Origin: Desulfocarbo indianensis
GTDB taxonomy: Bacteria > Desulfobacterota > Desulfarculia > Desulfarculales > Desulfarculaceae
Direction of reading: 5' to 3'
Assembly: GCA_001184205.1 (NCBI GenBank)
Contig: LBMP01000002.1
Coordinates: 452,726 to 516,725, forward strand
Length of the DNA stretch: 64,000 nt
Made by a program: the position numbers and the translations under genes. Positions 1 through 64,000 of this stretch are shown here, piece by piece. Numbering within the stretch: the stretch's first letter is position 1; the number at the start of each line of letters is the position of its first letter. Below the pieces are notes generated by a model. That model had not been told where the DNA came from. It saw only the letters and a program-made list of their open reading frames with translations, and searched no databases.

Positions 1-789
1 GAGACCTCCCTGGCCGGCATCCAGGCCATGCTGGAGGATCTGGCCCGGGGCGGCGTGATCTCCGAGGCGGCGGCCGGCGCGGTGGCGGCCGAGCGCCAGC
101 GGGCGCGGGGCTCGGGCTACCTGGCCTTCGAGGACATGCACCGCGGCGACCGCGCCGAGATCAAACAGCGCCAGGAGGTTTACCTGCCTTATTTCCAGGA
201 GGCGGTCGGCGCCGAGGCCCCCCTGTTGGACATCGGCTGCGGCCGGGGCGAGTTTCTGGAGGCGGCCAAGGAGGCGGGGCTTCCCGCCAGGGGCGTGGAC
301 CTGAATCCGGAGATGGCCGCCTTTTGCCGGAGCCGGGGCCTGGAAGCGGCCGAGGGCGACGCCATCGCCTATCTGCGCGGCCTGCCCGACGCCGGCCTGG
401 GCGGCATCCTGGCCGCGCAATTGATCGAGCATCTGCCCCTGGATCAGCTCACCGAAATGGTGAGCCTCTGCTCGGCCAAGCTCAAGCCCGGCGGGGTGTT
501 CATCGCCGAGACCGTGAACCCCCAGTGCCTCACCACCTTTTCCGGGGCGTTTTATCTGGACCTGACCCACATCAAGCCCATCCACCCCGAGGCGGCCCGC
601 TTCCTCTGGCGCTGGGCCGGCCTGGGCCAGGTGGACATCGTGTATCTCTCGCCCTATCCGCCGGACCACCGCCTGGAGAACTACCAGGAGGGCGACGACG
701 GCCTGGCCGGGGTGGTGAACCGCAACGTGGAGCGGCTCAATTCGCTTTTGTTCGGCTATCAGGACTACGCGGTGGTGGGGCGCAAATAA
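1..789 (+). CDS. SAM-dependent methyltransferase, 5'-partial
   Basis: The frame is open from the first base, so the gene begins outside the window; the first internal ATG is at 28. The visible part has a class I SAM-binding fold: motif I LLDIGCGRGEF, an acidic residue ending the next strand (GVDLNPEM), and a later LKPGGVFIAE strand. The family includes O-antigen and lipopolysaccharide methyltransferases that modify sugars or cap chains. It ends directly against the next gene (TAA then ATG) in a glycosyltransferase operon, so a role in polysaccharide modification is inferred. Substrate and N-terminus are unknown. Confidence 0.8.
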   Translation, partial: ETSLAGIQAMLEDLARGGVISEAAAGAVAAERQRARGSGYLAFEDMHRGDRAEIKQRQEVYLPYFQEAVGAEAPLLDIGCGRGEFLEAAKEAGLPARGVDLNPEMAAFCRSRGLEAAEGDAIAYLRGLPDAGLGGILAAQLIEHLPLDQLTEMVSLCSAKLKPGGVFIAETVNPQCLTTFSGAFYLDLTHIKPIHPEAARFLWRWAGLGQVDIVYLSPYPPDHRLENYQEGDDGLAGVVNRNVERLNSLLFGYQDYAVVGRK

Positions 790-3237
790 ATGCCGCCGAG
801 GGACGCCAGCGGCCCGGCGCGGCGGGCCACCTTCGTGGTGCCTTGGTACGGCGAGAAGATTCCCGGCGGGGCCGAGGCGGAAACCCGGCGCACCGCCCAG
901 AACCTGGCCGGGGCGGGGGTGGCGGTCACGGTGCTCACCACCTGCCTTTCCGGCCTGGGTTCGGACTGGGACCACGACCACTACCCGGCCGGCGAAAGCG
1001 TGGAAGACGGGGTGCGGGTGCTGCGCTTCCCCAGCGCCCCCCGCGACGGCTCCCGCTTCAATACGCTCAACACCCGCATCTGCGCCAACCAGGCGGTCAC
1101 CCCGGCCGAGGAGCGGGATTTCTTCGCCAACATGGTGCACAGCCCGGAGCTGTTCGCCCATCTGGCGGCCCACCCCGAGCTGGGGCCGTTTTTCTTCATT
1201 CCCTATCTGTTCACCACCGCGGCCTGGGGCCCCCTGGTGCATCCCGAAAAATCGGTGATCATCCCCTGCCTGCACGACGAGGGCTACGCCAGGCTCCTCA
1301 GCGTGCGCCGGGCATTCGAGACGGCCCGGGCCGTGGTGTTCCACGTGCCCGCCGAGCGCGACCTGGCCGCCTCGCTCTATGATCTAAACAAGACCGAGCC
1401 CCTGGTGCTGGGCGAGGGAGTGGACACCGATTGGCGCGGCGACTCCCGGCGCTTCCGGGCCAAATACAAGCTGCCCGGCCCCTTCATCCTCTACGCCGGC
1501 CGCAAGGACGCCGGCAAGAACGTGCCCCTTTTGAGCCGCTACTTCACCCGCTTCCTGGCCGACGGCCTGGGGCCCCAGGGCCTCAAGCTGGTGATGATCG
1601 GCAACCTGCCCGCGCCCATACCCCCCGGCGCGGAAAAGGACATCATCGACCTGGGCTTCGTTCCCAAGCAGGATAAATACGACGCCTACGCGGCGGCTGA
1701 GGTGTTGATCCAGCCCTCGGTCATGGAGAGCTTCTCCCTGGTCATCATGGAATCCTGGCTGGCCGGGGTGCCGGTGATGGTGCACGCCGGCTGCGCGGTG
1801 ACCAAGGAGCACGTGGAGTTGAGCCGGGGCGGGCTGCATTTCAGCGATTATCCCCGCTTCGCCGAGGGCCTCAAGATTTTATTGGCGCGGCCCGAGCTGC
1901 GGGCGGGCATGGGCCGGGCCGGCCGCGACTACGTGCTGAATAATTTTTCCTGGCCGGTGGTGACCGCCCGCTTCGTGGAACTCATCGACCGTTTGGCCCT
2001 GGAGCCCGCGTCCGCGCCCAAGGAGCCGCCCGGGGATTTCACGCCGCCGGATGAGCTGGCCGGGCCCCTGGCTCCGCCGCGGGCCGCGCGCCGGCCCGCC
2101 CCGCCGAAGGCCGCCGGCGGGGCTCCCCCGGCCGCCGAGCCGGCCGGGGCCCGGCGGGAGGGCCCGGCCGTGCATCAGATGCTGCCCGACTTCGCCTATG
2201 GCGACGCCATCGGCAACGACGTGCTGGCCATCCAAAAGGCGCTGCGCTCCTGGGGCTTCGCCTCCCATATCTTTGCCGAGCACGTGCATCCCAAGCTAAG
2301 GGCCAAGGCGCGCTCCTGGCGGGAATACGCCTCCCAGTCCGGCCCGGACGACGTGCTGATCTTTCATTTTTCCATCGGCCACGCCCTGGCCGAAACCGTG
2401 CCCTCCCTGCCGGGCCGCAAGGTGCTGCGCTATCACAACATCACCCCGGCCGAGTTCCTGGACCAGCTGAGCGAGGACGCGGCCCGCCGCGCCCGCTGGG
2501 GCCGCCGCCAACTGCCCGCCCTGGTCCAGGCCATGGAATTGGGCCTGGGCGTGAGCGATTACAACTGCTCCGAACTGGATGAGGCCGGCTGCCCGGCCAC
2601 GGCCACGGTGCCCATCCTCTTGAACCTGGACCAGTTGCGGGCCGCGCCCGACCCGGCGGTGCTCGGCCGCTTCCGGGAGCGCGGGCCCAATGTCCTGCAC
2701 GTGGGGCGGCTGGTGCCCAACAAATGCGTCGAGGATATCCTGAAAGCGCATTACTGGCTCACCAGGCTCATGCCCGGCGCCCGCCTGCTCCTGGTGGGCG
2801 GCGGCCTGGACATGTCCTACGGCCTGGGCTTAAGGGAGATGGTGAGCGAGCTGGGCCTGAACAACGTGCACTTCGCCGGCCACGTGAGCGACGCCCAGCT
2901 CATGGCCTATTACCAAGTGGCCCATCTCTACCTCTGCCAGAGCGAGCATGAGGGGTTCTGCGTGCCCCTGGTGGAATCCATGCACTTCGGCCTGCCCATC
3001 GTGGCCTATGCCAGCACGGGAGTGCCCGGCACCCTGGGCCCCGGCGGCCTGCTCCTGCCCGATAAAAACCACCCGCGCACCGCCGAGGCCTGCGCCCGCG
3101 TCCTGGGCGATGAAAGCCTGCGCGCGGCCTTGGGGGCGCGGGCCAGGGCCCGGCTGGAGCGCTTCCGGCCCGAAAAAGTGGCCGAGGAATTGAAGGCCGC
3201 GCTGAGCCATGGTCTGGGATTGGAGATGGGGGCGTGA
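790..3237 (+). CDS. Fused double GT4 glycosyltransferase
   Basis: An 815-residue protein made of two complete GT-B glycosyltransferases. The first (about 10-410) has an N-terminal GGAEAETRR acceptor-side motif and an EX7E-type donor motif (ESFSLVIME). A Pro/Ala-rich linker (about 410-460) follows. The second (about 460-815) has its own EX7E motif (EGFCVPLVE). GT4 enzymes move sugars from nucleotide-sugar donors to growing glycans on the cytoplasmic side of the membrane. The start abuts the preceding stop; the stop overlaps the next GTG start. Two active sites in one chain suggest two consecutive sugar additions. Sugar specificity cannot be read from sequence. Confidence 0.88.
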   Translation: MPPRDASGPARRATFVVPWYGEKIPGGAEAETRRTAQNLAGAGVAVTVLTTCLSGLGSDWDHDHYPAGESVEDGVRVLRFPSAPRDGSRFNTLNTRICANQAVTPAEERDFFANMVHSPELFAHLAAHPELGPFFFIPYLFTTAAWGPLVHPEKSVIIPCLHDEGYARLLSVRRAFETARAVVFHVPAERDLAASLYDLNKTEPLVLGEGVDTDWRGDSRRFRAKYKLPGPFILYAGRKDAGKNVPLLSRYFTRFLADGLGPQGLKLVMIGNLPAPIPPGAEKDIIDLGFVPKQDKYDAYAAAEVLIQPSVMESFSLVIMESWLAGVPVMVHAGCAVTKEHVELSRGGLHFSDYPRFAEGLKILLARPELRAGMGRAGRDYVLNNFSWPVVTARFVELIDRLALEPASAPKEPPGDFTPPDELAGPLAPPRAARRPAPPKAAGGAPPAAEPAGARREGPAVHQMLPDFAYGDAIGNDVLAIQKALRSWGFASHIFAEHVHPKLRAKARSWREYASQSGPDDVLIFHFSIGHALAETVPSLPGRKVLRYHNITPAEFLDQLSEDAARRARWGRRQLPALVQAMELGLGVSDYNCSELDEAGCPATATVPILLNLDQLRAAPDPAVLGRFRERGPNVLHVGRLVPNKCVEDILKAHYWLTRLMPGARLLLVGGGLDMSYGLGLREMVSELGLNNVHFAGHVSDAQLMAYYQVAHLYLCQSEHEGFCVPLVESMHFGLPIVAYASTGVPGTLGPGGLLLPDKNHPRTAEACARVLGDESLRAALGARARARLERFRPEKVAEELKAALSHGLGLEMGA

Positions 3238-4418
3238 GGCTCTCCCTGGTCTGCGACGGCCGGCCCTTGCAGCCCGGCTTCAAGGCCCACCGCGAGCGCG
3301 GCATCGGGCGCTACGCCAAGAACCTGCTCACCGCCATGACTCAGGAAACCGAAGCGCCGGAGATGGCGCTCCTGGTGCAGGCCAACCTGCCCGATCCCGG
3401 CTGGCTGAGCGGCCTGCCCCGCCTGCCCGCGGCCTATGCCCCGGCCTGGCTGCCCATCGGCAAACGCATCATCAGCCACCACGGCCTGGCGCGGCGGCCC
3501 CTGGCCGCGCCCTGGCGCGAGGGCAAGGTGGTGCATTTCCTCTCCCATTTGGACGCGCCCTGCCGGGTGGGCCCCCGCACGGTGATAACGGTGCACGACC
3601 TCATCGCCCAAAAACTGGCCGGCCTCTACGGCAAGGGCAAGAGCGGGGCCCGCTTCCGCCTGGAGCGCTGGCTGGAAACCCGCTGCCTGTACGGCGCGGC
3701 GGCCATCATCGCGGTTAGCCAGTGCACCAAGGAAGACCTGATCGCCCTGTACGGCATCCCGGACCAGCGCATCACCGTGATACACGAGGCGGCCGACCCC
3801 GGACTCAGACCGGAAGAGGACCCGGCCCGCCGGCAAGCCGCCCTGGCCCGCCACGGCTTGCGCGACGGCAGGCCCTTCTTCCTCTATCTGGGCGGCATCG
3901 ATCAGCGCAAGGACCTGGGCACCCTGTTGAACGCCCTGGGCGGGCTGCGGGAAAAGGGGCGGGATTTCGTCCTGGCCTTGGCCGGCAAGATAAGCGAGGA
4001 TAAGCAGTATCCCGGTTTGCTGAGGGAAATCAAGGGCCGGGGCCTGGAGGATCGCGTGAGGCTATTGGGCTTCGTGCCGGACGAGGATTTGCCCGCCCTT
4101 TTCTCGGCCTGCGCGGCCTTCGTGTTTCCCTCGCTCTACGAGGGCTTCGGCTTGCCGCCCCTGGAGGCCATGGCCTGCGGCGCGCCGGTGGTGGCGGCCG
4201 ACGCCTCGGCGGTGCCCGAGGTGGTGGGCGGCGCGGGCCTCTTGGTGCGGCCCGGCGCGGCCGGGGAACTGGCCCAGGCTTTGGAGGCCATGCTCGCCAA
4301 CCCGGAGCTGGCCGCCGAGATGCGGGGCCAGGGCAGACGCCGGGCGGCGCTTTTCTCCTGGGACAAGGCCGCGCGGGAAACCATGCGGGTTTATCGGGAG
4401 GTGGCCCTTGCGGGTTGA
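3234..4418 (+). CDS. GT4 family glycosyltransferase
   Basis: A 394-residue single GT-B glycosyltransferase. It has the N-terminal GIGRYAKNLL segment typical of mannosyltransferase-like GT4 enzymes, a nucleotide-binding C-terminal half beginning near FFLYLGGIDQRKDL, and the donor motif EGFGLPPLE followed by GAPVVAADASAVPEV. It starts with GTG inside the stop of the previous gene (GTGA), indicating translational coupling. It probably adds one sugar in the same surface polysaccharide pathway as its two upstream neighbours. Confidence 0.88.
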   Translation: MRLSLVCDGRPLQPGFKAHRERGIGRYAKNLLTAMTQETEAPEMALLVQANLPDPGWLSGLPRLPAAYAPAWLPIGKRIISHHGLARRPLAAPWREGKVVHFLSHLDAPCRVGPRTVITVHDLIAQKLAGLYGKGKSGARFRLERWLETRCLYGAAAIIAVSQCTKEDLIALYGIPDQRITVIHEAADPGLRPEEDPARRQAALARHGLRDGRPFFLYLGGIDQRKDLGTLLNALGGLREKGRDFVLALAGKISEDKQYPGLLREIKGRGLEDRVRLLGFVPDEDLPALFSACAAFVFPSLYEGFGLPPLEAMACGAPVVAADASAVPEVVGGAGLLVRPGAAGELAQALEAMLANPELAAEMRGQGRRRAALFSWDKAARETMRVYREVALAG

Positions 4419-6012
4419 GAGCCGCTCGGCGCGGCTGGCCAAATGCGGCCTGCAAACCGGCCTGGGGCTGTTGATCGCCGGGGCCGTGTACTTTGTCTGG
4501 CCTCGGGTGGCGGTGGAGCGCCTGGGGCGGGAAGAGGCCTGGTTCGCCCTGGCCTGGCTTATCATCCTGGTGGCCCCGGCCGTGCTGGAGGCGCTGCGCG
4601 GAACCCGCTCCGTGGAAGCCGAGCTGCGCCATACCTTTGAATCCAGCGCCCTGTCCTACGGCACCTTTCTCATGGGCGGTCTTTTCGTGGGTCTGCTCAT
4701 GGCCGGAGCCGGGCTGGGCAATTACCGGCTCTGGCTGGGCATGGCCTATTTCGCCGGCGTGACGCTACGCCTGGCGGGATTGTCGCTCAATCTGCGCTCC
4801 GAAATGCTGGCCCAGCCCTCCAATGATATCTCCGCGGCCCTGGCCGCTTCCTCCATATCCGTCTTGGCCGGCCTGCTGGTCATACCTTGGCTGCGCATCG
4901 ATCTGATGGCCGCGTGGCCGCCGCCCCTGGCCGACCTGGCCTGGCCCCTGGCCGCCGCCCTGGTCTGGGGCGCCCTTTCGGGAACCTTGCTTTTGGCGCT
5001 GCGAGTCTGGGGAGGCGGGCAGCGGTCGTCCTGGCTGGTTTTTCTGGCCGTGGGCCTGGGACCGGGGCCCGCCCTGGCGGTCAGTTGGTTTTCCCTGACC
5101 CCCATGCTGGTCGGCCTGGCCGTTTTGGCCCTCATGTCCGTCTTCCGGCTGGCCGGCTCCCGGCGGAGGACCGCGGCCGAGCCGGCGCTCCCCCAGCCCA
5201 TGAGCCTGTACTGGCTCCTGCGGGCGCTGATGCTCCTCTGGTGGGGCGCGGGCGGCGCCGTGGCCCTGGCCGCGGCCTGGTGGCAGCCCAAGCTCAACGC
5301 CCTGTTCACCGAAAGCAGCTGGCTGCGGGCCATTGGCCTGGGCGGTTTCCTGGTGGCCTGCGTGGGGCTCTTGGCGGAATACACCTTGCCGCTCCTGGGC
5401 CGCCCCGGTTGGATGGGGGTGGGGCGGGAGCGAAAACTGCCCGGCGTGATCCTGTCGGCCACGGCGCTTCTGTTGGCCTTCAGCCCGTTCCTGCTCACCC
5501 TGCCCTATGAGCGCCCCACCACCTGGACGCGCCACTTGCAGCGCTCCCGCTACGAGCTTATGAAGAAGCCGGTGGTCCTGGGGCCCGACCAAACCGAGGT
5601 GGAGCTGCAGCCGCCCTATTGGGTGAACGGGCTGACCAGGGTGTTCGTGGTGAGCCATTTGAAAAACGGGGCCACCGTGCGGCAGGGGGAGCCGGTGGCG
5701 CAGTTGGTGGCGGTGGACGGCCAGGACCTGCCCCACATCTTCAATCTGCGCGCGGGCATCGACACCGCCGAGCAGGACCTGAACAAGCGGGCCGTGGCCT
5801 CGGAGGCCCGGCACGGGCCGGCCCGCATCGCCGGCTCCCGCATCGTTTACACTCCGGTGGGCGAGGCCTATGCCGCCCAGGACTATTTCACCGGCCTTTA
5901 CCTGGGCCGCCAGGTGATCCTCCTCAAAAGCGTGCGCCTGCGCTATCTCTATCAAAACCCGCCGGGCCAGCCCCCCATGGAGGTGGAACTGGCGCGGGTC
6001 TTCATCAATTAG
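4408..6012 (+). CDS. Polytopic membrane protein with C-terminal soluble domain
   Basis: A 534-residue protein with roughly ten hydrophobic segments up to about residue 375, then a 160-residue soluble tail. I do not recognise the membrane part. The tail (TRVFVVSHLKNGA, then FNLRAGIDTAE) resembles, from memory, a beta-rich module found at the end of some membrane glycosyltransferases. The only in-frame start near the expected place is TTG at 4408, overlapping the previous gene by 11 nt. Its operon position suggests a role in polysaccharide assembly, export or lipid-linked sugar transfer, but no catalytic motif is evident. Confidence 0.6.
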   Translation: MRVESRSARLAKCGLQTGLGLLIAGAVYFVWPRVAVERLGREEAWFALAWLIILVAPAVLEALRGTRSVEAELRHTFESSALSYGTFLMGGLFVGLLMAGAGLGNYRLWLGMAYFAGVTLRLAGLSLNLRSEMLAQPSNDISAALAASSISVLAGLLVIPWLRIDLMAAWPPPLADLAWPLAAALVWGALSGTLLLALRVWGGGQRSSWLVFLAVGLGPGPALAVSWFSLTPMLVGLAVLALMSVFRLAGSRRRTAAEPALPQPMSLYWLLRALMLLWWGAGGAVALAAAWWQPKLNALFTESSWLRAIGLGGFLVACVGLLAEYTLPLLGRPGWMGVGRERKLPGVILSATALLLAFSPFLLTLPYERPTTWTRHLQRSRYELMKKPVVLGPDQTEVELQPPYWVNGLTRVFVVSHLKNGATVRQGEPVAQLVAVDGQDLPHIFNLRAGIDTAEQDLNKRAVASEARHGPARIAGSRIVYTPVGEAYAAQDYFTGLYLGRQVILLKSVRLRYLYQNPPGQPPMEVELARVFIN

Positions 6013-6226
6013 AATTCCTATCGCGGCTCCTGGCTTTGCCGACCGACGGTTCTGAGGCCGCCACCCGCCTTCGATTGAGGCCCCCCCTAGGCTCCAATGA
6101 AGCCGATGCTCTATTCAATCTTGCTTCATCCTTGATTATTTTAAGATAAACCTTTCATGCCGTCGCCAGTCCGGGGGCCATGGGCGGCGGGTGGCTTAAA
6201 AACGGGCCCCGGTGAGGTGAGTCATC

Positions 6227-6715
6227 ATGAAGCATATCAATCGCATCCTGGTGGCCATAGACTTGTCGCAATTCTCCCAGGGCGTATTGGGCTACGCCGA
6301 GGAGCTGAGCCGCTCCGCCCAGGCCGATCTGGTGGTATGCAACGTTCTCAACCAGCGCGACATAAGGGCCTTGGAAATGGCGGTCAGCTACGGCGCCCAT
6401 ATCAACGTGGCCGATGCGCTGGATGCCCTGAAGCGCGAGCGGGCCCAGGATGTAAGCGATTTCGTGCGCGCCAACGCCGAGCGCCCGGAAAACATCAGGC
6501 TGGTCTTCCGGGCGGGCATCCCCTTCAAGGAGATTCTGGCGGCCATCGTGGATGAGGGCGCGGATTTGGTGGTCCTGGGCTCCAAGGGTCGGACCAATCT
6601 GGCCAACGTGCTCTTCGGCACCACTGCGGAAAAGGTCCTCAGGCACAGTCCGGTGCCGGTGTTGTCCGTGCGCGGCGCCGAGCACGCCGCCGCCGCGACG
6701 CAACGGGGCGCTTGA
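6227..6715 (+). CDS. Universal stress protein, UspA family
   Basis: A 162-residue single-domain Usp. It begins with the usual NRILVAIDLS strand and carries the ATP-binding signature G-2X-G-9X-G-(S/T) near the C-terminus (GSKGRTNLANVLFGTT), so it is predicted to bind ATP, unlike the UspA type that lacks this motif. A GAGGTGAG ribosome site precedes ATG 6227. The AT-rich stretch around 6115-6150 probably holds its promoter, but no clean pair of boxes stands out. It stands alone between the polysaccharide operon and complex I. Confidence 0.9.
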   Translation: MKHINRILVAIDLSQFSQGVLGYAEELSRSAQADLVVCNVLNQRDIRALEMAVSYGAHINVADALDALKRERAQDVSDFVRANAERPENIRLVFRAGIPFKEILAAIVDEGADLVVLGSKGRTNLANVLFGTTAEKVLRHSPVPVLSVRGAEHAAAATQRGA

Positions 6716-7047
6716 CGCCGCCAGAGGGGCTGGGGGAAACGGGGGAGGAGAAAAGGTTTTACCATTAAGCACAATGTTGCGTTGGTGGCGGCCGAGGTTA
6801 AAATAAATTATGAAAACAGATAATTAAATAATAGCTAATTTTTGGGGTTTTAGGATGGCCAAGGCCATTTCGGGAGGCAAAGGGTATTGACCACGTATGG
6901 CGCCGGTGATATAACGCACAACCTGTTTGACAGGGGCCTCCTTGTTTAAGGCAGGGGCGGGCCCATGCTTTTTCGCCTGGGCGGCGAGGGCATAGGACGC
7001 CGGCAAGCGCGCGATAGGCGCGGGGAAGAAGAATTAGGCGGACGGCA
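6716..7047. other. Intergenic region upstream of complex I operon
   Basis: A 332-nt gap without a convincing gene. The middle (about 6797-6855) is very AT-rich for this genome. It contains the promoter listed at 6887-6915 and a leader of about 125 nt before nuoA. I see no clear hairpin with a T tract ending the usp transcript. Confidence 0.6.
6887..6915 (+). promoter_or_regulatory. Sigma-70 promoter of the nuo operon
   Basis: TTGACC at 6887-6892 and TATAAC at 6910-6915 are separated by exactly 17 nt, each one base from consensus. The predicted transcript starts near 6922 and leaves about 125 nt of leader before nuoA. Confidence 0.65.
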
Positions 7048-7425
7048 ATGGTTCTGACCTGGTTGCACATAGCCATCATCATGTTCTTCATCGCCGGGGC
7101 GGCCGTGGCCGGCGGCCCCCTTCTGGCGGCCTGGCTGCTTTCCCCCAAGGTCAAGGGCGGCGACATCGGCATGACCTACGAATGCGGCATCCGGCCCTTT
7201 GGCGACGCCTGGGTCCGCTTCGGGGTGAATTATTACATCTACGCCCTTTTGTTCCTGGCCTTTGAAGTGGACGTTCTCTACCTGTTCCCCGTGGCCAGCT
7301 TTTATCCCCAGGAGCCGGGGTTGGTGGGGTTCTTCAAGGTGTTCGTTTTTCTTTTCGTCATCGTCATGGCCGTGGTTTTTTTCTGGGCCAAGGGGGTGTT
7401 TTCATGGCCGCGCCGCATAAAATGA
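7048..7425 (+). CDS. nuoA: NADH-quinone oxidoreductase subunit A
   Basis: A 125-residue, three-helix membrane subunit of complex I. The loop after the first helix contains the family signature [15 protein letters not shown] with the conserved Cys, followed by the [12 protein letters not shown]-type second helix (here [15 protein letters not shown]). NuoA helps shape the quinone channel with NuoH and NuoJ. It is the first gene of a 13-gene operon and overlaps nuoB by 22 nt. Confidence 0.95.
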
Positions 7426-7943
7426 CGCCCCTGAAACCGGCGGCCCAGGAAAGTGAAGCGCCGCTGGTCCAGATGGAACTGGCCGGCCGGGCCCTGGACC
7501 TTTGCCGGGCCATGAGCCTGTGGCCCATGACCTTCGGTCTGGCCTGCTGCGCCATCGAAATGATGGCCGTGGGCATGGCCCGTTTCGACATCGCCCGTTT
7601 CGGGGCCGAGGTGTTCCGGCCTTCCCCCCGCCAATCGGATCTGATGATCGTGGCCGGCACCGTCACCCACAAGATCGCGCCGGTGGTCAAGCGGCTCTAT
7701 GAGCAGATGCCCGGCCCCAAATGGGTGATGGCGGTGGGCAACTGCGCCATCAGCGGCGGGCCCTTCGCGGGCAAGCACAACTACGCGGTGCTGGAAGGGG
7801 TGGACAAGATCATACCCGTGGACGTGTACGTGCCCGGCTGCCCGTTGCGGCCCGAGGGATTCCTGGAAGGGCTCTTCGCCCTGCAGGAAAAGATCACCGG
7901 ACGCCGCTGGTGGCCCCAGCCCGCCGGGAGGACCCAGGCATGA
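7404..7943 (+). CDS. nuoB: NADH-quinone oxidoreductase subunit B
   Basis: A 179-residue peripheral subunit holding the terminal [4Fe-4S] cluster N2, which passes electrons to quinone. The tandem Cys48-Cys49 (LACCAIEM), Cys114 (GNCAISGG) and Cys146 (PGCPLRPE) match the four N2 ligands. The ATG lies inside nuoA; a second in-frame ATG seven codons on (7422) is an alternative. The stop overlaps nuoC by ATGA. Confidence 0.96.
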
Positions 7944-8500
7944 CCCCGGCCTGGCTCAAGGGCCTATCCGCGTTGCGGACCGAGGCTCATCAACGGGAAT
8001 CCACCGGCCTGGCCTGGTCGGTCTTCATCGGCCCCGATCAGATTTTGGAAGCCGCCGTCCGCCTGGACGGGGAGGGCTATTTCCTGGAAGACGTCTCCGG
8101 CCTGGACGCGACGGAAGGCTTCCTGGTCACCTATCATTTCGACCATTGGCAAAGGCCGGGCCGGGTGGCCTTGCGGGTATTGCTTACGCGCGAGGCCCCC
8201 ATCCTGCCTTCCATCAGCGGCGTGTTCGGCGGGGCCGAATGGCATGAGCGCGAATGCCGGGATTTCTTCGGGGTGCAGTTCGAGGGCAACCCCAATCCCG
8301 GCGCGCTGCTCTTGCCGGCCGATTTCGAGATACATCCCCTCTGCAAGGAAGCCGGGGAGCGCAAGCCCCTGCGGGAGCTGCTCACCCAGGGCGAAGTTAT
8401 CGCCAGCGCCGAGGGTTTTGACCTTTTCGCCCCCGCAGAGGAGCCGGCCGCTCCGCCGGATGACGCCGCCGATTCGGGAACTCCGGAGGAAGAGGACTAG
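7940..8500 (+). CDS. nuoC: NADH-quinone oxidoreductase subunit C
   Basis: A 186-residue hydrophilic subunit of the connecting module of complex I. The signature [19 protein letters not shown] corresponds to the family's ERE..D.FG..F.G.P motif. The start is the ATG of the ATGA overlap with nuoB. It is separate from nuoD, not fused as in enterobacteria. The C-terminus carries an acidic tail after the conserved domain (about 150-186). Confidence 0.95.
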
Positions 8501-8502
8501 CC

Positions 8503-9669
8503 ATGGATTCCGTCTTCCACCAGGAGCCCTTCCGGGGCGATTACTACACCAGGCGCTTTGAGCCGGGCCCTGACGACTCCACCCTGATCCTCAACATGGG
8601 GCCGCAGCATCCTTCCACCCACGGGGTCTTGCGGGTGGTGGTGGAGCTGGAAGGCGAATATATCCTGCGGGCCGAGCCGGTGTTGGGCTATCTGCACCGC
8701 ATGCACGAGAAGATGGGCGAGACCCGGAGCTATCTGCAATACATGCCCAACATGGGCCGGGTGGACTACCTGCACCCCCTGGCCTGGAATCACGCCTACG
8801 TCTGCGCGGTGGAAAAGCTGGGCAACATCGAGGTGCCCCGCCGGGCCGAGTTCATCAGGGTGATAACCAGCGAGCTGAACCGCATATCCTCCCATCTTCT
8901 CTGGTGGGGGGCCTATCTGCTGGATTTGGGCGCTTTCACCCCCATCATGTACGCCTTCGAGGAGCGCGAGCGCATCCAGGACCTCTTGCAGGAGCCCACC
9001 GGCTCGCGCCTCACCTACAGCTTTTTCCGCCCCGGCGGCGTGGCCGCCGACCTGAGCCCGGAGTTTCTGCAGGGCGTGCGGGAATTCATTCCCTATATGC
9101 GCTCGCGCCTGCCCATGTACAAGGACCTGGTCACCGACAACATCATCCTGCGCTACCGCTGCGAGGAGGTGGGGGAACTGCCCCTGGACATGGCCCGGCG
9201 CTACGGGGCCAGCGGGCCGGTGTTAAGGGCCTCGGGCATGGCCTACGACGTGCGCCGGGCCGAGCCCTATTCGGTGTATCCGGAGCTGGAGTTCGCGACG
9301 CCGGTCAGCCAGCGCACCGACGCCATGGGCCGCTACAAGGTGCGCCTGGCCGAGATCGAGGAAAGCCTGAAGATTTTGGAGCAGGCGGTGGAGATGATCC
9401 CCGAGGGCGAGATACTCGTGAAAGGCGCGCCCAAGCCGCGCTGGAAAGCCCCGGCCGGCGAGGTGTATCAGGCGGTGGAAGGGGCCCGCGGCAAGATCGG
9501 GGTGCATATCCTGAGCGCCGGCTCGGCCCAGCCCTACCGCATAAAGCTGAGGGCGCCGGGATTTTCCAACTTGAGCCTTTTCGCGGAGCTGGCCAAGGGC
9601 ACCCTGCTTTCCGACGCGGTGTCCATCCTGGGCAGCCTGGATCTGGTGATACCGGAGATAGACAGGTAG
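8503..9669 (+). CDS. nuoD: NADH-quinone oxidoreductase subunit D
   Basis: A 388-residue subunit related to the large subunit of [NiFe] hydrogenases; with NuoB it forms the quinone-reducing site. It shows NMGPQHPSTHGVLR near the N-terminus, the quinone-site His/Tyr region (GYLHRMHEKMGE), and the conserved end IPEIDR. The hydrogenase-type nickel Cys pairs are absent, as expected for NuoD. It starts 2 nt after nuoC. Confidence 0.96.
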   Translation: MDSVFHQEPFRGDYYTRRFEPGPDDSTLILNMGPQHPSTHGVLRVVVELEGEYILRAEPVLGYLHRMHEKMGETRSYLQYMPNMGRVDYLHPLAWNHAYVCAVEKLGNIEVPRRAEFIRVITSELNRISSHLLWWGAYLLDLGAFTPIMYAFEERERIQDLLQEPTGSRLTYSFFRPGGVAADLSPEFLQGVREFIPYMRSRLPMYKDLVTDNIILRYRCEEVGELPLDMARRYGASGPVLRASGMAYDVRRAEPYSVYPELEFATPVSQRTDAMGRYKVRLAEIEESLKILEQAVEMIPEGEILVKGAPKPRWKAPAGEVYQAVEGARGKIGVHILSAGSAQPYRIKLRAPGFSNLSLFAELAKGTLLSDAVSILGSLDLVIPEIDR

Positions 9670-9674
9670 AGGCC

Positions 9675-10652
9675 ATGGAAGCGACCCTGCTAGACCCCCG
9701 CATGTTCCGCATCGTGGCCGCCGCCATGGCCCTGGCCGCCTTCGTGGGCCTCAACGCCCTGGTGCTGGTCTATCTGGAGCGCAAGATCGCCGGCCACGTG
9801 CAGCGCCGGCCCGGCCCCTTCGAGGTGGGGCCCCACGGGCTCCTGCAGCCCCTGGCCGACGCCTTGAAGCTCATCGGCAAGCAGCTTTTCCGGCCGGCCG
9901 GGGCGGACGCCCTCCTGTTCTGGATGGCTCCGGTGGTCTCCTTCATCCCGGTGCTGCCTTTGTTTCTGCCCATACCCTTCGACCCGGACCTGGTGGCCAT
10001 GCACGTGGAGCCGGGCCTCCTGCTCATCCTGGCCTTCACCGGCATCAACGTGCTGGCGCTCTGCATGGCCGGCTGGGGCTCCAACAACAAGTGGTCGCTC
10101 CTGGGCGCTTCCCGGGCCGTGGCCCAATCGGTGGCCTACGAGATTCCCCTGTTGATGGCGCTGTTGGCGGTCACCTTCATGCACGGCTCCCTGAACCTTA
10201 GCGAAATCGTGGAGGCCCAGGGCGCGTGGCCCTGGCAATGGAACGCGTTCATCCAGCCCGTGGCCTTCATCGTCTATTTCACCTGCGCGGTGGCCGAGAC
10301 CAACCGGGCCCCCTTTGACCTGCCCGAGGCCGAGAGCGAGCTCACCGCCGGGTTCCACACCGAGTACTCCGGCATGGGCTTCGGGCTGTTTTTCCTGGCC
10401 GAGTACGCCAACATGATCGTGGTCTGCGCCGTGGCCACCGCCCTGTTCCTGGGCGGCTGGCAGGGGCCCTTTTTCTCGGGCTGGTGGTGGTTTTTGGCCA
10501 AGACCTACGCGCTGCTCATGGTCATCATCTGGTTCCGCTGGACCTACCCCCGGGTGCGGTTCGACCAGCTTTTGAACATCAACTGGAAATGGCTGCTGCC
10601 GCTATCCATGGTCAATCTCATGGTCACGGCGCTGGTCATGAAGCTGTTTTAG
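9675..10652 (+). CDS. nuoH: NADH-quinone oxidoreductase subunit H
   Basis: A 325-residue membrane subunit with about eight helices. It contains LVLVYLERKIAGHVQRRPGP in the first helix-loop and ETNRAPFDLPEAESEL, the hallmark acidic loop of NuoH near the quinone chamber. The frame is open far upstream, but ATG 9675, five nt after nuoD, is the natural start. NuoH links the quinone site to the proton-pumping arm. Confidence 0.96.
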   Translation: MEATLLDPRMFRIVAAAMALAAFVGLNALVLVYLERKIAGHVQRRPGPFEVGPHGLLQPLADALKLIGKQLFRPAGADALLFWMAPVVSFIPVLPLFLPIPFDPDLVAMHVEPGLLLILAFTGINVLALCMAGWGSNNKWSLLGASRAVAQSVAYEIPLLMALLAVTFMHGSLNLSEIVEAQGAWPWQWNAFIQPVAFIVYFTCAVAETNRAPFDLPEAESELTAGFHTEYSGMGFGLFFLAEYANMIVVCAVATALFLGGWQGPFFSGWWWFLAKTYALLMVIIWFRWTYPRVRFDQLLNINWKWLLPLSMVNLMVTALVMKLF

Positions 10653-10664
10653 GGGCCGGACGTC

Positions 10665-11207
10665 ATGCAGGCCATAAGGCGCAAGCTGAAGGACATAACC
10701 AACCTGTGGAGCATGGTGAAGGGCCTCAAGGTCACCGGCGGCCAGTTCCTCAAGCCCCAGGTCACCGTGCACTACCCGCGGCAGGAGGTGGCCAATCTGG
10801 CCAGCTTCCGGGGGCCCCTGCAACTGGTGGCCAAGCCCAAGGACCCGGCCAAGCCCAAGTGCATAGCCTGCCTGATGTGCGTGAGCGTGTGCCCCTCGGG
10901 CTGCCTCACGGTGCTGAAGGCCAAGCCGCCCAAGCCCACCCCGGAGGAGGAGGCGGCGGCCCGGGCCGCGCTGGAGGCGGGCGAGAAGCCGGCCAAGAAG
11001 CCCGCGCCCAAGGAGCCGTCCCGCTTCATCTATGATTACTCGCTGTGCAGCCTCTGCGGCCTGTGCGCCGAAAACTGCCCGGTGGGCTCCCTGAGCTATT
11101 CGGAGAACATCTACCTGACCGCCACCGACGCCAAGGCCTTCAAGCTGGATTTGCTGGCCGATCTGCGCGCGCGGGCCGGCGCGGCTCCGCCGGCGGGTGA
11201 GGAGTAG
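10665..11207 (+). CDS. nuoI: NADH-quinone oxidoreductase subunit I (two [4Fe-4S])
   Basis: A 180-residue ferredoxin-like subunit carrying clusters N6a and N6b. The first ligand set is Cys66, 69, 72, 76 and the second Cys128, 131, 134, 138, each followed by Pro. The segment between sets is about 20 residues longer than in well-known NuoI proteins and rich in Ala, Lys, Glu and Pro (about 86-118), perhaps a surface loop. An extra Cys80 follows the first set. With no nuoEFG in the operon, this subunit would be a natural entry point for electrons from a ferredoxin or other donor. Confidence 0.94.
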   Translation: MQAIRRKLKDITNLWSMVKGLKVTGGQFLKPQVTVHYPRQEVANLASFRGPLQLVAKPKDPAKPKCIACLMCVSVCPSGCLTVLKAKPPKPTPEEEAAARAALEAGEKPAKKPAPKEPSRFIYDYSLCSLCGLCAENCPVGSLSYSENIYLTATDAKAFKLDLLADLRARAGAAPPAGEE

Positions 11208-11213
11208 GCGGCC

Positions 11214-11726
11214 ATGGAAATTTTGGCAAGGCTGGTTTTCGGCTTTTACGCCGCCCTCATCGTGTCCGGCGCGCTCATGGCGGTGGTGGAGCGCGGCCTG
11301 GTGCGCTCCCTGGTGGGGCTCATCGCCACCATGTTCGGGGTGGCGGGCCTCTACATGCTCATGGCCGCGCCGTTCGTGGCTTTCATGCAGATTCTGATCT
11401 ACGTGGGCGGCGTGAGCATCCTGATCTTCTTTTCCATCATGCTCACCAAGGCCCGCCCCACCGGCGACGAGGCCAAGGGCCGCCCCCTGCGCAAGCGCTT
11501 CAACGCCCTGGTGACGGCGCTGGCCGCCGGCGTGGTGCTGGCTTCGGTGATTCTGAAATTTCCCATACCCAGCCTGGAGACTCCCCGCCAGGTGAGCGGC
11601 CAGCAATTGGGCGAGGGCCTCCTGGGGCCTTATCTTCTGCCCTTCGAGCTGATCTCGGTGGTTCTTTTCGTGGCCATGGCCGCGGCGGTGGCCCTGGCCT
11701 GGCAGCAGTGGGGGAAGAGCAAATGA
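11214..11726 (+). CDS. nuoJ: NADH-quinone oxidoreductase subunit J
   Basis: A 170-residue, five-helix membrane subunit next to the quinone site. The conserved third helix QILIYVGGVSILIFF is intact; this helix is known to change conformation during turnover of complex I. Its end overlaps the nuoK start (ATGA). Confidence 0.93.
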   Translation: MEILARLVFGFYAALIVSGALMAVVERGLVRSLVGLIATMFGVAGLYMLMAAPFVAFMQILIYVGGVSILIFFSIMLTKARPTGDEAKGRPLRKRFNALVTALAAGVVLASVILKFPIPSLETPRQVSGQQLGEGLLGPYLLPFELISVVLFVAMAAAVALAWQQWGKSK

Positions 11727-12031
11727 GCGCCTTGGTTTTATATCAGCTGGTGGCCCTGTTCCTCCTGGCCACGGGTCTGTACGGCTTTCTCTGGCGGCGC
11801 AGCCTGGTGGCCATGCTCATCTGCCTGGAGCTGATGCTGAACGGCGCGGGCCTTTCCATCATGGCCGCGGCCCAGCTCACTCCGGCCAACGCGGTGCTGG
11901 GCCAACTGGGCACCCTCTTGGTCATGGGCCTGGCCGCGGCCGAGGCCACCCTGGTGCTGGCCATCGTGGTGGTGGTCACCCGGCGCTTCAAGACCTCCGA
12001 GATGATCGCCGCCTCGGAGCTGAAGGGATAG
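11723..12031 (+). CDS. nuoK: NADH-quinone oxidoreductase subunit K
   Basis: A 102-residue, three-helix subunit related to MrpC. It contains CLELMLNGAGL in helix 2 and AAEATLVLAIVV in helix 3, holding the two conserved membrane Glu residues of the proton path. ATG 11723 (GGGGAAGAG upstream, ATGA overlap with nuoJ) is preferred over an in-frame GTG five codons earlier. Confidence 0.93.
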   Translation: MSALVLYQLVALFLLATGLYGFLWRRSLVAMLICLELMLNGAGLSIMAAAQLTPANAVLGQLGTLLVMGLAAAEATLVLAIVVVVTRRFKTSEMIAASELKG

Positions 12032-12033
12032 GC

Positions 12034-13521
12034 ATGGACGGTCAGTTCATAGAAAGCGCCCGCTTGCTGCTGCCCTTGGCCGTCACCCTGGCCGCGCCGT
12101 TGGCCATCTGGCTGGCCCGCCGCAGCCCCAACCTGCGCGAGGCCATGTCGGTTATCGCCGGCGCCCTGACCTGCCTGGCCGTGCTGTGGCTGGCGCCGGC
12201 GGTGCTGGCCGGCAAGATCTGGACCTATACCCTGTTCACTCTGTTGCCGGGAGTGACGGTGAAGTTCGCGGCGGACGGCCTTTCCATGCTGTTCGCCATC
12301 ATCTCCTCTTTCCTGTGGGTGCTCACCACCTCCTACAACGTGGGCTACATGCGCAAGGAAAAGGAGCACGCCCAGACCCGCTACTACTTCTGCTTCGCGG
12401 TGGCCATCTTCGGGGCCCAGGGCGTGGCCTTCAGCGGCAACGTGTTCACGCTCTATCTCTTCTACGAGATCATAACCCTGTTCACCTATCCCCTGGTGGC
12501 CCACCACCAGGACGCGGACGGCTACGCCGGGGCCAAGAAATACATCGTGTACCTGGTGGGCACCTCCAAGCTGTTCCTGTTGCCGGCCATGGTGCTCACC
12601 TATTACCTGTGCGGCACCCTGGACTTTCACCTGGGCGATCTGGCCAAGGGCATGTTCCCGCCGGAGGCCGACCCCACCCTGGTGGTCATCACCTACGTGC
12701 TGTTCATGGCCGGCCTGGCCAAGGCGGCGGTCATGCCCCTGCACAACTGGCTGCCCTCGGCCATGGTGGCCCCCACCCCGGTCTCGGCCCTCCTGCACGC
12801 GGTGGCCGTGGTCAAGGCGGGCGTGTTCTCCATCAGCCGGGTGATTCTCTCCGGCTTCGGCGTGGAAACCATGCAGCAGCTGGGCCTGGGCCTGCCCACC
12901 GCCTATTTCGCGGCCTTCACCATCGTGGCCGCCTCTTTGATCGCCCTCACCAAGGACGACATCAAGGCGCGGCTGGCCTATTCCACGGTGAGCCAGCTCT
13001 CCTACATCGTGATAGGCGTGGCCATGCTCACCCCCCTGGCGGTGCAGGGCGGCTTGATCCACATCGTGAATCACGCCTTCAGCAAGATCACCCTGTTCTT
13101 CGGGGCCGGGGCCATCTACGTGGCCTGCCACACCAAGCAGATAAGCAAGATGGGCGGGCTGGGCCGGCGCATGCCCTGGACCTTCGGGGCCTTCGGCCTG
13201 GCCACCCTTTCCATGATCGGGGTGCCGCCGGCCTGCGGGTTTGTGAGCAAGTGGTATCTGATAAACGGCGCGGTGGACACCGGCCGCCTGATCCTGCTGG
13301 TGGCGCTTTTGGCCAGCACCGTGCTCAACGCCGGCTATTTCGCCCCCGTGGTGTACAAGGCCTTTTTCGGCACGGCGGCCAGGGGGGTGGAGCTGGAAAA
13401 GTATTCGGAGGCGCCCATGGTGATGGTGGTGCCGCTTTTCGTCACCGCCGTGATCTCCATCCTCATCGGCATCTTTCCCGAGGCGTTCATGGGTTTCGTG
13501 CACGCCTTCAGCAAGGTTTAG
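12034..13521 (+). CDS. Antiporter-like complex I subunit (MrpD/NuoL superfamily)
   Basis: A 495-residue, roughly 14-helix subunit of the proton-translocating antiporter family. Key residues are present: the TM5 Glu (FYEIITLFTYP), the TM7 Lys (LAKAAVMPLHNWLP) and the following VVKAGVF Lys. It lacks the long C-terminal lateral helix of NuoL and is about the length of NuoN or MrpD. It lies 2 nt after nuoK, where nuoL would normally be, but a better NuoL candidate comes two genes later, so this appears to be an additional pump module. Confidence 0.85.
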   Translation: MDGQFIESARLLLPLAVTLAAPLAIWLARRSPNLREAMSVIAGALTCLAVLWLAPAVLAGKIWTYTLFTLLPGVTVKFAADGLSMLFAIISSFLWVLTTSYNVGYMRKEKEHAQTRYYFCFAVAIFGAQGVAFSGNVFTLYLFYEIITLFTYPLVAHHQDADGYAGAKKYIVYLVGTSKLFLLPAMVLTYYLCGTLDFHLGDLAKGMFPPEADPTLVVITYVLFMAGLAKAAVMPLHNWLPSAMVAPTPVSALLHAVAVVKAGVFSISRVILSGFGVETMQQLGLGLPTAYFAAFTIVAASLIALTKDDIKARLAYSTVSQLSYIVIGVAMLTPLAVQGGLIHIVNHAFSKITLFFGAGAIYVACHTKQISKMGGLGRRMPWTFGAFGLATLSMIGVPPACGFVSKWYLINGAVDTGRLILLVALLASTVLNAGYFAPVVYKAFFGTAARGVELEKYSEAPMVMVVPLFVTAVISILIGIFPEAFMGFVHAFSKV

Positions 13522-13525
13522 CGCC

Positions 13526-13789
13526 ATGGCCAGACTCGCCGACATGTTGACCAGGGCCAGGGGGCCGGAGCTGGGCCGCTGGCGCAAGCTTTTCTGGCTA
13601 GCGCTTTTGGCGTTAGTGGCGGCCAATGTCTTCATCCGGCCCCATCACGCCGAATACGGCCTGGACGCCTATCCCGGCTTCTGGGGAATCTTCGGGCTAT
13701 TGGTGGCGGTGCTCATGGTGCTGGTGATGAAAAAGCTGGTGCAGCCGGTCTTGAAGCGCCAAGAGGACGAGGACCATGGAGACGACTAG
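13526..13789 (+). CDS. Small two-helix membrane protein in the nuo operon
   Basis: An 87-residue protein with two hydrophobic segments (about 22-38 and 51-70) and an acidic tail ending EDEDHGDD. I do not recognise a family. It sits between two antiporter-like subunits, 4 nt after one and overlapping the other by 14 nt, so it is almost certainly co-translated with them. It may bridge or anchor the extra antiporter module; that is inference from position. Confidence 0.75.
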   Translation: MARLADMLTRARGPELGRWRKLFWLALLALVAANVFIRPHHAEYGLDAYPGFWGIFGLLVAVLMVLVMKKLVQPVLKRQEDEDHGDD

Positions 13790-15548
13790 CCAGTTCCTGC
13801 ATCCCGCCCTGGGCTTCATCGCCCTGGCTTTGCTCCTGCCCTTCTTGCGGGGCTCGGCCTGGCGCTGGCTGGTGCTTTTGCCGCCGCTTGCGGCGCTCTA
13901 CAGCGTCTTCACCATGAGCCAGGGCGTGTTCGGCCAGGTGCCCTATCTGGGCCAGATACTGGTGCTGGGCCGGGTGGACAAGCTCTCCTTGGTTTTCGCC
14001 AACGTGTTCGCCATCCAGGCCCTCATCGGCATGATCTACGCTCTGCACGTGAAGGAGACCGCCCACCACGTGGCCGCCTCCCTGTACGTGGCGGGCTCTT
14101 TCGGCTGCGTGTTCGCCGGCGATTACCTGACGCTGTTCATCTTCTGGGAGCTGATGAGCGTGGCCTCCACCTTCCTGGTGTGGCTGCGCCGCCGGGCCGC
14201 CTCCCGCCAGGCGGGCTTCCGCTATTTCATGTTCCACACCCTGGGCGGCCTGTTCCTCCTGGGCGGGCTGCTGCTGCGCTATTACGCGGTGGGCGATTTC
14301 GCCTTCGAGCCGGTGGCTCCCCAGGCGGCCCGCTATTATGACTACCTGATCCTGATCGGCTTCTGCGTGAACGCGGCGGTGGTGCCCCTGCACGCCTGGC
14401 TGCCGGACACCTACCCGGAAGCCACCGTGGCCGGCGCGGTGTTCATGTGCGCCTTCACCACCAAGACCGCAGTCTACGTGCTGGCCCGCGCCTTCGCCGG
14501 CTTCGATATTCTGGCCATCGCCGGCACCATCATGGCGGTCTACGGCGTGCTCTTCGCCTCCATGGAAAACAACGCCCGCCGCATCCTGAGCTATCACATC
14601 GTGAGCCAGGTGGGCTACATGGTGGCCGGCATCGGCATCGGCACCGCCATGACCGTTAACGGCGCGGTGGCCCACGCCTACGCCCACATCCTGTACAAGG
14701 GGCTCTTGTTCATGGGCGCGGGAGCCATCCTCTACGCGGCCGGCACCGCCAAGCTCAACCAGTTGGGCGGCCTGGTGGGCAGGTTGCCCTGGGTCATGGT
14801 GCTCTACATGGTGGGTGCGGTCTCCATCTCCGGCATGCCGTTTTTCAACGGCTTCGTTTCCAAGACCATGACCATTCACGGCGCGGTGGAGGCCCACCGC
14901 TTGTGGCTGGGCGTGGGCCTGGAGGTGGCCGCGGTGGGCACCTTCCTGTCGGTGGGCATCAAGCTGCCTTATTTCGCCTTCTGGTCCAAGCCCGAGTATC
15001 AGGGCGAGTTGAAGCCGCTGCCCCCCAACATGTACGTGGCCATGGCCATCGCCGCCGCCTTGTGCCTGGCCCAGGGCCTGTATCCGCAGATGCTGTACGC
15101 GCTCCTGCCCTTCCCGGTGGAATACGCGCCCTATACGGCGTGGTCGCTGTTGCAGGCCTTCATGCTGCTGGGCTTCACCGGCCTGGGCTTCTACCTGGTG
15201 CGCCGGGTCATAACCCCGCACGCGGGGCGCAACCTGGATTTCGACGCGCTCTACCGGCTGGTGGGCCGCGGGGTGCTCTATTTGATATGCCTGCCGATGA
15301 ATTGGCTGGATTCCCTGTGGTCCGAGATTTACCGGGTGCTGGGCCTGGCCGGCCTTTTGGGCGCGGCCAGGGGCTCGGCCTGGTTCGACCGCAAAGCCAT
15401 AGACACCGTGGTGGACGGCGCGGCCTACACGGTGCGCGACATCGGCCGCCTCACCAACCGCGCCCAAACCGGCCGCTTGCAGGATTACCTGGCCTGGATG
15501 CCCATGATCCTTTTCGGCGCCTGCCTGCTGATCTGGTGGCTGGCCTGA
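13776..15548 (+). CDS. nuoL: NuoL-like antiporter subunit
   Basis: A 590-residue antiporter-family subunit. The TM5 Glu is present (FWELMSV). The usual TM7 Lys is Asn199 (CVNAAVVPLHAWLP), whereas a Lys is present one helix on (Lys230, FTTKTAVYV). The C-terminus extends past the 14-helix core and ends with QTGRLQDYL plus a last hydrophobic helix, as in NuoL, where a lateral helix ties the pumps together. It is therefore the best NuoL candidate, although its core resembles the MrpD-type 'subunit D' proteins of sulfate reducers. Confidence 0.82.
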   Translation: METTSQFLHPALGFIALALLLPFLRGSAWRWLVLLPPLAALYSVFTMSQGVFGQVPYLGQILVLGRVDKLSLVFANVFAIQALIGMIYALHVKETAHHVAASLYVAGSFGCVFAGDYLTLFIFWELMSVASTFLVWLRRRAASRQAGFRYFMFHTLGGLFLLGGLLLRYYAVGDFAFEPVAPQAARYYDYLILIGFCVNAAVVPLHAWLPDTYPEATVAGAVFMCAFTTKTAVYVLARAFAGFDILAIAGTIMAVYGVLFASMENNARRILSYHIVSQVGYMVAGIGIGTAMTVNGAVAHAYAHILYKGLLFMGAGAILYAAGTAKLNQLGGLVGRLPWVMVLYMVGAVSISGMPFFNGFVSKTMTIHGAVEAHRLWLGVGLEVAAVGTFLSVGIKLPYFAFWSKPEYQGELKPLPPNMYVAMAIAAALCLAQGLYPQMLYALLPFPVEYAPYTAWSLLQAFMLLGFTGLGFYLVRRVITPHAGRNLDFDALYRLVGRGVLYLICLPMNWLDSLWSEIYRVLGLAGLLGAARGSAWFDRKAIDTVVDGAAYTVRDIGRLTNRAQTGRLQDYLAWMPMILFGACLLIWWLA

Positions 15549-15585
15549 GAAGGCCGAAGATGGATAGAAGCGGAGCTGTCAACCC

Positions 15586-17133
15586 ATGCTGAGCGCCCAA
15601 TTGCCGGTTCTTTCCCTGCTGATCTTCTTCCCGCTGGCGGGATGCGTGGCGCTGTTCTGGCTGGGCGATGAGAAGAAGGTCCGCGTCTTCACCCTGGCCG
15701 TGTCCCTCGTGGAACTGGCCCTGGCCCTGCCGCTTTTGGGCTTCAGGCTGGGCGAGGCCGGCTTCCAGTTCGTGGAGCACGCCCCCTGGGTGGCTTCCTG
15801 GGGCCTTGCCTATTACCTGGGGGTGGACGGCATCAGCGTGCTCATGGTGGCGCTCACCGTGGCCATCCTGCCCCTGTGCGTGCTCTGCTCCTGGAGCTAC
15901 ATCGCCAGCCGGGTGCGCGAGTTCCATTTCTGCCTGCTGTTCATGACCAGCGCCTGCGTGGGGGTGTTCGCCGCCCTGGATTTGGTGCTGTTCTACGTGT
16001 TCTGGGAGGCCATGCTCATCCCCATGTACCTCTTGATAGCGGTGTGGGGCGGTCCCGAACGGCGCTACGCCTCCATCAAGTTCTTCCTCTATACCCTGGC
16101 CGGCAGCACCCTGCTTTTGGTGGCGGTGGTGGCCCTGCGCATCGCCGGCGGCACCTTCGCCATACCAGAGCTCATGCAAAAGGGCTATTCGTTCGATTTT
16201 CAGTACTGGGTCTTTTTGGCCATGGCCATCGCCTTCGCCATCAAGGTGCCCATGTTCCCCTTCCACACCTGGCTGCCGGCGGCCCACGTGCAAGCCCCCA
16301 CGGCGGGTAGCGTGCTTCTGGCCTCGGTGCTCCTGAAGATGGGCACCTACGGCTTCCTGCGCTTCTGCCTGCCCATAACCCCGGCCGGGGCCGAACACTT
16401 CGCCGGGCTGATGATCATCATATCGCTGGCCTCCATCATCTACGGCGGGGCCGTGGCCCTGGGCCAGAGCGACATCAAGAAGATCATCGCCTACTCCTCG
16501 GTGGGCCACATGGGCTTCGTGACCCTGGGCATCTTCGTGTTCAATCTGCGCGGGGCCGAGGGCGCGCTGTTTCAGATGCTCAATCACGGCATCACCACCG
16601 GGGCCCTCTTCATGATGGTGGGCGCGGCCTACGAGCGCTCCCACTCGCGGGAGATAAGCGACAACCTGGGCCTGGGCAAGTACCTGCCCGCCTTCATGGG
16701 CTTGTGGGGGCTTTTCGCCTTCAGCTCCTTCGGCTTTCCGGGCACCAACAGCTTCGTGGGCGAGTTCCTGGTGTTCCTGGGCGCTTTCCAGCGCCAGGCC
16801 TGGGTGGGGTTCGCGGCGGTGCCCGGCGCCTTGCTGGCCGCGGCCTACATGCTGCGCCTCACCCAAAGAATGGCCTGGGGCGAGCCCTCCAGCGTGAGCG
16901 GCTGGCCCGACCTGAATTTCCGCGAATGGGCCTACCTGCTGCCGGCCGCCTTTTTCGTGCTCTACATCGGCCTCATGCCCGGAGTTTTCTATAAGGTCAT
17001 GGACGCCTCGCTGCAAAACATGCTGAGCCTGATGCAAAGGCCGGTCGCCCATTATGACGCTCCGCCCGCCCCGCAAAAGTCCGGCGGGTTGCTCCAGGCG
17101 GCCGGCTTGGCCGGGCGGGAAGGGGGGCGCTAG
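15586..17133 (+). CDS. nuoM: NADH-quinone oxidoreductase subunit M
   Basis: A 515-residue antiporter-like pump subunit. Typical NuoM features: YYLGVDGISVLMV, the TM5 Glu (VFWEAMLIPMYL), the TM7 Lys (FAIKVPMFPFHTWLPAAHV) and a further Lys in VLLKMGTYGF. The start follows a 37-nt gap, the largest in the operon, which contains a GGAG site. It is 2 nt from nuoN. Confidence 0.95.
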   Translation: MLSAQLPVLSLLIFFPLAGCVALFWLGDEKKVRVFTLAVSLVELALALPLLGFRLGEAGFQFVEHAPWVASWGLAYYLGVDGISVLMVALTVAILPLCVLCSWSYIASRVREFHFCLLFMTSACVGVFAALDLVLFYVFWEAMLIPMYLLIAVWGGPERRYASIKFFLYTLAGSTLLLVAVVALRIAGGTFAIPELMQKGYSFDFQYWVFLAMAIAFAIKVPMFPFHTWLPAAHVQAPTAGSVLLASVLLKMGTYGFLRFCLPITPAGAEHFAGLMIIISLASIIYGGAVALGQSDIKKIIAYSSVGHMGFVTLGIFVFNLRGAEGALFQMLNHGITTGALFMMVGAAYERSHSREISDNLGLGKYLPAFMGLWGLFAFSSFGFPGTNSFVGEFLVFLGAFQRQAWVGFAAVPGALLAAAYMLRLTQRMAWGEPSSVSGWPDLNFREWAYLLPAAFFVLYIGLMPGVFYKVMDASLQNMLSLMQRPVAHYDAPPAPQKSGGLLQAAGLAGREGGR

Positions 17134-17135
17134 CC

Positions 17136-18572
17136 ATGGACTTCCGGCCCGAGCTGGTCATCTCCGAATCCTTCCAGTTCCTGGTGGTGGCGGCGCTGTT
17201 CTTCCAGAGCCTGCTCTACAAGGTGGTGAGCATCCGCATGCGGAGCTGGCTGCCCTGGGTGGCCGGCCTGGGCGTGGCGGTCAACCTGTTTTGCCTGAAC
17301 ACCCAGGGGACCATGTTCTACGGGTCCTACCAGGTGGACCAGCTTTCCCAGTATTTCAAGGTCATCGTGGCGCTGGGCTTCTTTTTCGCCTCCCTGAACG
17401 CCACCCGCCAGCCCACCTTGCCCCACGAAAAGCGCTACGATTATTTCCTGTTCATGGCGCTGTCGGCCTGGGGGCTCATGCTGATGGCCTCGGCCGTGGA
17501 GCTGATAACCATTTATCTGGCCCTGGAACTCAGCTCCTACAGCCTGTACGCCATCCTGCCGCTGCGCTCCAAGGACCGCCAGGCGGCCGAGGCCGGCATC
17601 AAGTACATTCTCTTCGGCGCGGTGGCCACGGCCCTGGCCCTTTACGGCTTCTCCTATATCCTGGCCACCCAGCACACCAGCTACTTGGCGACGCTGGCCA
17701 TCTACACCTGGACCTGGGCGGATTCGCCCCTGGCCGTGGTGGGCCTGGTCCTGTTCCTGGGCGGCATGCTCTACAAGCTGGCCCTGTTCCCCTTCCATTT
17801 CTGGGCTCCGGACGTGTATCAGGGCGCCAGCAATGAAACCGCGGCTTTCGTGGCCACCCTGCCCAAGCTGGGGGCCATGGTGGTGCTGATCCGCCTGGGC
17901 GCGCTGCTCACGCCGGGCCTGGAGATAACCCACCTTCTGGCCATCCTGGCGGCGGTGTCCATGACCTGGGGCAATCTGGGGGCCCTGGCCCAGCGCGACG
18001 TCAAGCGCCTGCTAGGCTACTCCACGGTGGCCCACGCCGGCTACATGATCATGGGTCTGATGCCGGGCAACGCCGAGGGCCTGGCGGCGGCCGGTTTTTA
18101 CGCCCTGGTCTACGTGCTGATGAACCTCACCTGCTTCTGGGTGCTCAGCCGGGTGGCGGCCGACGGCCGCAATTTATACCTGGAAGACTTAAACGGCCTG
18201 CATCGCCGCTCGCCGGCCATGGCCCTGGCCCTGGCCGTGGGCGCTTTCGCTCTGGTGGGCCTGCCGCCCACCGGCGGCTTCATGGGCAAGCTCTTTCTCT
18301 TCACCGCGGCCTGGGGCCATGGCTACGATTGGCTGGTGATCGTCGCGGCGCTGAACGCGGCCATAAGCATCTATTATTATTTGAATCTGGTGCGCCACGC
18401 CTATACCCAGGACCAGCCGGGGCGGGAGCCGGCCGCCCAGCCCGAGCCCCGCTTCAGCGCCTTTTGGGCGGGGGCGCTGGCCCTCCTCCTGTTGTTCCTG
18501 GGCGTGCTGCCGGGGCCGGCCTTCAATTTGGCCCTGCGGGCCGGCGAGGCTTTGCTGAAGCTAGGCGGCTAA
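17136..18572 (+). CDS. nuoN: NADH-quinone oxidoreductase subunit N
   Basis: A 478-residue antiporter-like subunit closing the operon. It contains the TM5 Glu (LALELSSYSLYA), the TM7 Lys (MLYKLALFPFHFWAPDVYQGA) and the conserved TLPKLGAMV Lys helix. NuoN is the pump nearest NuoK. No terminator follows: the stop codon overlaps the stop of the opposing rubrerythrin-like gene by 3 nt. Confidence 0.95.
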   Translation: MDFRPELVISESFQFLVVAALFFQSLLYKVVSIRMRSWLPWVAGLGVAVNLFCLNTQGTMFYGSYQVDQLSQYFKVIVALGFFFASLNATRQPTLPHEKRYDYFLFMALSAWGLMLMASAVELITIYLALELSSYSLYAILPLRSKDRQAAEAGIKYILFGAVATALALYGFSYILATQHTSYLATLAIYTWTWADSPLAVVGLVLFLGGMLYKLALFPFHFWAPDVYQGASNETAAFVATLPKLGAMVVLIRLGALLTPGLEITHLLAILAAVSMTWGNLGALAQRDVKRLLGYSTVAHAGYMIMGLMPGNAEGLAAAGFYALVYVLMNLTCFWVLSRVAADGRNLYLEDLNGLHRRSPAMALALAVGAFALVGLPPTGGFMGKLFLFTAAWGHGYDWLVIVAALNAAISIYYYLNLVRHAYTQDQPGREPAAQPEPRFSAFWAGALALLLLFLGVLPGPAFNLALRAGEALLKLGG

Positions 18573-19045
18573 TCCACGGCCTGAAACTTCTCCGGCAGCG
18601 CCCCGCATACCGGACAGCGTTCCGTCACCGGGCCCAGGGCCGGGCAGCCGCACACGGCACAAACCTGGTAGGGCGTTTCCTCGCTTGGCGAATGACCATG
18701 GTATAGCTCTTCCTGGCGGCGGGCTATCTCCCCGGCCTGCTCGAAGGCCTTGGCCGGCCCGCCGGCGGTCCTGGCTTGCCACTGCGCGTAACATTCCAGT
18801 TTCCAAGGCATTTCCTCCTGAAACGCCTCTTGGAGGTTTTGCCCGGTATCGCCGATCTTGCCCCGCAGGAGCATGAGCCAGCGCCGGGCGGCCACGGATT
18901 GGCTGGCGCTCAGGGCCCTGAACAGGCGGGCCTCCGGGCCGCGGTTTTCCTGTGCGGCCTTGAGGGCGAAGGCCTGGCTGCGGGCCGCCGCCCGGGATTC
19001 CAAGGCGAAAGCCAAGGCGATATCCAACTGGGTCTGATCCAACAT
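18569..19045 (-). CDS. Degenerate rubrerythrin with intact rubredoxin-like ribbon
   Basis: A 158-residue protein. The C-terminal ribbon has two CXXC pairs (CAVCGC and CPVCGA), as in the Fe(SCys)4 domain of rubrerythrin. The helical N-terminal part keeps AFALESRA, but the ExxH positions of the diiron site seem lost (SASQSVAAR where ExxH is expected, and no His in the last helix motif). It probably cannot form a normal diiron centre. Start at 19045 has GGAG upstream; an in-frame ATG at 19066 is possible. Peroxide defence is the family role, but the altered site makes this doubtful. Confidence 0.68.
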   Translation of the reverse strand: MLDQTQLDIALAFALESRAAARSQAFALKAAQENRGPEARLFRALSASQSVAARRWLMLLRGKIGDTGQNLQEAFQEEMPWKLECYAQWQARTAGGPAKAFEQAGEIARRQEELYHGHSPSEETPYQVCAVCGCPALGPVTERCPVCGALPEKFQAVD

Positions 19046-19152
19046 GACGTAGCGCTCCAGGGGCATGGCTGAAAGGAAAGCGGCGGCTTAGGCCGTCCAG
19101 CGCGATTTTAGCATAGCCGGCACTCATGAAAAATGCGGGCTTGAGGTAGGGA

Positions 19153-19566
19153 TCAGGCCGGGAAAAGGCTCGGCTGGTGGGGATCGTCCGGCGCGAGCGC
19201 CTCGCCTATGGTCTGCAGCAGCCGGGCGGCGGTCACCGGCTTGTAGAGCAGGGCCGCCGGCCGGGCCATCAGAGCCAGGTCCCGCAGCCCCTCGTCGGCA
19301 TAGGCGGTGAGGAACACCACCGGGATGCCCCAACCTTTGCGGATGGCCTGGGCGGTTTCTATGCCGTCCATCCTGCCGCGCAGCACTATGTCCATAATGA
19401 CCACGTCGGCTTGGTTTTGGCGCAGTTCAGCCAGCGCCTCTTCGCCCGAAGCTACCAAAGCGCAAACTCGGCAGCCCATTTCTTGCAGAGACGCTTTCAG
19501 TTCCCTGCCCACCAGGGCTTCGTCCTCCACGATCAGCACCCGGGGACCGGTAATGATGGATTGCAT
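19153..19566 (-). CDS. Single-domain response regulator (CheY-like)
   Basis: A 137-residue receiver with no output domain. The acidic pair (Glu14, Asp15), the phosphoacceptor Asp59 (VVIMDIVL), the switch Thr (VFLTAYAD) and the Lys (LLYKPV) are all present. The MDIVL.GRMDGIETA form is common in receivers paired with hybrid or phosphorelay kinases. Its partner kinase is not evident; the closest histidine kinase begins 770 bases away in the divergent direction. Confidence 0.88.
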   Translation of the reverse strand: MQSIITGPRVLIVEDEALVGRELKASLQEMGCRVCALVASGEEALAELRQNQADVVIMDIVLRGRMDGIETAQAIRKGWGIPVVFLTAYADEGLRDLALMARPAALLYKPVTAARLLQTIGEALAPDDPHQPSLFPA

Positions 19567-19681
19567 CTTTCCACCCCATAAACATGCCCGCCAGTGCTGG
19601 AGGTATGCGGGCCCTCTTAACGGACGAGGGGCGCAAATATGTTAGCCAATCTTAAAACCTATTGTCCAGCTATTTTATATT

Positions 19682-20113
19682 TCAGGATATTTCGGTCTGA
19701 AGCATGTCGCGCCTCGCCTGGTCGCCGGCTTTGCGTTCCTGCTGAAACCTCTGGCGCAGATCGCGGAGCTGTTCGGGCAGGCGGCCCTTGCACAAAAAAC
19801 CGTCGGCGCCCAGTCTTTGGGCCAGGCGCTCATAGCCGGGGCCTTCCTCCAAATCCAGCAAAAGGACCCAGGCCAGAGGCAGGCATTTTTTCAGGCGGGC
19901 GACTTCTTCGGCGGACAGGGAGACGGCGCAGGCCGTATCCAGCAATATTATGTGGGGGTTGAGGAGGCCAATGGCCTGGCTGGCCTCGGCCACGCCGGGA
20001 AAAGAACCCAGATAATTATAGCCTTCGCATTGGGTCAGGAGCCTGCCCAACCAGTGCCGCATGGTTTCGTCATGCTCCAACACCAGGATTTTTATGTCCA
20101 TGCTCTCGGGCAT
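19682..20113 (-). CDS. Divergent receiver-domain protein
   Basis: A 143-residue receiver-like protein. It keeps the likely phosphoacceptor Asp (HIILLDTA) and the late Lys (DGFLCKG), but the acidic pocket reads LEHDET and the switch Ser/Thr position is unclear (WVLLLDLEE). A charged helical tail (about 115-143) follows. Start 20113 has AAGGAG seven nt upstream, better than an in-frame ATG at 20152. It is divergent from the histidine kinase at 20338 and may modulate it; the function is inferred. Confidence 0.65.
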   Translation of the reverse strand: MPESMDIKILVLEHDETMRHWLGRLLTQCEGYNYLGSFPGVAEASQAIGLLNPHIILLDTACAVSLSAEEVARLKKCLPLAWVLLLDLEEGPGYERLAQRLGADGFLCKGRLPEQLRDLRQRFQQERKAGDQARRDMLQTEIS

Positions 20114-20270
20114 CGACGGCTCCTTGACTTCCCCCCCCAGGATAATAATCATTCTATCTAGTTGGACGGCGGGCTGAAATAGAGACTAAACCTCATTCCT
20201 TACCAATGAGGCACCCAATTTGCGCGTGGCGAACACAGCAAACACAAGGGGCTCCATCCACCGCCGAAAT

Positions 20271-20279
20271 TGGTATAAT
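20271..20279 (+). promoter_or_regulatory. Extended -10 promoter of kinase/regulator pair
   Basis: TGGTATAAT is a perfect TGn-TATAAT extended -10 element. No good -35 is seen, as is usual for this class. It lies about 60 nt before the GTG start chosen for the kinase and downstream of the longer upstream ATG, which argues against that ATG. Confidence 0.5.
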
Positions 20280-20337
20280 TGGCGGGCTCGTCAAGAGCCT
20301 CAAACCACGGGCCGACCTAGCCGGAGGAAAGCGACTG

Positions 20338-22383
20338 GTGCCTACCCCCCCCAACGATCACGCCGCATCCGGCCGGAAACTGGCGTTTTGGGCTCTGGGA
20401 GCCCTTCTTCTGATGGTGCTGCTGGTGGGCTCCTACAGCCTCTATCTGCAAAGCAGCATGAGCCAGAGGGCGGAACAGGAAAACCTGGCCGCCAATAAGT
20501 CGCAGGCGGAAATGGGCGCTCTTTTCGTGGAGGACCACCAGAAACGCCTGTTGGAGCGGCTCACGGCCATCGCTTCGCGCAACGTTTTCAAGCGGGCGTT
20601 CAAGCAGAAAGACGAGGAGGACCTGCGTTCTTTCCTTTTGCCCCTCCTGCGTCCGGGGGGCGAGGTGCAATCGGTTTTTTTGGCCAATCCCCAAAGGATG
20701 TGCATCCTGGGCCTGCCCCACGGCGCGGCGGTGAAGACCTCATGCGCAGCCCCCCAGGAGGCCAGTCCCTGGGTTTCGCCCCTGCACGAGGATCCCTTCC
20801 GGCCGGGCCGGCGGGTGGTGACCCTGAGCGCTCCCATCGTGGATAACGACGGCAGCCTCCTGGGCTATCTGGGCTTGCATCAGAGCATCGCCCAGTGGCA
20901 GGGGTTTCTCAAGCGGCTCACGTCGCGGCCGGGCCGGACCTATCATCTCCTGGATCAGGAGGGGGGAGTGGTGGCGGACGGTCCCGGCGATCTGGGGGAG
21001 CGGGAGTCTGATTTGCTCAGTCTGGCCCAGGCGGTGCGCCATCTCATGAAGGAGCGCCAAAAGCCCTTGGCCTGGCTGGCGCCCTTGCCCGGCGGCGAAT
21101 TCAAGGCTTTCGCCGCGGCCGCGCCCCTGGATGATCTGGGCTGGGTGATGGTGGTGTTGCAGGCCTATGGCCCGGCCATGGCCTCCAGTCAGGCCATGTA
21201 TCGTAATAGCCTGTTTTTTCTGACGCTTCTCATGTCGTGCCTCTTTGTGCTGGGCGCGGTGCTGGTTTCCCGCTATCGCATCCAGCAAAAGCTGGTGGCC
21301 AATTTGAACCGGGAGGCCAGGCACCTGGAGGTGCTGGTCAATGAACGCACCGCGGATTTGCAGGAATCCACCGAGCGTTATCGGCGCTTGTTGGAAGACT
21401 TGCCCGATATGGTGTATGAGGTGGATCAGGACAGCCGCATAACCTTTGTCTCCCGGGCCATGCAAAACGTCTTGGGCTACCGTCCCAGCGAGGTGCACGG
21501 CAGGCTCTGGCGCGAACTGGTGGATCCCCAGGATCACGCCAAGTTCGACCAGGAAAGAACCCTGGCCGCCCAGGGCCAGGACATGAGCATCATGGCTCTC
21601 CGGCATTTGGCCAAAAATGGCGAGGTGCGCTGGCTCTCCATCCACTCCCGGGTGATCGAGAACCCGCGGGGCCGTCCCAGCGGCCGGCGGGGGGTGGCCC
21701 GCGACGTCACCGCCGAGGTGCGGGCCGAAAAGAGGGTGCGCGAACTGTCGGGCAGGCTGATCAAGGCGCAGGAAGATGAGCGCAAGCGGGTGGCTCTGGA
21801 CCTGCATGATGAAATGGGCCAACTGCTTTCGGCCTTGAAAATCGGCCTGCAATCCCTGGCCCGCAAAATGGAGGGCGAGGAGGGCCTGGAGCTCACCAAG
21901 CTCATCCAACTGAGCCAAAAGGTCATGGACCGCATGCGGGCCCTGGCCTATCGCTTGCGGCCTTCCATCCTGGATAACTTCGGCTTGGCGGCCGCGGTGG
22001 AAGATTTATGCGAATCTTTAAGCGAATCGGGTATGATCCAGGTGGACCATGACTTGGACGAATTGGAAATGGGCCGCTTAAGCCCCGAGGCCAGCATCAG
22101 CCTGTTCCGTTTCGTGCAGGAGTCCCTGACCAACGCGGTCAAGCATTCCGGCAGCGAGCGGGTGGAGGTGCGCCTGGAGGTGGGCGCCAAGAGCCTTAAA
22201 GTGAGCGTGCGGGATTTCGGCAAGGGGTTCGACTACGCCAAGGTCATGCTGATGAGCCGCAACCTGGGGTTGTTGGGCATGCAGGAGCGCATGGCCCTGA
22301 TAGGAGGGAACCTGTCTGTCAAAGCTTCGGAGCCGGGCGCGCTCCTCTGCGCCGAAGCGCCTTTGGAGGATGTAAATGCCTGA
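20338..22383 (+). CDS. Membrane sensor histidine kinase, NarL-type (HisKA_3)
   Basis: A 681-residue kinase. Helix 1 (about 14-36) and helix 2 (about 285-307) bracket an extracytoplasmic sensor of about 250 residues. A short linker, a PAS domain with PAC (about 345-460), the HisKA_3 dimerisation helix with phospho-His (RVALDLHDEMGQ) and a HATPase_c domain (FRFVQESLTNAVKHS, then NLGLLGMQERM) follow. GTG 20338 has GGAGG 10 nt upstream and the promoter lies between it and an in-frame ATG at 20206, so GTG is preferred. It overlaps its regulator by 8 nt. The signal is unknown. Confidence 0.88.
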   Translation: MPTPPNDHAASGRKLAFWALGALLLMVLLVGSYSLYLQSSMSQRAEQENLAANKSQAEMGALFVEDHQKRLLERLTAIASRNVFKRAFKQKDEEDLRSFLLPLLRPGGEVQSVFLANPQRMCILGLPHGAAVKTSCAAPQEASPWVSPLHEDPFRPGRRVVTLSAPIVDNDGSLLGYLGLHQSIAQWQGFLKRLTSRPGRTYHLLDQEGGVVADGPGDLGERESDLLSLAQAVRHLMKERQKPLAWLAPLPGGEFKAFAAAAPLDDLGWVMVVLQAYGPAMASSQAMYRNSLFFLTLLMSCLFVLGAVLVSRYRIQQKLVANLNREARHLEVLVNERTADLQESTERYRRLLEDLPDMVYEVDQDSRITFVSRAMQNVLGYRPSEVHGRLWRELVDPQDHAKFDQERTLAAQGQDMSIMALRHLAKNGEVRWLSIHSRVIENPRGRPSGRRGVARDVTAEVRAEKRVRELSGRLIKAQEDERKRVALDLHDEMGQLLSALKIGLQSLARKMEGEEGLELTKLIQLSQKVMDRMRALAYRLRPSILDNFGLAAAVEDLCESLSESGMIQVDHDLDELEMGRLSPEASISLFRFVQESLTNAVKHSGSERVEVRLEVGAKSLKVSVRDFGKGFDYAKVMLMSRNLGLLGMQERMALIGGNLSVKASEPGALLCAEAPLEDVNA

Positions 22384-23053
22384 GACTCATCGCATGGTGA
22401 TCTGCGACGACCACGCCATATTCCGGGAAGGCATGAAAAACGTGCTCAACGCCAACCCAGGCCTGGAGGTGGTGGGCGAAGCGGCCAATGGTTTGCAAGC
22501 CTTGGAAACCGTGAAGCGTTTGCAGCCGGATTTGGTGATAATGGATATCGCCATGCCGGAAATGAGCGGCATCGACGCCACCCGCGAGATCACGGCGCTG
22601 TTGCCCGCCACCAGGGTGATCATTCTGTCCATGCACTCGCGCAAGACCTTCATCATGGAATCCCTCAAGGCGGGGGCCAGGGGCTACGTGCTCAAGGACT
22701 CGGCCGGGGAGAAGCTCTTGGACGCGGTGGACGCGGTCTTAAGGGGCGAAAGCTACCTGGACAGCCCGGTGGCCGCCCACATCGTGGATGAATTCGTGAA
22801 ACTGCCCGAAAAAGCCGCCCCGGAGGGCGAGGACCTGCCCGAGCGGCTCTCGGAAAGGGAGCGCCAGATACTAAGGCTCATCGTGGAAGGCAACCCCAAC
22901 AAGGAAATCGCCGAGAAGCTCTTCATCAGCCCCAAGACGGTGGAAAACCACCGCACCCGCATCATGAGCAAGCTGGGCCGCCACGACGTCATAGGCCTCA
23001 TCAAATACGCCTTTGCCACCGGCCTGGTGGACCCGGATTCCTGGAGCCGCTAG
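22376..23053 (+). CDS. NarL/FixJ-family response regulator
   Basis: A 225-residue regulator: receiver with Asp11-Asp12, phosphoacceptor Asp57 (LVIMDIAMPEMSG), LSMHS switch and LKDS Lys; then a LuxR-type HTH (LSERERQILRLIVEGNPNKEIAEKLFISPKTVENHR). It is the cognate partner of the overlapping kinase and should bind DNA on phosphorylation. A strong terminator follows. Confidence 0.93.
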   Translation: MPETHRMVICDDHAIFREGMKNVLNANPGLEVVGEAANGLQALETVKRLQPDLVIMDIAMPEMSGIDATREITALLPATRVIILSMHSRKTFIMESLKAGARGYVLKDSAGEKLLDAVDAVLRGESYLDSPVAAHIVDEFVKLPEKAAPEGEDLPERLSERERQILRLIVEGNPNKEIAEKLFISPKTVENHRTRIMSKLGRHDVIGLIKYAFATGLVDPDSWSR

Positions 23054-23090
23054 GCCGTCCGCCTCCTGTTCGCCGCCTAAGGTAAAAGGA

Positions 23091-23125
23091 GCCCGCCGAT
23101 TGAGGGATTGGGCGGGCCTTTTTGG
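23091..23125 (+). terminator. Rho-independent terminator after the two-component pair
   Basis: GCCCGCC (23091-23097) pairs with GGCGGGC (23111-23117) around a 13-nt loop and is followed by CTTTTTGG. Position and T tract fit termination of the kinase/regulator operon. Confidence 0.75.
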
Positions 23126-23237
23126 GGTCCCCCACCCATTTATGCTTTTCCCGCCAGCAGTTATGTTGGGATCATCAGCTACGCTGGTCGGTCGCCGTTA
23201 GCCCCTGTCCAAACCGGCCGCCGTCAAGGAGAATCCC

Positions 23238-23945
23238 ATGTTGGCTCTGAACTGGATGAGTCCCCGTCTGATAAGCATTGAACCCGACGACTCCATGTCC
23301 ATGGCCATAAGGCTCATGAAGGACTACGACATCCGGCATTTGCCGGTGATCCAGGACGGCCGGCTGGTGGGCATAATCACCGACCGCGATGTGAAAAAGG
23401 CCTCGGCCTCGGACGCCGCCGCCCTGGAGGTTCATGAGCTGGCCTATATCCTGAGCCGGGTGAAGGTTTCCGACATCATGACGCCCAGGCCTTTCATGGT
23501 GGGGGTTTTCGACACCATCGAGGAGGCCGCGCTGATCATGATGGAAAACAAGATTTCCGGCCTGCCGGTGGTGGACGACGAAGGGCATGTGCAGGGCATG
23601 CTGACCCAAAACGACATTTTCCGGGCCTTGATCTCCCTCACCGGCGTGGCCCACGGCGGGGTTCAGTTCGCCATGGATCTGCCGGACCGGCCCGGCTCCA
23701 TAAAAGAGACCGCCGACATAATCCGACGTCACGGCGGCCGCATGGTCAGTATTCTCACTTCCTACGACCGGGTGCCCGAGGGACGGCGGCGGGTCTATAT
23801 CCGCATGAAAGGCGTTGACCGGTCGAAAATGATCGAGCTTAACAACGAACTCAGCCAGGTGGGCACCCTGCTTTACGTTTTGGACAGCCGCCAAGGCAAA
23901 AAAGAGCTTCTCACCCTGGGGCGGTTGAAGGATAGGTCCGCCTAG
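23238..23945 (+). CDS. CBS-pair and ACT domain protein (AcuB-like)
   Basis: A 235-residue soluble protein with two CBS motifs (about 7-60 and 80-135; DIRHLPVIQDGRLVGIITDRD and GLPVVDDEGHVQGMLTQNDI) and a C-terminal ACT domain (about 148-215, starting MDLPDRPGSIKE). CBS pairs bind adenine nucleotides and ACT domains bind amino acids or small ligands, so the protein probably senses energy status and a metabolite. The Bacillus relative AcuB lies in an acetoin operon. Here it is monocistronic with a GGAG site before ATG 23238. Confidence 0.85.
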   Translation: MLALNWMSPRLISIEPDDSMSMAIRLMKDYDIRHLPVIQDGRLVGIITDRDVKKASASDAAALEVHELAYILSRVKVSDIMTPRPFMVGVFDTIEEAALIMMENKISGLPVVDDEGHVQGMLTQNDIFRALISLTGVAHGGVQFAMDLPDRPGSIKETADIIRRHGGRMVSILTSYDRVPEGRRRVYIRMKGVDRSKMIELNNELSQVGTLLYVLDSRQGKKELLTLGRLKDRSA

Positions 23946-23982
23946 CTCCTTCAGCCAACCTACCTCCCCGGTGCATGCGGGT

Positions 23983-24012
23983 CCCCGGCCGGACTGCCCG
24001 GTCCGGCCGGGG
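23983..24012. terminator. Bidirectional hairpin between convergent genes
   Basis: A 12-bp perfect inverted repeat (CCCCGGCCGGAC and its complement) with a 6-nt loop lies between the ends of the CBS-ACT and FocA-like genes. There is no T tract on either side, so termination efficiency is uncertain. Confidence 0.5.
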
Positions 24013-24030
24013 GCGGGGGGCTCGCAACAG

Positions 24031-24912
24031 CTAGCGGGTTTCCCGTACCTTCAGAAAAACGAACCAGTAGACCAGGCCCACCAGCACCACGCCGCCCAGG
24101 ATGTTGCCCAGGGTGACCGGCGCCAAGTTGGCGACCAGGAAATTGCTCCAGGTCAGGTTGGCGTAGGCATCGGGAGCCTTGCCCAGGGCTTGCCAGAATT
24201 CCGCGCCCGCGCCGGCTTTCACCAAAAGCCCGGCCGGGATGAAATACATGTTGGCCACGCAGTGTTCGAAACCGGCGGCCACGAAGGCGCTGATGGGAAA
24301 TATGATGGAGATGATCTTACCCGAGGTGGTGCGGCAGGAAAAGCACAGCCACACCGCCAGGCAGACCAGGGCGTTGCACATCACGCCCAGGGCCACGGCT
24401 TGGCCGAAATCCAGGCCGCACTTGGCGTTGGCTATGGCCAGCATGTTCAGGCCCACGGCGGCGCCGCCGAAATAATGGGAGCCGGTGAAAAACATCAGCC
24501 CCGCCGTGGCGGAGGCCCCCAGGAAATTGCCGGCGTAGACGATGGCCCAATTGCGCAGGAGCCGGGCGCTGGAAACCCGGCGCCCGGCCCAGGCCATCAC
24601 GATGAGGTTGTTGCCGGTGAACAGCTCGGCCCCGCCCACCACCACCAGAATGAGGCCCAGGCAGAAGACCAGGCCGCCCAGGAGCTTGACCACCCCGAAG
24701 GGCAGGCCCTGGGCCCCGGCGGTGACCGTGGTGGCGAACACCGCCCCCAGGGCGATGAAAGCGCCGGCCAGGACCGCCAGGGTGAACATTTTGTAGAAGC
24801 CCATGGCCGCCTTGGCCATGCCCACCTGCTCCGCCTTGAGCGCCATGTCCTGGGGCAAGAGGGCGTCCAGTTGGTAGCCGGGCCAGGGGCTGTTGGGCAT
24901 GGGAGCGTTCAT
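24031..24912 (-). CDS. Formate/nitrite channel (FNT family)
   Basis: A 293-residue, six-helix membrane channel. It has the FNT motifs GGAELFTGNNL (with the omega loop region), a Cys-rich fourth helix VMCNALVCLAVWL, and GFEHCVANMYFIPAG with the pore His. FNT proteins pass formate, nitrite, hydrosulfide, acetate or lactate as protonated acids. In an anaerobe beside an ADP-forming acyl-CoA synthetase, formate or acetate is plausible. The next gene on the same strand begins upstream and ends 28 nt from this start, so they may be co-transcribed. Confidence 0.9.
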   Translation of the reverse strand: MNAPMPNSPWPGYQLDALLPQDMALKAEQVGMAKAAMGFYKMFTLAVLAGAFIALGAVFATTVTAGAQGLPFGVVKLLGGLVFCLGLILVVVGGAELFTGNNLIVMAWAGRRVSSARLLRNWAIVYAGNFLGASATAGLMFFTGSHYFGGAAVGLNMLAIANAKCGLDFGQAVALGVMCNALVCLAVWLCFSCRTTSGKIISIIFPISAFVAAGFEHCVANMYFIPAGLLVKAGAGAEFWQALGKAPDAYANLTWSNFLVANLAPVTLGNILGGVVLVGLVYWFVFLKVRETR

Positions 24913-24940
24913 TTAATTCCTCCCTAGGCTCGGGGGGGGG

Positions 24941-27064
24941 TCAACTCTCGTGGCGCAGGGTTATGCGGCAATCGGCCACCGCGCAGCCCTGGCCCTTGGG
25001 GTAGACGATCAGGGGGTTGATGTCGAATTCGGCGATTTCGGGGTTTTCGTCCATCATCTGCGCCACCTTCAGTATGCACTCCTTGATGGCCTCCACGTCA
25101 GAGGGAGGGTTGCCGCGCACCCCATCCAAAACCTTGCGGGCCTTTATGTCCTGGATCATGTTCTCGGCGCTGGATTCCCACATGGGCGCCAGGCGGAAAG
25201 TGACGTCATGCAGCACCTCCACCAGGGTGCCGCCCAGCCCGAACATGATGATGGGGCCGAACTTGGGGTCGCGGTAGCCGCCGATTATGACCTCCAGGCC
25301 GGGATCGGCCATCCTTTCGAGGTACACCCCCTGGATTTGGGCCTGGGGGTCGTAGGCCTTGGCGTTGGCCAGGATGGCGGCGTAGGCTTCCCGGGCCTGG
25401 GCCAGATCGGAGATGCCCACCTTGACGCCGCCGGCGTCGGACTTGTGCACGATCTGGGGGGAGACGATCTTCATAACCAAAGGCGGCTCCACTTCCTTCA
25501 CCGCTGCTTCCAACTGGCCGGCCTCGCTCACCAGGCGGTTGGGCAATACGGGCATGCCGTAGCAGGCCAACAGCTTGTTGGCCTGCTGTTGGTGCAAGAG
25601 CACGCCCTGGGTCCTGGAGAGCGACTCCTCGACGATTTGCCGCCCCAGGGGGCAATCCGCCGGCATGGGCCGCACCCAGCGGCGACGGGGCTTCAGGCGC
25701 TCGCCATAGCGGGCCATGGCCGCGAAGGCGCGCACCGCGGCTTCGGGAAACACGTAGTTGGGGACGCCGTGGCTTTGCAGATAGTCCACCCCGGCGCTCA
25801 CGTCCACCATGCCCATGAAGGAGCAGAGCACCGGCTTGTCGAACTGGGCCGCCACCTTGGGCACCACCTGGGCGGTTTCCATGATGTCGGTCATGGCCTG
25901 GGGCGTGAGGATGACCACCGCGCCGTCCACGTTGTCGTCCGCCAGCACGCAGCGCATGGCGTTTTCATAGCGTTCATGATTGGCGTCGCCGATCACGTCC
26001 ACCGGGTTGGCCAGGGCGGCGGTGGGCGGCAGGGCCTCCTTGAGCTTGGCCTGGGTGTCCGGGCTAAGCTGGGCCAGCTTGAGGCCGTGGCGCACCGCCG
26101 CGTCGGTGGCCATGATGCCCGGCCCGCCGGCGTTGGTCACGATGGCCACCCGGTTTCCCCTGGGAGGAGGCTGCTGGCTGAAGGCCTGGGCGTAGTGGAA
26201 CAGCTCGGTGATGCCCTCCACTCGCTGGATGCCGCTTTGCAGGAAAATGGCGTCATAGGCCGCGTCCGAGCCGGCCAGGGAGCCGGTGTGGGAGCTGGCC
26301 GCGCGGGCGCCTTCGGGGCTGGTGCCGCTCTTGATGGCCAGCATGGGCTTCTTGGCGTACCAGGCCACCTCGCGGGCGGTTTCGATGAAGCGGCGTCCGT
26401 CCGAAATGTCCTCCAGATACATGAGGATGACTTCGGTGTCCGGATCGTCCTTGAAATAAGCCAATAAATCTATCTCGGTCACGTCGGCCTTGTTGCCGAA
26501 GGATATGAACTTGGAAAAGCCGATTCCCCGGCCGGCGGCCACGTCCAAAACCGCCGTGCAGAGCGCGCCGCTCTGGGAGATGAAGGCCATGTTGCCCGGC
26601 CCCGGCATCTTGGCCGCGAAGCTGGCGTTCATGCTGACCTGGGGGCTGGTGTTGATGACGCCCAGGCAGTTGGGGCCCACCAGGGCGATGCCCGCCTCCT
26701 TGGCCATGGCCGCCAGGCGCTTTTCCAGTTCGGCCCCTTCGGCGCCCACTTCCTTGAAGCCGGCGCTGATGACCACCGCGCCCTTGACGCCCAGCCCGGC
26801 GGCCTGGCTCATGACGCGCAGCACTTCCGCGGGCGGAACCATGAAAATCACCAGATCCACGGGATCGGGTACCTCGGCCAGGGAGGCATAGGCCTTCACT
26901 CCCAGAATGGAACGGCTCTTGGGGTTTATGGGGTAGAGCACCCCCTGGTAGCCGCCCCAGATGAGATTGGAAAAAACCGCTCTGCCCACGCTGCCCGGCC
27001 GGTTGCTGGCGCCAACCACGGCGATGGAATCGGGTGAGATGATGCTCGAGATGTCCTTGGTCAT
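24941..27064 (-). CDS. Acyl-CoA synthetase (ADP-forming), fused alpha-beta
   Basis: A 707-residue fused enzyme: CoA-binding domain (about 8-130), succinyl-CoA-ligase-like domains (about 140-460) with the phospho-His loop SSHTGSLAGSDA, and an ATP-grasp domain (about 490-700). It interconverts acyl-CoA + ADP + Pi with acid + ATP + CoA, a substrate-level phosphorylation route in anaerobes. AAGGAG precedes ATG 27064. The acyl group (acetyl, branched or aryl) cannot be read from sequence. Confidence 0.9.
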   Translation of the reverse strand: MTKDISSIISPDSIAVVGASNRPGSVGRAVFSNLIWGGYQGVLYPINPKSRSILGVKAYASLAEVPDPVDLVIFMVPPAEVLRVMSQAAGLGVKGAVVISAGFKEVGAEGAELEKRLAAMAKEAGIALVGPNCLGVINTSPQVSMNASFAAKMPGPGNMAFISQSGALCTAVLDVAAGRGIGFSKFISFGNKADVTEIDLLAYFKDDPDTEVILMYLEDISDGRRFIETAREVAWYAKKPMLAIKSGTSPEGARAASSHTGSLAGSDAAYDAIFLQSGIQRVEGITELFHYAQAFSQQPPPRGNRVAIVTNAGGPGIMATDAAVRHGLKLAQLSPDTQAKLKEALPPTAALANPVDVIGDANHERYENAMRCVLADDNVDGAVVILTPQAMTDIMETAQVVPKVAAQFDKPVLCSFMGMVDVSAGVDYLQSHGVPNYVFPEAAVRAFAAMARYGERLKPRRRWVRPMPADCPLGRQIVEESLSRTQGVLLHQQQANKLLACYGMPVLPNRLVSEAGQLEAAVKEVEPPLVMKIVSPQIVHKSDAGGVKVGISDLAQAREAYAAILANAKAYDPQAQIQGVYLERMADPGLEVIIGGYRDPKFGPIIMFGLGGTLVEVLHDVTFRLAPMWESSAENMIQDIKARKVLDGVRGNPPSDVEAIKECILKVAQMMDENPEIAEFDINPLIVYPKGQGCAVADCRITLRHES

Positions 27065-27465
27065 GATGCCGCTTCTCCTTATGGCCCATTAAGGCGGCCC
27101 CGCCTTGATGGCGCGGCCGTTTTAAGGTTTCGTATTCATTTTCGCGGTGAAAGCTCAGAAGGAAAATGGAGGCCCGGCCTCATTCGGGGCCTTGCCGCCA
27201 CCTATATGGACGGGGTGAATAACCTCATTGCCCTTGGCCATAAAAAACCCCGGCCCTGCCCTTGGGTCGCAATGGGAAGGGCCGGGGCCAGGGTGGCAGG
27301 CGGAACTGGGCTGAGCAGGGCGCGGACGTCGGGATGGAGTTTAGGAAAAGAAGCGAGCAACGGTTCATTTCCCGGTTGAGGGCTCCATCTTTTACTTCGC
27401 GCGGATCGGGGAGGGGGCGCTGGTGAAGGACGCCGGCCTCTGCCAGCCTGGCCCCGCCTGTTTCC
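27065..27465. other. Intergenic region between two minus-strand genes
   Basis: A 401-nt gap. It should hold the promoter of the acyl-CoA synthetase; the relatively AT-rich stretch 27119-27150 is the likely area but no clean boxes are seen. It also holds the terminator at 27240-27287. From 27290 to 27465 I see no feature. Confidence 0.5.
27240..27287 (-). terminator. Rho-independent terminator of the STAS-Hsp20 operon
   Basis: On the minus strand CCCCGGCCCT (27287-27278) pairs with AGGGCCGGGG (27257-27248), with further CCC/GGG pairing inside the loop, and is followed by TTTTTTAT. A classic strong terminator. Confidence 0.8.
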
Positions 27466-27921
27466 TTATGATTCGCCTTTCACTTTTATTTTGGTGGTGG
27501 CTTCCTTTTGATCCTTGGGCAGCGTCAAGGTAAGCACCCCATCTTTGTGCGAGGCCTTGATTTTGTCCTTGCTCACCGCCACCGGCAGGCGGAAGCTGCG
27601 GGAGAAGCTGCCGAAGCTGCGCTCCACCAGGTGGTAGCCGCCCTTTTTCTCCTCTTTTTCCTCTTTCTTTTCCCCTTTGAGCGTGAGGATGTCGCCGGTG
27701 AGGGAGACGTCGATATCCTCGGCCTTCAGCCCTGGGACTTCGGCGGTCACCTCTATGGCCTCGTCTGATTCCTTGACGTCCACCTTGGGTGAAAACCCGG
27801 TGGCTTCGCGTAACATCGGCGGCATTTCGGAGCTTGCAAAGAAGCGGTTCCAAAGTTGGTCCATTTCCGAGCGCAGCCTGTCAAGGGAACCCGCTCCTTT
27901 TCTGGGCATCAGCTCGAACAT
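27466..27921 (-). CDS. Small heat shock protein, Hsp20 family
   Basis: A 151-residue alpha-crystallin chaperone. The core domain (about 45-140) starts SPKVDVKESDEAIEV, contains VPGLKAEDIDVSL and ends with DGVLTLTLPK. The C-terminal I-X-I anchor is present as IKV. A run of Glu/Lys (EKKEEKEEKK) replaces the usual loop between beta strands. It lies 38 nt downstream of the STAS gene and shares its terminator. Confidence 0.93.
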   Translation of the reverse strand: MFELMPRKGAGSLDRLRSEMDQLWNRFFASSEMPPMLREATGFSPKVDVKESDEAIEVTAEVPGLKAEDIDVSLTGDILTLKGEKKEEKEEKKGGYHLVERSFGSFSRSFRLPVAVSKDKIKASHKDGVLTLTLPKDQKEATTKIKVKGES

Positions 27922-27959
27922 TTAAACCCCTCCTTTTGGCAACTGCCTTTATTGGGGAG

Positions 27960-28328
27960 CTAGGCCGCTTCCCGCTGGAGATGCAGGCATTCCGGATCCA
28001 GCCGGCCCAACCAGCCGGGGCCCAGCACCCTATGGGCGCCGGTGAGGCACAGCCGCCCATAGGCCCAGGGAGGCAGCCCGCATAGCACTACCTCGTCCAA
28101 GTGGACGGCCTGGTTGCGCAGGCACACCACCAGGGCGCTCAAGGCCAGATTGTCCAGACCTTGCGCCTGGCTGACGTCCACCGCCAACCGGGCGTGGAGC
28201 CCCACGGAACGGAGCAGGCGGGGCATGCGTTCCAGCACGTCCTCAGCCCCGCAGGACCTCCCCAGGATCAAGGAAAACGTTCCCGCCTCTCTTTTCATGC
28301 AAAGCGTTTCGGGCTGGCCTTGATTCAT
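27960..28328 (-). CDS. STAS-domain protein
   Basis: A 122-residue protein. The core (LAVDVSQAQGLDNLALSAL then VVLCGLPPWAYGRLCLTG) follows the anti-sigma-factor-antagonist STAS pattern, but the phospho-Ser site is not the usual DSSG: it reads LDNLALS. Start 28328 has AGAGGTGG 8 nt upstream; the frame is open further upstream without a better site. It is probably in an operon with Hsp20. A role in stress signalling is inferred from this pairing; a partner kinase or anti-sigma factor is not in the window. Confidence 0.6.
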   Translation of the reverse strand: MNQGQPETLCMKREAGTFSLILGRSCGAEDVLERMPRLLRSVGLHARLAVDVSQAQGLDNLALSALVVCLRNQAVHLDEVVLCGLPPWAYGRLCLTGAHRVLGPGWLGRLDPECLHLQREAA

Positions 28329-28524
28329 TCCTGTTACCCACCTCTCATGCAAAAGGGAATGCTGGCAAAAGGCGAGACGGCGATGGATAAAACTTATGGA
28401 TGCCTTTTTGATCCCCTTGCGATTACCCCGGCCTCGAGAGGTCGGCTTTAAGAAATGATCCCGTTTTATGTGCTTGGCTGAATCCACGATTCCATGCTAT
28501 TGCATGCCGCGATTCCATAAAATA

Positions 28525-28583
28525 GGGCCCAGCCCCCAATAGGGGCTTATGCGGTCCTCATTGCGGCATTGGGGGCTGGGCCC
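28525..28583. repeat. 16-bp perfect inverted repeat
   Basis: GGGCCCAGCCCCCAAT (28525-28540) and its exact reverse complement (28568-28583) flank a 27-nt loop. No T tract follows on either strand. It could be a structured RNA element, a protein-binding site or a dispersed intergenic repeat. Confidence 0.8.
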
Positions 28584-28621
28584 CAGCGGGCCGGGGGCCC
28601 TGCTTGACCCAGCGGGCCGGG
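28582..28621. repeat. 14-bp direct repeat pair
   Basis: CCCAGCGGGCCGGG occurs at 28582-28595 and 28608-28621. The first copy overlaps the end of the adjacent inverted repeat. Confidence 0.75.
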
Positions 28622-28673
28622 CTTGTCATACTCCAGCGAACAGACAGCGGAACAAGATCGGACCTCGTTGACT

Positions 28674-29189
28674 ATGCGTTTGATATCAAATGGCACTTCC
28701 CCCAAGCCACGCCTGGTGGGCTTCCTCAGATCAGCGCCCTGGCCCCACTTTTCGGCTTTGGCCTCTTTCTCGTGCGCGCTGCTTTTGGGCGGCTGGGCCC
28801 AATCTCTGGACGACGAGGGGCTCGGCCTGGCCGCCGGGACGGCCTGGCTGGGATGCCTGGCTTGTCTGGCGGGGGTGGGGTTTTGCGAAGCCGACGCCTT
28901 GGCCCGCTGGCGGGAATACCTCCGCCTGCGTTCCTTGCTGAAGCGGCATGGCTGGCGGCCCTTGTTTCTGATGCCCCTGCGCCATTCCCGCTGCCAGCGC
29001 GACGCGGCCCTCTTGGCGGCCCGCGAGGCGGGCTACGGCGAACGGGCCCTCTCCTGGTTCCGCGCCCAGGGTTACCGCTGGCATCACGTGGCTCCCGACC
29101 GCCTGCGGGAAGACCCTGGCCGGATGTTTTCCCCCGGCTTCCTGCGGGCCGCCTTTTTGCCCCGCGCCCGCCGCGATGAGCGGGCTTGA
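28674..29189 (+). CDS. Unknown protein with two hydrophobic segments
   Basis: A 171-residue protein I do not recognise. It has two hydrophobic segments near its N-terminal third, then a basic, Arg-rich soluble tail with a conserved-looking stretch (RQREAALLAAREAGYG-like). ATG 28674 lacks an obvious ribosome site; TTG 28623 in the same frame is the alternative. The stop overlaps the next start (TGATG), so it is coupled to the DMT transporter. Confidence 0.5.
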   Translation: MRLISNGTSPKPRLVGFLRSAPWPHFSALASFSCALLLGGWAQSLDDEGLGLAAGTAWLGCLACLAGVGFCEADALARWREYLRLRSLLKRHGWRPLFLMPLRHSRCQRDAALLAAREAGYGERALSWFRAQGYRWHHVAPDRLREDPGRMFSPGFLRAAFLPRARRDERA

Positions 29190-30106
29190 TGGCCCAAAAA
29201 GGACTGCAATGGTGGGCCGTGGGGTCGCTGGTGGTCCTGGGCCTGATCTGGGGCGGCAACATGGCCGCCATCAAGATCGGCAGCCGGGAAATGGCTCCCA
29301 TCTTCCAGGCCGGCTTGCGTTCGACCGTTGCCAGCCTGTGCCTTTATCTATGGATGCGCTGGAATGGCGTGCCGGCTTTTCCCGGCGGCCGGGCCACCTT
29401 GCATGGCCTGGTCCTGGGGCTCATGTTCGCCGCGGAGTTCGTGTTCCTGTACGTGGGCCTAAACCACACCTTGGCTTCGCGGGCTTACGTGCTGCTCTAC
29501 ACCGCCCCGTTTTTCGTGGCCCTGGGCGCGCATTTTTTTCTGCCCGGCGACCGTCTGAGCCTGGGCAAGTCCCTGGGCCTGGCCCTGGCCTTCGGCGGGG
29601 TGTTGGCGCTCTTCGGCCGCGATTTGGGCGGCGCTTCCTGGGGCTATCTGATTGGGGACCTGCTGGCCATCGGCGCGGGCGGCTTGTGGGCCAGCACCAC
29701 GGTTTATCTGAAACGCTTCCTGGCCGGCAAGGTGCAGCCGGCCCAGACCCTGTTTTTTCATCTGTTTTTCTCGGCCCCGGTTTTATTGGGGCTCAGCCTG
29801 ATTCTGGAAGAAAGGCCCCTCTGGGGGCTCAGCGCGCCCACCGTGCTGGCGGCGCTTTACCAGGGCGTGGTCATAGCTTTCGCCAGCTACTTGGCCTGGT
29901 TCACCCTGGTGCACCGCTTTCCGGCCAGCCTGCTGCACGCTTTCAGCTTTTTCACGCCGGTGGCCGGGGTGTTCATTTCCGGCTGGCTGATACTGGGCGA
30001 GCCCCTGAGCTGGCGGCTGCTGGCGGCCTTGGGCCTGGTAAGCCTGGGACTGCTGATGGTCAATCACGTGCCGGGGCGGGCTAAAGAGACCAGCGCCGGC
30101 GCTTGA
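29189..30106 (+). CDS. DMT-superfamily transporter (two EamA domains)
   Basis: A 305-residue protein with about ten helices in two EamA repeats (about 8-135 and 150-290). Motifs include GLIWGGNMAAIKIGSR in helix 1 and the conserved YTAPFFVALGAHFF. EamA proteins export amino acids and other metabolites. The ATG at 29189 overlaps the previous stop; a TTG one codon earlier is less likely. Substrate unknown. Confidence 0.87.
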   Translation: MAQKGLQWWAVGSLVVLGLIWGGNMAAIKIGSREMAPIFQAGLRSTVASLCLYLWMRWNGVPAFPGGRATLHGLVLGLMFAAEFVFLYVGLNHTLASRAYVLLYTAPFFVALGAHFFLPGDRLSLGKSLGLALAFGGVLALFGRDLGGASWGYLIGDLLAIGAGGLWASTTVYLKRFLAGKVQPAQTLFFHLFFSAPVLLGLSLILEERPLWGLSAPTVLAALYQGVVIAFASYLAWFTLVHRFPASLLHAFSFFTPVAGVFISGWLILGEPLSWRLLAALGLVSLGLLMVNHVPGRAKETSAGA

Positions 30107-30110
30107 TTCC

Positions 30111-30143
30111 GGCGGCCGTAAAACGGGCGGGCGCCCGGCCGCC
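30111..30143. terminator. Hairpin between convergent genes
   Basis: GGCGGCCG (30111-30118) pairs with CGGCCGCC (30136-30143) with a GC-rich loop; the plus side continues TCGTTTG. A weak candidate terminator between the transporter and the crotonase gene. Confidence 0.35.
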
Positions 30144-30169
30144 TCGTTTGCCACAGCGCGCCTTGGGCC

Positions 30170-30931
30170 TTAGCGCCCCTTCCAATTGGGCGCGCGCTTT
30201 TCCAGGAAGGCTTTCAATCCCTCGGCCGCGTCCTCGGTCTTGATGAGGTGGGCCAACTGATAGCACAGGTAATCAATGGCGGGGTCCAGGTCCATGTATT
30301 CCACCTTGTGCAAGGTCTCCCGACCGATCTTGATGGCCAAAGGCCCGTTGGCGGTGATCTGGCTTAAGGTTTCCTCCACCACCTCGTCCAGGCGGTCCAT
30401 GGGGCAGGCCCTGGTGATTAGCCCCATGTCCTCGGCCTCGGCCGCCGAATAGGGCCGGCCGGTGTAGATCATTTCCAGGGCTTTCTTGCGGCTCACGTTG
30501 CGGAAGATCAAGGCCCCGATCATCATGGGGAACAGGCCCACTTTCACCTCGGGGGTGGCCAGGCGCACGCCCTCGCGGGCGTAGGCCATGTCGCAGGCCA
30601 GCATCATGCCCATGCCGCCGGCCATGCAGTCGCCGTTGACCCTGGCGATGGTGGGCTTGGGGAAAAGGGCCAGGCGCTTGAGCAGGACCCCTATCTGGCT
30701 GGGCAGATCGGTGGGGCTGGCGCCGGAGCCCATGCCGCTCAGGTCGGCCCCGGCGCAAAAGGCCTTTTCCCCCGCGCCGGTTATGACCAGCGCCCGCACG
30801 CCGTCGTCCTCCTGTATCTCGTCCATGTAATGCAACAGGAGATTCACGATTTCCAAATTCAAGGAATTGCGTTTTTCCGGTCGGTTGATGGTCAGCCAGG
30901 CCGCGCGGTCCTTAATTTCGTAAATTACCAA
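30170..30931 (-). CDS. Enoyl-CoA hydratase/isomerase family protein
   Basis: A 253-residue crotonase. The oxyanion-hole segments are present (AFCAGADLSGMGS and NGDCMAGGMGMML), and one of the two catalytic acids is kept in ATPEVKVGLFP. The other Glu, normally in GGGxEL, is missing (GGMGMM), so it may be an isomerase, thioesterase-like or a specialised hydratase. It lies 75 nt after HMG-CoA lyase on the same strand, which would fit methylglutaconyl-CoA hydratase in leucine breakdown, but the altered site leaves this open. Confidence 0.85.
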   Translation of the reverse strand: MVIYEIKDRAAWLTINRPEKRNSLNLEIVNLLLHYMDEIQEDDGVRALVITGAGEKAFCAGADLSGMGSGASPTDLPSQIGVLLKRLALFPKPTIARVNGDCMAGGMGMMLACDMAYAREGVRLATPEVKVGLFPMMIGALIFRNVSRKKALEMIYTGRPYSAAEAEDMGLITRACPMDRLDEVVEETLSQITANGPLAIKIGRETLHKVEYMDLDPAIDYLCYQLAHLIKTEDAAEGLKAFLEKRAPNWKGR

Positions 30932-31006
30932 GGCAGCTCTCCGTTTTGATTGGATGCGGGCGAGAAAAAAATACCGGGCGGCCGCGTTTTCCGCCAGCCG
31001 GCGCGC

Positions 31007-31909
31007 CTACCAGCGGGGACGGCCCTGGCCAAAGGTGCGGCTGGGCAGCCGGGTTTGCAGCACCTCGGCCACCAGGGCGGCGGCCCGGCGCAGAATCTCG
31101 AACTCCAGGCCGGTGGAGACCCCCATCTCCTCGAACAGGTTGACCATGTCCAGGGTGTCCACGTTGCCGGAAGCGCCGATGGCCGTGGGGCAGCCGCCCA
31201 CCCCGCCCACCGAGCAATCGAATATCCTTATGCCCGCCTCATAGGAGGCCAGCACGTTGGCCAGGCCCAGCCCCCGGCTGTCGTGAAAATGGAAGGCCAG
31301 GTCCAGGGGCCAGCCGCCTTGCGAGAGCCAGGCCGCCAACTGGGCCGCCTGGCGGGGGTTGGCCATGCCGGTGGTGTCGCCCAGGGCCGCCTCGTCCACT
31401 CCCATGGCGGCGTAGGCCTCCAGGATGGCGCGCAGCTTGTCTTTTGCTATGCGGCCTTCATAGGGGCAGCCGAAGGCGGTGATTATATAGCCGCGCAAGC
31501 GCCGGCCGGCCGCCTTGGCCTGGCGGGCCACCTGGGCCAGGCCGGCCAGGGATTCGGCCACGCTGCGGTTGACGTTCTTCCGGTTGTGGGTCTCGCTGGC
31601 CGAGACGAACAGGGCCAGCTCGTCCACCGGGGTCTCCAGGGCGGCGCGGCAGCCGGCCAGGTTGGGAACCAGGGCGCTGTAGGTGACTCCCGGCTTTTTG
31701 CTTATGCCGCGCAGCACCTCCCCGGCGTCGGCCAACTGGGGCACGGCCTTGGGGTGCACGAAGGAGGTGACTTCTATGCGCTTTAGCCCGCTTTGGCTGA
31801 GCAGGTCCACCAGCTCTATCTTGCGGGGCGTGGGGAAAAAGCCCTGCTCGTATTGCAGGCCGTCGCGGGGGCCGACCTCCACCAGGGTGACTTTTTCTGC
31901 AACGGTCAT
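31007..31909 (-). CDS. Hydroxymethylglutaryl-CoA lyase
   Basis: A 300-residue TIM-barrel lyase cleaving HMG-CoA to acetoacetate and acetyl-CoA, the last step of leucine breakdown. It shows VEVGPRDGLQYE (metal and substrate site), DTTGMANP, FHFHDSRGLGLAN (metal His pair) and the Cys loop VGGCPTAIGASGNVDT. Start 31909 has AAAGAGG 6 nt upstream, better than an in-frame ATG 14 codons earlier. It is divergent from the acyl-CoA dehydrogenase. Confidence 0.92.
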   Translation of the reverse strand: MTVAEKVTLVEVGPRDGLQYEQGFFPTPRKIELVDLLSQSGLKRIEVTSFVHPKAVPQLADAGEVLRGISKKPGVTYSALVPNLAGCRAALETPVDELALFVSASETHNRKNVNRSVAESLAGLAQVARQAKAAGRRLRGYIITAFGCPYEGRIAKDKLRAILEAYAAMGVDEAALGDTTGMANPRQAAQLAAWLSQGGWPLDLAFHFHDSRGLGLANVLASYEAGIRIFDCSVGGVGGCPTAIGASGNVDTLDMVNLFEEMGVSTGLEFEILRRAAALVAEVLQTRLPSRTFGQGRPRW

Positions 31910-32042
31910 GTTGGCCTCTTTATGCTTCCGGCGCGGGTTTTCCCATGCCAAGGATGGCGGGCTACCGGATTGATATACCAGATTATGCGGAAATCGCCGC
32001 TGGGCCGATCCCCGCGCCTGAGCCTGAGAGGCAACCCCCGGC

Positions 32043-32070
32043 TTGCATTTTCACCGCCACCGGGTAAATT
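32043..32070 (+). promoter_or_regulatory. Possible promoter of the acyl-CoA dehydrogenase/ETF genes
   Basis: TTGCAT (32043-32048) and TAAATT (32065-32070) with a 16-nt spacer, about 36 nt before the GTG start. Both boxes match consensus only in part. Confidence 0.35.
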
Positions 32071-32105
32071 GGGGAGGTCGGTACGCTTGAGCCGGGAGAA
32101 GCGAT

Positions 32106-33251
32106 GTGGAATTCAATCCCTGCATGAAGCACAAGGTGGTGCGCGGCGCGGCGCGGGAGTTCGCCGAGGGCGAGCTGGGGCCCATCGCCGCCGAGATAGA
32201 CCACCAGGCCCGCTTTCCCTGGGAGGCCATCGAGAAGATGGGGGCCCTGGGCTATTTCGGCCTGCAAGCCCCCCGCCGGATGGGCGGCGCCGGCCTGGAT
32301 TCCATATCCTACGCCATAACCATCGAGGAGATTGCCAGGGTTTCGGCCGGGGTGGCCCTGTGCGTCACCGTGCACAACTCGGTGTGCCTGTACCCGCTTT
32401 TGAATTACGGCGACAAGGAGCAGATCGCCCGCCTGGCCGAGGACCTGATAACCGGCCGCCGCATCGGGGCCTTCTGCCTCACCGAGGCCAACGCCGGCTC
32501 CGACGCCGGGGCGGTGGAAACCACGGCCACGGCCGTGGAAGACGGCTACCTGATCAACGGCACCAAGATTTTCGTGACCAACGGCGGGGTGTGCGGCCTG
32601 GCCCACATCTTCGCCAAGACTGATCCGCCCGACCCGCGCAGCGCGGCGGTGCTCATGGTGGAAAAGGAGCGCCCCGGCTTCAGCGTGGGCGAGATCGAGG
32701 ACCTCTCCGGCATGCGGGCCAATCCGGTGTCCTCGCTGTTCTTGGAGGACTGCCTGGTGCCCCGGGAAAACATGCTGGGCAAGCCGGGCCAGGGGCTGAA
32801 GATCGGCCTGGCCGCCCTGGATGTCGGCCGCCTGGGCGTGGCGGCCCAGGCCCTGGGCATTGCCCAGGCGGCCCTGGAGGCGGGCACGCGCTACGCCAAG
32901 GAGCGCCAGCAGTTCAACAAGCCCATCGCCTCGTTTCAGACCATCCAGAATTATCTGGCCGACATGGCCACCCAGACCGACGCGGCCAGGCTTTTGCTGT
33001 ACCGGGCCTGCGCGCAGAAGGACGCGGGCAAGCCGTTTGCCACCGAGGCCTCCATGGCCAAGCTCTATTGCTCGGCCGCCGCGCGGGAGGTGGCCAACCT
33101 GGCGGTGCAGATACACGGCGGCTGCGGCTACAGCCGGGAATACGACGTGGAGCGCTATTACCGCGACGCCAAGGTGACCGAGATATACGAGGGCACCAGC
33201 GAGGTGCAGCGCATGGTCATCGCCCGGGGGGTCTTGAGCCGCCCCAGTTGA
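32106..33251 (+). CDS. Acyl-CoA dehydrogenase
   Basis: A 381-residue FAD enzyme forming the 2,3-double bond of acyl-CoA and passing electrons to ETF. It has FCLTEANAGSDAG (FAD/substrate loop), GMRANPVSSLFLEDC, ERQQFNKPIASFQ and the C-terminal YEGTSEVQR with the likely catalytic Glu. GTG 32106 follows GGGAG by 7 nt; an in-frame ATG lies six codons on. Neighbours suggest a branched substrate such as isovaleryl-CoA; length and motifs do not decide. Confidence 0.93.
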   Translation: MEFNPCMKHKVVRGAAREFAEGELGPIAAEIDHQARFPWEAIEKMGALGYFGLQAPRRMGGAGLDSISYAITIEEIARVSAGVALCVTVHNSVCLYPLLNYGDKEQIARLAEDLITGRRIGAFCLTEANAGSDAGAVETTATAVEDGYLINGTKIFVTNGGVCGLAHIFAKTDPPDPRSAAVLMVEKERPGFSVGEIEDLSGMRANPVSSLFLEDCLVPRENMLGKPGQGLKIGLAALDVGRLGVAAQALGIAQAALEAGTRYAKERQQFNKPIASFQTIQNYLADMATQTDAARLLLYRACAQKDAGKPFATEASMAKLYCSAAAREVANLAVQIHGGCGYSREYDVERYYRDAKVTEIYEGTSEVQRMVIARGVLSRPS

Positions 33252-33343
33252 GGCGGTGGGGCCAATAGGCCGGGCGGGATTTGGCGGTCGAAGGATTTGG
33301 GCGGATGCAACGCGGCAAAAGGGCTTGGGCGGAAGATGAAGCA

Positions 33344-34168
33344 ATGAGGATCGTGGTTTTCGTCAAACAGGTGCCGGCGGTGAGCGAACTGCCCTGGGAT
33401 GCCAAAACCGGCCAGCTCAGGCGGGAGGCCGCCGAGGGCATGATGGACCCGGCCGCCAAGCGCGCCCTGGAGGCGGCCTTGCGGTTGAAAGACGCCCACG
33501 GCGCGCAGGTGATCGTCATCAGCATGGGCCCGCCCTCGGCCGAGGAGACCCTGCGGGAGGCGGTGGCCATGGGCGCGGACCGGGGCTTTCTGCTTTGCGA
33601 TCCCCGCCTGGCCGGGGCCGACACTCTGGCCACCTCCTATACCCTGGCCAGGGCGGTGGGCGCCTTGAGCCCTGATTTCGATTTGATCCTATTGGGCTGC
33701 CATTCGGCGGACAGCGAGACCGGCCAGGTGGGTCCCCATCTGGCCGAGGAACTGGGCCTTCCGGCGGCGGCCTATGTGGAGAAGATGGCGCTCAAGGGCC
33801 GCAAGCTCACCGTGGAAAGGGTGAGCGACGGCTGGCTGGAAACCCTGGAGATGGACCTGCCCGCCCTGCTCACGGTGACCGCCCGGGCCTTCCGGCCCCG
33901 GCCGGTTCCCATGACCGGCCTGGAGCAGGCTTTCGGCCAGGGCGAGGTTTTTATCTTGAGCGCCGCCGATCTGCGGGCCGACCCGGAGCACGTGGGCTGG
34001 GCCGGCTCGGCCGGGCGCATCATCAAGATCTATGCGCCCGCCGCCCAAAAAAAGGGCGAACTGATCCAGGGCACTCCCAAGGCCTGCGTGCGGGAACTCA
34101 TGGCGCGCTTCGGCGACAGGCTGGGCGGGCTCCTGGCCAAGGATCTGAGCGGGGAGGAGCAGGCATGA
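33344..34168 (+). CDS. etfB: Electron transfer flavoprotein beta subunit
   Basis: A 274-residue AMP-binding subunit of ETF. It begins MRIVVFVKQVPAVSE and contains AADTLATSYTLARA-like and CHSADSETGQVGPHLAEELG motifs. ATG 33344 follows GGAAG by 8 nt; the open frame upstream is ignored. It overlaps etfA by ATGA. It probably accepts electrons from the acyl-CoA dehydrogenase 92 nt upstream. Whether the ETF is a bifurcating type cannot be settled here. Confidence 0.93.
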   Translation: MRIVVFVKQVPAVSELPWDAKTGQLRREAAEGMMDPAAKRALEAALRLKDAHGAQVIVISMGPPSAEETLREAVAMGADRGFLLCDPRLAGADTLATSYTLARAVGALSPDFDLILLGCHSADSETGQVGPHLAEELGLPAAAYVEKMALKGRKLTVERVSDGWLETLEMDLPALLTVTARAFRPRPVPMTGLEQAFGQGEVFILSAADLRADPEHVGWAGSAGRIIKIYAPAAQKKGELIQGTPKACVRELMARFGDRLGGLLAKDLSGEEQA

Positions 34169-35163
34169 ACCAGGAGCGCGCCATCTGGGTGGTGGGCGAC
34201 TACCGGAACTATTTCCAGAACCGGGTCACCCTGCAACTCCTGGCCAAGGCCGGAGAACTGGCCGCAAAGATGGACGGCACGGTGTGCGCGGTGGTCATGG
34301 GCCACGGCGTGGAGGAATGGGTGGGCGAGTACCAGGCCCACGGCGCCCAGCGCATATACGTGATGGATCACCCGCTGTTGAGTGAATACCTGCCCGGCCT
34401 CTTCGCCCGCGCCCTGGAAAGCCTGGCCCGCCAGCGCCGGCCCGAGATCATCCTGATCGGGGCCACCAGTTTCGGCAAGGAACTGGCCGCGCGGGCGGCC
34501 AGCCGCCTGGGCACCGGGCTTACCGCCGATTGCGTGGATCTGTACCTGGACCAGGAGGGGCGCTTCGTGCAGGTGGCCCCGGCTTACGGCGGCAATCTCC
34601 TGGCCGAGATCGTCTTTCCCAGGCACCGCCCGCAGATGGCCACCGTGCGGCCGGGCGCGTTCGCGGAAATGCCCCACGATGCAAGCGCCCGGGCCGAGAT
34701 CATAAGGCTGGACCCGCCGGCCGGGCTAAGCGGAGACGGGGTGCGCCTGGTGAGCTGCCGGCGTTTGGGCTACCAGGGCGAGGACCTGGAAAACGCCAAG
34801 GTGGTGATTTGCGGCGGCAGGGGGCTGGGCAGCAGGAAGAAATTCAAGAATCTGCACGAACTGGCCCGCCTGTTGGGCGGCGAGGTGGGAGCCACCCGGC
34901 CGGTGGTCCACGCCGACTGGGCCGAGGAGGAGCGCCTGGTGGGGCAGGCGGGCAAGCACATAAAGCCCAGGCTCTTGTTCAGCCTGGGGGTGTCCGGCGC
35001 CATCCAGCACACCGCCGGCATAGCCGATCCCGAATTCACCATCGCGGTGAACAAGAACCCCCTGGCGGTCATGATGCAGAAGGCGGACGTGGCCATCAAA
35101 GCCGACGCCCATCAGGTCGCCCTGGCCCTGATACGGGAGCTGAAGGCCCGCGGTTCTTCCTAG
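34165..35163 (+). CDS. etfA: Electron transfer flavoprotein alpha subunit
   Basis: A 332-residue FAD-binding subunit of ETF. The C-terminal FAD domain shows VICGGRGLGSRKKF, GATRPVVHADWAEEERLVGQAGKHIKP and SGAIQHTAGIADPEFTIAVNKNP. No ferredoxin domain is fused to it. Its stop overlaps that of the opposing membrane protein, so no terminator separates them. Confidence 0.94.
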   Translation: MNQERAIWVVGDYRNYFQNRVTLQLLAKAGELAAKMDGTVCAVVMGHGVEEWVGEYQAHGAQRIYVMDHPLLSEYLPGLFARALESLARQRRPEIILIGATSFGKELAARAASRLGTGLTADCVDLYLDQEGRFVQVAPAYGGNLLAEIVFPRHRPQMATVRPGAFAEMPHDASARAEIIRLDPPAGLSGDGVRLVSCRRLGYQGEDLENAKVVICGGRGLGSRKKFKNLHELARLLGGEVGATRPVVHADWAEEERLVGQAGKHIKPRLLFSLGVSGAIQHTAGIADPEFTIAVNKNPLAVMMQKADVAIKADAHQVALALIRELKARGSS

Positions 35164-37988
35164 GGGCCGAAGGCCTCCACCCTTTCCACCGACCACCACC
35201 ATAAGGGGTCTTCGGCGTCCAGCTCCAGGCGCACGTAGCGCGCCTGGGCCGGCTGGCGAAAACGATAGAGGCTCTTCCTGCCTTGGGCCAGATAGAGCAC
35301 TTGGCCGCTGAAGGCGATGGGGCCGGCCAGGTCTATGGCCGCGGCGCGCCATTCATGGCCGTCTTCGGAAACCAGCGCCTTGAGCCCGCGGGGGAAATCG
35401 GCGTGGAAGTTGGGGTTTTGCAGCTCCACCCAGCCCACCTCGCGGCGCTGGCCCAAATCCAGCTCCAGATAGATGCCGGGGCGCTGGCCCTCCTGGCTGG
35501 CCCAGCGCCCGTTGGCGGGCACTCTCAGGGCCAGGCTGGCCGCGGCCTCGCTGTCCACCGGCGAATGCACCGCGACGATGGGAAGAGGGGTCTTGCCGCT
35601 CCGGCCCTGGAGGGCGAACAACACGAACCGGCCGGCGGCGTGGCGTTTATAAGCCACGCCGCTGTTGCGGAGCACCTCCTCCACCATCTCGGCCTCGCGG
35701 CTTAGGACCAGCACGCCGCTGCCCGGCGAGACATCCACCGCCAGGGGCTGGTCCATGCGGGGCGCGGATTGGCCGTAGACATCGGTGAAGCGGTTGGCGG
35801 GCAGCGTCCACACGCTGTTGGCCAGGGCCAGGTAGGCCTTGGCCGAGGGCCAGGCATCGGCGTACAGGCGCTTGATGCCGGCATCCCGAATCGCTTGCAG
35901 GGCCAGGTCCATGCTTTGCTCCCAGGTGTGGGCGGGCTTATCGGGGCCGGGGCCGAAGACCAGGATTTCATGCACGGACCAGGGGCTGTGGTCGTCGCCG
36001 AGGTGGGTGAAGCGCAAATAGCGCAGGCTTTGCATGGGGAAATAGCATTCGATGCGGCCGTAACGCTGTTTCAGAAAGGGGTGCGGCCCGGATAGAAAGA
36101 AGGGGATGCGGTAGAGCCGCACCTCCCGCAGTAACCGGTACACGCCGTCCTCGCCGGCGGCCTCCACCCGCACGTTGCGGGGGACCTCCCAGAACACGGT
36201 GGGAATCAAGGAGATGCCGGCGACCTGCTCTTCCCGGCCCATGTCCAGGATAAAGCCGTCGCCGCCGCGCTGGTGGTTGGCCGTGACGTAGATGGTGCGG
36301 AAATTGGCGTCCCACAGGTTATCCTGCAGAGGCTGGCCGTCCAAGGTGGTCACCCGCCAATTTTGAGGCACCAAAAGCCGCTCCACATTGGCCGGCTCCC
36401 GGAAATTCCAGAAAATCTCGCCTTGCCAGAGATCATATTGCAGCCCCAGCAGTTCGGCCTGGGGCTTCAGGGGCTCCCACAGGAAGCCGGGATTGTTGGA
36501 GGCGTCCACCCTGGCCGCCGCCTCCGGCCGCTTGTCCTGGTTCAGTTCCGCCACCACCGGGCCGCCGCCGGCCAGGAAAGACATTTCGTAAGCTCCTTCG
36601 GCTGCGTGGCGCTGGAAGGGCCTCGCCTTTTGCTCGTCGGCGTAGAGGAAACGCATGCCGGCCCGGCGCATGGCGGCCAGGCGATCTTTGGCCTGGGATT
36701 CGTTTTGGAAGAAATAGCCTCCCCTGGCGTCCAGGATGGGATTGCCCCACAGCCCCCGGAAATCGAGATACAAACTGGCGTTGCTCACCGCCAGGCCAAG
36801 GGCCAAGGCCACGGGCAGCCAGGAGGTGAGACGCCCCAGCAGCCCGCCCCACCAGGCCCAACAGAATGGCAAGGCGAAAAGCAGCCAAAGCAGATAGCGC
36901 GGCCGCGCCTGCTCCACCTGGGAGCCGTAATGGGTGAGCACCACCGCGCCCAGGGAACAGGCCAGCACCGCCGCCGGAATCCAGGAGGGCCTGTAGGTCT
37001 GGTCGAGGGAGCGCAAAACCAGGCCCAGCGCCGCCAGCCCCACGCCGGCGGCCATGACCGCGTAAAGCCAAAACAGGGGGGTGCCCTGGGGGATGGCCCA
37101 TTGATGGGGGCTCAGCAAGCCCAGCATGATGGGCAGGCCCGTCTGCCAGGCCGCCTTCAGGTATCTCGCGACCGTGTCCCCGTTCATGTCCCGGTTCATG
37201 TTGAGTTCCGGCCCCAGGCGCAGATCGCCGCCCAGCCCCAGGTGGGGCCAGCCGTGAGCGGCGTTATAGGCTATGAGAGGCAAAGCGCCCAGCACGGCGC
37301 CCAGGAAAAAGCCGGCCAGTTGCAGGGGGCCGAGCCGGCGCCAGCCGGCAAAGAGCAGAAACAGGCCGCAAGGCAGGATCACCTCGGCCGAGAGGAAGTT
37401 GGTCCAAAAGGCGACGCCGGCCGTGAGCCCCCAGGCGAAACAGGTCGCTGCCCGCCAGCGGGGGCTTTGCCAAAGCTTCAGGGTGAGCAAAAATAAAAGC
37501 GCGCACAGCAACATGGCCAGGCCGTAATGGGTGCGGGCCTCGCCGGCGAAAAAAAGCCCGTAGGCCGGCGGCAGGGCCAGCCAGGATAGCCCGGTGAGGA
37601 CTCCCCAGAAATTGAAAAGTCGGGCCAAAATCTTGTACAGCACGGCCATGAAGGCGAGATAAAGCAAGGGCGGCCAAATATTCACCGCCAGGGAAGTGGG
37701 ACCCGTGACGGCCAGCAAGGGGGCCGCCAGCAGCGCGTCCAGGGTGCCCATGTAATTGTTGCCGAAGAAAAAGGGATAAAAATCCCCCTCCAGGAACGAT
37801 TGGGCCATCAAGCCGATCAACGCACTGTCGTAGTGAAGTTGGCTGGAAAGGAAACGCCAAGCCAGAAGCGCCGCCGCCAGGAAGTAGACCAGGAACAGGA
37901 GGAACCGCCTCACAGCCGGCGGCGGGTGCTGATCGGAAAGGCGTGGCTCAAAGCCACTATCAGGATGCAGTCTTCGGGCGAGGCTCAT
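35160..37988 (-). CDS. GT-C-like membrane protein with discoidin-like C-terminus
   Basis: A 942-residue protein. The N-terminal half (about 28-430) has roughly twelve helices; the first periplasmic loop carries HYDSALIGLMAQ and YMGTLDALLAA, resembling the Asp-bearing loop of PMT/ArnT-type GT-C glycosyltransferases. The soluble half holds two beta-rich stretches, the last ending ARYVRLELDAEDP and resembling F5/8-type (discoidin) sugar-binding domains. It would act on lipid-linked sugars at the outer face of the inner membrane. Specificity is unknown. Confidence 0.7.
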   Translation of the reverse strand: MSLARRLHPDSGFEPRLSDQHPPPAVRRFLLFLVYFLAAALLAWRFLSSQLHYDSALIGLMAQSFLEGDFYPFFFGNNYMGTLDALLAAPLLAVTGPTSLAVNIWPPLLYLAFMAVLYKILARLFNFWGVLTGLSWLALPPAYGLFFAGEARTHYGLAMLLCALLFLLTLKLWQSPRWRAATCFAWGLTAGVAFWTNFLSAEVILPCGLFLLFAGWRRLGPLQLAGFFLGAVLGALPLIAYNAAHGWPHLGLGGDLRLGPELNMNRDMNGDTVARYLKAAWQTGLPIMLGLLSPHQWAIPQGTPLFWLYAVMAAGVGLAALGLVLRSLDQTYRPSWIPAAVLACSLGAVVLTHYGSQVEQARPRYLLWLLFALPFCWAWWGGLLGRLTSWLPVALALGLAVSNASLYLDFRGLWGNPILDARGGYFFQNESQAKDRLAAMRRAGMRFLYADEQKARPFQRHAAEGAYEMSFLAGGGPVVAELNQDKRPEAAARVDASNNPGFLWEPLKPQAELLGLQYDLWQGEIFWNFREPANVERLLVPQNWRVTTLDGQPLQDNLWDANFRTIYVTANHQRGGDGFILDMGREEQVAGISLIPTVFWEVPRNVRVEAAGEDGVYRLLREVRLYRIPFFLSGPHPFLKQRYGRIECYFPMQSLRYLRFTHLGDDHSPWSVHEILVFGPGPDKPAHTWEQSMDLALQAIRDAGIKRLYADAWPSAKAYLALANSVWTLPANRFTDVYGQSAPRMDQPLAVDVSPGSGVLVLSREAEMVEEVLRNSGVAYKRHAAGRFVLFALQGRSGKTPLPIVAVHSPVDSEAAASLALRVPANGRWASQEGQRPGIYLELDLGQRREVGWVELQNPNFHADFPRGLKALVSEDGHEWRAAAIDLAGPIAFSGQVLYLAQGRKSLYRFRQPAQARYVRLELDAEDPLWWWSVERVEAFGP

Positions 37989-38154
37989 GGGTCTGCCACT
38001 ACAGTGTCATTACATTAGGGGCGCATTTCTTGTTATGCGGCCGGCTGGTAGGCGGGGCAGGCCTGGGGCGGCCGCAGTTTGAACATCGGCGGACTATAAC
38101 ATATAAAGGCTAGAACCGCCAACTTTGGCATTAGGGGATTCCAAGGGCCCAAAG

Positions 38155-38190
38155 CGCCCTGGAGCGCGGCGAACGCCGCGCACCAGGGCG
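38155..38190 (-). terminator. Terminator hairpin after the MerR/SCP2 operon
   Basis: CGCCCTGG (38155-38162) pairs with CCAGGGCG (38183-38190); inside it GCGCGGC (38164-38170) pairs with GCCGCGC (38175-38181) around a GAAC loop, giving a 15-bp stem with one mismatch. On the minus strand it is followed by CTTTGGG, a short T run. It lies 27 nt past the stop of the flavoprotein gene. Confidence 0.6.
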
Positions 38191-38217
38191 GGTGAAAAGT
38201 CTCCTGTAGGCAAGCGG

Positions 38218-39288
38218 TTAGGAACCGAACAACTGGCCCAAGCGCATCAGCAGGCCCAAATCGCCGGCGGCCTTGGCCTGGCCCTGCATGAAGACCTGTT
38301 GGGGATCGGCCTTGCCCGACATGATCTCCAGCCAAAGCGCGAAAGGCGCGTCGATGGCCAAATCCGGGGACTGGGCCGGGCCGCTGGCGCCGGCGACTTT
38401 GCCGCCGGCGATGTCCAGATGACAGGAGCCTTCCACCTGGCCGGAAAAGTTGAATTGGATGGTCGCATTCAGGTCGCCGGCCGCCTCCGCTTTGAAGCCC
38501 AGGGGCATTATGAGCAGAAATTCTTCCAGGGTTTGCGGCTGGGGCACCAGGTTGGCCTCGGTGCATTCGCGCGGAGTGAGGTTGTTCTCCAGGCAGGTTC
38601 GCCAAAACATATTGGTGATGCCGGCGATGGTTTCCTTGTCCAGCACCGGCTGGGTGATGGCGGCCATGGTTTCCGGCGTCACCCGGCGGGATTCCACCAG
38701 TTCCCGGCCGGCGGTTTGCAAGGCCTCCTGCACGCTTGGCAAGACCTCCTTGCCCATGACCGTGCCCAGGGCCTCGGCCGACGGGCGGTAGATCTCGGCC
38801 AGGAGGCCTTCCCGGAAGATAAAGCGCGCCCAGGAAGAAAGCTGGCTGAACACCTCCATCTCCGGAAAGCCGGCCACGGAGAGCATCACCACGGCGGGGG
38901 GCTTATGGCGGAGAGGATGGTGAATGGCGCCGCCCTCGCCGCGCTCGAAAAATGGCTCCAGGAAGGGCAGGGTGCGCTCCACGAAAGCCTTCATGTGGGC
39001 GTTGAGGCTGAAATGGTAAAGCGGGGTGGCGTAGATGGCCAGGTCCGCCTCCAGCCACTTGGGATACAGCTCCTGGCTCATGTCGTCCTTCAGGATGCAT
39101 TGGCCCGGCGTCTTGGTCCAGCAGGTAAAGCAACCCTGACAGAAGCGGACCTTTTTCTCTTTCAGATTGACCACTTCAACCTGAGCGCCCGCCTGGCGCA
39201 TTCCCTCCACCAGCGATTTGAGCAGCAGTTCGGTTTTGCTGCGGCCTTTGCCCGCGCGCGGGCTGGAATTGATGGCCAATACTTTCAT
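38218..39288 (-). CDS. Fe-S flavoprotein (NADPH-dependent FMN reductase fold) fused to SCP2 domain
   Basis: A 356-residue fusion. The N-terminal flavodoxin-like domain (about 1-190) has the FMN phosphate loop INSSPRAGKGRSKTE and a compact Cys set Cys50-X2-Cys53-X2-Cys56-X7-Cys64, the spacing known for [4Fe-4S] iron-sulfur flavoproteins. The C-terminal 100 residues form an SCP2 (sterol-carrier) lipid-binding domain ending MRLGQLFGS, clearly related to the one in the neighbouring gene. ATG 39288 has AGGAGG 6 nt upstream and an ATGA overlap with that gene. It may reduce a lipid-like or quinone-like substrate held by SCP2; this is inference. Confidence 0.82.
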   Translation of the reverse strand: MKVLAINSSPRAGKGRSKTELLLKSLVEGMRQAGAQVEVVNLKEKKVRFCQGCFTCWTKTPGQCILKDDMSQELYPKWLEADLAIYATPLYHFSLNAHMKAFVERTLPFLEPFFERGEGGAIHHPLRHKPPAVVMLSVAGFPEMEVFSQLSSWARFIFREGLLAEIYRPSAEALGTVMGKEVLPSVQEALQTAGRELVESRRVTPETMAAITQPVLDKETIAGITNMFWRTCLENNLTPRECTEANLVPQPQTLEEFLLIMPLGFKAEAAGDLNATIQFNFSGQVEGSCHLDIAGGKVAGASGPAQSPDLAIDAPFALWLEIMSGKADPQQVFMQGQAKAAGDLGLLMRLGQLFGS

Positions 39289-40244
39289 GACTTGCCTCCT
39301 TGGCTGAATAGGCTTGGAAAGCGCATCAATAGCGAAACGTCGCCCTTGGCCTGGTAGTCGCCTTGCATCAACGCCTGAGCGCCATCCAATTGGCCCCGCG
39401 AGATGTCCAGCCAAACCTGGCCGGGGGACTCGATAATCAGGTCGGCTTGCGGCGCGGGGGCGGGTTCATAGAAACATTGGCCGTCGGCGATGCGCAGCTG
39501 GGCCTCGTATCCGCCGTTTTCCGGGCCGCCGTCTATCTTGAATCCGACTACCGCCTGCAAGTCTCCGGCGGCCTGGGGGTTGAAACCCAGGGGCATCATT
39601 TCCAGCAGCTCGCGGCAATCGCGGGCCGCCTGGGGCCCTCCTCCCCCTTGCAGGTCCAGCCGGCGCTGATAATGGCCGGGGTACCACTTGGTGACCGGCG
39701 CGCCCACGCCAAGCATCAGCGCCAGGGGCAGGCCCACCTGCACCGCGAGAACCGCGGGAAGCCAGGCTATGCCCAGCAGGCTGGGGGCCAGACTCAAGAG
39801 CAGGCAAAGGGCGAACAACGACGCCCAGAACCAGTTGAGATTAAGGTTGATCCGCCGGAAAATCACGGTTTGCCAAACCTGGGGCGGGGTCTGCCGCTTG
39901 GCGAAAAAGGTCGTGAAGGGCGCGCGCCCCAGAAGCGGCGGCAGCAGGGCGGTGAGCAGCAGGATCAGATACAGCGCCGCGTTGGGCTGGGCGCCGATAA
40001 TCTCGCCCAGGCCGGTTGGCCAGAGCCATTGGCCGGCGCAATACAGGGCCACGAAGACTCCCATGGCCCACTGAATGGGCGAGGCGTCGCCGCCTTTGCG
40101 GGAGATGTAAAGCCCCCAGGCCGCCAGGATAAGCAGGGCCAGGCTTAAAGGCCGCGTGACCTGGGGATTCTGGCCGGTGGCCTGCCCCACCGCGATAAGG
40201 GCCACCGCGCAAACTAACGGCGCCAAACGTGCCAAGGCGTTCAT
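39285..40244 (-). CDS. Membrane protein with C-terminal SCP2 domain
   Basis: A 319-residue protein with about six hydrophobic segments (to about residue 190) and a cytoplasmic SCP2-like domain (about 215-319; MMPLGFNPQAAGDLQ and LMQGDYQAKGDVSLLMRFPSLF). The same pattern recurs in the next gene (MPLGFKAEAAGDLN, LLMRLGQLF), so the two genes share a paralogous lipid-binding module, one at the membrane and one soluble. It is coupled at both ends by 4-nt overlaps. I do not recognise the membrane part. Confidence 0.7.
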   Translation of the reverse strand: MNALARLAPLVCAVALIAVGQATGQNPQVTRPLSLALLILAAWGLYISRKGGDASPIQWAMGVFVALYCAGQWLWPTGLGEIIGAQPNAALYLILLLTALLPPLLGRAPFTTFFAKRQTPPQVWQTVIFRRINLNLNWFWASLFALCLLLSLAPSLLGIAWLPAVLAVQVGLPLALMLGVGAPVTKWYPGHYQRRLDLQGGGGPQAARDCRELLEMMPLGFNPQAAGDLQAVVGFKIDGGPENGGYEAQLRIADGQCFYEPAPAPQADLIIESPGQVWLDISRGQLDGAQALMQGDYQAKGDVSLLMRFPSLFSQGGKS

Positions 40245-40945
40245 CGCAGCAACTCCGGGTCTTTCAGGTAGCTGGCCGCGGCGATGCGGAGCTGGAAAAT
40301 CCGATCGATGACATAGCCGCGCATGGCCCGCGCCGCTTGCACCATGATCGCGGTGCGGGCGGCGTCCTGTTCCGCGGACAGATCATGGGTCAGGCGGTGG
40401 CGCAGGCCCATCTCCTGGTCCACGATCTGCCTGGCCAGCTTGGGGTAAAAGGTCAAGTCTTCCGCCTCCACCCCTTGGGCCAAGCCCTTGGCCAGCATGC
40501 TGGCCATGGCCAGGTCCTGGGCGTCATAGCCGTCCTTGGACAATGGCAAAAGCAGTTGGCGGCTTTCCAGGCTCTCCAATTGGGCGGGCGTCAAGCCGCT
40601 CAGGCGGCAAAGCTCCCGGCGACTCAGCAACTCATCGTTTTGATCGCCGAAAACCACTTGATTCAGCGCCAGCATGGGCGCTATGTCCACGCCCCGGTCG
40701 CGCGCCTGCAAAATGGTTTTGATCTTGGCCAGGGGCAGGCGGTATTCGCTTTGCAAACTGCGGATAAAGGCGGCCCGCTCAACGCATTGGGGGGCGTAGA
40801 AAGCCATGTTGGGGCTGGTTTTGCGGGGATGGGGCAACAGTTCCTGGTCGACGTAATAGAGCAGGGTGGACTTGGGCAGGCCGGTGGCTTGCATGAGTTC
40901 TTTCATGCGGAGGTCTTTTGGTCTTTTGGCGCTGCTGGGGGTCAT
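40241..40945 (-). CDS. MerR-family regulator, apparently with two HTH units
   Basis: A 234-residue regulator. The N-terminal winged helix (about 12-80; MKELMQATGLPKSTLLYYVDQELL) is MerR-type. A second stretch (about 105-150; LSRRELCRLSGLTPAQLESLESRQLL) reads like another MerR HTH, followed by a helical region. No metal-binding Cys cluster is visible, so a small-molecule or lipid signal is more likely. It overlaps the SCP2 membrane gene by 4 nt and probably controls the operon from the dyad at 40963-41026. Confidence 0.8.
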   Translation of the reverse strand: MTPSSAKRPKDLRMKELMQATGLPKSTLLYYVDQELLPHPRKTSPNMAFYAPQCVERAAFIRSLQSEYRLPLAKIKTILQARDRGVDIAPMLALNQVVFGDQNDELLSRRELCRLSGLTPAQLESLESRQLLLPLSKDGYDAQDLAMASMLAKGLAQGVEAEDLTFYPKLARQIVDQEMGLRHRLTHDLSAEQDAARTAIMVQAARAMRGYVIDRIFQLRIAAASYLKDPELLR

Positions 40946-40962
40946 GTTCCCTCCTATTTAAT

Positions 40963-41026
40963 CAATAATATAGTCTGGGCCGCTATGAGTAAAGTATAAA
41001 GTGACGCTCTACACAATATATTATTG
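40963..41026. promoter_or_regulatory. AT-rich dyad upstream of merR-type gene
   Basis: CAATAATATA (40963-40972) and TATATTATTG (41017-41026) form a perfect 10-bp inverted repeat separated by 44 nt, in a strongly AT-rich stretch between the regulator and cheV. A TATACT box on the minus strand lies between the arms. A likely operator or promoter region for autoregulation. Confidence 0.45.
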
Positions 41027-41161
41027 GGCGCGGAATGGGCCCTTCTCGCGCATCGTGCAGATATTTCTTGTCATTCGACACGCGCCAGTGGATAATTTCT
41101 GTGGGACGCCTGCCATGCCTGCTTGAGTATTCCGCCTCTGCTTGGGAAGGGAGCCTATTGA

Positions 41162-42097
41162 ATGGCCAAACAAGAAATACTCCTGGAGACCGGCACCAAT
41201 GAAGTGGAGGTGGCGGAATTCAGGCTTTGCGGCCAAAGTTTCGGGGTAAACGTGGCCAAGATCAGGGAGTTCATTCCCTTCGAGGGCATCAAGGTGAGCA
41301 GGCTGCCTGGACGCCACCCCTCGGTGGCCGGCGTGTTTCTCCTGCGGGGCAAATCGATCCCCCTGGTCAACCTGGACCAGCACCTGGGGCTGGCCCGCCA
41401 GGAGGAAGGCCAGGAAAACCGGGTGGTGGTGGTGACCGATTTCAACAACATGACCACCGCCTTCGTGGCCGATTTCATCAATCGCATCTACCGGGTCTCC
41501 TGGAGCGAGTTCAAGCCGCTCACCGCCATGCTGGCCGCCAGTTCGCCCTGCGTGGTGGGGTCGGTGAGCATCGACGACCGCGAGGTGCTCATCCTGGATT
41601 TGGAGCACATCGTGGGCGAGATATTCCCGGAGAGCATAATCAATTACGATGAAAAGGCTTTCGCCGATAAGCCCAAGCCGGGGAACCGCGCGCAGGTAAA
41701 AATTTTCTTTGCCGAGGATTCGGCCATAATCCGTAAGCAGGTGAGCAAGATACTGCGCTCGGTGGGCTATGAGCAATTGAGCATCTTTGACAACGGCCAG
41801 ACGGCCCTGGAGGCCATAATGCAGGCCAAGGCCCAGGCCGAAAGCGACGACCAGGACTTGAGCCAATACCTGAACCTGGTCCTCACCGATATCGAGATGC
41901 CCCAGATGGACGGCCTGGCCCTGTGCCGGCGCATAAAAAAGGAATTGGGACTAAACATACCGGTGGTGATATTCTCCTCTTTGATCAACGAGCAGATGGC
42001 CCGCAAATGCGAGACCGTGGGGGCCGACGCCTACACGGCCAAGCCGGAGACCGAGAGGCTCATCGAACTGCTGGATAAATATTCCCTGGCCGGTTGA
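41162..42097 (+). CDS. cheV: Chemotaxis coupling/receiver protein CheV
   Basis: A 311-residue protein: CheW-like coupling domain (about 15-165; FRLCGQSFGVNVAKIREFI) followed by a receiver domain (about 178-305) with acidic pocket AEDSA, phosphoacceptor Asp in LVLTDIEMPQMDG, switch in FSSL and Lys in TAKPE. CheV links receptors to CheA and adapts signalling. ATG 41162 follows GGGAAGGGAG. No other chemotaxis genes are in the window. Confidence 0.93.
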   Translation: MAKQEILLETGTNEVEVAEFRLCGQSFGVNVAKIREFIPFEGIKVSRLPGRHPSVAGVFLLRGKSIPLVNLDQHLGLARQEEGQENRVVVVTDFNNMTTAFVADFINRIYRVSWSEFKPLTAMLAASSPCVVGSVSIDDREVLILDLEHIVGEIFPESIINYDEKAFADKPKPGNRAQVKIFFAEDSAIIRKQVSKILRSVGYEQLSIFDNGQTALEAIMQAKAQAESDDQDLSQYLNLVLTDIEMPQMDGLALCRRIKKELGLNIPVVIFSSLINEQMARKCETVGADAYTAKPETERLIELLDKYSLAG

Positions 42098-42176
42098 CCC
42101 TGGAGGGCTTGCCAAAACACCAGCCGCCCAGCTATGACCAAAGGGCAAGGGGATGATTCGCGCCTGGGGAACTGGC

Positions 42177-43754
42177 ATGCCATATCTATCTATATCCATG
42201 AGCACAATCGTCCGCCTGTCGTGTTATTTCGCCGTTTTGGTCTTGCTGCCGGCCGCGCCCGCGGCCTGGGCCCGCACCGCCTGGCTGGGCGGCCTGGGCG
42301 GCGAAACCCAGCATAAAGGCCCGCCGCCGGCTATTTATGATCTGGAAATACCAGTCACCATGCCCCCCGAAATAAAACGCCAGGTCATGGCCATGTACGC
42401 CATGGAAGCCGACCGCCGGGGCGGGGCGGTTTTCGTGTTTTGGGATAAGCCGGACAAGGCCCTGCCCGCCATTCCCTGGCTGGTGGCTCTTTTGGGTGAC
42501 CAGGAGCTGGCCGTTGCCAAGCAGGGCAGGATACCGGTGGGCATGGTTTCGTCCCGGCTCTTGGAGGAACTGGGCCAGCCGGCGGTGCAGCCTCTCATGG
42601 ACGCCCTGGCCCAGGGGCCGGAGACGCACGCCCAGTTAATGATACTAAGGGTCTTGGGCAAGATCGGCGAGGCCGGCTCCCTGGAAGCCATAATAAAGAA
42701 AAGCCAATTTCCCCCGCCGCCGTCGGAGCGGGAAAAACCGAGCCTGGTGAACATCGCTCCCGATTTGAAAAGGCTCAAGCAGGAGCCGCCGCCGCCGGAG
42801 GTCCGGGCCCAGGCGGTGGAGGCTCTGCTCAATTTCAAGGACCCCAGGGCGGCGCCGGCCCTGCTGGCGGCCCTGGACGACCCCGACCCCAGGGTGCGCG
42901 CCGCCGCCGCCAAAACCCTGGGCCAGCGCGGCGACCCCCAGGCCCTTTCGGCCCTGATCGCCAAAGGCGGCGACGCCGAGATGGAGGTGCGGCGCGAGGT
43001 GATCGGGGCGCTCAAGCGCTATCAGGATCGCCTGGCGGTGGAGGTCTTTCTGGCGGGGCTGAAAGACCCCGATGAGCAGGTGCGCCGCCTGGCGGCCGAG
43101 GCCCTGGGCGCGGTGCGCGATATCCGGGCCTCGCAGCCCCTGTTGGCCGCCGTTGGCGATCCCGATGCCCTGGTGCGGCGCAACGCCATAACCTCCTTGC
43201 AATATTACAATACTCCCGAAGCGGTGAAGCCGCTGGCCAAGGCCCTGCAAGACAAGGACAACGCAGTGCGGGCCCAGGCGGCCCTGGTGCTGGGGCCCAT
43301 CGGCTTGGGCCCGGTGAGCGATCCCGAGGCGGTGGCGGCCCTGGTGCGCGCCGCCAAGGACGTGCATCCCCAGGTGAGGCGCAACGCCGTCTTGGCCCTG
43401 AAGCACGTGCGCGGCCCCCAGGCCATGGAGGCGCTTTTGGCCGCCTGCCAGGATGGTTTCAAGCCGGTCAGGGTGCACGCGGTGAACAATCTGGGCTTCA
43501 ATGAAGACCCCAGAGCAAGAAATTCCTTGATACAGGCCTTGGGCGACCCGGACGCCGAGGTGCGCCAGCGCGCGGCCGAGGGCTTGGGCCGCCTGAAATC
43601 GCAGGAAGCGGTGAAGCCCCTGATCGACAGCCTGGAAGACCCGGAGCGGCGGGTGCGCGAGGCTGCCGCCGATGCCTTGCAAGTCATAACCGGCTGGCGC
43701 TACGGCATGGACCAGGCCGGCTGGCGTCAGTGGTACCAAAACCAGCGCCAATAG
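42177..43754 (+). CDS. Exported HEAT-repeat protein
   Basis: A 525-residue protein starting with a signal-like hydrophobic segment (YFAVLVLLPAAPAAWA). From about residue 130 it has around ten HEAT/PBS-lyase repeats of some 30 residues (DPDPRVRAAAAKTLGQRGD, DPDEQVRRLAAEALG), a scaffold for protein contacts. The start is uncertain: 42177 has GGGGA 6 nt upstream, while 42153 and 42198 are also possible. The partner protein is unknown. Confidence 0.82.
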   Translation: MPYLSISMSTIVRLSCYFAVLVLLPAAPAAWARTAWLGGLGGETQHKGPPPAIYDLEIPVTMPPEIKRQVMAMYAMEADRRGGAVFVFWDKPDKALPAIPWLVALLGDQELAVAKQGRIPVGMVSSRLLEELGQPAVQPLMDALAQGPETHAQLMILRVLGKIGEAGSLEAIIKKSQFPPPPSEREKPSLVNIAPDLKRLKQEPPPPEVRAQAVEALLNFKDPRAAPALLAALDDPDPRVRAAAAKTLGQRGDPQALSALIAKGGDAEMEVRREVIGALKRYQDRLAVEVFLAGLKDPDEQVRRLAAEALGAVRDIRASQPLLAAVGDPDALVRRNAITSLQYYNTPEAVKPLAKALQDKDNAVRAQAALVLGPIGLGPVSDPEAVAALVRAAKDVHPQVRRNAVLALKHVRGPQAMEALLAACQDGFKPVRVHAVNNLGFNEDPRARNSLIQALGDPDAEVRQRAAEGLGRLKSQEAVKPLIDSLEDPERRVREAAADALQVITGWRYGMDQAGWRQWYQNQRQ

Positions 43755-43874
43755 GCGAACCTCTTCTTTCATCATTTTCCCGAACCATCAAGCGGCCGGC
43801 GTTTGGGCTCTGTGCCCAGAGGACCGGAGCCCAAGGAGGAGCCGCGCCGGTTTTGCCGGGGCCGGAAAAGATGA

Positions 43875-43906
43875 ATCCCAGGAACGCCTTGCGGCGTTCC
43901 TGGGAT
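43875..43906. terminator. Strong hairpin between convergent genes
   Basis: ATCCCAGGAACGCC (43875-43888) and its complement (43893-43906) form a 14-bp perfect stem with a TTGC loop. On the minus strand TTCATCTTTTCC follows, fitting termination of the ZraP-like gene; it can also stop the HEAT-repeat transcript. Confidence 0.65.
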
Positions 43907-43985
43907 TTGGGGGGGGAGGAACGAGCGGGCCGCCGTTGGGGGAGGATTGGAGGCCCGCTTTAGGGGACTGGGTGAAAGCTGTTGA

Positions 43986-44405
43986 TTAGCGCCAGCAGGA
44001 GCCGCCGCCCCGGCCGTAACCGCCGCCCTGGCCATAGCCGCCGCCCATGCGATTGCCGCGGCCGTAACCGGCTCTGTAGCCGGAGCCCACGCCGGCCTCG
44101 ATGGCCTTCTTGTCGATACTGGCGCGCAGGTCGGTGATCTCGTTGCTCAGGGCCTGAATCCGGGCCTGGTCGGGATTGGCATCGTTATAGAGGTTGCGCA
44201 ACTCGAGTTTCTTGGCGGCCAGCTGTTGGCGGTCCTGCAGGGTGTCCCGCTGGAATTTGGCGAAAGCCTCCTGCTGTTCGGGAGTGGCTTGCGAATAGCC
44301 GTAACCGGTCCCGGAGCCGCCGCCCCAATTGCCGCGGGCCAGGGCCGTGCCGCCCATCAAAGCCATCAGGGCCAGGGCCAGTATCAGAGAACCGTACTTT
44401 TTCAT
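43986..44405 (-). CDS. Periplasmic ZraP/Spy-like protein, Gly-rich tail
   Basis: A 139-residue exported protein: signal peptide MKKYGSLILALALMALMGGTALA, then a helical hairpin core (about 38-95; TPEQQEAFAKFQRDTLQDRQQL then LSNEITDLRASIDKKA) as in the ZraP/CpxP/Spy group of envelope stress proteins. The last 35 residues are Gly/Tyr/Arg-rich and end GGGSCWR. ZraP proteins bind zinc and act as chaperones; here there is only one Cys and no His cluster, so metal binding is doubtful. Confidence 0.78.
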   Translation of the reverse strand: MKKYGSLILALALMALMGGTALARGNWGGGSGTGYGYSQATPEQQEAFAKFQRDTLQDRQQLAAKKLELRNLYNDANPDQARIQALSNEITDLRASIDKKAIEAGVGSGYRAGYGRGNRMGGGYGQGGGYGRGGGSCWR

Positions 44406-44490
44406 CTTAAAACCTCCAGGGTTTGGGTTTTGCTAGGTGACCGTCAATAAAGCATGGAGCGTGCCAAGGCGGCCTACGCTGATAACATTT

Positions 44491-44508
44491 TGATATAATG
44501 ATTATAAT
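44491..44508. promoter_or_regulatory. Overlapping divergent -10 elements
   Basis: TGATATAAT (44491-44499) is an extended -10, and a second TATAAT lies at 44503-44508. The minus strand reads TATAAT over 44501-44506. This near-palindromic AT block sits between the divergent ZraP-like and nitroreductase genes and probably serves both. Confidence 0.5.
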
Positions 44509-44675
44509 ATAAAGTGGCCCCAGGCGGGCCGCCCCAGCGGACGTATAATTTTTATGCGGAGAAGCCCAACGGCGCACAGTCTTTATCCACCGGCCGGCTT
44601 GAGCCCGGTTTGAAGGCCCCGCCCGTCATGGTGTATGGTCGAAGGCGCGGAAATGCATACCGGGAGCCAAAGATC

Positions 44676-45326
44676 ATGCTGGTTAGTCAAGCTATCGAGG
44701 GGAGAAGCAGTTGCCGGGATTTTCAGGCCAAGAAGCCGGCCAGGGAAACCATGGTCCGGCTGATGGAACTGACCATTCGCGCGCCCAGCGCCATCAATTT
44801 GCAGCCCTGGCAATTCACCGTGGTCAGGGACGAGGAGGTGGCCCGCCTCTCCCGCCAATTGCAAAAGGCCAAGACCGAAACCGGCCAGGGCTGCGCTCCT
44901 GACAATCTCCAGCCCCTGGCGGAGAAATATGTGGAGCGCAAGCGTCAGCTCAGCCGGGGCATGGGCCCGCTCCTGGAGGAGGCCGGGGTGGAGGCCGCCG
45001 GATTCATCGATCAGGGATCGCTGAATTTTTACGGAGCGCCCGCCGTGGTGGTGGCCTGCCTGGACCGGACCTTCAAGCCGGTGCGCGCCTTTGACGTGGG
45101 TTTGGCCGTGGGGTGGCTTTTGCTGGCGGCCCGGGAACTGGGCCTGGATACCTGCCCCATCGGCCTGATCGCGGCCTATCAGGAGCCGATGAAGGATTTC
45201 CTGAATATAGCGGATAACTATGAGGTGCTGGTGGCGGTGGCCCTGGGCTACGGCAATCCGGATTCGCCCCTCAACCGCTTGCGCTCGCCCAGGGCCGGCC
45301 TGGAGGAAGTGGTGCGCTGGTATTAG
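44676..45326 (+). CDS. Nitroreductase-family FMN enzyme
   Basis: A 216-residue nitroreductase fold: IEGRSSCRDF near the start and APSAINLQPWQFTVV bind FMN; LGLDTCPIG and VALGYGNPD near the end are typical. It uses NAD(P)H to reduce nitro groups, flavins or quinones; some relatives are dehalogenases or ring reductases. ATG 44676 follows GGGAG by 9 nt; the frame is open upstream to 44514 without better signals. Confidence 0.88.
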   Translation: MLVSQAIEGRSSCRDFQAKKPARETMVRLMELTIRAPSAINLQPWQFTVVRDEEVARLSRQLQKAKTETGQGCAPDNLQPLAEKYVERKRQLSRGMGPLLEEAGVEAAGFIDQGSLNFYGAPAVVVACLDRTFKPVRAFDVGLAVGWLLLAARELGLDTCPIGLIAAYQEPMKDFLNIADNYEVLVAVALGYGNPDSPLNRLRSPRAGLEEVVRWY

Positions 45327-45660
45327 GCCAGGGCCCAGCCTCGGGTTCGCTCCCCGGCGCGGGCCAGGAGGGGGTGCCAGGCCCGCAAACGGTCGTAGCA
45401 GGCTGTCAGGCGGCCCAGCCGAGCGCCCTGGCGCGGGGCCTGCCGCAGAGCTGGGGCAGGGAGGCGTCTTGGCGGCTCATGGCGGCTCCTTCGGCTGGGG
45501 GGCTCGCCCGATTATGGCCATCCTTGCCTGCATAAGCAAACGGAGTTAGTTGTGCTTGGCTGCTTGGGGTATAAGTGTTAAATTTTTCCTAATGGCGATA
45601 CGCTCTAACATCGCGCCAGCAAAGAACAAAATTGTATCAACCCATCAGGAGGCACGCGAG
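45327..45660. other. Intergenic region, possible broken small gene
   Basis: A 334-nt gap. The first half (45323-45480, minus strand) has an ATG with AAGGAG 5 nt upstream and a short reading frame that continues in another frame to a stop overlapping the nitroreductase stop; this may be a frameshifted small gene or chance in GC-rich DNA. The second half (about 45540-45645) is AT-rich and probably holds the promoter of the LpoA-like gene. Confidence 0.35.
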
Positions 45661-47646
45661 ATGCCAGCTCTGCGCGGAGACTCTAGTTACTTGAGCCAGG
45701 CGAGATCCCGGCTTTATTGGCCGATCCTTTTGCTCGCCCTGCTGCTGAGCCACGCTTGCGCCGGGGCGCCGCCTGAAGAAGCCAAGGCCCCGGCAACGGT
45801 CGGCCCGGCGCCGCGCTTGAGCGCGGACGTGCAGGCCGCCCTGGACGCGGGCGACGCGGAATTGCGCAGGGGCCGCCAGGCCAAGGCCGAGGTTTTATAC
45901 CAACGGGCCCTGCAAAACTCCGAAGGCTCGCAAGGCCAGTCGCGGGCCATGGTGGGGCTGGCCAGGGTTGAACTGGCCAAGGGGCAAGCGCGGAAGGCCC
46001 TGGAATGGCTGGAGCGCCTGGCCGAACCGGAGGAGAATCAGGCCGCCCAGGCGGAGGCCGCCTGGCTGCAAGCCTTCATTCTGTATCAGAAGGGCGATCA
46101 GGACGGCGGCCGCCAAGCCTTGCGCCACCTGGTCTCCCTGTCCATTATGGGCATACCCCCGGAGGAGCGGGAGCAGGCCGCCTCCTATCTCGAGACCGAG
46201 CTGATAAGGGGGCGGGGCGATTTCGCCTTTTTGCGAAGCCTGCTTTACAGCGCCCGCCGCCAGGGAAGCCTGGCCGCCCGCGACCTGCCTCCCCTCATCG
46301 CCAGGCAGGCCGCTTCCCTGCCGCCCGGCCAGGCGGCAGGCTTGGTGAGAATCGAGCCGGACCGGGAGTTGCGGGCGGCGCTCACCGCCGGCTTGGCCTG
46401 GGGATACATCAAAGAGGGACAGGCCGGCGAAGCCAAGCAGGCCATCGATTACCTGGCCGCCTCGCCCCAGGGCGGCCAATGGCGTTATTGGCTGTCCGCC
46501 TTGCGCCAGGATTTGAGCCAGGCCGGACGCATGGACGCCAGAACCATCGGCGTGATCCTGCCCCTCACGGGCTTGCACGGGGAAAAGGGCCGCCGGGTGC
46601 TCCTGGCCATCAAGCTGGCCTTGGGGGTTTTTCAGGAGCCGGCAAAGGCCCCGGCCCTGTACGTGATGGATAGCCGCTCCAATCCCCTGACCGCCGACCA
46701 GGCCGTGAAGGATCTGGCCGAGCGCCACCGGGCGGCGGTCATAATCGGGCCCCTGGAGCACATGACCGCCCTGGCGGCCGCCCGCCGGGCCCAGGCCCTG
46801 GAGGTGCCCTTGATCTGCCTGGCGCCCGAGGCCGACTTGAGCCGGGTGGGGGCGTTCATCTTCCGCAACCATCCCACCGTGGAAGACCAGGTGGCCGCCA
46901 TCATGCCCAAGGTGCAAGGGGAAGGGACCAGCCGGGTGGCCCTGTTGGCTCCGGACGACCAGGAGGGACACGCCTTTCACGAAACGCTGAGCGCCTGGTT
47001 CGCTGCGCAGCAGTCGGACCCCGCCCGCTCCCATACCATCTCCTACGGCATGAACCCCTTGACCATGGACCCGCCGCTGTTCTACCGGCCCGGCGGCGCG
47101 GCCCAGGCCAAGCTCGAGCGCCTTGTGGGAGGGGCCTCCACCAAGGCCGTGATCAATTTCGACCGTCTGTGGCTGCCGGCCCCCGTGGAAGACGTGCAGC
47201 ATCTGGCGCCGCGGCTCCATAACCGCGGGGTGCGGGGCAAGCTGCTGCTGGGCAGCATGGCCTGGCACGATCCCAAGCTGTTGGCCTCCAGCGGCAAGTT
47301 GCTGCAAGACGCCATGTTTCCCGATGTGTTCGATCCGGAGTCCAGCCGCGGGGCGGTGAGGGCCTTTTGCCAATCGTTCGAAAAGGAAACCGGCCAGGCT
47401 CCGGGTCTGCTGGAGGCCCTGGGCCACGACGCGGCCCTCTTGGCCCGAAAGGCGCTGGATTCCATAGCGCCCACGGAGGGGCGGCCCGCGGTTAGGCGGG
47501 CCCTGGCCTCCCTGAAGGGCGTGGAAGGGGCTTGCGGCCCTCTCGCCATGGGCCGCGACGGGCGGGTGCGCGCGCCCATGAAATTGTTTCTGATTCGGGA
47601 GAGCGCTTTCGTGAGCCTGGGGCCCGCGGCCTCGCCGGAAAGATAA
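45661..47646 (+). CDS. LpoA-like lipoprotein: TPR region plus periplasmic-binding fold
   Basis: A 661-residue lipoprotein. The signal peptide WPILLLALLLSHAC ends in a lipobox-like Cys. A TPR-like helical region (about 45-280) precedes a type I periplasmic-binding-protein domain (about 290-640; TIGVILPLTGLHGEKGRR). This arrangement matches penicillin-binding-protein activators of the LpoA type, which stimulate peptidoglycan synthases, though the second domain also resembles amino-acid receptors. ATG 45661 has AGGAGG 8 nt upstream; the open frame begins earlier. Confidence 0.8.
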   Translation: MPALRGDSSYLSQARSRLYWPILLLALLLSHACAGAPPEEAKAPATVGPAPRLSADVQAALDAGDAELRRGRQAKAEVLYQRALQNSEGSQGQSRAMVGLARVELAKGQARKALEWLERLAEPEENQAAQAEAAWLQAFILYQKGDQDGGRQALRHLVSLSIMGIPPEEREQAASYLETELIRGRGDFAFLRSLLYSARRQGSLAARDLPPLIARQAASLPPGQAAGLVRIEPDRELRAALTAGLAWGYIKEGQAGEAKQAIDYLAASPQGGQWRYWLSALRQDLSQAGRMDARTIGVILPLTGLHGEKGRRVLLAIKLALGVFQEPAKAPALYVMDSRSNPLTADQAVKDLAERHRAAVIIGPLEHMTALAAARRAQALEVPLICLAPEADLSRVGAFIFRNHPTVEDQVAAIMPKVQGEGTSRVALLAPDDQEGHAFHETLSAWFAAQQSDPARSHTISYGMNPLTMDPPLFYRPGGAAQAKLERLVGGASTKAVINFDRLWLPAPVEDVQHLAPRLHNRGVRGKLLLGSMAWHDPKLLASSGKLLQDAMFPDVFDPESSRGAVRAFCQSFEKETGQAPGLLEALGHDAALLARKALDSIAPTEGRPAVRRALASLKGVEGACGPLAMGRDGRVRAPMKLFLIRESAFVSLGPAASPER

Positions 47647-47684
47647 TTGGCCTGATCGGCTGTGTTGCAAAAACGAGATATTGG

Positions 47685-47712
47685 TTGACAAGCGGGGTGC
47701 CGCGGATACATA
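47685..47712 (+). promoter_or_regulatory. Possible promoter of the RRM protein gene
   Basis: A perfect TTGACA (47685-47690) with TACATA (47707-47712) 16 nt on. The -10 is weak. It would leave a leader of about 150 nt before the RNA-binding protein gene, reminiscent of autoregulated cold-shock genes. Confidence 0.35.
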
Positions 47713-47868
47713 AAAAATCAAAGCGCCAATAAGCCGGGAAGCATGCGGCTAATCCTTCCGCCGAAGAACCTGCCGATTATTGCCTCGTCCATATGGCTCA
47801 TTGGGTTTTGATGGTTCCGGTCGCGGCCGGAAAACCTTTTCCATGTTCGCGGGAGTTGGCTAATAGTT

Positions 47869-48138
47869 ATGGTTAAGAGCATCTATGTGGGGAACCTGCC
47901 TTTCACCGCCACGGAGAGCGAAATCCGAGGCCTGTTCGAGCAATACGGCACGGTTCTTTCGGCCAAAGTGATCACCGACCGGGAGACCGGCCGGTCGCGG
48001 GGCTTTGGTTTCGTGGAGATGGAAGACGGCGAGGCCCTGGAGGCCATCGAGGCCACCAACGGCAAAGATATGGGGGGCCGCCCCCTCAAGGTCAACGAGG
48101 CTCGCCCCCGCGCTCCGCGCCAGCCCAAACGCTGGTAA
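47869..48138 (+). CDS. RNA-binding protein, single RRM
   Basis: An 89-residue protein consisting of one RRM: RNP2 IYVGNL at residues 5-10 and RNP1 RGFGFVEM at about 44-51, with the aromatic residues that stack on RNA. The tail is basic (RPRAPRQPKRW). Such proteins in bacteria bind short single-stranded RNA and are often cold- or stress-induced. Confidence 0.93.
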   Translation: MVKSIYVGNLPFTATESEIRGLFEQYGTVLSAKVITDRETGRSRGFGFVEMEDGEALEAIEATNGKDMGGRPLKVNEARPRAPRQPKRW

Positions 48139-48217
48139 TATTAGGGCTGGTAGTATTAGGATAGCGCGCGGGGGGCGCTGTTGACCCCGCGCGGATCGGG
48201 TTCCGTCCCGCCTTTGG

Positions 48218-48247
48218 TTGGCGGGAACGGGCGACGAATCATATAAC
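48218..48247 (+). promoter_or_regulatory. Possible promoter of rpsU
   Basis: TTGGCG (48218-48223) and TATAAC (48242-48247) with an 18-nt spacer, giving a leader of about 95 nt before rpsU. Confidence 0.4.
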
Positions 48248-48347
48248 GCGGCCCTTCCAGGGCAAAGCGGCGGGATATGCCCGGGCCGTTGCCGCGGCGC
48301 GGGGAGGCGGTCGCTTTATTGGCAATTAAAGATAGCTGGAGGCGAAG

Positions 48348-48560
48348 TTGGAAGTAAGAGTAATTGATAACAACGTGGAGAAAGCCATCAGGATATTGAA
48401 GCGTCAGCTCATCAAGGAAGGGGTCTTCAGGCAGCTCAAGGAAAGGCGTTGGGCGGAAAAGCCGTCGGATAAGCGCCGCCGCAAGGAGCGCCAAGCCGCC
48501 AGGCGTCTTCGCCGCCAGATTTCAAGAGCCAGAGCCCGCCGCGAACCGCGCCGCCGCTAG
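48348..48560 (+). CDS. rpsU: 30S ribosomal protein S21
   Basis: A 70-residue, very basic protein of the small ribosomal subunit. It begins EVRVIDNNVEKAIRILKRQL and continues RQLKERRWAEKPSDKRRRK, matching S21. The start is TTG at 48348 with GGAGG 5 nt upstream and no in-frame ATG nearby, so an unusual start may limit expression. It stands alone rather than next to dnaG or rpoD. Confidence 0.93.
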   Translation: MEVRVIDNNVEKAIRILKRQLIKEGVFRQLKERRWAEKPSDKRRRKERQAARRLRRQISRARARREPRRR

Positions 48561-48689
48561 GTTTCTTTTTCCCGCCCCCGGCGGGTCAGCCAGGAATTTC
48601 GGCAAGCCCTTCCCACCGCCGCAAAGCGCGGCGGCTGGGCGGTGGCCCAAGTACGGTCTGCAAGGGAAGCCCCACCGCAGGGTTCGTCA

Positions 48690-49091
48690 TTAAGCGCTGC
48701 CGGATGGCGCGTCAGCGCCATAGGCTCCCAGGCGGAGCGTCGCCTCTGGGTCGTTTTCCAGCGCCCATTGCAACAGCCGCGTGATCCAATCCGCCAGATC
48801 GAGGCCTGTCTGATTGGCCGCCAAGGCCAGGCGCTGATGCAGCTCCACGGGCAGGGAAAGGCAGAGGCGGCCGTCCAAGGGCGGGGCCGGCGGCCGCAGC
48901 TCACGGGCGCAGGAATCCAGATAGTCGTCCAGCGAGTCGTGAAAGGATTTTCTGACCTCCTCCACGGACTGGCCGGCAAAGGTTATTTCATCCGCGATGT
49001 TAAGCACTCTGCCCTGAAAACCCTTGCCCGCCTGGTCGCATTGCAGAACGCCCACGTAATTTTTGTAAGTCAGCAGCGCCACCATTTCCAA
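48690..49091 (-). CDS. HicB-family antitoxin-like protein, apparently orphan
   Basis: A 133-residue protein with a HicB-like N-terminal domain (about 5-65; YVGVLQCDQAGKGFQGRVL, then SVEEVRKSFHDSLDDYLD) and a C-terminal ribbon-helix-helix-like segment (about 75-115; LPVELHQRLALAANQTGLDLADWI). HicB neutralises the HicA mRNA interferase and represses its operon. No HicA is encoded on either side, so it may be a lone regulator. Confidence 0.85.
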   Translation of the reverse strand: MEMVALLTYKNYVGVLQCDQAGKGFQGRVLNIADEITFAGQSVEEVRKSFHDSLDDYLDSCARELRPPAPPLDGRLCLSLPVELHQRLALAANQTGLDLADWITRLLQWALENDPEATLRLGAYGADAPSGSA

Positions 49092-49413
49092 CCCCCCTGG
49101 TCATCATCGCTGTTTCGCTGATTTCGGGTTGCTCGGCTGGCCGCGGCCCGCCAGGTTCGGCCAAACATCCCACAGCCGGGTTATAGCCATGTGCGCTTCT
49201 TGTGGCTTTTCGCAGACGCTTGCCCAGGCCTTTTGCGGCCCTTGAGCCGCCCCGGCCAGGTGAGGCCGGCGGCGCGAGACAGGCGTCGCGGCAATTATGC
49301 CCCATGAGCCGCCGTTGGTGAATCGGCGGAATGGCTTAATCGACTTAGGTGTTTTGGGTGGTCTCGGCTAAGGCAAATGCTTACAAGGGCGCGGGGGCAA
49401 GGCAACCCCAAGG
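49092..49413. other. Intergenic region upstream of hicB-like gene
   Basis: A 322-nt gap between the hicB-like start and the end of the response regulator. Reading frames here lack family resemblance, and no HicA-like protein (short, with a GSH motif) can be found. I see no strong promoter or terminator. Confidence 0.45.
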
Positions 49414-50061
49414 TCAAAGAGAGGTGATGCCGTCCCTTATGGCCATGCGGGTAAGCTGCGCCAGGTTTTTGGCCTTGGTTTTTTCCATGATGTTGCGGCG
49501 GTGGGTATATACCGTCTTTACGCTGATATGCAGCATGGAGGAGATTTCCTTGGAGGTCTTGGCCTCGGCGATCAGTTGCAGGATTTCGCGCTCCCGGCTG
49601 GTGAGCTGGGCCAGGGACGGCTGGGAGGAGCCGCTGGAGGGGCGGTTGAATTCCTCCACCACCTGGTCGGCCACGTTGGGGGCGAGAAACGACTTGCCGG
49701 CGGAGACCTCGCGGATGGCGGTGGCCAGTTCACGGAAGGCGCAATCCTTGAGCAGATAGGCCGAGGCCCCGGCGCGCAGCATGCCCACCACGAATTGCCG
49801 GTCGGAGTGCATGGATAAAGCCACTATTTTAATTTTGGGCAATTCGGCTTTGATGCGGCGGGTGGCCTCCATGCCGTTCAGCTTGGGCATGGCCACGTCC
49901 ATCACCACCATGTCGGGCTTGAGGCGCTGGGCCAATTCCAGGGCTTGCTGCCCGTCTTCCGCCTCGGCGATCACTTCCACGTCGGGCAGGCTGTCCAGCA
50001 TGGCGCGCAGGCCCTCGCGCATCATCTTGTGGTCGTCGGCAAGCAATACTTTAACCGCCAT
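49414..50061 (-). CDS. NarL/FixJ-family response regulator
   Basis: A 215-residue regulator with a receiver (Asp9-Asp10, phosphoacceptor Asp55 in MVVMDVAMPKLNG, LSMHS switch, LKDC Lys) and a LuxR HTH (LTSREREILQLIAEAKTSKEISSMLHISVKTVYTHR). It lies 16 nt downstream of its probable kinase on the same strand. Confidence 0.93.
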   Translation of the reverse strand: MAVKVLLADDHKMMREGLRAMLDSLPDVEVIAEAEDGQQALELAQRLKPDMVVMDVAMPKLNGMEATRRIKAELPKIKIVALSMHSDRQFVVGMLRAGASAYLLKDCAFRELATAIREVSAGKSFLAPNVADQVVEEFNRPSSGSSQPSLAQLTSREREILQLIAEAKTSKEISSMLHISVKTVYTHRRNIMEKTKAKNLAQLTRMAIRDGITSL

Positions 50062-50077
50062 GACTTCGCCCCTGTCG

Positions 50078-52525
50078 TTATGACGCCGCGCGGCCCAGGT
50101 CCAGGGACAAGCTGGCCCTGGTGCCGGTCTGGTCGCGGGATTCGATTTCCAGGCGACCGCCCAAGGAGGTGAGCCGCTCCCGGATGCTGAACAGGCCGAA
50201 GGAATCCATCTTCACCTGGCCCGGCTCGAACCCCTTGCCGTCGTCCTCCACTATCAACCATAGCTTATTATGGTCGCCCCGCAAAGACACCGTGGCCCGT
50301 TTGGCGCCGGCGTGCTTGACCACGTTGTTCAAAAGCTCGGCCGCGGCCCTGAAGAGAATTATCTCCGTGTCGCCGGAGAGAGACCGGGAGGGCTGGCTGA
50401 CCTCGGCGGTCACCGCCAGCCCGCTGATCTTGCCGACCCGCTCGGCCAGCCATTCCAGCGCGGCGGCGAGCCCCATCTCCTGCAGCACGGGCGGGCTCAG
50501 ATCGGAGATGAGCGAGCGGGTGGTCACGATGGCCTGGTCCACGATTTCTAAAATTCCCCTTATGGCGTCTTTCTGGCCCGGCGCGGTTTCCTTCAGCATG
50601 TCCAGGCGGAGCTTGCAGGCGGCCAGCAGATGGCCCACCCCGTCGTGCATGTCGCTGGCGATGCGGCGTCTTTCGCGCTCCTCCACCATGGTCAGTTCCG
50701 AGGCCAGGGCCCGCAGCTTTTCATGGTGGGCCAGCAACTCCTCTTCGGTGCGTTTGCGGTGGCTTATGTCGGCCACCATGGCCAGGGCGCCGCTGAACTT
50801 GCCCTCGTCGTCGTAGATGGGGGAGGTGGAAACCTGGGTCCACACCCGGCTGCCGTCCTTGCGCAGCAGCCGCCAATCCGAGGATTCCTGCACCCCCTCG
50901 TGGGTGCGCCGCCATTTGCTTAAGGAGGTCTTGCGGTCGGCCAGGGGGATGAAATCGGTGGCGTGCATGCCCAGCATCTCCTCGGGGGCGTAGCCCAGCA
51001 TGCTGGCCATTTGGGGGTTGGCGAACTCGGTCATCAACTGCTGGTCCACGATCCAGATGCCTTCGTTGGCGGTATCGACTATCTTGCGGTAGCGGTCCTG
51101 GCTTTCCCGCAAGGCGTCGGCCGTGGCCCGGATGATGGTGTGCTGGGCCCGGCGGCGCTCGACGCCCAGGCCGGCGTTGATGCCCACCACCTCCAGGGTT
51201 TCCACCAGGTGGTTGGTGACCTTGCGGGGCCGGTGGTCGGCCAGGGTTATTACGCCCAGGATGGCGTCTTTTACCCGCACGGGCACCGCCACCAGGGTTT
51301 CCACGGACAGCCCGCCCAAGGGCAGGCTGGCCGGGCGCAGCCGGTTCTCCAGCCTGCCTTGGATATAGGTGCGGCCGGAGCGTATCACCCAGCCGGCCAC
51401 GCTGTCCGGCAGGGCGTGGCGCTGGATGGGTGCCTCGCCCTTGGGCAGGCCGCTGGCCCCCACCAGCACGGCCTCCTGGCGTTCCTTGTCGAACAGCTCC
51501 AGAATGGCGTAGGGGAAATTGAGCCGCTGGGCCAGCACCCGGGGCAGTTCCCGGTAAAAGTCGGCCAGGTCGTCATACAGCAGAAAGAGCTGGGCCACGT
51601 AGCCGATGGTGGACCTTTCGCGTTCGGCTTGCACGAGGCCGGTTTTCTCCACGAACATGAGCAGGGCGCCCATGGGCTCGCCGCGGCCGTCCAGATAGGG
51701 GATGACCCGCATGGCGTAGACTTCGCCGCCGGCTTGGATGTCCTCCTCCACGGTCAGGTGGCTGCCGATGGCGCGCCGCAGGTTTTGGCGCAGGCCGGGC
51801 AAGGGGATGCGGGTGTCCACCGTGGTTATATCCCGGCCCAGGTCGTTGGACAGCAGGTAGAAAATTTTTCTGGCCGCCGAATTGAAGCGCTTGATCTTCC
51901 GCTCCATGTCCACGATGACCAGCGGCAGGTCCATGGGCTTGAGCACGTTGTCCAGGTCGCTCTCCACGTCCCTCAATTCGGTGCCGCGCCGCCTGAGTTC
52001 CCGCTTGGCCTGGGCCAGCTCCGCCCTGGCCCGGCTCAGCTCTTTTTCAAGCTCGGACGCGCGGCCTTGGGCGGCGTTTTCCCGCTCCGGCGGAAGGGGC
52101 GCGGCATCGGCGGGCAGAACCTGAAAAGCCACCTGCCACCTGGCCTGGCGGGAGGACAGGCGCTGGGCGTGGAGCACCACCTTGGCGCCGCCCAGGCCTG
52201 GCAGGGGCAGGGGCGGGCTTTGCGCCCGTTTGCCCCGCCAAAAACAGCGCCGGATCAGCTTGCGCAATTCCTTGGCCAGATCGGGCCGCGCCAGGCTGGC
52301 CAGCTCGGCCGCGCCCGGATGGGACGGCGTCTCGAGAAAAGGGGTCGTGTCGCCTTGAAAGGCCAGGACCCTTTGCTTGGCGTCCAGCACGATGGCGGGG
52401 GGAGCAAAAACGGGGGAGGGGTTTGGAAAAAGAACGCGGTCGTGCAGGCCAAAGGAACCCCTGCGCGTCCTCGGCGAAAGACGCCGCCTGCTGAAAGGCA
52501 TCCTTTGCGGTGGCTTTTTGTCCAT
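50078..52525 (-). CDS. Cytoplasmic multi-sensor histidine kinase with CheB/CheR-type PAS
   Basis: An 815-residue kinase with no clear membrane segment. Order: a short PAS-like stretch (about 40-135), a coiled coil (about 150-195; ELEKELSRARAELAQAKREL), a PAS domain (about 195-310; VIVDMERKIKRFNSAARKIFYLL) very like those ending CheB-CheR fusion proteins, a GAF domain (about 320-475), a PAS-PAC (about 485-605), HisKA_3 with phospho-His (RRRIASDMHDGVGH) and HATPase_c. It pairs with the regulator downstream. Ligands are unknown. Confidence 0.85.
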   Translation of the reverse strand: MDKKPPQRMPFSRRRLSPRTRRGSFGLHDRVLFPNPSPVFAPPAIVLDAKQRVLAFQGDTTPFLETPSHPGAAELASLARPDLAKELRKLIRRCFWRGKRAQSPPLPLPGLGGAKVVLHAQRLSSRQARWQVAFQVLPADAAPLPPERENAAQGRASELEKELSRARAELAQAKRELRRRGTELRDVESDLDNVLKPMDLPLVIVDMERKIKRFNSAARKIFYLLSNDLGRDITTVDTRIPLPGLRQNLRRAIGSHLTVEEDIQAGGEVYAMRVIPYLDGRGEPMGALLMFVEKTGLVQAERERSTIGYVAQLFLLYDDLADFYRELPRVLAQRLNFPYAILELFDKERQEAVLVGASGLPKGEAPIQRHALPDSVAGWVIRSGRTYIQGRLENRLRPASLPLGGLSVETLVAVPVRVKDAILGVITLADHRPRKVTNHLVETLEVVGINAGLGVERRRAQHTIIRATADALRESQDRYRKIVDTANEGIWIVDQQLMTEFANPQMASMLGYAPEEMLGMHATDFIPLADRKTSLSKWRRTHEGVQESSDWRLLRKDGSRVWTQVSTSPIYDDEGKFSGALAMVADISHRKRTEEELLAHHEKLRALASELTMVEERERRRIASDMHDGVGHLLAACKLRLDMLKETAPGQKDAIRGILEIVDQAIVTTRSLISDLSPPVLQEMGLAAALEWLAERVGKISGLAVTAEVSQPSRSLSGDTEIILFRAAAELLNNVVKHAGAKRATVSLRGDHNKLWLIVEDDGKGFEPGQVKMDSFGLFSIRERLTSLGGRLEIESRDQTGTRASLSLDLGRAAS

Positions 52526-52650
52526 TCTCCCTGGCGCGCTCGACAGGCCGGGCGTCTCACGCCCGGCGTTTCCTGGGCATGGCTTTTCGCGGGTTTATTA
52601 TTATTCTATGGCACAGTTCCGCTCGGGCATAGCCCCCCCGCGCAAGGCCA

Positions 52651-53124
52651 TCACCTGATGGGCGTGGCCGTGGTGCTGAAGGAAATGCCCTGCTGGCCGG
52701 TGGCCCCGATCATGATGCACTGCACCAAAGGCTGCTCCACCGGCTTTTCGCTTTCCCAGCGCACGATGAGGCAGGGGGAGTTCTCCTTGCCTTGGTTCTC
52801 GGGCGCGCCCACCGGCATCTGCAAAGAGGACAAGGGACCCAAGGTGCGCGGCTTGTCCAGGAGGTTGCCCAGCTTTTGCCCGGCCCCGTTGTAATAATCC
52901 AGCGAAAGCAGGGTGAGCTTCTGCTTGCGGTCGCGGTTGCGGAAGCAAAAGGTCTTGGTAAGGGTGTAGGGCTTGTTTTTGGCCCCCAGATACACGTGGG
53001 TCACCAGGGGCAAATACAAGGTTTGCCCTTTGCTCGGGAGCTGCGGCTCCTGGGCCGGGGCCGGCGCGGCCAGCACAGCGCTCAGGATCACAAGTGTCAG
53101 CATGGCGAAGGTTTTAAGCCGCAT
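52651..53124 (-). CDS. Exported DUF3124 protein
   Basis: A 157-residue protein with a signal peptide (LTLVILSAVLAAPAPAQ). The body matches DUF3124: GQTLYLPLVTHVYLG, CFRNRDRKQKLTLLSLDYYN and CIMIGATGQQGISF. The function of the family is unknown. Its start lies inside the end of the cyclase gene (11-nt overlap), so it is made with the cyclase. Confidence 0.85.
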   Translation of the reverse strand: MRLKTFAMLTLVILSAVLAAPAPAQEPQLPSKGQTLYLPLVTHVYLGAKNKPYTLTKTFCFRNRDRKQKLTLLSLDYYNGAGQKLGNLLDKPRTLGPLSSLQMPVGAPENQGKENSPCLIVRWESEKPVEQPLVQCIMIGATGQQGISFSTTATPIR

Positions 53125-54946
53125 GAGATGAACCTCCCTCGGTGTCTTGGGGTTTGCTCGCCGCGCTCGAGGCCTGCCCGGCGCAGGCCTCGAGCGTGTC
53201 CACCACGTATAGCCTGGTTTCGTGTTCCACGCCCTTCAGCCGCGCGTCAAAGAAGCGGGCCACCGTCAGCTCTCGCCCAAAAAAATCGTACAATGCCCGC
53301 GAAATCACGATCTCGCCTCCCTCGGCCTGGGCCTGGATGCGGCTGGTCAGGTTTACCGGTCCCCCCACGATACCGTATTTGGCGCGGGTCTGGGAGCCTA
53401 TGTTGCCCACCACCACCTCGCCCCCGTTGAGTCCGAAGGCCGTGGCCAAAAGAGGCTTCCCCTGGCCGCGCATGGCCTGGTTGAAACGGTCGGCGGTTTC
53501 CCGCAGCTCCAGGGCGCAGCATAGCGCCCGGCGGGCCGCTTCCCGCCTGGTCAGGCCCAGGCTGTCGAAAAAGGCCAAGACCGCGTCGCCCAGGAAATCC
53601 ACGATTATGCCCCGGTGCTTTTGGATCACCTCGATGAGGCTGGAGAGATAGGCGTTGACCATGGCGATGGTTTCCTCGGGGCTCAAGGTCTCGCACAGGG
53701 CGGTGAAGCCGCGCACGTCGCTCATCATCACCGCCACCCAGCGTTTTTGGCCGCCCAGCCTGGTGGCGCCGGGTTGGCTGATGAGCTGGCGGGCGATCTC
53801 CGGGTCCACGTAGCGGCCAAAGGTGTCGCTGATGAATTCCTTTTCCTTGAGGCCCGCCACCATGGTGTTGAAGCTTTCGGCCAAACGGTGCAACTCGTCG
53901 TTGGTATGGGGATCGGGCACCTTGACCTCGTAATCGCCCAGGGCCACCCGGCGGGCCGCCTGGCAGGTGGCCCGCACCGAGGAGGCCACCTGGCCGGTGA
54001 CCAGACGTATCAGCAGCAGCACCACGACCACGCAGGCGAGGCCCGCCGCCACATAGGTCCGCAGGAAGCTTATGATGGGCTGGAGCACCTTCCTGCCGGG
54101 CGCGATGACCACCAGGGTCCAGGGCGCCTTGCGCAGCCGGTAATAACCCGCCACCCGCTCGGCGGGGAAGCCTTTTCCCAACAAGGTGCCGGAGCGCTTG
54201 GTCAAGAGCGCCTGCAAGACCCGCGTCTTCAATTCGCCGCCGTCGTCGCCCAGGCGGATTTCGTTTTTATCCGTCCCGCCGGTGCGGGCCAATATCCTGC
54301 CCGTCTCGTCCACCAGGCAGCCGCCTTCGCTCTGCCACCATTCCAGCGCCTTCAGGTCCTCGAGCAGGTGGCTGAACAGAATGGCCAGTTCCAGGCGGCC
54401 CTGGGTTCGGCCCGCCTGGTCTTTCAGTTCGAACACCATCAGCACGGTATCCTGGCCGGCGCCGGCGTCGAAGCGGGGGCTGGCGACCTGGGCGATGCGC
54501 GCCTGATGAAAACGCATGCCCCGGCCCATGCCCCGCGAGGCGCGGGCCGCCCCCGTCCCCCGGCCGGGCATGAGAAGGGGGGATCCGTCCTCCGGGTCCC
54601 AGTTAAGGGTGACCTTGGCCACCCCCGGCGTCCTGGCCAGGAGTTCCTCCCATTGGCCGGCGTCCAGCGGTTGCTCCGCGGCCATTTCGTTGACCAGATT
54701 CACCGCCTCGGCCGGCCGCGCCAGCAGCATATCCATGGTATGGGCGGCGCGCTCCAGGGCGAACAGGGCGGAGGTGTTCCATTGCTCGAAAAGCCGGCTG
54801 CGGGCGTAATAAAAGCCGGTCACGCCAAGGCCGATGAGGAGCGCCGCCACCGGCAGGAGCAGCCAAACATAAAGTCGCTGGCGCAGACTGGTCAAACGTG
54901 GCAAGGCGCAACTCCCTTTGTGATCTCCAAGGCGCACGGGATTCAT
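53114..54946 (-). CDS. Class III adenylate/guanylate cyclase, membrane sensor type
   Basis: A 610-residue protein: helix 1 (about 25-47), a periplasmic sensor of about 240 residues (Cache-like), helix 2 (about 290-315), HAMP (about 315-370) and a class III cyclase domain (about 400-580). Metal Asp residues are in MSDVRGFT and FLGDAVLAFFDS; the KYGIVGGPVNLTSRIQ segment carries the base-recognition and transition-state region with Asn and Arg. It should make a cyclic nucleotide in response to a periplasmic signal. It overlaps the DUF3124 gene. Confidence 0.88.
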   Translation of the reverse strand: MNPVRLGDHKGSCALPRLTSLRQRLYVWLLLPVAALLIGLGVTGFYYARSRLFEQWNTSALFALERAAHTMDMLLARPAEAVNLVNEMAAEQPLDAGQWEELLARTPGVAKVTLNWDPEDGSPLLMPGRGTGAARASRGMGRGMRFHQARIAQVASPRFDAGAGQDTVLMVFELKDQAGRTQGRLELAILFSHLLEDLKALEWWQSEGGCLVDETGRILARTGGTDKNEIRLGDDGGELKTRVLQALLTKRSGTLLGKGFPAERVAGYYRLRKAPWTLVVIAPGRKVLQPIISFLRTYVAAGLACVVVVLLLIRLVTGQVASSVRATCQAARRVALGDYEVKVPDPHTNDELHRLAESFNTMVAGLKEKEFISDTFGRYVDPEIARQLISQPGATRLGGQKRWVAVMMSDVRGFTALCETLSPEETIAMVNAYLSSLIEVIQKHRGIIVDFLGDAVLAFFDSLGLTRREAARRALCCALELRETADRFNQAMRGQGKPLLATAFGLNGGEVVVGNIGSQTRAKYGIVGGPVNLTSRIQAQAEGGEIVISRALYDFFGRELTVARFFDARLKGVEHETRLYVVDTLEACAGQASSAASKPQDTEGGSSHAA

Positions 54947-55099
54947 AAAATATTACCATAGCCCGGTCCGGCCCGGAGGATGGCCGATATGGCTGTAGCA
55001 TTACCTTAGCGCCATGCTATGATTGGCCACCGCACTACCCGGCCGGAGCGGAGAGCCCCGGCGCTGGACCAACAACGCCCCGGAAAGGCTGCTCATTTG

Positions 55100-56818
55100 A
55101 TGGTAAAGGACTTTAGCGAGAAGCCCTGGCACGGCGATTGGCCGGAGGGCGTGCCCAGGACCATAGAATTGCCGCGCATAAGCCTGGGCGACCTGCTGCG
55201 CGACACGGCCCGCGCCAACCCGGAAAAGCGGGCCATCGTGTTTTTGGATAGCGTCATCAACTATAAGCGGCTGGACGGGCTGGTGGACGGCTTCGCCGCC
55301 GGCCTGGCGGGCCTGGGGCTGAAAAAAGGCGACGTGGTGGCCATCATGCTGCCCAATTCCCATCAGTTCGTGGTGGCCTATTACGCCTGCCTGCGCCTGG
55401 GCCTGATAGCCACCGCCATCAACCCCACCTACAAGCCGCTGGAAGTAAAGCATCAGCTCAACGACTCCGGAGCCAAGGCCCTGGTGGTGCTGGACGCGGT
55501 TTTCGAATCGCCGGCCAAGGTGCTGGCCGATACCAGGGTGCGGCACCTGGTGGGCAGCAACGTGGTGGACCTTTGCGGCTTCAATGCGGTCAAGCGGCTT
55601 TTGGGCAAGGCCCTGGGCAAGATACCATCGGCCAAGCTGCCGCCAGAGACCATCCCCTTTCTCCGCCTGCTGAAAAGCCCGGGCCCGCCTCCTTCGGTGG
55701 AGATAAACCCGGCCCGGGACCTGGCCGTGCTGCAATACACCGGCGGCACCACCGGCACCCCCAAGGGGGCCATGCTCACCCATGAGAACCTGGTTTTCAA
55801 CGCCCTGGCCTGCAAGGAATGGCTGGGGGAATTGAGCCAGGGCCTGGGAGCGGTGGGGGTCTTGCCCCTGTTTCACATCTACGCCATGACCTGCGTGATG
55901 AACGTGGCGGTGGCCACCGGGGCCTTCCAGCTTCTTTTCCCCAAACCGCCGGCGGACATGAGGGAATGGGCCCAGCAAATAGAGAAATGGGGCCAGGGGA
56001 GCCACCTCATCATGCCGGGGGTGGCGGCCCTGTTCAACAAGATCAATCACAGCGAGGGCCTGGAGCCTTACGACCTCAGCCCCTTGAAGCAATGCCTCTC
56101 CGCGGCGGGCCCCCTGCCCAGGGAGGTGCAGCTGGCCTTTGAAAAGAAGACCGGCGCGGTGGTGGTGGAGGGCTACGGCCTTTCCGAAACCTCGCCGGTG
56201 GCCACGGCCAATCCCTTCCAGATGCCCGGCGGCAAGCCCAGGGTGGAGGGCTCCATCGGCATTCCCATCTGCAATACTGATCTCAAGATCGTGGACCTGG
56301 AGACCGGCGACAACCGGCTGCCGCCGGGCCTGGAGCACACCGGCGAGCTTTGCGTCAAGGGGCCGCAGGTGATGCAGGGCTATCACAACCAGCCAGAGGA
56401 AACCGCCGCCTGCCTGCGCGACGGCTGGTTTCACACCGGCGACGTGGCCTGCATGGACGCGCGGGGCTGGACCTATATCCGCGACCGCGCCAAGGACTTG
56501 ATCAAGCACCGGGGCTATTCGGTCTTCCCCGCCGAGGTGGAGGATTATCTTTTCGCCCATCCCGACGTGGTGGAGGCGGCGGTGATCGGCCTGCCCCACC
56601 CCAAGGTGGGGGAGGTGGTCAAGGCCTTCGTGGTGCTGAAGCCGGAGGCGCGCGGCCGCGTGAGCCGGGAAGACATCATCGCCTGGTGCCGGGACAACAT
56701 CACCCACTACAAAGCCCCCACCGTGGTGGAGTTCCGCGAGGAACTGCCCAAGACCATGGTGGGCAAGGTGCTGCGGCGGCAACTGCGCGATGAGGATCTG
56801 AAGCAGATGCGGGGCTAG
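55100..56818 (+). CDS. Long-chain fatty-acid-CoA ligase (AMP-forming)
   Basis: A 572-residue ANL-family enzyme activating a carboxylic acid to acyl-AMP then acyl-CoA. It has the P-loop YTGGTTGTPKGAMLTH, the adenine motif GYGLSETSPV, the hinge motif WFHTGDVA and the C-terminal Lys region KTMVGKVLRR. The family FadD is the closest match by motifs. ATG 55100 follows GGAAAGG by 11 nt; the frame is open from 55019. The stop overlaps that of the GAF gene. Confidence 0.9.
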   Translation: MVKDFSEKPWHGDWPEGVPRTIELPRISLGDLLRDTARANPEKRAIVFLDSVINYKRLDGLVDGFAAGLAGLGLKKGDVVAIMLPNSHQFVVAYYACLRLGLIATAINPTYKPLEVKHQLNDSGAKALVVLDAVFESPAKVLADTRVRHLVGSNVVDLCGFNAVKRLLGKALGKIPSAKLPPETIPFLRLLKSPGPPPSVEINPARDLAVLQYTGGTTGTPKGAMLTHENLVFNALACKEWLGELSQGLGAVGVLPLFHIYAMTCVMNVAVATGAFQLLFPKPPADMREWAQQIEKWGQGSHLIMPGVAALFNKINHSEGLEPYDLSPLKQCLSAAGPLPREVQLAFEKKTGAVVVEGYGLSETSPVATANPFQMPGGKPRVEGSIGIPICNTDLKIVDLETGDNRLPPGLEHTGELCVKGPQVMQGYHNQPEETAACLRDGWFHTGDVACMDARGWTYIRDRAKDLIKHRGYSVFPAEVEDYLFAHPDVVEAAVIGLPHPKVGEVVKAFVVLKPEARGRVSREDIIAWCRDNITHYKAPTVVEFREELPKTMVGKVLRRQLRDEDLKQMRG

Positions 56819-59181
56819 GCCGCGGTCAGCACGGCGCCGGCCCGCTCGGCCAATTGCCCGGACTCGAGGTCCACCCCCACCCGCAGGGCGCGCAAGCCCT
56901 GCACGCCCGGCAGATCTTCCAGCTCCAGGCGCTCCTCGTCGTCCAGGAGGATGCCTTCGCCGCGCAGGTATTCCAGGTGGCGGCGGCTTTCCACCAGCTC
57001 GGTGGGCTGGCTGTAGACGATGGCGATGCGGCCCGGCTGGGTCAGCCGTTCGCCGCTGTTTTTGATCACGGCCTTGTCCAGGCGCGAACGCACGATCTCG
57101 TGGCGGATATCATAAGCGCCGTCCACGTCGAAACGCTTTTCATCGTAACGGAAGCGGATGGACAGCGGCGAATCCTGCACCAGGATGAGATGGGCGGTTT
57201 CCAGGGGAAACTCCAACTCGGGCTTGATGGCCTGGTTGTGCCAGGCCAGGCCGCAGGCCACCATGATCTGCCACAGGCGCAGGTTTTTCAGATAGAGCCG
57301 GTTGAAGCGGCCGTCTTCCACCAGGGAGGCCCCCAGGTAGATGGTGTAGTCCACCCCGTCGGTGCGGTGGCGCTCGAAATAGTGGGGGAAGCTCTTTTGC
57401 AATTCGGCTTCCTCCCAGTCCAGGTAAGCCGCCAGGCGCTCGTTGAGCTTGGATACGCTGGCTTCGTACTTGCGGCGATTCTGGTAGACCGTGCCCAGGC
57501 GGGGGTCCACCGTCTGCCGGTATTGGCTCACCGCCTGGTCCACCTCGGGCCCCAGGGAGGCCAGGTCCTCGAAAAGCGATTCCACGTCCCGCTTCAGAAA
57601 GCCCACCACCTGATACTCGTCTCCCGAGATCAAACCCTTGGCGATGCGGCCCTCCAACTGGCGGATGCGGGAGGCCAGTTCATTGAGTATGGGCAGGGGG
57701 GTCAGACGGGCGGCCGCGTTGACCACCTCCCAGGCAAGGCGCAAATGCTGGCCCAGGTCGGCCTGGATGGCCCGGTTGCGTTCATCGCTGGAACCCCGCA
57801 CGTCGGTGGCGCCGTAAACGGGATAGACCTCTTGGAAGACGATGGGCTCGATATCGACCTGCTGGCCGGACTGGCGGGCGCGCAGATATTCCTGGGCGGC
57901 CCGGCGGAAGCGCCATTCCAAGGAGGGGTGGATGGCGGTGCATTTTTCCTTGATGATGGCCTGCACCTGATGGTCCATGTCGTCCAGCACGTTTTTCATG
58001 GCCAGACTGAACAGGGGCTGCAACTGGGTGAGCTGCAAGCCGTCCATCAGCCTGAAGTCGTTGGGCTTGGGGCTTTTGATCGAGAGTATGCCCAAAAGGC
58101 GCCCCTGATAGCGCAAGGGGGCGATCAAGAGCGATCTGACGCCCTGGGCCAGGAGTTCCTCCCGGCGGTGCAGGCAGCGGGTTTCCTCCGCCAGGTCGGG
58201 GATGCTGATGATGTCCTCCGATTGCATGGCTTGCTCGAAGACGGTGCCGTGCAGATCGGCCAGAAAGGCATCCTGGGCCCCGGCGAAAAAACAACCTTGT
58301 TCCGCGCAGCAGCCGGCGTTCATCAGCAGCACCCGGTCGTGATGCAGGGCGGTGACGCTGGCCAAAAGCTCGGGCCTGAGGAACAGGGCGCGCAGGCGGT
58401 CCTGCAGGCGCAGGAAACCGGTGGCCGTGACGATGGATTCCTGATCGATCAGGTCGCGCTCCAGGGATGAAACCACTTGGCTCTGGGTGACTTCCACCGC
58501 CTGGATCACGGTGAAGCCCGACAAGACGAAGTTTTCCGGAGGGATGACTCTTTTCAGCATTTCCGGTTGCGACAAATGATCGCGGATGAATTGGCGGTCC
58601 TCGGGGCTGGGTTCGGCCAGCGGTCCGCGGGCTGCAATCTCCACGAAGCGGAAATCGAAACTGAACTGATAGTACTTGTCGAGGCCGGTTTCCGAATCGC
58701 TCACCGCATAGATCAAGGGGAAAGTGATCTCTTGGTGGATTCCGTAATACTTTTCCAGGATGAAGAGAAAAACCTTCAGGGCCCGCCCGTGGTCGAATCT
58801 GGCCTGATCCACGTTGCGCCGCCCGCTGATGGCGCCTTCCGGCGAGATGAACAAACGCCGGAAAGTGGGCGATACGAAAAACGGCTCCATGGTAAACGGA
58901 GTGATGGCCGCGAAGGACTCGGTCTCCCAGAACACCGGCGGGAACAGGGAGCCCATGAGGCGGTTTATTTCCAGGGACCGGTTCCGGGCTATGGCGGGAT
59001 CGCTGAGCGGCTGGTTCAACTCGGGAGCCCTGGCCAGGATTTGGTCCAGGTCAATGTTCAACTGGAGCGCGTCCTGGCCGGCCGCCTGCTGGGAGGATTG
59101 GGCCAGACGCCGCAGATAGTCTATCAACGGCCGCAAGCTCAGCTCGCAGGCGAAGGGATATTTTTCGAGAATATTGTCCAT
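56815..59181 (-). CDS. Large GAF-domain protein of unknown function
   Basis: A 788-residue soluble protein. A GAF-like domain (about 255-400) includes VLLMNAGCCAEQGCFF and RSLLIAPLRYQGRLLGILSIKS; a long helical region (about 400-590) follows. I see no kinase, cyclase or other output motif. The N-terminal region and the last 200 residues match nothing I can name. It is monocistronic, and convergent with and overlapping the acyl-CoA ligase. Confidence 0.65.
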   Translation of the reverse strand: MDNILEKYPFACELSLRPLIDYLRRLAQSSQQAAGQDALQLNIDLDQILARAPELNQPLSDPAIARNRSLEINRLMGSLFPPVFWETESFAAITPFTMEPFFVSPTFRRLFISPEGAISGRRNVDQARFDHGRALKVFLFILEKYYGIHQEITFPLIYAVSDSETGLDKYYQFSFDFRFVEIAARGPLAEPSPEDRQFIRDHLSQPEMLKRVIPPENFVLSGFTVIQAVEVTQSQVVSSLERDLIDQESIVTATGFLRLQDRLRALFLRPELLASVTALHHDRVLLMNAGCCAEQGCFFAGAQDAFLADLHGTVFEQAMQSEDIISIPDLAEETRCLHRREELLAQGVRSLLIAPLRYQGRLLGILSIKSPKPNDFRLMDGLQLTQLQPLFSLAMKNVLDDMDHQVQAIIKEKCTAIHPSLEWRFRRAAQEYLRARQSGQQVDIEPIVFQEVYPVYGATDVRGSSDERNRAIQADLGQHLRLAWEVVNAAARLTPLPILNELASRIRQLEGRIAKGLISGDEYQVVGFLKRDVESLFEDLASLGPEVDQAVSQYRQTVDPRLGTVYQNRRKYEASVSKLNERLAAYLDWEEAELQKSFPHYFERHRTDGVDYTIYLGASLVEDGRFNRLYLKNLRLWQIMVACGLAWHNQAIKPELEFPLETAHLILVQDSPLSIRFRYDEKRFDVDGAYDIRHEIVRSRLDKAVIKNSGERLTQPGRIAIVYSQPTELVESRRHLEYLRGEGILLDDEERLELEDLPGVQGLRALRVGVDLESGQLAERAGAVLTAA

Positions 59182-59371
59182 GACGCCACCCGTAGGGCGA
59201 AGTTTTCTTGGCTTGTCAAACCGGCATGATTAATAGCATATCATAATGGCATTCTTCGGGCAGCCGGCCTCGCCAGTTTCATAGGCGCGGGCCGGGGGCC
59301 GCGCGTGCTAGGATGAATAAGAGAGCAACCGCCGTATATATCAGGACCCCCCGGCAAAAGGGAAGGTGGCC

Positions 59372-59791
59372 ATGGCCGACAAAGACGCCATAAGTCTTAA
59401 GCCCAAGGAAGAGATGCTGTTCGAGGAGAACCTGCCGGAGTTCAACCGCCTCAAGGCCGAGGGCAAGGCCCCGGACCTGCGCCAGGCCAACCTCTCCGGC
59501 CTGGACCTGCGCCAGGCCGACCTCAAGGGCTCCGACCTCAGCGGCTGCTATCTCCGGGGCGCCAATCTGCGGGGCTTGGACCTGACCGGCTGCGACCTGC
59601 GGGGCGTGAGTCTCAAGGGCGCGCTCATCAGCGGGGCCCTGTTTCCCGAGGATATCCCGCCCCAGGAGATAAGGCTCTCCGTGGAGCACGGCACCCGCCT
59701 GCGGGCCAGCCGCCTGGAGCTGTACCAGGAGCGCACCCTCACGCTCATGGCCGAGATGGTGAGGCTCATGCGGAAGATGGCCAACGAGTAG
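59372..59791 (+). CDS. Pentapeptide-repeat protein
   Basis: A 139-residue protein. After a charged N-terminus (about 1-40) it has around eleven pentapeptides of the A(D/N)LXX type (ANLSGLDLRQADLKGSDL), forming one right-handed quadrilateral beta-helix turn set, and ends with a helical tail (about 100-139). Some pentapeptide proteins mimic DNA and protect gyrase, but most have unknown roles. ATG 59372 has GGAAGG 5 nt upstream; a GTG two codons earlier is possible. Confidence 0.85.
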   Translation: MADKDAISLKPKEEMLFEENLPEFNRLKAEGKAPDLRQANLSGLDLRQADLKGSDLSGCYLRGANLRGLDLTGCDLRGVSLKGALISGALFPEDIPPQEIRLSVEHGTRLRASRLELYQERTLTLMAEMVRLMRKMANE

Positions 59792-59830
59792 CGCGGTCCG
59801 CCACCGGCCGAGCCGCCGGCGGGAGAACTC

Positions 59831-60255
59831 GTGAACCCCAAGCCACCAGTGCTGGTCACCCGGCGGCTGCCCCAGCCCGTCATGGAGCTTTTGGCCGAAA
59901 GCTTCGATCTCGCCCTCAATCCCCACGAAGGCCCCATGCCCCGCCGGGAGTTGTTGGCCGCGGCCCGCGGCCAAAGCGGCCTCCTCACTCTTTTGGTGGA
60001 CCAGGTGGACGCGGAGCTTTTGGACGCGGCGGGCGGCTCCCTGCGGGCGGTGGCCAATTACGCGGTGGGCTACAACAACATCGATGTGGCCGCCGCCAGC
60101 CGGCGGGGGGTGGCGGTGTGCAACACCCCGGAGGTGCTCACCGACAGCACCGCGGACCTGGCCCTGATGAAGCCCTCAACCTGCGAGCCCTGCTTCTGGA
60201 AGAGCGCCGCCCGCCCGATGATTGCCTGAGTTGGGCTGAGCTGGCCGGGGTGTGA
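59831..60255 (+). pseudogene. D-2-hydroxyacid dehydrogenase with internal deletion
   Basis: The first 110 codons read as the N-terminal substrate domain of a glyoxylate/hydroxypyruvate-type reductase (VLVTRRLPQPVMELL, ANYAVGYNNIDVAAA, GVAVCNTPEVLTDSTADLAL). The match stops exactly where the NAD-binding domain should begin. The next bases, read from 60172 in another frame, give ALNLRALLLEERRPPDD, the normal C-terminal end of such enzymes, to a stop at 60255. So some 200 codons, including the Rossmann GxGxxG and the catalytic Arg/Glu/His, are gone. The frame as read ends at 60229. An assembly error is possible. Confidence 0.8.
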
Positions 60256-60262
60256 CGATTTG

Positions 60263-60291
60263 TTGACAGGACCGGCCGCTTGGGGTATTAA
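60263..60291 (+). promoter_or_regulatory. Strong sigma-70 promoter of the TRAP leader
   Basis: A perfect TTGACA (60263-60268), a 17-nt spacer and TATTAA (60286-60291). Transcription should start near 60298, giving a leader of about 220 nt before dctP. It lies just after the stop of the damaged dehydrogenase. Confidence 0.75.
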
Positions 60292-60344
60292 CTGCGGGTA
60301 GTTTAGTGGGGTGTTGGCGATCAACCAGGAAAACGAACCCGACA

Positions 60345-60401
60345 ATGTTCCAGAGCCGTCCCGCGTACGCTTATCTCTACTCCTATTATTACCGGCCCTA
60401 G
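60345..60401 (+). CDS. Tyr-rich leader peptide, probable attenuator
   Basis: An 18-codon frame, MFQSRPAYAYLYSYYYRP, followed by TAG. Six of 18 codons are Tyr (60366, 60372, 60378, 60384, 60387, 60390), three in a row at the end. AGGA lies 14 nt before the ATG, a long spacing. The last Tyr codon and the stop lie within the stem of the following terminator. This is the pattern of aromatic amino-acid leader peptides, where stalling on Tyr codons when Tyr-tRNA is short stops the terminator forming. The downstream genes encode a TRAP transporter, an unusual target. Confidence 0.6.
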   Translation: MFQSRPAYAYLYSYYYRP

Positions 60402-60418
60402 GCCGGTATCTATCTTTT
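60390..60418 (+). terminator. Attenuator terminator before dctP
   Basis: TACCGGCC (60390-60397) pairs with GGCCGGTA (60401-60408) around CTA and is followed by TCTATCTTTT. The 8-bp GC-rich stem with a U-rich tail reads as an intrinsic terminator about 100 nt before dctP and 110 nt after the predicted start site. Confidence 0.65.
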
Positions 60419-60517
60419 GCATAAATCCGCAATAGCACTCATGGCTCAAGGGAGCCCGCCGCGCCATTTCAACCTGAGCCCTGTAAAATACCTCCGTTTG
60501 CCCATGGAGTTGAAACG

Positions 60518-61540
60518 ATGAAACGCTTTATCTGCCTGTTGTCTATTTTCGCGCTTGCGGTTCTTTTCTCGGCCGCGCCGGCGGCCGCCGAAGACGCCGT
60601 CAAGCTGACCTACAGCAACTTTTTCCCCCCCACCCACGTGCAGTCCCAGTTGGCCGAAGCCTGGTGCAAGGAAGTGGAGAAACGCACCGGCGGCAAGGTC
60701 AAATTCCAGTATTTCGCCGGCCAGACCCTGACCAAGGCCCCGCAAAGCTATGACGGGGTGGTCACCGGCATCTGCGACGTGGCCATGAGCTGCTTCGCCT
60801 ACACCAGGGGCCGCTTCCCGGTGATGGAGGTGGTGGATCTGCCTTTGGGCTACACCTCGGGCGTGCAGGCCACCAAGGTGGTGAACGAAGTCTACAGCGC
60901 GCTGAAGCCCAAGGAGCTGATGGACACCAAGGTCATGTACCTGCACGCCCATGGGCCGGGCCTGCTGCACACCAAGGAAAAGCCCGTAAAGACCCTGGAG
61001 GACATGAAGGGCCTCAAGCTGCGGGCCCACGGCACCATCGCCGAGATGGTCAAGGCCCTGGGCGCCACCCCGGTCACCATGCCCATGCCCGACGTCTACC
61101 AGTCCCTGGAAAAGGGCGTGGTTGACGGCGCTTTCTATCCGGTGGAGGCCAACAAGGGCTGGAAGCTGGGCGAGGTGTCCCGTTTCTGCATCTTGAGCTA
61201 CCCGGCCGCCTACACCACCAGCTTCTTCGTGGTGATGAACCCGGACGTGTGGGCCAAGCTGCCGGCCGGCGTGCAGAAGACCATAGAGGAGATCAACCTG
61301 GAATGGGCCGCCAAGCACGGCAAGGCCTGGGACGAGTCCGACGCCAAGGGGCGCGAGTTCCTGCTCTCCCAGAAGGGGCGCCAGATCGTGGAATTGGCTC
61401 CCGGCCAGGACGCCAAGTGGCGGAAGGTGGTGGAGCCGGTGCTGGACGACTACGTCAAGAAGCTGAGCGAGCGGAAACTGGACGGCGCGGCGGCTCTGGC
61501 CGTGGCTAAAAAAGCCCTGGGCGCGGCCAGCGGGAGGTAA
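60518..61540 (+). CDS. dctP: TRAP transporter solute-binding protein
   Basis: A 340-residue periplasmic receptor with signal peptide MKRFICLLSIFALAVLFSAAPAAA. It follows the DctP family pattern: LTYSNFFPPTHVQSQLAEAWCKEVEKRTGGKV, then GLKLRAHGTIAEMVKALGATPV with the Arg that normally pairs with a substrate carboxylate. GGAG lies 8 nt before the ATG. It delivers an organic acid to DctQM. The leader suggests control by Tyr supply, so an aromatic acid such as an arylpyruvate is a possible ligand; that is inference. Confidence 0.92.
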   Translation: MKRFICLLSIFALAVLFSAAPAAAEDAVKLTYSNFFPPTHVQSQLAEAWCKEVEKRTGGKVKFQYFAGQTLTKAPQSYDGVVTGICDVAMSCFAYTRGRFPVMEVVDLPLGYTSGVQATKVVNEVYSALKPKELMDTKVMYLHAHGPGLLHTKEKPVKTLEDMKGLKLRAHGTIAEMVKALGATPVTMPMPDVYQSLEKGVVDGAFYPVEANKGWKLGEVSRFCILSYPAAYTTSFFVVMNPDVWAKLPAGVQKTIEEINLEWAAKHGKAWDESDAKGREFLLSQKGRQIVELAPGQDAKWRKVVEPVLDDYVKKLSERKLDGAAALAVAKKALGAASGR

Positions 61541-61545
61541 TTCCC

Positions 61546-62034
61546 ATGAGCGCCTTTGAGCGCCTGGTGAACCGCCTTTCGGCGGTCCTTAAATGGATCG
61601 GAGGCTTGAGCCTGGTGGGCATGATGCTCATCACCTGCCTGGACGTGGTGCTGCGGGCCGCGGGCCGGCCCCTGTACGGCCTGGTGGAGAGCGTTTCTCT
61701 CCTGGCCGTGCTGGTGCTGGCCGCGGCCCTGCCCATCACCCAGCGCGACCGGGGCCACGTGGCCCTGGACATGCTGATGCGCCGTTTCAGCGAGCGCACG
61801 GCGGCTTGGGTGGACGCCGCGGGTCAGGCCATTTGCTGCGGGCTTTTCCTCCTGGTGAGCTGGCAATGCTGGGATTACGCCGAACGCATGGCCCAGGCGG
61901 GCCAGGTTTCCCAGAGCCTGGAGCTTCCCGTGCATCTGCTGGTCAGGGCGGTGGCGGTGGCGTTCGCCGTGCTGTGCCTGGCCCTCCTGGCCGATATGGC
62001 CGCATCCTTGCGTAGGGCGGTGCGTAATGCTTAG
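61546..62034 (+). CDS. dctQ: TRAP transporter small membrane subunit
   Basis: A 162-residue protein with four hydrophobic helices, starting 5 nt after dctP. It has the family pattern MMLITCLDVVLRAAGRPL in helix 1-2 and ITQRDRGHVALDML in the loop. DctQ forms the membrane complex with DctM and helps dock the receptor. Confidence 0.9.
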   Translation: MSAFERLVNRLSAVLKWIGGLSLVGMMLITCLDVVLRAAGRPLYGLVESVSLLAVLVLAAALPITQRDRGHVALDMLMRRFSERTAAWVDAAGQAICCGLFLLVSWQCWDYAERMAQAGQVSQSLELPVHLLVRAVAVAFAVLCLALLADMAASLRRAVRNA

Positions 62035-63331
62035 CAACACCTTGGTAGGCGTCATCGGCATCGTTTTGCTGGTGGCGCTCTTCTTCTTGCGCATACCCGT
62101 GGCTTACGTCATGGCCCTGGTGGGTTTCGCCGGCTTCGCCTGGGTGCGGGGCCTGGACCCCGGCTTAAGCATTCTGGCCCGGGATATCTACGGGGTGTTT
62201 TCCTCCTACGGCCTCACCATCATACCCCTGTTCATCTTCATGGGGCATCTGGCCTATCACGCCGGCATCAGCCGCCGCCTGTACGACACGGCCTATAAAT
62301 TCACCGGCTCCACCAGGGGCGGCCTGGCCATGGCCACCATCTGCGCCTGCACCGCCTTCGGCGCGGTGTGCGGCTCCTCGCCGGCCACCGCCGCCACCAT
62401 GGCCACGGTGGGCCTGCCCGAGATGCGGCGCTACGGCTATCATCCCGAGCTGGCCACGGGCAGCGTGGCCTCGGGGGGCAGCATGGGCATGCTCATGCCG
62501 CCCAGCGTGGTGCTCATCGTTTACGGGGTGCTCACCGAGCAGTCCATCGGCCGGCTGTTCATGGCCGGCGTGGTCCCGGCGGTTTTCATCACCGCGCTTT
62601 TCATCGCGGCCATAGCCCTCATGTGCCGCTGGCGGCCGGAATTGGGCCCGGCGGGCCCGCGCCACAGCCTGCTCCAGAAGATGCAGTCGCTGTTCAACCT
62701 GATAGAGACCCTGGCCGTTTTTCTCCTGGTGATGGGAGGGCTCTTCCTGGGCTGGTTCACGCCCACCGAGGCCGGCGGGGTGGGGGCCATGGGGGTGCTG
62801 CTGGCCGCCCTGGCCCGGCGGCAGATATCCTGGGACGGCTTCTGGCGGGCGGTGGTGGATAGCCTGCGCACCTCCTGCATGGTGCTTTTCCTGGTGGCCG
62901 GTGCGGTGATTTTCGGCCACTTCTTGGCGGTCACCGGCATACCCATGGCCGTGGCCGAGGCTATCAGCGGCTTGGACCTGCCGGGCTGGGCGGTTATTTT
63001 CCTCATGGTGCTGGTGTATCTCCTGGGCGGCTGCTTCATAGACGCCCTGGCCCTCATCATGCTCACCATCCCCATCTTCTATCCCATCGTGCTGCGCCTG
63101 GGCTACGATCCCATCTGGTTCGGGGTCATCATCGTGCTGGTCACCCAGATGGGGGTCATCACCCCGCCGGTGGGCATCAACGCCTACGTGGTGAAAGGGG
63201 TGGACACCAGGACTCCCCTGGAGACCATTTTCAAGGGCTGCCTGCCCTTTTTGGGCGCGCTCCTGGCCGGCACCGTGGCCCTGGTTTTCGTGCCGGAGCT
63301 GGTGCTCTGGCTGCCCCGCCTGATGTACTAA
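62027..63331 (+). CDS. dctM: TRAP transporter large membrane subunit
   Basis: A 434-residue, roughly twelve-helix ion-coupled transporter that moves the solute using a sodium or proton gradient. Family motifs include IIPLFIFMGHLAYHAGIS, GAVCGSSPATAATMATVGLPEM, MLMPPSVVLIVYGVLTE and TQMGVITPPVGINAYVV. It overlaps dctQ by 8 nt and ends the operon. Confidence 0.94.
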   Translation: MLSNTLVGVIGIVLLVALFFLRIPVAYVMALVGFAGFAWVRGLDPGLSILARDIYGVFSSYGLTIIPLFIFMGHLAYHAGISRRLYDTAYKFTGSTRGGLAMATICACTAFGAVCGSSPATAATMATVGLPEMRRYGYHPELATGSVASGGSMGMLMPPSVVLIVYGVLTEQSIGRLFMAGVVPAVFITALFIAAIALMCRWRPELGPAGPRHSLLQKMQSLFNLIETLAVFLLVMGGLFLGWFTPTEAGGVGAMGVLLAALARRQISWDGFWRAVVDSLRTSCMVLFLVAGAVIFGHFLAVTGIPMAVAEAISGLDLPGWAVIFLMVLVYLLGGCFIDALALIMLTIPIFYPIVLRLGYDPIWFGVIIVLVTQMGVITPPVGINAYVVKGVDTRTPLETIFKGCLPFLGALLAGTVALVFVPELVLWLPRLMY

Positions 63332-63434
63332 GCTACGTCAAGGCCCGAGAGCGGCCAGCAACACAGGGTGCCGCTGGCTGGCGCAGCCGGACGCGCGGCC
63401 CTCGTGAAATATGCGGGCGAGCCAGCCACCATTC

Positions 63435-63473
63435 AGCCGCCGCGCCGCGACTTACAGCCTCGGCGCGGCGGCT
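63435..63473. terminator. Hairpin after the TRAP operon
   Basis: AGCCGCCGCGCCG (63435-63447) and its exact complement (63461-63473) with a 13-nt loop, about 100 nt past dctM. No T tract, so it may be a weak terminator or an RNA 3'-end stabiliser. Confidence 0.45.
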
Positions 63474-63531
63474 CAGTCGTGGTATTCTGCTTTAATCAGC
63501 AGGAGTTTTTTCAATTCCGCGCGGAGGTGCC

Positions 63532-64000
63532 ATGACCACCCTTGTGCTGGCGGTGAGCGTATCCATCGTGGTTTCAGCCTTGTGCTCGCTCTTGGAATCG
63601 GTGCTTTACTCCACCAGGGTCATAACCCTGGAGGCGGCGGCCCATGGGGGGGTCGCCGTGGCCCAGCAGATGAAGCGCCTCAAGGCCGAGGTGGATAAGC
63701 CCCTGGCCGCCATCCTGATCCTGAACACCTTGGCCAACACCGCCGGCGCTTCCCTGGCCGGCTGGGCCGCGGGCCAGATCTGGGGAGCCGGCTCCCTGTG
63801 GGCCTTCTCCCTGTTCTTCACCCTGGCCATCCTGATTTTTTCGGAGATCATTCCCAAGACCGTGGGCGCGGTCTATTGGCGCTATCTGTGGAAAGGCTCG
63901 GTCAAGCCGCTCAGGATAATGGTGATCGCGGTGATGCCGGTCATCTGGCTGACCCAACTCCTCACCCGGCTCATAACCAGGGGCAGGCCCAAGACCCCCA
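63532..64000 (+). CDS. CNNM (DUF21)-domain membrane protein, 3'-partial
   Basis: The first 156 residues of a protein running off the window. It has three or four hydrophobic segments and the CNNM-type features: an N-terminal helix with ESVLYSTRVITLEA, ILILNTLANTAGASLAG and SEIIPKTVGAVYW. CNNM/CorC proteins are linked to magnesium or cobalt transport and usually carry CBS and CorC domains further on, which would lie outside the window. GGAGG lies 4 nt before ATG 63532. Confidence 0.85.
   Translation, partial: MTTLVLAVSVSIVVSALCSLLESVLYSTRVITLEAAAHGGVAVAQQMKRLKAEVDKPLAAILILNTLANTAGASLAGWAAGQIWGAGSLWAFSLFFTLAILIFSEIIPKTVGAVYWRYLWKGSVKPLRIMVIAVMPVIWLTQLLTRLITRGRPKTP

Follow-up and report, generated by a model that had tools for sequence, protein, structure and literature searches.

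The operon and its genes

Three consecutive genes on the minus strand of the analysed DNA stretch (the window, 64,000 nucleotides) encode a MerR-family regulator (P0003), a membrane protein with an SCP2 domain (P0002, MEM-SCP2) and a flavoprotein with a second SCP2 domain (P0001, FLAV-SCP2). They are linked by two ATGA overlaps, as the first-pass annotation had described (Table 1). Because of these overlaps, the upstream ATG codons were preferred as starts of P0002 and of the MerR gene, for which the gene caller had chosen starts further downstream. The sequence GGAGG lies closely upstream of the FLAV-SCP2 ATG. A TTG start at position 39414, which would yield an open reading frame of 398 aa, is less likely, since relatives of the flavoprotein align from the same ATG. 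The imperfect inverted repeat upstream of merR may represent an operator, but could also be a chance occurrence.

Table 1. Positions of genes, domains and sequence elements in the window
Feature	Position	Strand	Basis or remark
MerR-family regulator gene, P0003, 234 aa	40241-40945	-	First in operon; Pfam MerR_1, residues 13-81
MEM-SCP2, P0002, 319 aa, C-terminal SCP2	39285-40244	-	Pfam SCP2; homologous membrane domains
FLAV-SCP2, P0001, 356 aa, flavodoxin-fold FMN_red and C-terminal SCP2	38218-39288	-	Pfam; AF2
ATGA overlap, 4 nt, MerR stop/MEM-SCP2 start	40241-40244	-	Sequence
ATGA overlap, 4 nt, MEM-SCP2 stop/FLAV-SCP2 start	39285-39288	-	Sequence
Candidate operator, imperfect 15-nt inverted repeat, arms 40963-40977 and 41012-41026	40963-41026		Repeat search
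Putative YciB-like membrane domain of P0002, residues 1-200	39645-40244	-	Alignment A3; L152 AF2 model; YciB profile match
SCP2 domain of MEM-SCP2, residues 211-315	39300-39614	-	Pfam; 43% identity to the other SCP2
CX2CX2CX7C of P0001, C50-X2-C53-X2-C56-X7-C64	39097-39141	-	Alignment
SCP2 domain of FLAV-SCP2, residues 255-356	38221-38526	-	Pfam; alkylsulfatase Pisa1 fold match

The regulator matched MerR_1 (E 3e-16, 59.7 bits, gathering score 21.6) and scored below the NCBIfam equivalog cut-offs for FtsR (52 vs. 150) and for the metal-sensing families CadR-PbrR (34 vs. 151.45), MerR (25.8 vs. 150.85) and ZntR. The SCP2 similarity that had been noted from the letters alone held in profile searches: both domains exceeded the Pfam gathering score for PF02036 of 21.3 bits, with 36.9 bits (E 4.8e-9) for P0002 and 51.6 bits (E 1.3e-13) for P0001, and they are 43% identical over 103 residues. 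Only five SCP2 matches were found in the whole genome (5.1 Mb). Two adjoining SCP2 genes are thus far above chance, as about 0.004 adjacent pairs would be expected by our own estimate (approximately 4,700 genes).

The flavoprotein and its relatives

P0001 was assigned to FMN_red (PF03358) with an E value of 4.1e-17 and 62.6 bits (gathering score 24), and its AF2 model reached a pLDDT of 94.7. The compact cysteine motif reported in the first-pass annotation is invariant in all 49 aligned proteins. The four cysteines were likewise retained in each of 109 distinct flavodoxins, in which the last spacing is X5 or X7. These two spacings correspond to the ends of the range CX2CX2CX5-7C given for iron-sulfur flavoproteins in the available part of the source (PMC3164229). 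Like the Isf family, P0001 has a compact motif of four cysteines on an FMN domain of the flavodoxin type; its SCP2 domain and membrane partner set it apart. Judged by chain names, no Isf was present among the 58 PDB matches up to an E value of 1.

The motif would fit a defence against oxygen or lipid peroxides in anaerobes, with a membrane-held, Isf-like flavoprotein reducing O2, H2O2 or such lipid hydroperoxides as SCP2 may gather. Hosts are mostly anaerobes (judged by their names), and at six loci the fused gene has a YtfJ/AhpC-like gene behind it, which also speak for such a role. However, the four sequences of this partner that were inspected show no conserved cysteine pair, no peroxidase or rubrerythrin recurs, and the scavenging of O2 or H2O2 needs neither an SCP2 nor a membrane domain. 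We therefore consider this explanation unlikely.

The nearest folds of P0001 residues 1-202 were those of quinone reductases and azoreductases (NQO1/NQO2, 4r81, AzoR), with a Z score of 17.5 for 4r81 (rmsd 2.8, 181 aligned residues) and approximately 16.5 for NQO2. The sequence identities to these proteins are low (13-20%), and the description of none of the chains listed mentions SCP2. Such kinship between a model and known folds does not by itself settle the substrate of the flavin domain. The nearest solved sequence was the flavone reductase FLR, an ene-reductase, from Flavonifractor plautii (7d38), which matched residues 1-107 with an E value of 1e-16 (profile A2) and has a cysteine set resembling that of P0001 in the alignment. 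Neither "iron-sulfur" nor "cysteine" occurs in the main text of the flavone reductase paper. According to the available part of PMC7862272, the C-terminal region of FLR contributes to substrate binding. This C-terminal domain consists of four strands and a long helix, whereas that of P0001 is an SCP2 domain; the match stops at residue 107 and does not extend to a full-length kinship including the C-terminal domain. Furthermore, the same part of that source reports no membrane partner for FLR (PMC7862272).

For P0001 residues 223-356, the best fold match was the C-terminus of the alkylsulfatase Pisa1 (Z 17.1, rmsd 1.6, 107 aligned residues). The score of P0001 for Alkyl_sulf_C (Pfam), however, was 19.6 bits, below the 27 needed, and the SCP2-like domain of Pisa1 sits on a metallo-lactamase-type enzyme. 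UbiJ and UbiT share the SCP2 domain with P0001 but have no flavin domain; in the accessible part of PMC6747719, the SCP2 domain of UbiJ binds ubiquinone intermediates, and the domain is proposed to hold quinone intermediates for membrane enzymes. By analogy, the SCP2 domains studied here could hold a quinone or polyprenyl intermediate for reduction by the flavoenzyme, as an accessory to the biosynthesis or repair of isoprenoid quinones or other isoprenoids. Weak matches to UbiT (NF047962, NCBIfam), with 15.4 bits for P0001 and 29.7 bits for a fused relative, point in this direction but stay below the cut-off of 46.9 bits. CrtI-like FAD enzymes, encoded in four FLAV-SCP2 operons and also close to relatives of the MerR protein, are a further point in favour of such a role. 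No men, mqn or ubi gene recurs in the operons, and the patchy distribution (at least 25 of 297 genomes) and ligand-type regulators are ill-suited to a constitutive pathway. Such an accessory role is hence improbable in our judgement.

SCP2 domains of other proteins bind acyl-CoA, which would agree with a role in fatty acyl-CoA metabolism, the flavoprotein joining the electron transfer of beta-oxidation. The window does contain genes for an acyl-CoA dehydrogenase and for EtfBA (32106-35163), but on the opposite strand as a separate unit, and no gene of the acyl-CoA dehydrogenase or Etf type recurs beside the module in relatives. We regard this role as very unlikely.

Membrane domain, recurrence and regulators

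The membrane domain of P0002 has no Pfam family. Profile comparison points to a distant kinship with E. coli YciB, a protein of 179 aa with neither an SCP2 nor a flavodoxin part. The profile match to YciB (PF04279) covered 93 columns with an E value of 7e-6 and spanned the segment around PFT..AK...P..VW...N...W..F; it ranked above 77 hydrophobic controls, the highest of which (33.0, L117_16) appears YciB-like by eye and is perhaps not a true negative, while the next scored 20.0. With PF04279 itself, P0002 gave no match, and three of 12 relatives matched up to an E value of 1, the best (E 0.0013, 19.4 bits) below the gathering score of 28.7 bits. The AF2 model of a free-standing relative (L152) shows six long helices. 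A PDB fold search with the membrane domain of this relative's model, rather than that of P0002, gave a best E value of 2.0 in Foldseek and a best VIA Z score of 8.2. Such values do not rise above the background given for helical models; the search yielded no usable match and is no evidence of a new fold.

Homologues of the membrane domain were found in 36 of the 297 genomes of the phylum. Nine of 30 matches are free-standing, with neither FLAV nor SCP2; seven of 37 matches had no locus and were left unclassed. The parts of the operon recur together in many anaerobes, either encoded separately or, often, naturally fused into a single protein, with fusions in several orders. They were found in members of Desulfobacterota, Chloroflexota and Bacillota and in one archaeal MAG, so that the set is conserved beyond this genome. 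An artefact of one MAG was ruled out by recurrence in independent assemblies, among them that of the strain Desulfocucumis palustris NAW-5 (L171), which carries PadR, FLAV-SCP2 and MEM, and, for FLAV-SCP2 lacking the membrane gene, that of Desulfosarcina alkanivorans PL12 (L139).

A membrane domain was missing from the operon at 59 of 89 FLAV-SCP2 loci, a set that excludes flavodoxin-only loci and loci sharing the last 150 residues of the anchor with another. Of 80 loci, the five without a called FLAV anchor (L142, L158, L165, L173, and L178) were left out. Docking is therefore not always required, and the flavoenzyme is the constant part. This counts against a function in envelope homeostasis, in which the YciB-like domain would be the working part and the flavoprotein a mere redox sensor. 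The apparent kinship to YciB and the existence of free-standing YciB-like relatives, one group of which adjoins an acyltransferase-3 gene, agree with that function, to which we assign little probability.

In trees, the flavodoxins paired with the membrane/SCP2 scaffold fell into two well-separated clades, type A and type B (63 of the 109 domains, thinned by keeping every third FLAV-SCP2). The same MEM-SCP2 scaffold occurs with a partner of type A or of type B. One flavodoxin (L181_3) has the X5 spacing, yet was placed in the type-A clade on a long branch.

A MerR or PadR regulator was present at 20 of 30 loci with a membrane domain, compared to five of 59 without. Relatives of P0003 are placed ahead of the membrane gene within this family. 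Profile comparison revealed no kinship between PadR and the MerR protein P0003; different regulators thus occupy the same position. MerR relatives were also found in stretches carrying flavoenzymes.

A proposed membrane-docked flavin reductase

We propose that the three genes specify a flavin reductase that is regulated, docked at the membrane and active on hydrophobic compounds, which probably resemble quinones or enones; we give this reading an even chance of being correct. The YciB-like domain would keep the complex attached to the membrane's inner face, and the SCP2 domains would extract the hydrophobic substrate from the bilayer and deliver it to the flavodoxin domain's FMN. NAD(P)H or ferredoxin would supply the electrons for the FMN, perhaps by way of a cluster on the four cysteines, while the MerR protein would detect the substrate or product and control the operon.

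Several findings favour this reductase model: the parts occur naturally fused, a single scaffold is shared by two flavodoxin clades, the cysteines are strictly retained, the flavin domain has its nearest folds among quinone reductases and azoreductases and its nearest solved sequence in 7d38, and regulators are associated with the membrane domain. The proximity of MerR relatives to flavoenzymes and the ligand binding reported for UbiJ in the available part of PMC6747719 argue in the same direction. Against it stand the many loci without a membrane domain, the free-standing membrane proteins and the lack of any recurrent gene of a substrate pathway next to the module. The first-pass annotation had suggested a regulated system that holds a hydrophobic substrate at the membrane and reduces it. 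Its architecture, the linkage of its parts and the general idea gained support, whereas the substrate class, the reaction and its direction, the cofactors, an Fe-S cluster, lipid binding and transfer, and the ligand of the regulator are what we infer. Neither the fused forms nor the apparent YciB kinship of the membrane domain could have been recognised by that annotation.

More tentatively, the operon may belong to a modular anaerobic system in which a scaffold of YciB-type and SCP2 lipid-delivery domains is combined with interchangeable four-cysteine (Fe-S/FMN) flavodoxins for the reduction of substrates carried in the membrane, each system having its own ligand sensor of the MerR or PadR type. 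That such a system exists and was previously undescribed is possible, though we hold it with low confidence. Among open-licence PMC papers, we found no description of SCP2 combined with a flavodoxin, an iron-sulfur flavoprotein or an FMN reductase. New in this analysis are the scaffold shared by two flavodoxin clades, the apparent YciB kinship, the link between regulator and membrane domain, and the nearest folds. If correct, the proposal would define anaerobic, membrane-docked flavoenzymes as a widespread class that reduces water-insoluble compounds via a lipid-transfer domain within or attached to the reductase, and the modular reading would link a YciB-type membrane domain with lipid redox chemistry.

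Through the natural fusions it would also open a practical way to study YciB-type membrane proteins, and a set of soluble proteins would be ready for assay.

Operon structure and conservation

The merR, membrane-SCP2 and flavodoxin-SCP2 genes are connected by two ATGA overlaps, which confirmed the three-gene operon with 4-nt overlaps described in the first-pass annotation. The SCP2 similarity claimed there held in profile searches: both SCP2 domains, as well as the MerR_1 and FMN_red/Flavodoxin_2 domains, were well over the Pfam gathering scores. The two SCP2 domains share 43% identity across 103 residues, and genome-wide only five SCP2 matches were found. In the membrane protein P0002, residues 1-200 (the membrane domain, MEM) matched no Pfam family. 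After a gap of ~230 bases, the operon is followed on the same strand by a gene for a large membrane protein of 942 aa.

Genes of the operon and the downstream gene
Gene	Position	Strand	Place	Pfam match
merR	40241-40945	minus	first gene of operon	MerR_1
membrane-SCP2	39285-40244	minus	second gene	SCP2
flavodoxin-SCP2	38218-39288	minus	third gene	FMN_red/Flavodoxin_2, SCP2
PMT_2-type protein	35160-37988	minus	downstream	PMT_2-type glycosyltransferase, C-terminal F5/8 type C (discoidin)

The gene trio is conserved beyond the source genome, also in fused and reordered forms. Within the same family, locus L037 carries MerR, MEM-SCP2 and FLAV-SCP2 (FLAV, the flavodoxin domain) as in the window; the commoner form is MerR followed by a single fused MEM-FLAV-SCP2 protein of ~600–635 residues, the two genes usually overlapping. 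The other arrangements were the single chains MEM-SCP2-FLAV-SCP2 (L106, L133) and FLAV-SCP2-MEM (L164, L166, L168, L174, L176), and the gene pairs MEM then FLAV-SCP2 (L088), MEM-SCP2 then FLAV-SCP2 (L104, L105), FLAV-SCP2 then MEM (L171), and FLAV-SCP2 then MEM-SCP2 (L050, L175). According to record names, bacterial hosts include Desulfobacterota, Chloroflexota (Dehalococcoidia, Anaerolineae, Thermoflexales) and Bacillota (Desulfocucumis, Peptococcaceae); archaeal hosts are MAGs of Crenarchaeota and Lokiarchaeia, with MEM solely in the Crenarchaeota MAG (L166).

Among 297 genomes of the phylum, MEM was detected in 36, and at least 25 had matches covering 350 or more of the flavoprotein P0001's 356 residues. 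Of 37 MEM matches, 30 were classed by context, with MEM fused to FLAV and SCP2 in 11, present as MEM-SCP2 in nine (six with FLAV within ~1.5 kb), alone but adjoining FLAV-SCP2 in one, and accompanied by neither FLAV nor SCP2 in nine. The majority of FLAV-SCP2 loci (59 of 89) had no membrane gene. A single chain from an Anaerolineaceae MAG (L184) combines one flavodoxin with three SCP2 domains and is flanked by more SCP2 genes.

Two flavodoxin types on one scaffold

Four cysteines were kept in all 109 distinct flavodoxin domains (91 X7, 18 X5). A tree of 63 of these domains resolved two clades with 100/100 support: type A (CX2CX2CX7C), including the window's protein, and type B (CX2CX2CX5C), the form carried by the fusions in the window's family. 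In the MEM tree (50 rows), the window MEM fell inside a 98/96-supported set of 21 rows, 15 of which are MEMs of type-B fusions. Since the MEM of a type A operon groups with those of type-B fusions, the sequences indicate a constant membrane/SCP2 scaffold on which the flavodoxin partner was exchanged, from type A to type B or the reverse. This exchange is taken as strong evidence for joint function of the operon parts and for the importance of the four cysteines. As the loci are related, their counts do not represent independent events. The operon is a genuine, conserved enzyme system assembled from known folds, and apparently one undescribed so far.

A short flavodoxin (159 aa, FMN_red/Flavodoxin_5) immediately precedes a free-standing MEM in L229 (4886-5996) and may represent a third flavodoxin type that pairs with this membrane domain.

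Domain structure and proposed mechanism

The AF2 model of a free-standing MEM relative (L152, 205 aa; mean pLDDT 90.6) comprised six long helices and a short helix within the conserved loop PFT..AK...P..VW....F..N. Basic residues of P0002 (49-50, 107-131, 186-195) lie between or after helix pairs, so that by the positive-inside rule the conserved loop and the SCP2 domain would face the cytoplasm. A fold search of this model against the PDB gave nothing beyond background. The MEM profile matched E. coli YciB (E 7e-6, score 41); among 77 hydrophobic controls, the top score was 33.0 (L117_16, itself YciB-like by eye) and the second 20.0. Pfam YciB (PF04279) matched three of 12 relatives, at most with 19.4 bits (cut-off 28.7). 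We call the domain YciB-like and not a member of the YciB family. The standalone MEM loci L216-L228 encode free-standing YciB-like proteins of ~166-215 aa with no Pfam family above cut-off; in L219, L220 and L224 a 343-aa neighbour is present, an acyltransferase-3 gene in L219.

An AF2 model of P0001 built from 49 sequences was of high confidence (mean pLDDT 94.7, pTM 0.89). Structural comparison placed residues 1-202 with quinone reductases and azoreductases: 4r81 gave Z 17.5 with an rmsd of 2.8 across 181 residues, human NQO1 and NQO2 Z ~16. For residues 223-356 the match was the Pisa1 alkylsulfatase C-terminus, with Z 17.1 and an rmsd of 1.6 across 107 residues. The closest solved chain by sequence was 7d38, a code appearing once in the flavone reductase (FLR) paper, whose excerpt describes an ene-reductase with a C-terminal tail that helps bind substrate (PMC7862272). 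P0001 resembles iron-sulfur flavoproteins by the cysteine motif alone, given as CX2CX2CX5-7C in an excerpt of PMC3164229. FLR has a similar cysteine set; the motif by itself is therefore no proof of an Fe-S cluster in P0001.

The first-pass annotation had proposed a regulated, membrane-held reductase of a hydrophobic substrate; this reading survived that annotation's own tests, although the chemistry stays a proposal. We infer that the membrane domain would dock the complex at the membrane, SCP2 would pull out a hydrophobic substrate and present it, and FMN would reduce it; the four cysteines may hold a cluster feeding electrons in, and a ligand-sensing regulator would control the system's supply. 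Kinship of fold with quinone reductases and FLR points towards quinone- or enone-like substrates, as does the precedent of UbiJ, whose SCP2 domain binds ubiquinone intermediates according to an excerpt of PMC6747719.

Regulators and neighbouring genes

PadR-type regulators respond to phenolic or drug-like compounds, as some members of the MerR family do to drugs. A PadR-family gene was in the operon at 13 of 89 loci (Pfam PadR confirmed in all 13), and a relative of the window's MerR at 12, the window counted. A regulator was present at 20 of 30 loci with MEM versus 5 of 59 without, an association stemming partly from loci collected via the membrane protein. Flavodoxin-collected loci only gave 9 of 16 versus 4 of 56; membrane-collected loci only, 10 of 13 versus 1 of 3 (not significant).

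Around MerR relatives (15 stretches), a flavodoxin adjoined the regulator in two (L258, L260) and the fused gene in one (L269). CrtI-like FAD enzymes occurred in six (one sequence cluster, three members Pfam-tested) and NMO-type FMN enzymes in four (one cluster, of which two members were tested), at a distance of a few genes in L264-L266; L259 and L268 had none of these four. CrtI-like FAD genes were also found in four FLAV-SCP2 operons (L094, L096, L168, L174; one cluster, L094 and L168 tested). Apart from regulators and a few flavoenzymes, no recurring pathway gene was found beside the module at the relatives' loci; this speaks against the proposed mechanism, as does the lack of a membrane gene at most FLAV-SCP2 loci.

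MerR relatives in L262, L263 and L267 adjoin CrtI-like FAD enzymes together with a small gene, which in L263 encodes a class III cytochrome c; these loci may represent a further regulated redox set within the phylum. A YtfJ/AhpC-like protein recurs downstream of the fused gene (L038-L044) and upstream of merR (L036); it has an N-terminal hydrophobic stretch, and the four sequences examined show no conserved cysteine pair. After the module in three loci lie a flavodoxin-plus-ferredoxin protein (L040:10957-11916, 320 aa; Fer4 domains, Flavodoxin_5 sub-threshold) and its relatives, a possible electron donor.

Follow-up and report, generated by a model that had tools for sequence, protein, structure and literature searches.

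Why should a short open reading frame in which a third of the codons specify tyrosine, and which runs into an RNA hairpin at its end, stand in front of a TRAP transporter operon? The question is raised by a locus of Desulfocarbo indianensis (G000, Desulfarculaceae) lying in the window, which is the whole stretch of 64,000 nucleotides analysed here (contig LBMP01000002.1, positions 452,726 to 516,725). An earlier note had described at this locus a TTGACA-N17-TATTAA promoter, an 18-codon frame with six Tyr codons, and a hairpin with its 5′ arm beginning at the last Tyr codon and with a U-rich tail. Each of these parts is present. The element and the operon that follows it comprise, in window coordinates:

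60263–60291, + strand: sigma-70-type promoter TTGACA-N17-TATTAA, read in the sequence (-35 at 60263–60268, -10 at 60286–60291)
60327–60330, + strand: Shine-Dalgarno-like AGGA, 14 nt 5′ of the leader ATG, a longer spacing than usual
60345–60401, + strand: leader frame MFQSRPAYAYLYSYYYRP, ATG at 60345 and stop TAG at 60401, six Tyr in 18 codons
60390–60408, + strand: 8-bp hairpin TACCGGCC-CTA-GGCCGGTA, spanning the last Tyr codon, Arg, Pro and the stop
60409–60418, + strand: U-rich tail UCUAUCUUUU, which makes the hairpin resemble an intrinsic terminator
60419–60517, + strand: spacer to dctP, with GGAG at 60506–60509 as the dctP Shine-Dalgarno sequence
60518–61540, + strand: dctP, TRAP solute-binding protein of the TarP-like aromatic-acid cluster (Pfam PF03480; nearest solved structures)
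61546–62034, + strand: dctQ, TRAP small permease (PF04290)
62027–63331, + strand: dctM, TRAP large permease (PF06808, TIGR00786)
63532–64000, + strand: start of a CNNM/CBS membrane protein (PF01595 and PF00571; gene order)

The consensus promoter scan demands T as the last base of the -10 element and so does not list the TATTAA promoter; the corresponding place in most relatives carries TTGNNN-N17/18-TGNTA. The long spacing ahead of the leader ATG also recurs at approximately 14–17 nt in most relatives, where GGAG lies 15–17 nt 5′ of that codon. The hairpin forms 8 pairs with a stability of -14.1 kcal/mol when the local segment is folded, and five of the six Tyr codons lie upstream of its 5′ arm. 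One Tyr-rich frame (8–40 codons, at least six Tyr) occurs in the window, versus none in 60 dinucleotide-preserving shuffles. Terminator-like hairpins are commoner, two being found in 3 kb against 2.9 expected, and so the hairpin alone is within chance; its conserved position at the frame end in relatives exceeds chance. Directly 5′ of the leader promoter, at 59831–60255, lies a remnant of a D-2-hydroxyacid dehydrogenase gene, in which the N-terminal ~112 residues match up to a frame shift, and what looks like the C-terminal tail is read in a different frame; this is probably a pseudogene with its middle deleted.

The earlier note would have given up its reading had relatives kept neither the Tyr codons nor the hairpin, but a search of homologous dctP upstream regions found both kept, at the same locus in four genera. 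A pattern search of 98 relatives returned the Tyr frame in four other genomes of the same family, each time 5′ of a dctP, and a scan upstream of dctP orthologues, which is independent of that pattern, added homologous frames that the pattern had missed. Counting the window copy, 11 of 20 Desulfarculaceae genomes carry the homologous frame and hairpin. When Tyr codons and hairpin are combined in a covariance model, it finds one strong site per genome in all 11 carriers, always 5′ of dctP at this locus, although it was built from members that it then found, and its E-values for those members are not independent; the independent evidence is therefore the dctP-orthologue scan. With the same model, the 43 remaining genomes of the class gave no convincing site and ~395 sampled genomes of the phylum no true site; a weak match in that sample (G248, E 0.0025) falls in Tyr-rich coding sequence and is not a leader. 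Upstream of 77 of 80 DctP relatives a convincing site is likewise absent, and the other three belong to the Desulfarculaceae carriers counted above. Two matches to the first pattern (L004 and L005) are without a leader-like frame and were taken as chance. Ten leaders are intact, the window copy and the following nine, each closed by a stop codon:

G010: MVSSASHSVRAYAYVYCYYYRPPRG
G019: MVSNASHSVRTYAYVYCYYYRPPRG
G017: MASNAAHSVRAYAYVYCYHYRPPRG
G012: MASNASYSVRAYAYVYCYDYRPPRG
G004: MSNSISHSSPAQAYLYSYDYRPPRG
G008: MARTASHSAHAQAYLYSCDYRPPRG, with three Tyr codons only
G013: MTSRTSDNAVRAYSYAYYYRPSGR
G015: MLSQPAANLYYAYAYYYRPSGR
G003: MNNASLHNCLCLYRYYYYYQPLGG

The eleventh copy (G011, locus L037) has a TAG inside the leader, and the adjoining dctP lacks its N-terminal part, as if leader and gene had decayed together.

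The pattern of constraint differs along the element. When Tyr positions are numbered from the last Tyr codon as 0, Tyr is invariant at -6, -4 and 0 in the ten intact leaders and present at -2 in nine of them, giving a strict every-second-residue register that continues up to a C-terminal [RQ]P. The residues interleaved between the conserved tyrosines vary, TAT and TAC switch synonymously, and either 0 or 3 residues follow RP, which makes the C-terminal tail variable in length. Within the hairpin, compensatory changes replace U-A by C-G in the window copy and G-U or G-C by A-U in G003, where Arg becomes Gln. Because Tyr is invariant despite codon switching while the hairpin pairing is kept, the upstream codons are constrained as tyrosine and the frame end as RNA. 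A column-shuffle control on the ten-row hairpin alignment, in which loops were padded by N, gave 31 of 500 and is not decisive by itself. Across the whole frame in six aligned genomes of one genus (g4), third codon positions change less often than first and second positions taken together; since changes are thus not concentrated at third positions, the coding constraint is local to the Tyr positions and the hairpin.

The earlier note had seen no separate antiterminator pairing, and single folds and RNAalifold on the leaders agree, finding no mutually exclusive antiterminator. No Rfam family matches 60100–60700 at E≤1, and a T-box or other known RNA family was rejected on that ground. In genus g4 (L013, L014, L016, L017, L018 and L028), the ribosome-binding region of the leader pairs with the Tyr-codon region in a helix of -19 to -22 kcal/mol, an energy attained by 0–2.7% of shuffles of the 5′ region. 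This helix covaries, in that each of two g4 sub-types pairs with itself better than with the other. It is strong only in these six genomes and absent from folds of the window and other genera, and so was rejected as a conserved switch in favor of a lineage-specific feature that may restrict leader translation to the first ribosome.

The presumed termination signal downstream of the hairpin is where the relatives diverge. A terminator with a U-rich tail is plausible for the window, where the hairpin and tail can, by their sequence, act as an intrinsic terminator, but the tail does not extend to most of the family: among the relatives only G013 has such a tail, perhaps also forming an intrinsic terminator, and the other eight intact leaders are without one. 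All nine intact relatives, G013 included, have a C-rich, G-poor tract of 60 nt after the leader stop, resembling a Rho site. This segment ranks among the most C-rich and G-poor 0.006–0.4% of context windows in those genomes and is mostly unpaired in folds, whereas the D. indianensis copy ranks at 6% and is without such a tract. The property that the U tail and the C-rich tract would have in common is a capacity to end transcription, alone or with Rho.

The earlier guess of an aromatic substrate gains support from the kinship of DctP with TarP-type proteins. Structurally, DctP (AlphaFold model, mean pLDDT 88) is most like 4n6d, 4nap and the TarP group. Its top 15 matches, all TarP-type or close kin, have Z scores of 32–38, and other TRAP proteins score 29.8 and below. 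Several, perhaps many, of the titles among these 15 name caffeate, ferulate, coumarate, cinnamate, 4-hydroxyphenylacetate or “aromatic acid” ligands, and 4pgn/4pgp and 4nap (Dde_0634) were reportedly solved with indolepyruvate, indoleacetate and D-tryptophan. Sequence searches agree that the closest solved relatives are aromatic-acid-binding TRAP proteins, and the carboxylate-binding arginine, R169, is invariant. The transporter thus probably imports aromatic acids. Because DctP relatives without a leader belong to the same TarP-like subfamily, this kinship supports, without proving, a tyrosine-related substrate. The genome also encodes indolepyruvate oxidoreductase alpha homologues (one above the curated cut-off) and a TyrA domain, and therefore aryl-acid salvage and tyrosine synthesis are both plausible.

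The leader-bearing DctPs do not form one clade but comprise a main group of nine and a pair (G015 and G011) in another DctP lineage, and the leader label requires two changes on the DctP tree against a shuffled mean of 10. The leader has remained at its locus even next to divergent binding proteins. L024 and L037 share the leader and the locus but have a DctP of a different lineage, and there a new binding protein may have taken the place of the old one without loss of the leader. A CNNM/CBS gene follows dctPQM both in the window (63532–64000) and at L074, L076, L077 and L081, and this order holds in relatives where contigs allow, with Pfam checks in five genomes; at L076 and L077 a pyridine nucleotide-disulphide oxidoreductase gene comes next. 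Pfam annotation recognised no catabolic genes in the dctPQM operon.

Taken with the conservation of the Tyr codons and hairpin in front of dctP, the kinship of DctP with aromatic-acid binders lends good support to reading these sequences as an attenuator that acts in cis through Tyr codons on an importer of aromatic acids, and the element most likely tunes uptake to the speed at which tyrosine codons are read. The leader frame would be translated close behind RNA polymerase, and the hairpin, built from the last Tyr-Arg-Pro-stop codons, would sit where transcription can end 5′ of dctPQM, by intrinsic termination at the U tail in the window and possibly, in relatives, through Rho loading on their C-rich tract. 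Formation of the hairpin, and hence transcription of the importer, would then depend on where the ribosome stands on the last Tyr codons, with Tyr-tRNA charging as the presumed signal. Slow decoding of those codons under moderate tyrosine shortage would raise expression, and the imported aromatic acids could be converted to tyrosine. This account as a whole, including its favored direction, is considered rather probable. Counted against it are the lack of a conserved antiterminator, the missing U tail in most relatives, the presence of only three Tyr codons in G008, the division of leader-bearing DctPs over two lineages and the excess of first- and second-position changes in the g4 alignment.

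Given that no antiterminator is conserved, covering the hairpin would be the way left for the ribosome to act, and in E. coli a terminator placed close behind a gene is reported to be repressed almost fully (PMC4824070). If the ribosome's leading edge is put ~12 nt beyond the first A-site base, stalls at -2, -1 and 0 cover the hairpin whereas stalls at -8, -6 and -4 leave it free. The proposal that a stalled ribosome masks the terminator stem would accordingly apply to the last codons but not to the earlier ones. That low Tyr-tRNA, rather than sufficiency or a nascent-peptide signal, lets transcription reach dctPQM is a candidate reading only, in that stalls at the first Tyr codons miss the hairpin and the sign of the effect depends on polymerase pausing: in a toy model, Tyr limitation clearly raises readthrough only with a polymerase pause of ~3 s or more, and lowers it when there is no pause. 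Because of that dependence, the direction of control cannot be read from the sequence. The sign in which moderate tyrosine shortage raises expression is slightly favored, since the genes recognised in the operon serve transport and none of them catabolism.

The opposite sign defines the alternative that survives best, a coupling attenuator like those of pyrBI and pyrE, in which plentiful Tyr-tRNA would let the ribosome keep pace, cover the hairpin and permit synthesis of the importer, and shortage would let the polymerase run ahead and terminate. The frame does run into the hairpin, with most of its Tyr codons ahead of the 5′ arm and no antiterminator seen, and the toy model yields precisely this sign when the polymerase does not pause. 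The E. coli finding on terminators close behind a gene (PMC4824070) counts in its favor too. This sign also hinges on the pause length, however, and importing aromatic acids under plentiful tyrosine needs a catabolic use for them, for which the operon contains no recognised gene. It is regarded as unlikely.

Conceivably, the peptide rather than the tRNA is the sensor. One version, which we hold to be doubtful, treats the frame and hairpin as a modular leader coupled to an intrinsic terminator (in the window, perhaps in G013) or to a Rho-loading tract (in the other relatives), with the alternating-Tyr nascent peptide itself perhaps sensing imported aromatic acid instead of tRNA charging. Another, of similarly doubtful standing or slightly lower, is an arrest peptide like TnaC, SpeFL or MdtU: a nascent YxYxYxYRP would bind an aromatic ligand in the tunnel, the ribosome would halt near the stop and block Rho loading, and the substrate would thereby induce its own importer. 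The strict alternation of Tyr up to [RQ]P and the C-rich, G-poor tract directly after the stop in nine relatives suit such a device, as does the distance of 100–143 nt from leader stop to gene; this is near the geometry of mdtU-mdtJI, where the mdtU stop precedes the AUG by 106 nt and the operon is subject to Rho termination (PMC7815308). A tRNA sensor fits the Tyr codons equally, however, and the C-rich tract is missing from the window copy. The varying C-terminal tail fits an arrest peptide poorly, and the Arg-to-Gln change in G003, with its compensating base change, suggests that this residue may serve RNA pairing instead of the peptide.

That the hairpin merely pauses polymerase or protects an RNA end, with the frame incidental or encoding a small protein and no control by Tyr decoding, is improbable: the hairpin is indeed the strongest common structure, and the attenuator is deduced from sequence, but against this stand Tyr positions that four genera keep unchanged while their codons switch synonymously, a Tyr content far above chance and the strict tie to one operon. 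A chance arrangement is virtually excluded by conservation, since chance alone would give the region some terminator-like hairpins, but the element occupies the same place in 10 further genomes and the shuffles yielded no such frame.

If the preferred attenuator reading is correct, no TRAP transporter under the control of a leader peptide was, to our knowledge, described before; in sulphate reducers the uptake of aromatic acids would be tied to the decoding of tyrosine, and an otherwise uncharacterised importer would gain a substrate clue. A literature search, limited in reach, returned no described Tyr leader on a TRAP operon, as the earlier note had supposed. The Tyr T-box leaders of Firmicutes are also tyrosine-responsive and can precede transporters, but they sense tRNA directly by RNA, and the window leader (60100–60700) has no Rfam match. 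In the pyrBI and pyrE coupling attenuators, a translated frame runs into a terminator hairpin that is blocked by a closely following ribosome. The Tyr frame likewise runs into a hairpin that a close ribosome could block, but no nucleotide-sensing U-rich pause region is recognised, and Tyr codons would set the ribosome speed. With the Rho-dependent tnaC, speFL and mdtU systems the element shares a stop ~100 nt 5′ of the gene, an unpaired C-rich tract in relatives and a transport-linked operon; it has no visible homology to those peptides, and the window copy bears a U tail rather than a C-rich tract. TarPQM provides the closest solved relatives of DctP, and its substrate arginine, Arg168 of the TarP preprotein (PMC3610893), is conserved here as R169, although identity is ~30% and TarPQM of R. 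palustris is controlled by the regulator CouR (PMC3610893), with no leader described there. Finally, like the trp-, his- and pheA-type attenuators, the element combines a short frame rich in the codons of one amino acid, an RNA structure over the end of that frame and a termination signal 5′ of the structural genes. It differs from them in that no antiterminator was found, in controlling a transporter, in having Tyr as the sole repeated codon and in a termination signal that is a U tail in some relatives and a C-rich tract in others. If the attenuator reading holds, this variation within one family would mean that attenuators can swap the termination engine and keep the sensor.
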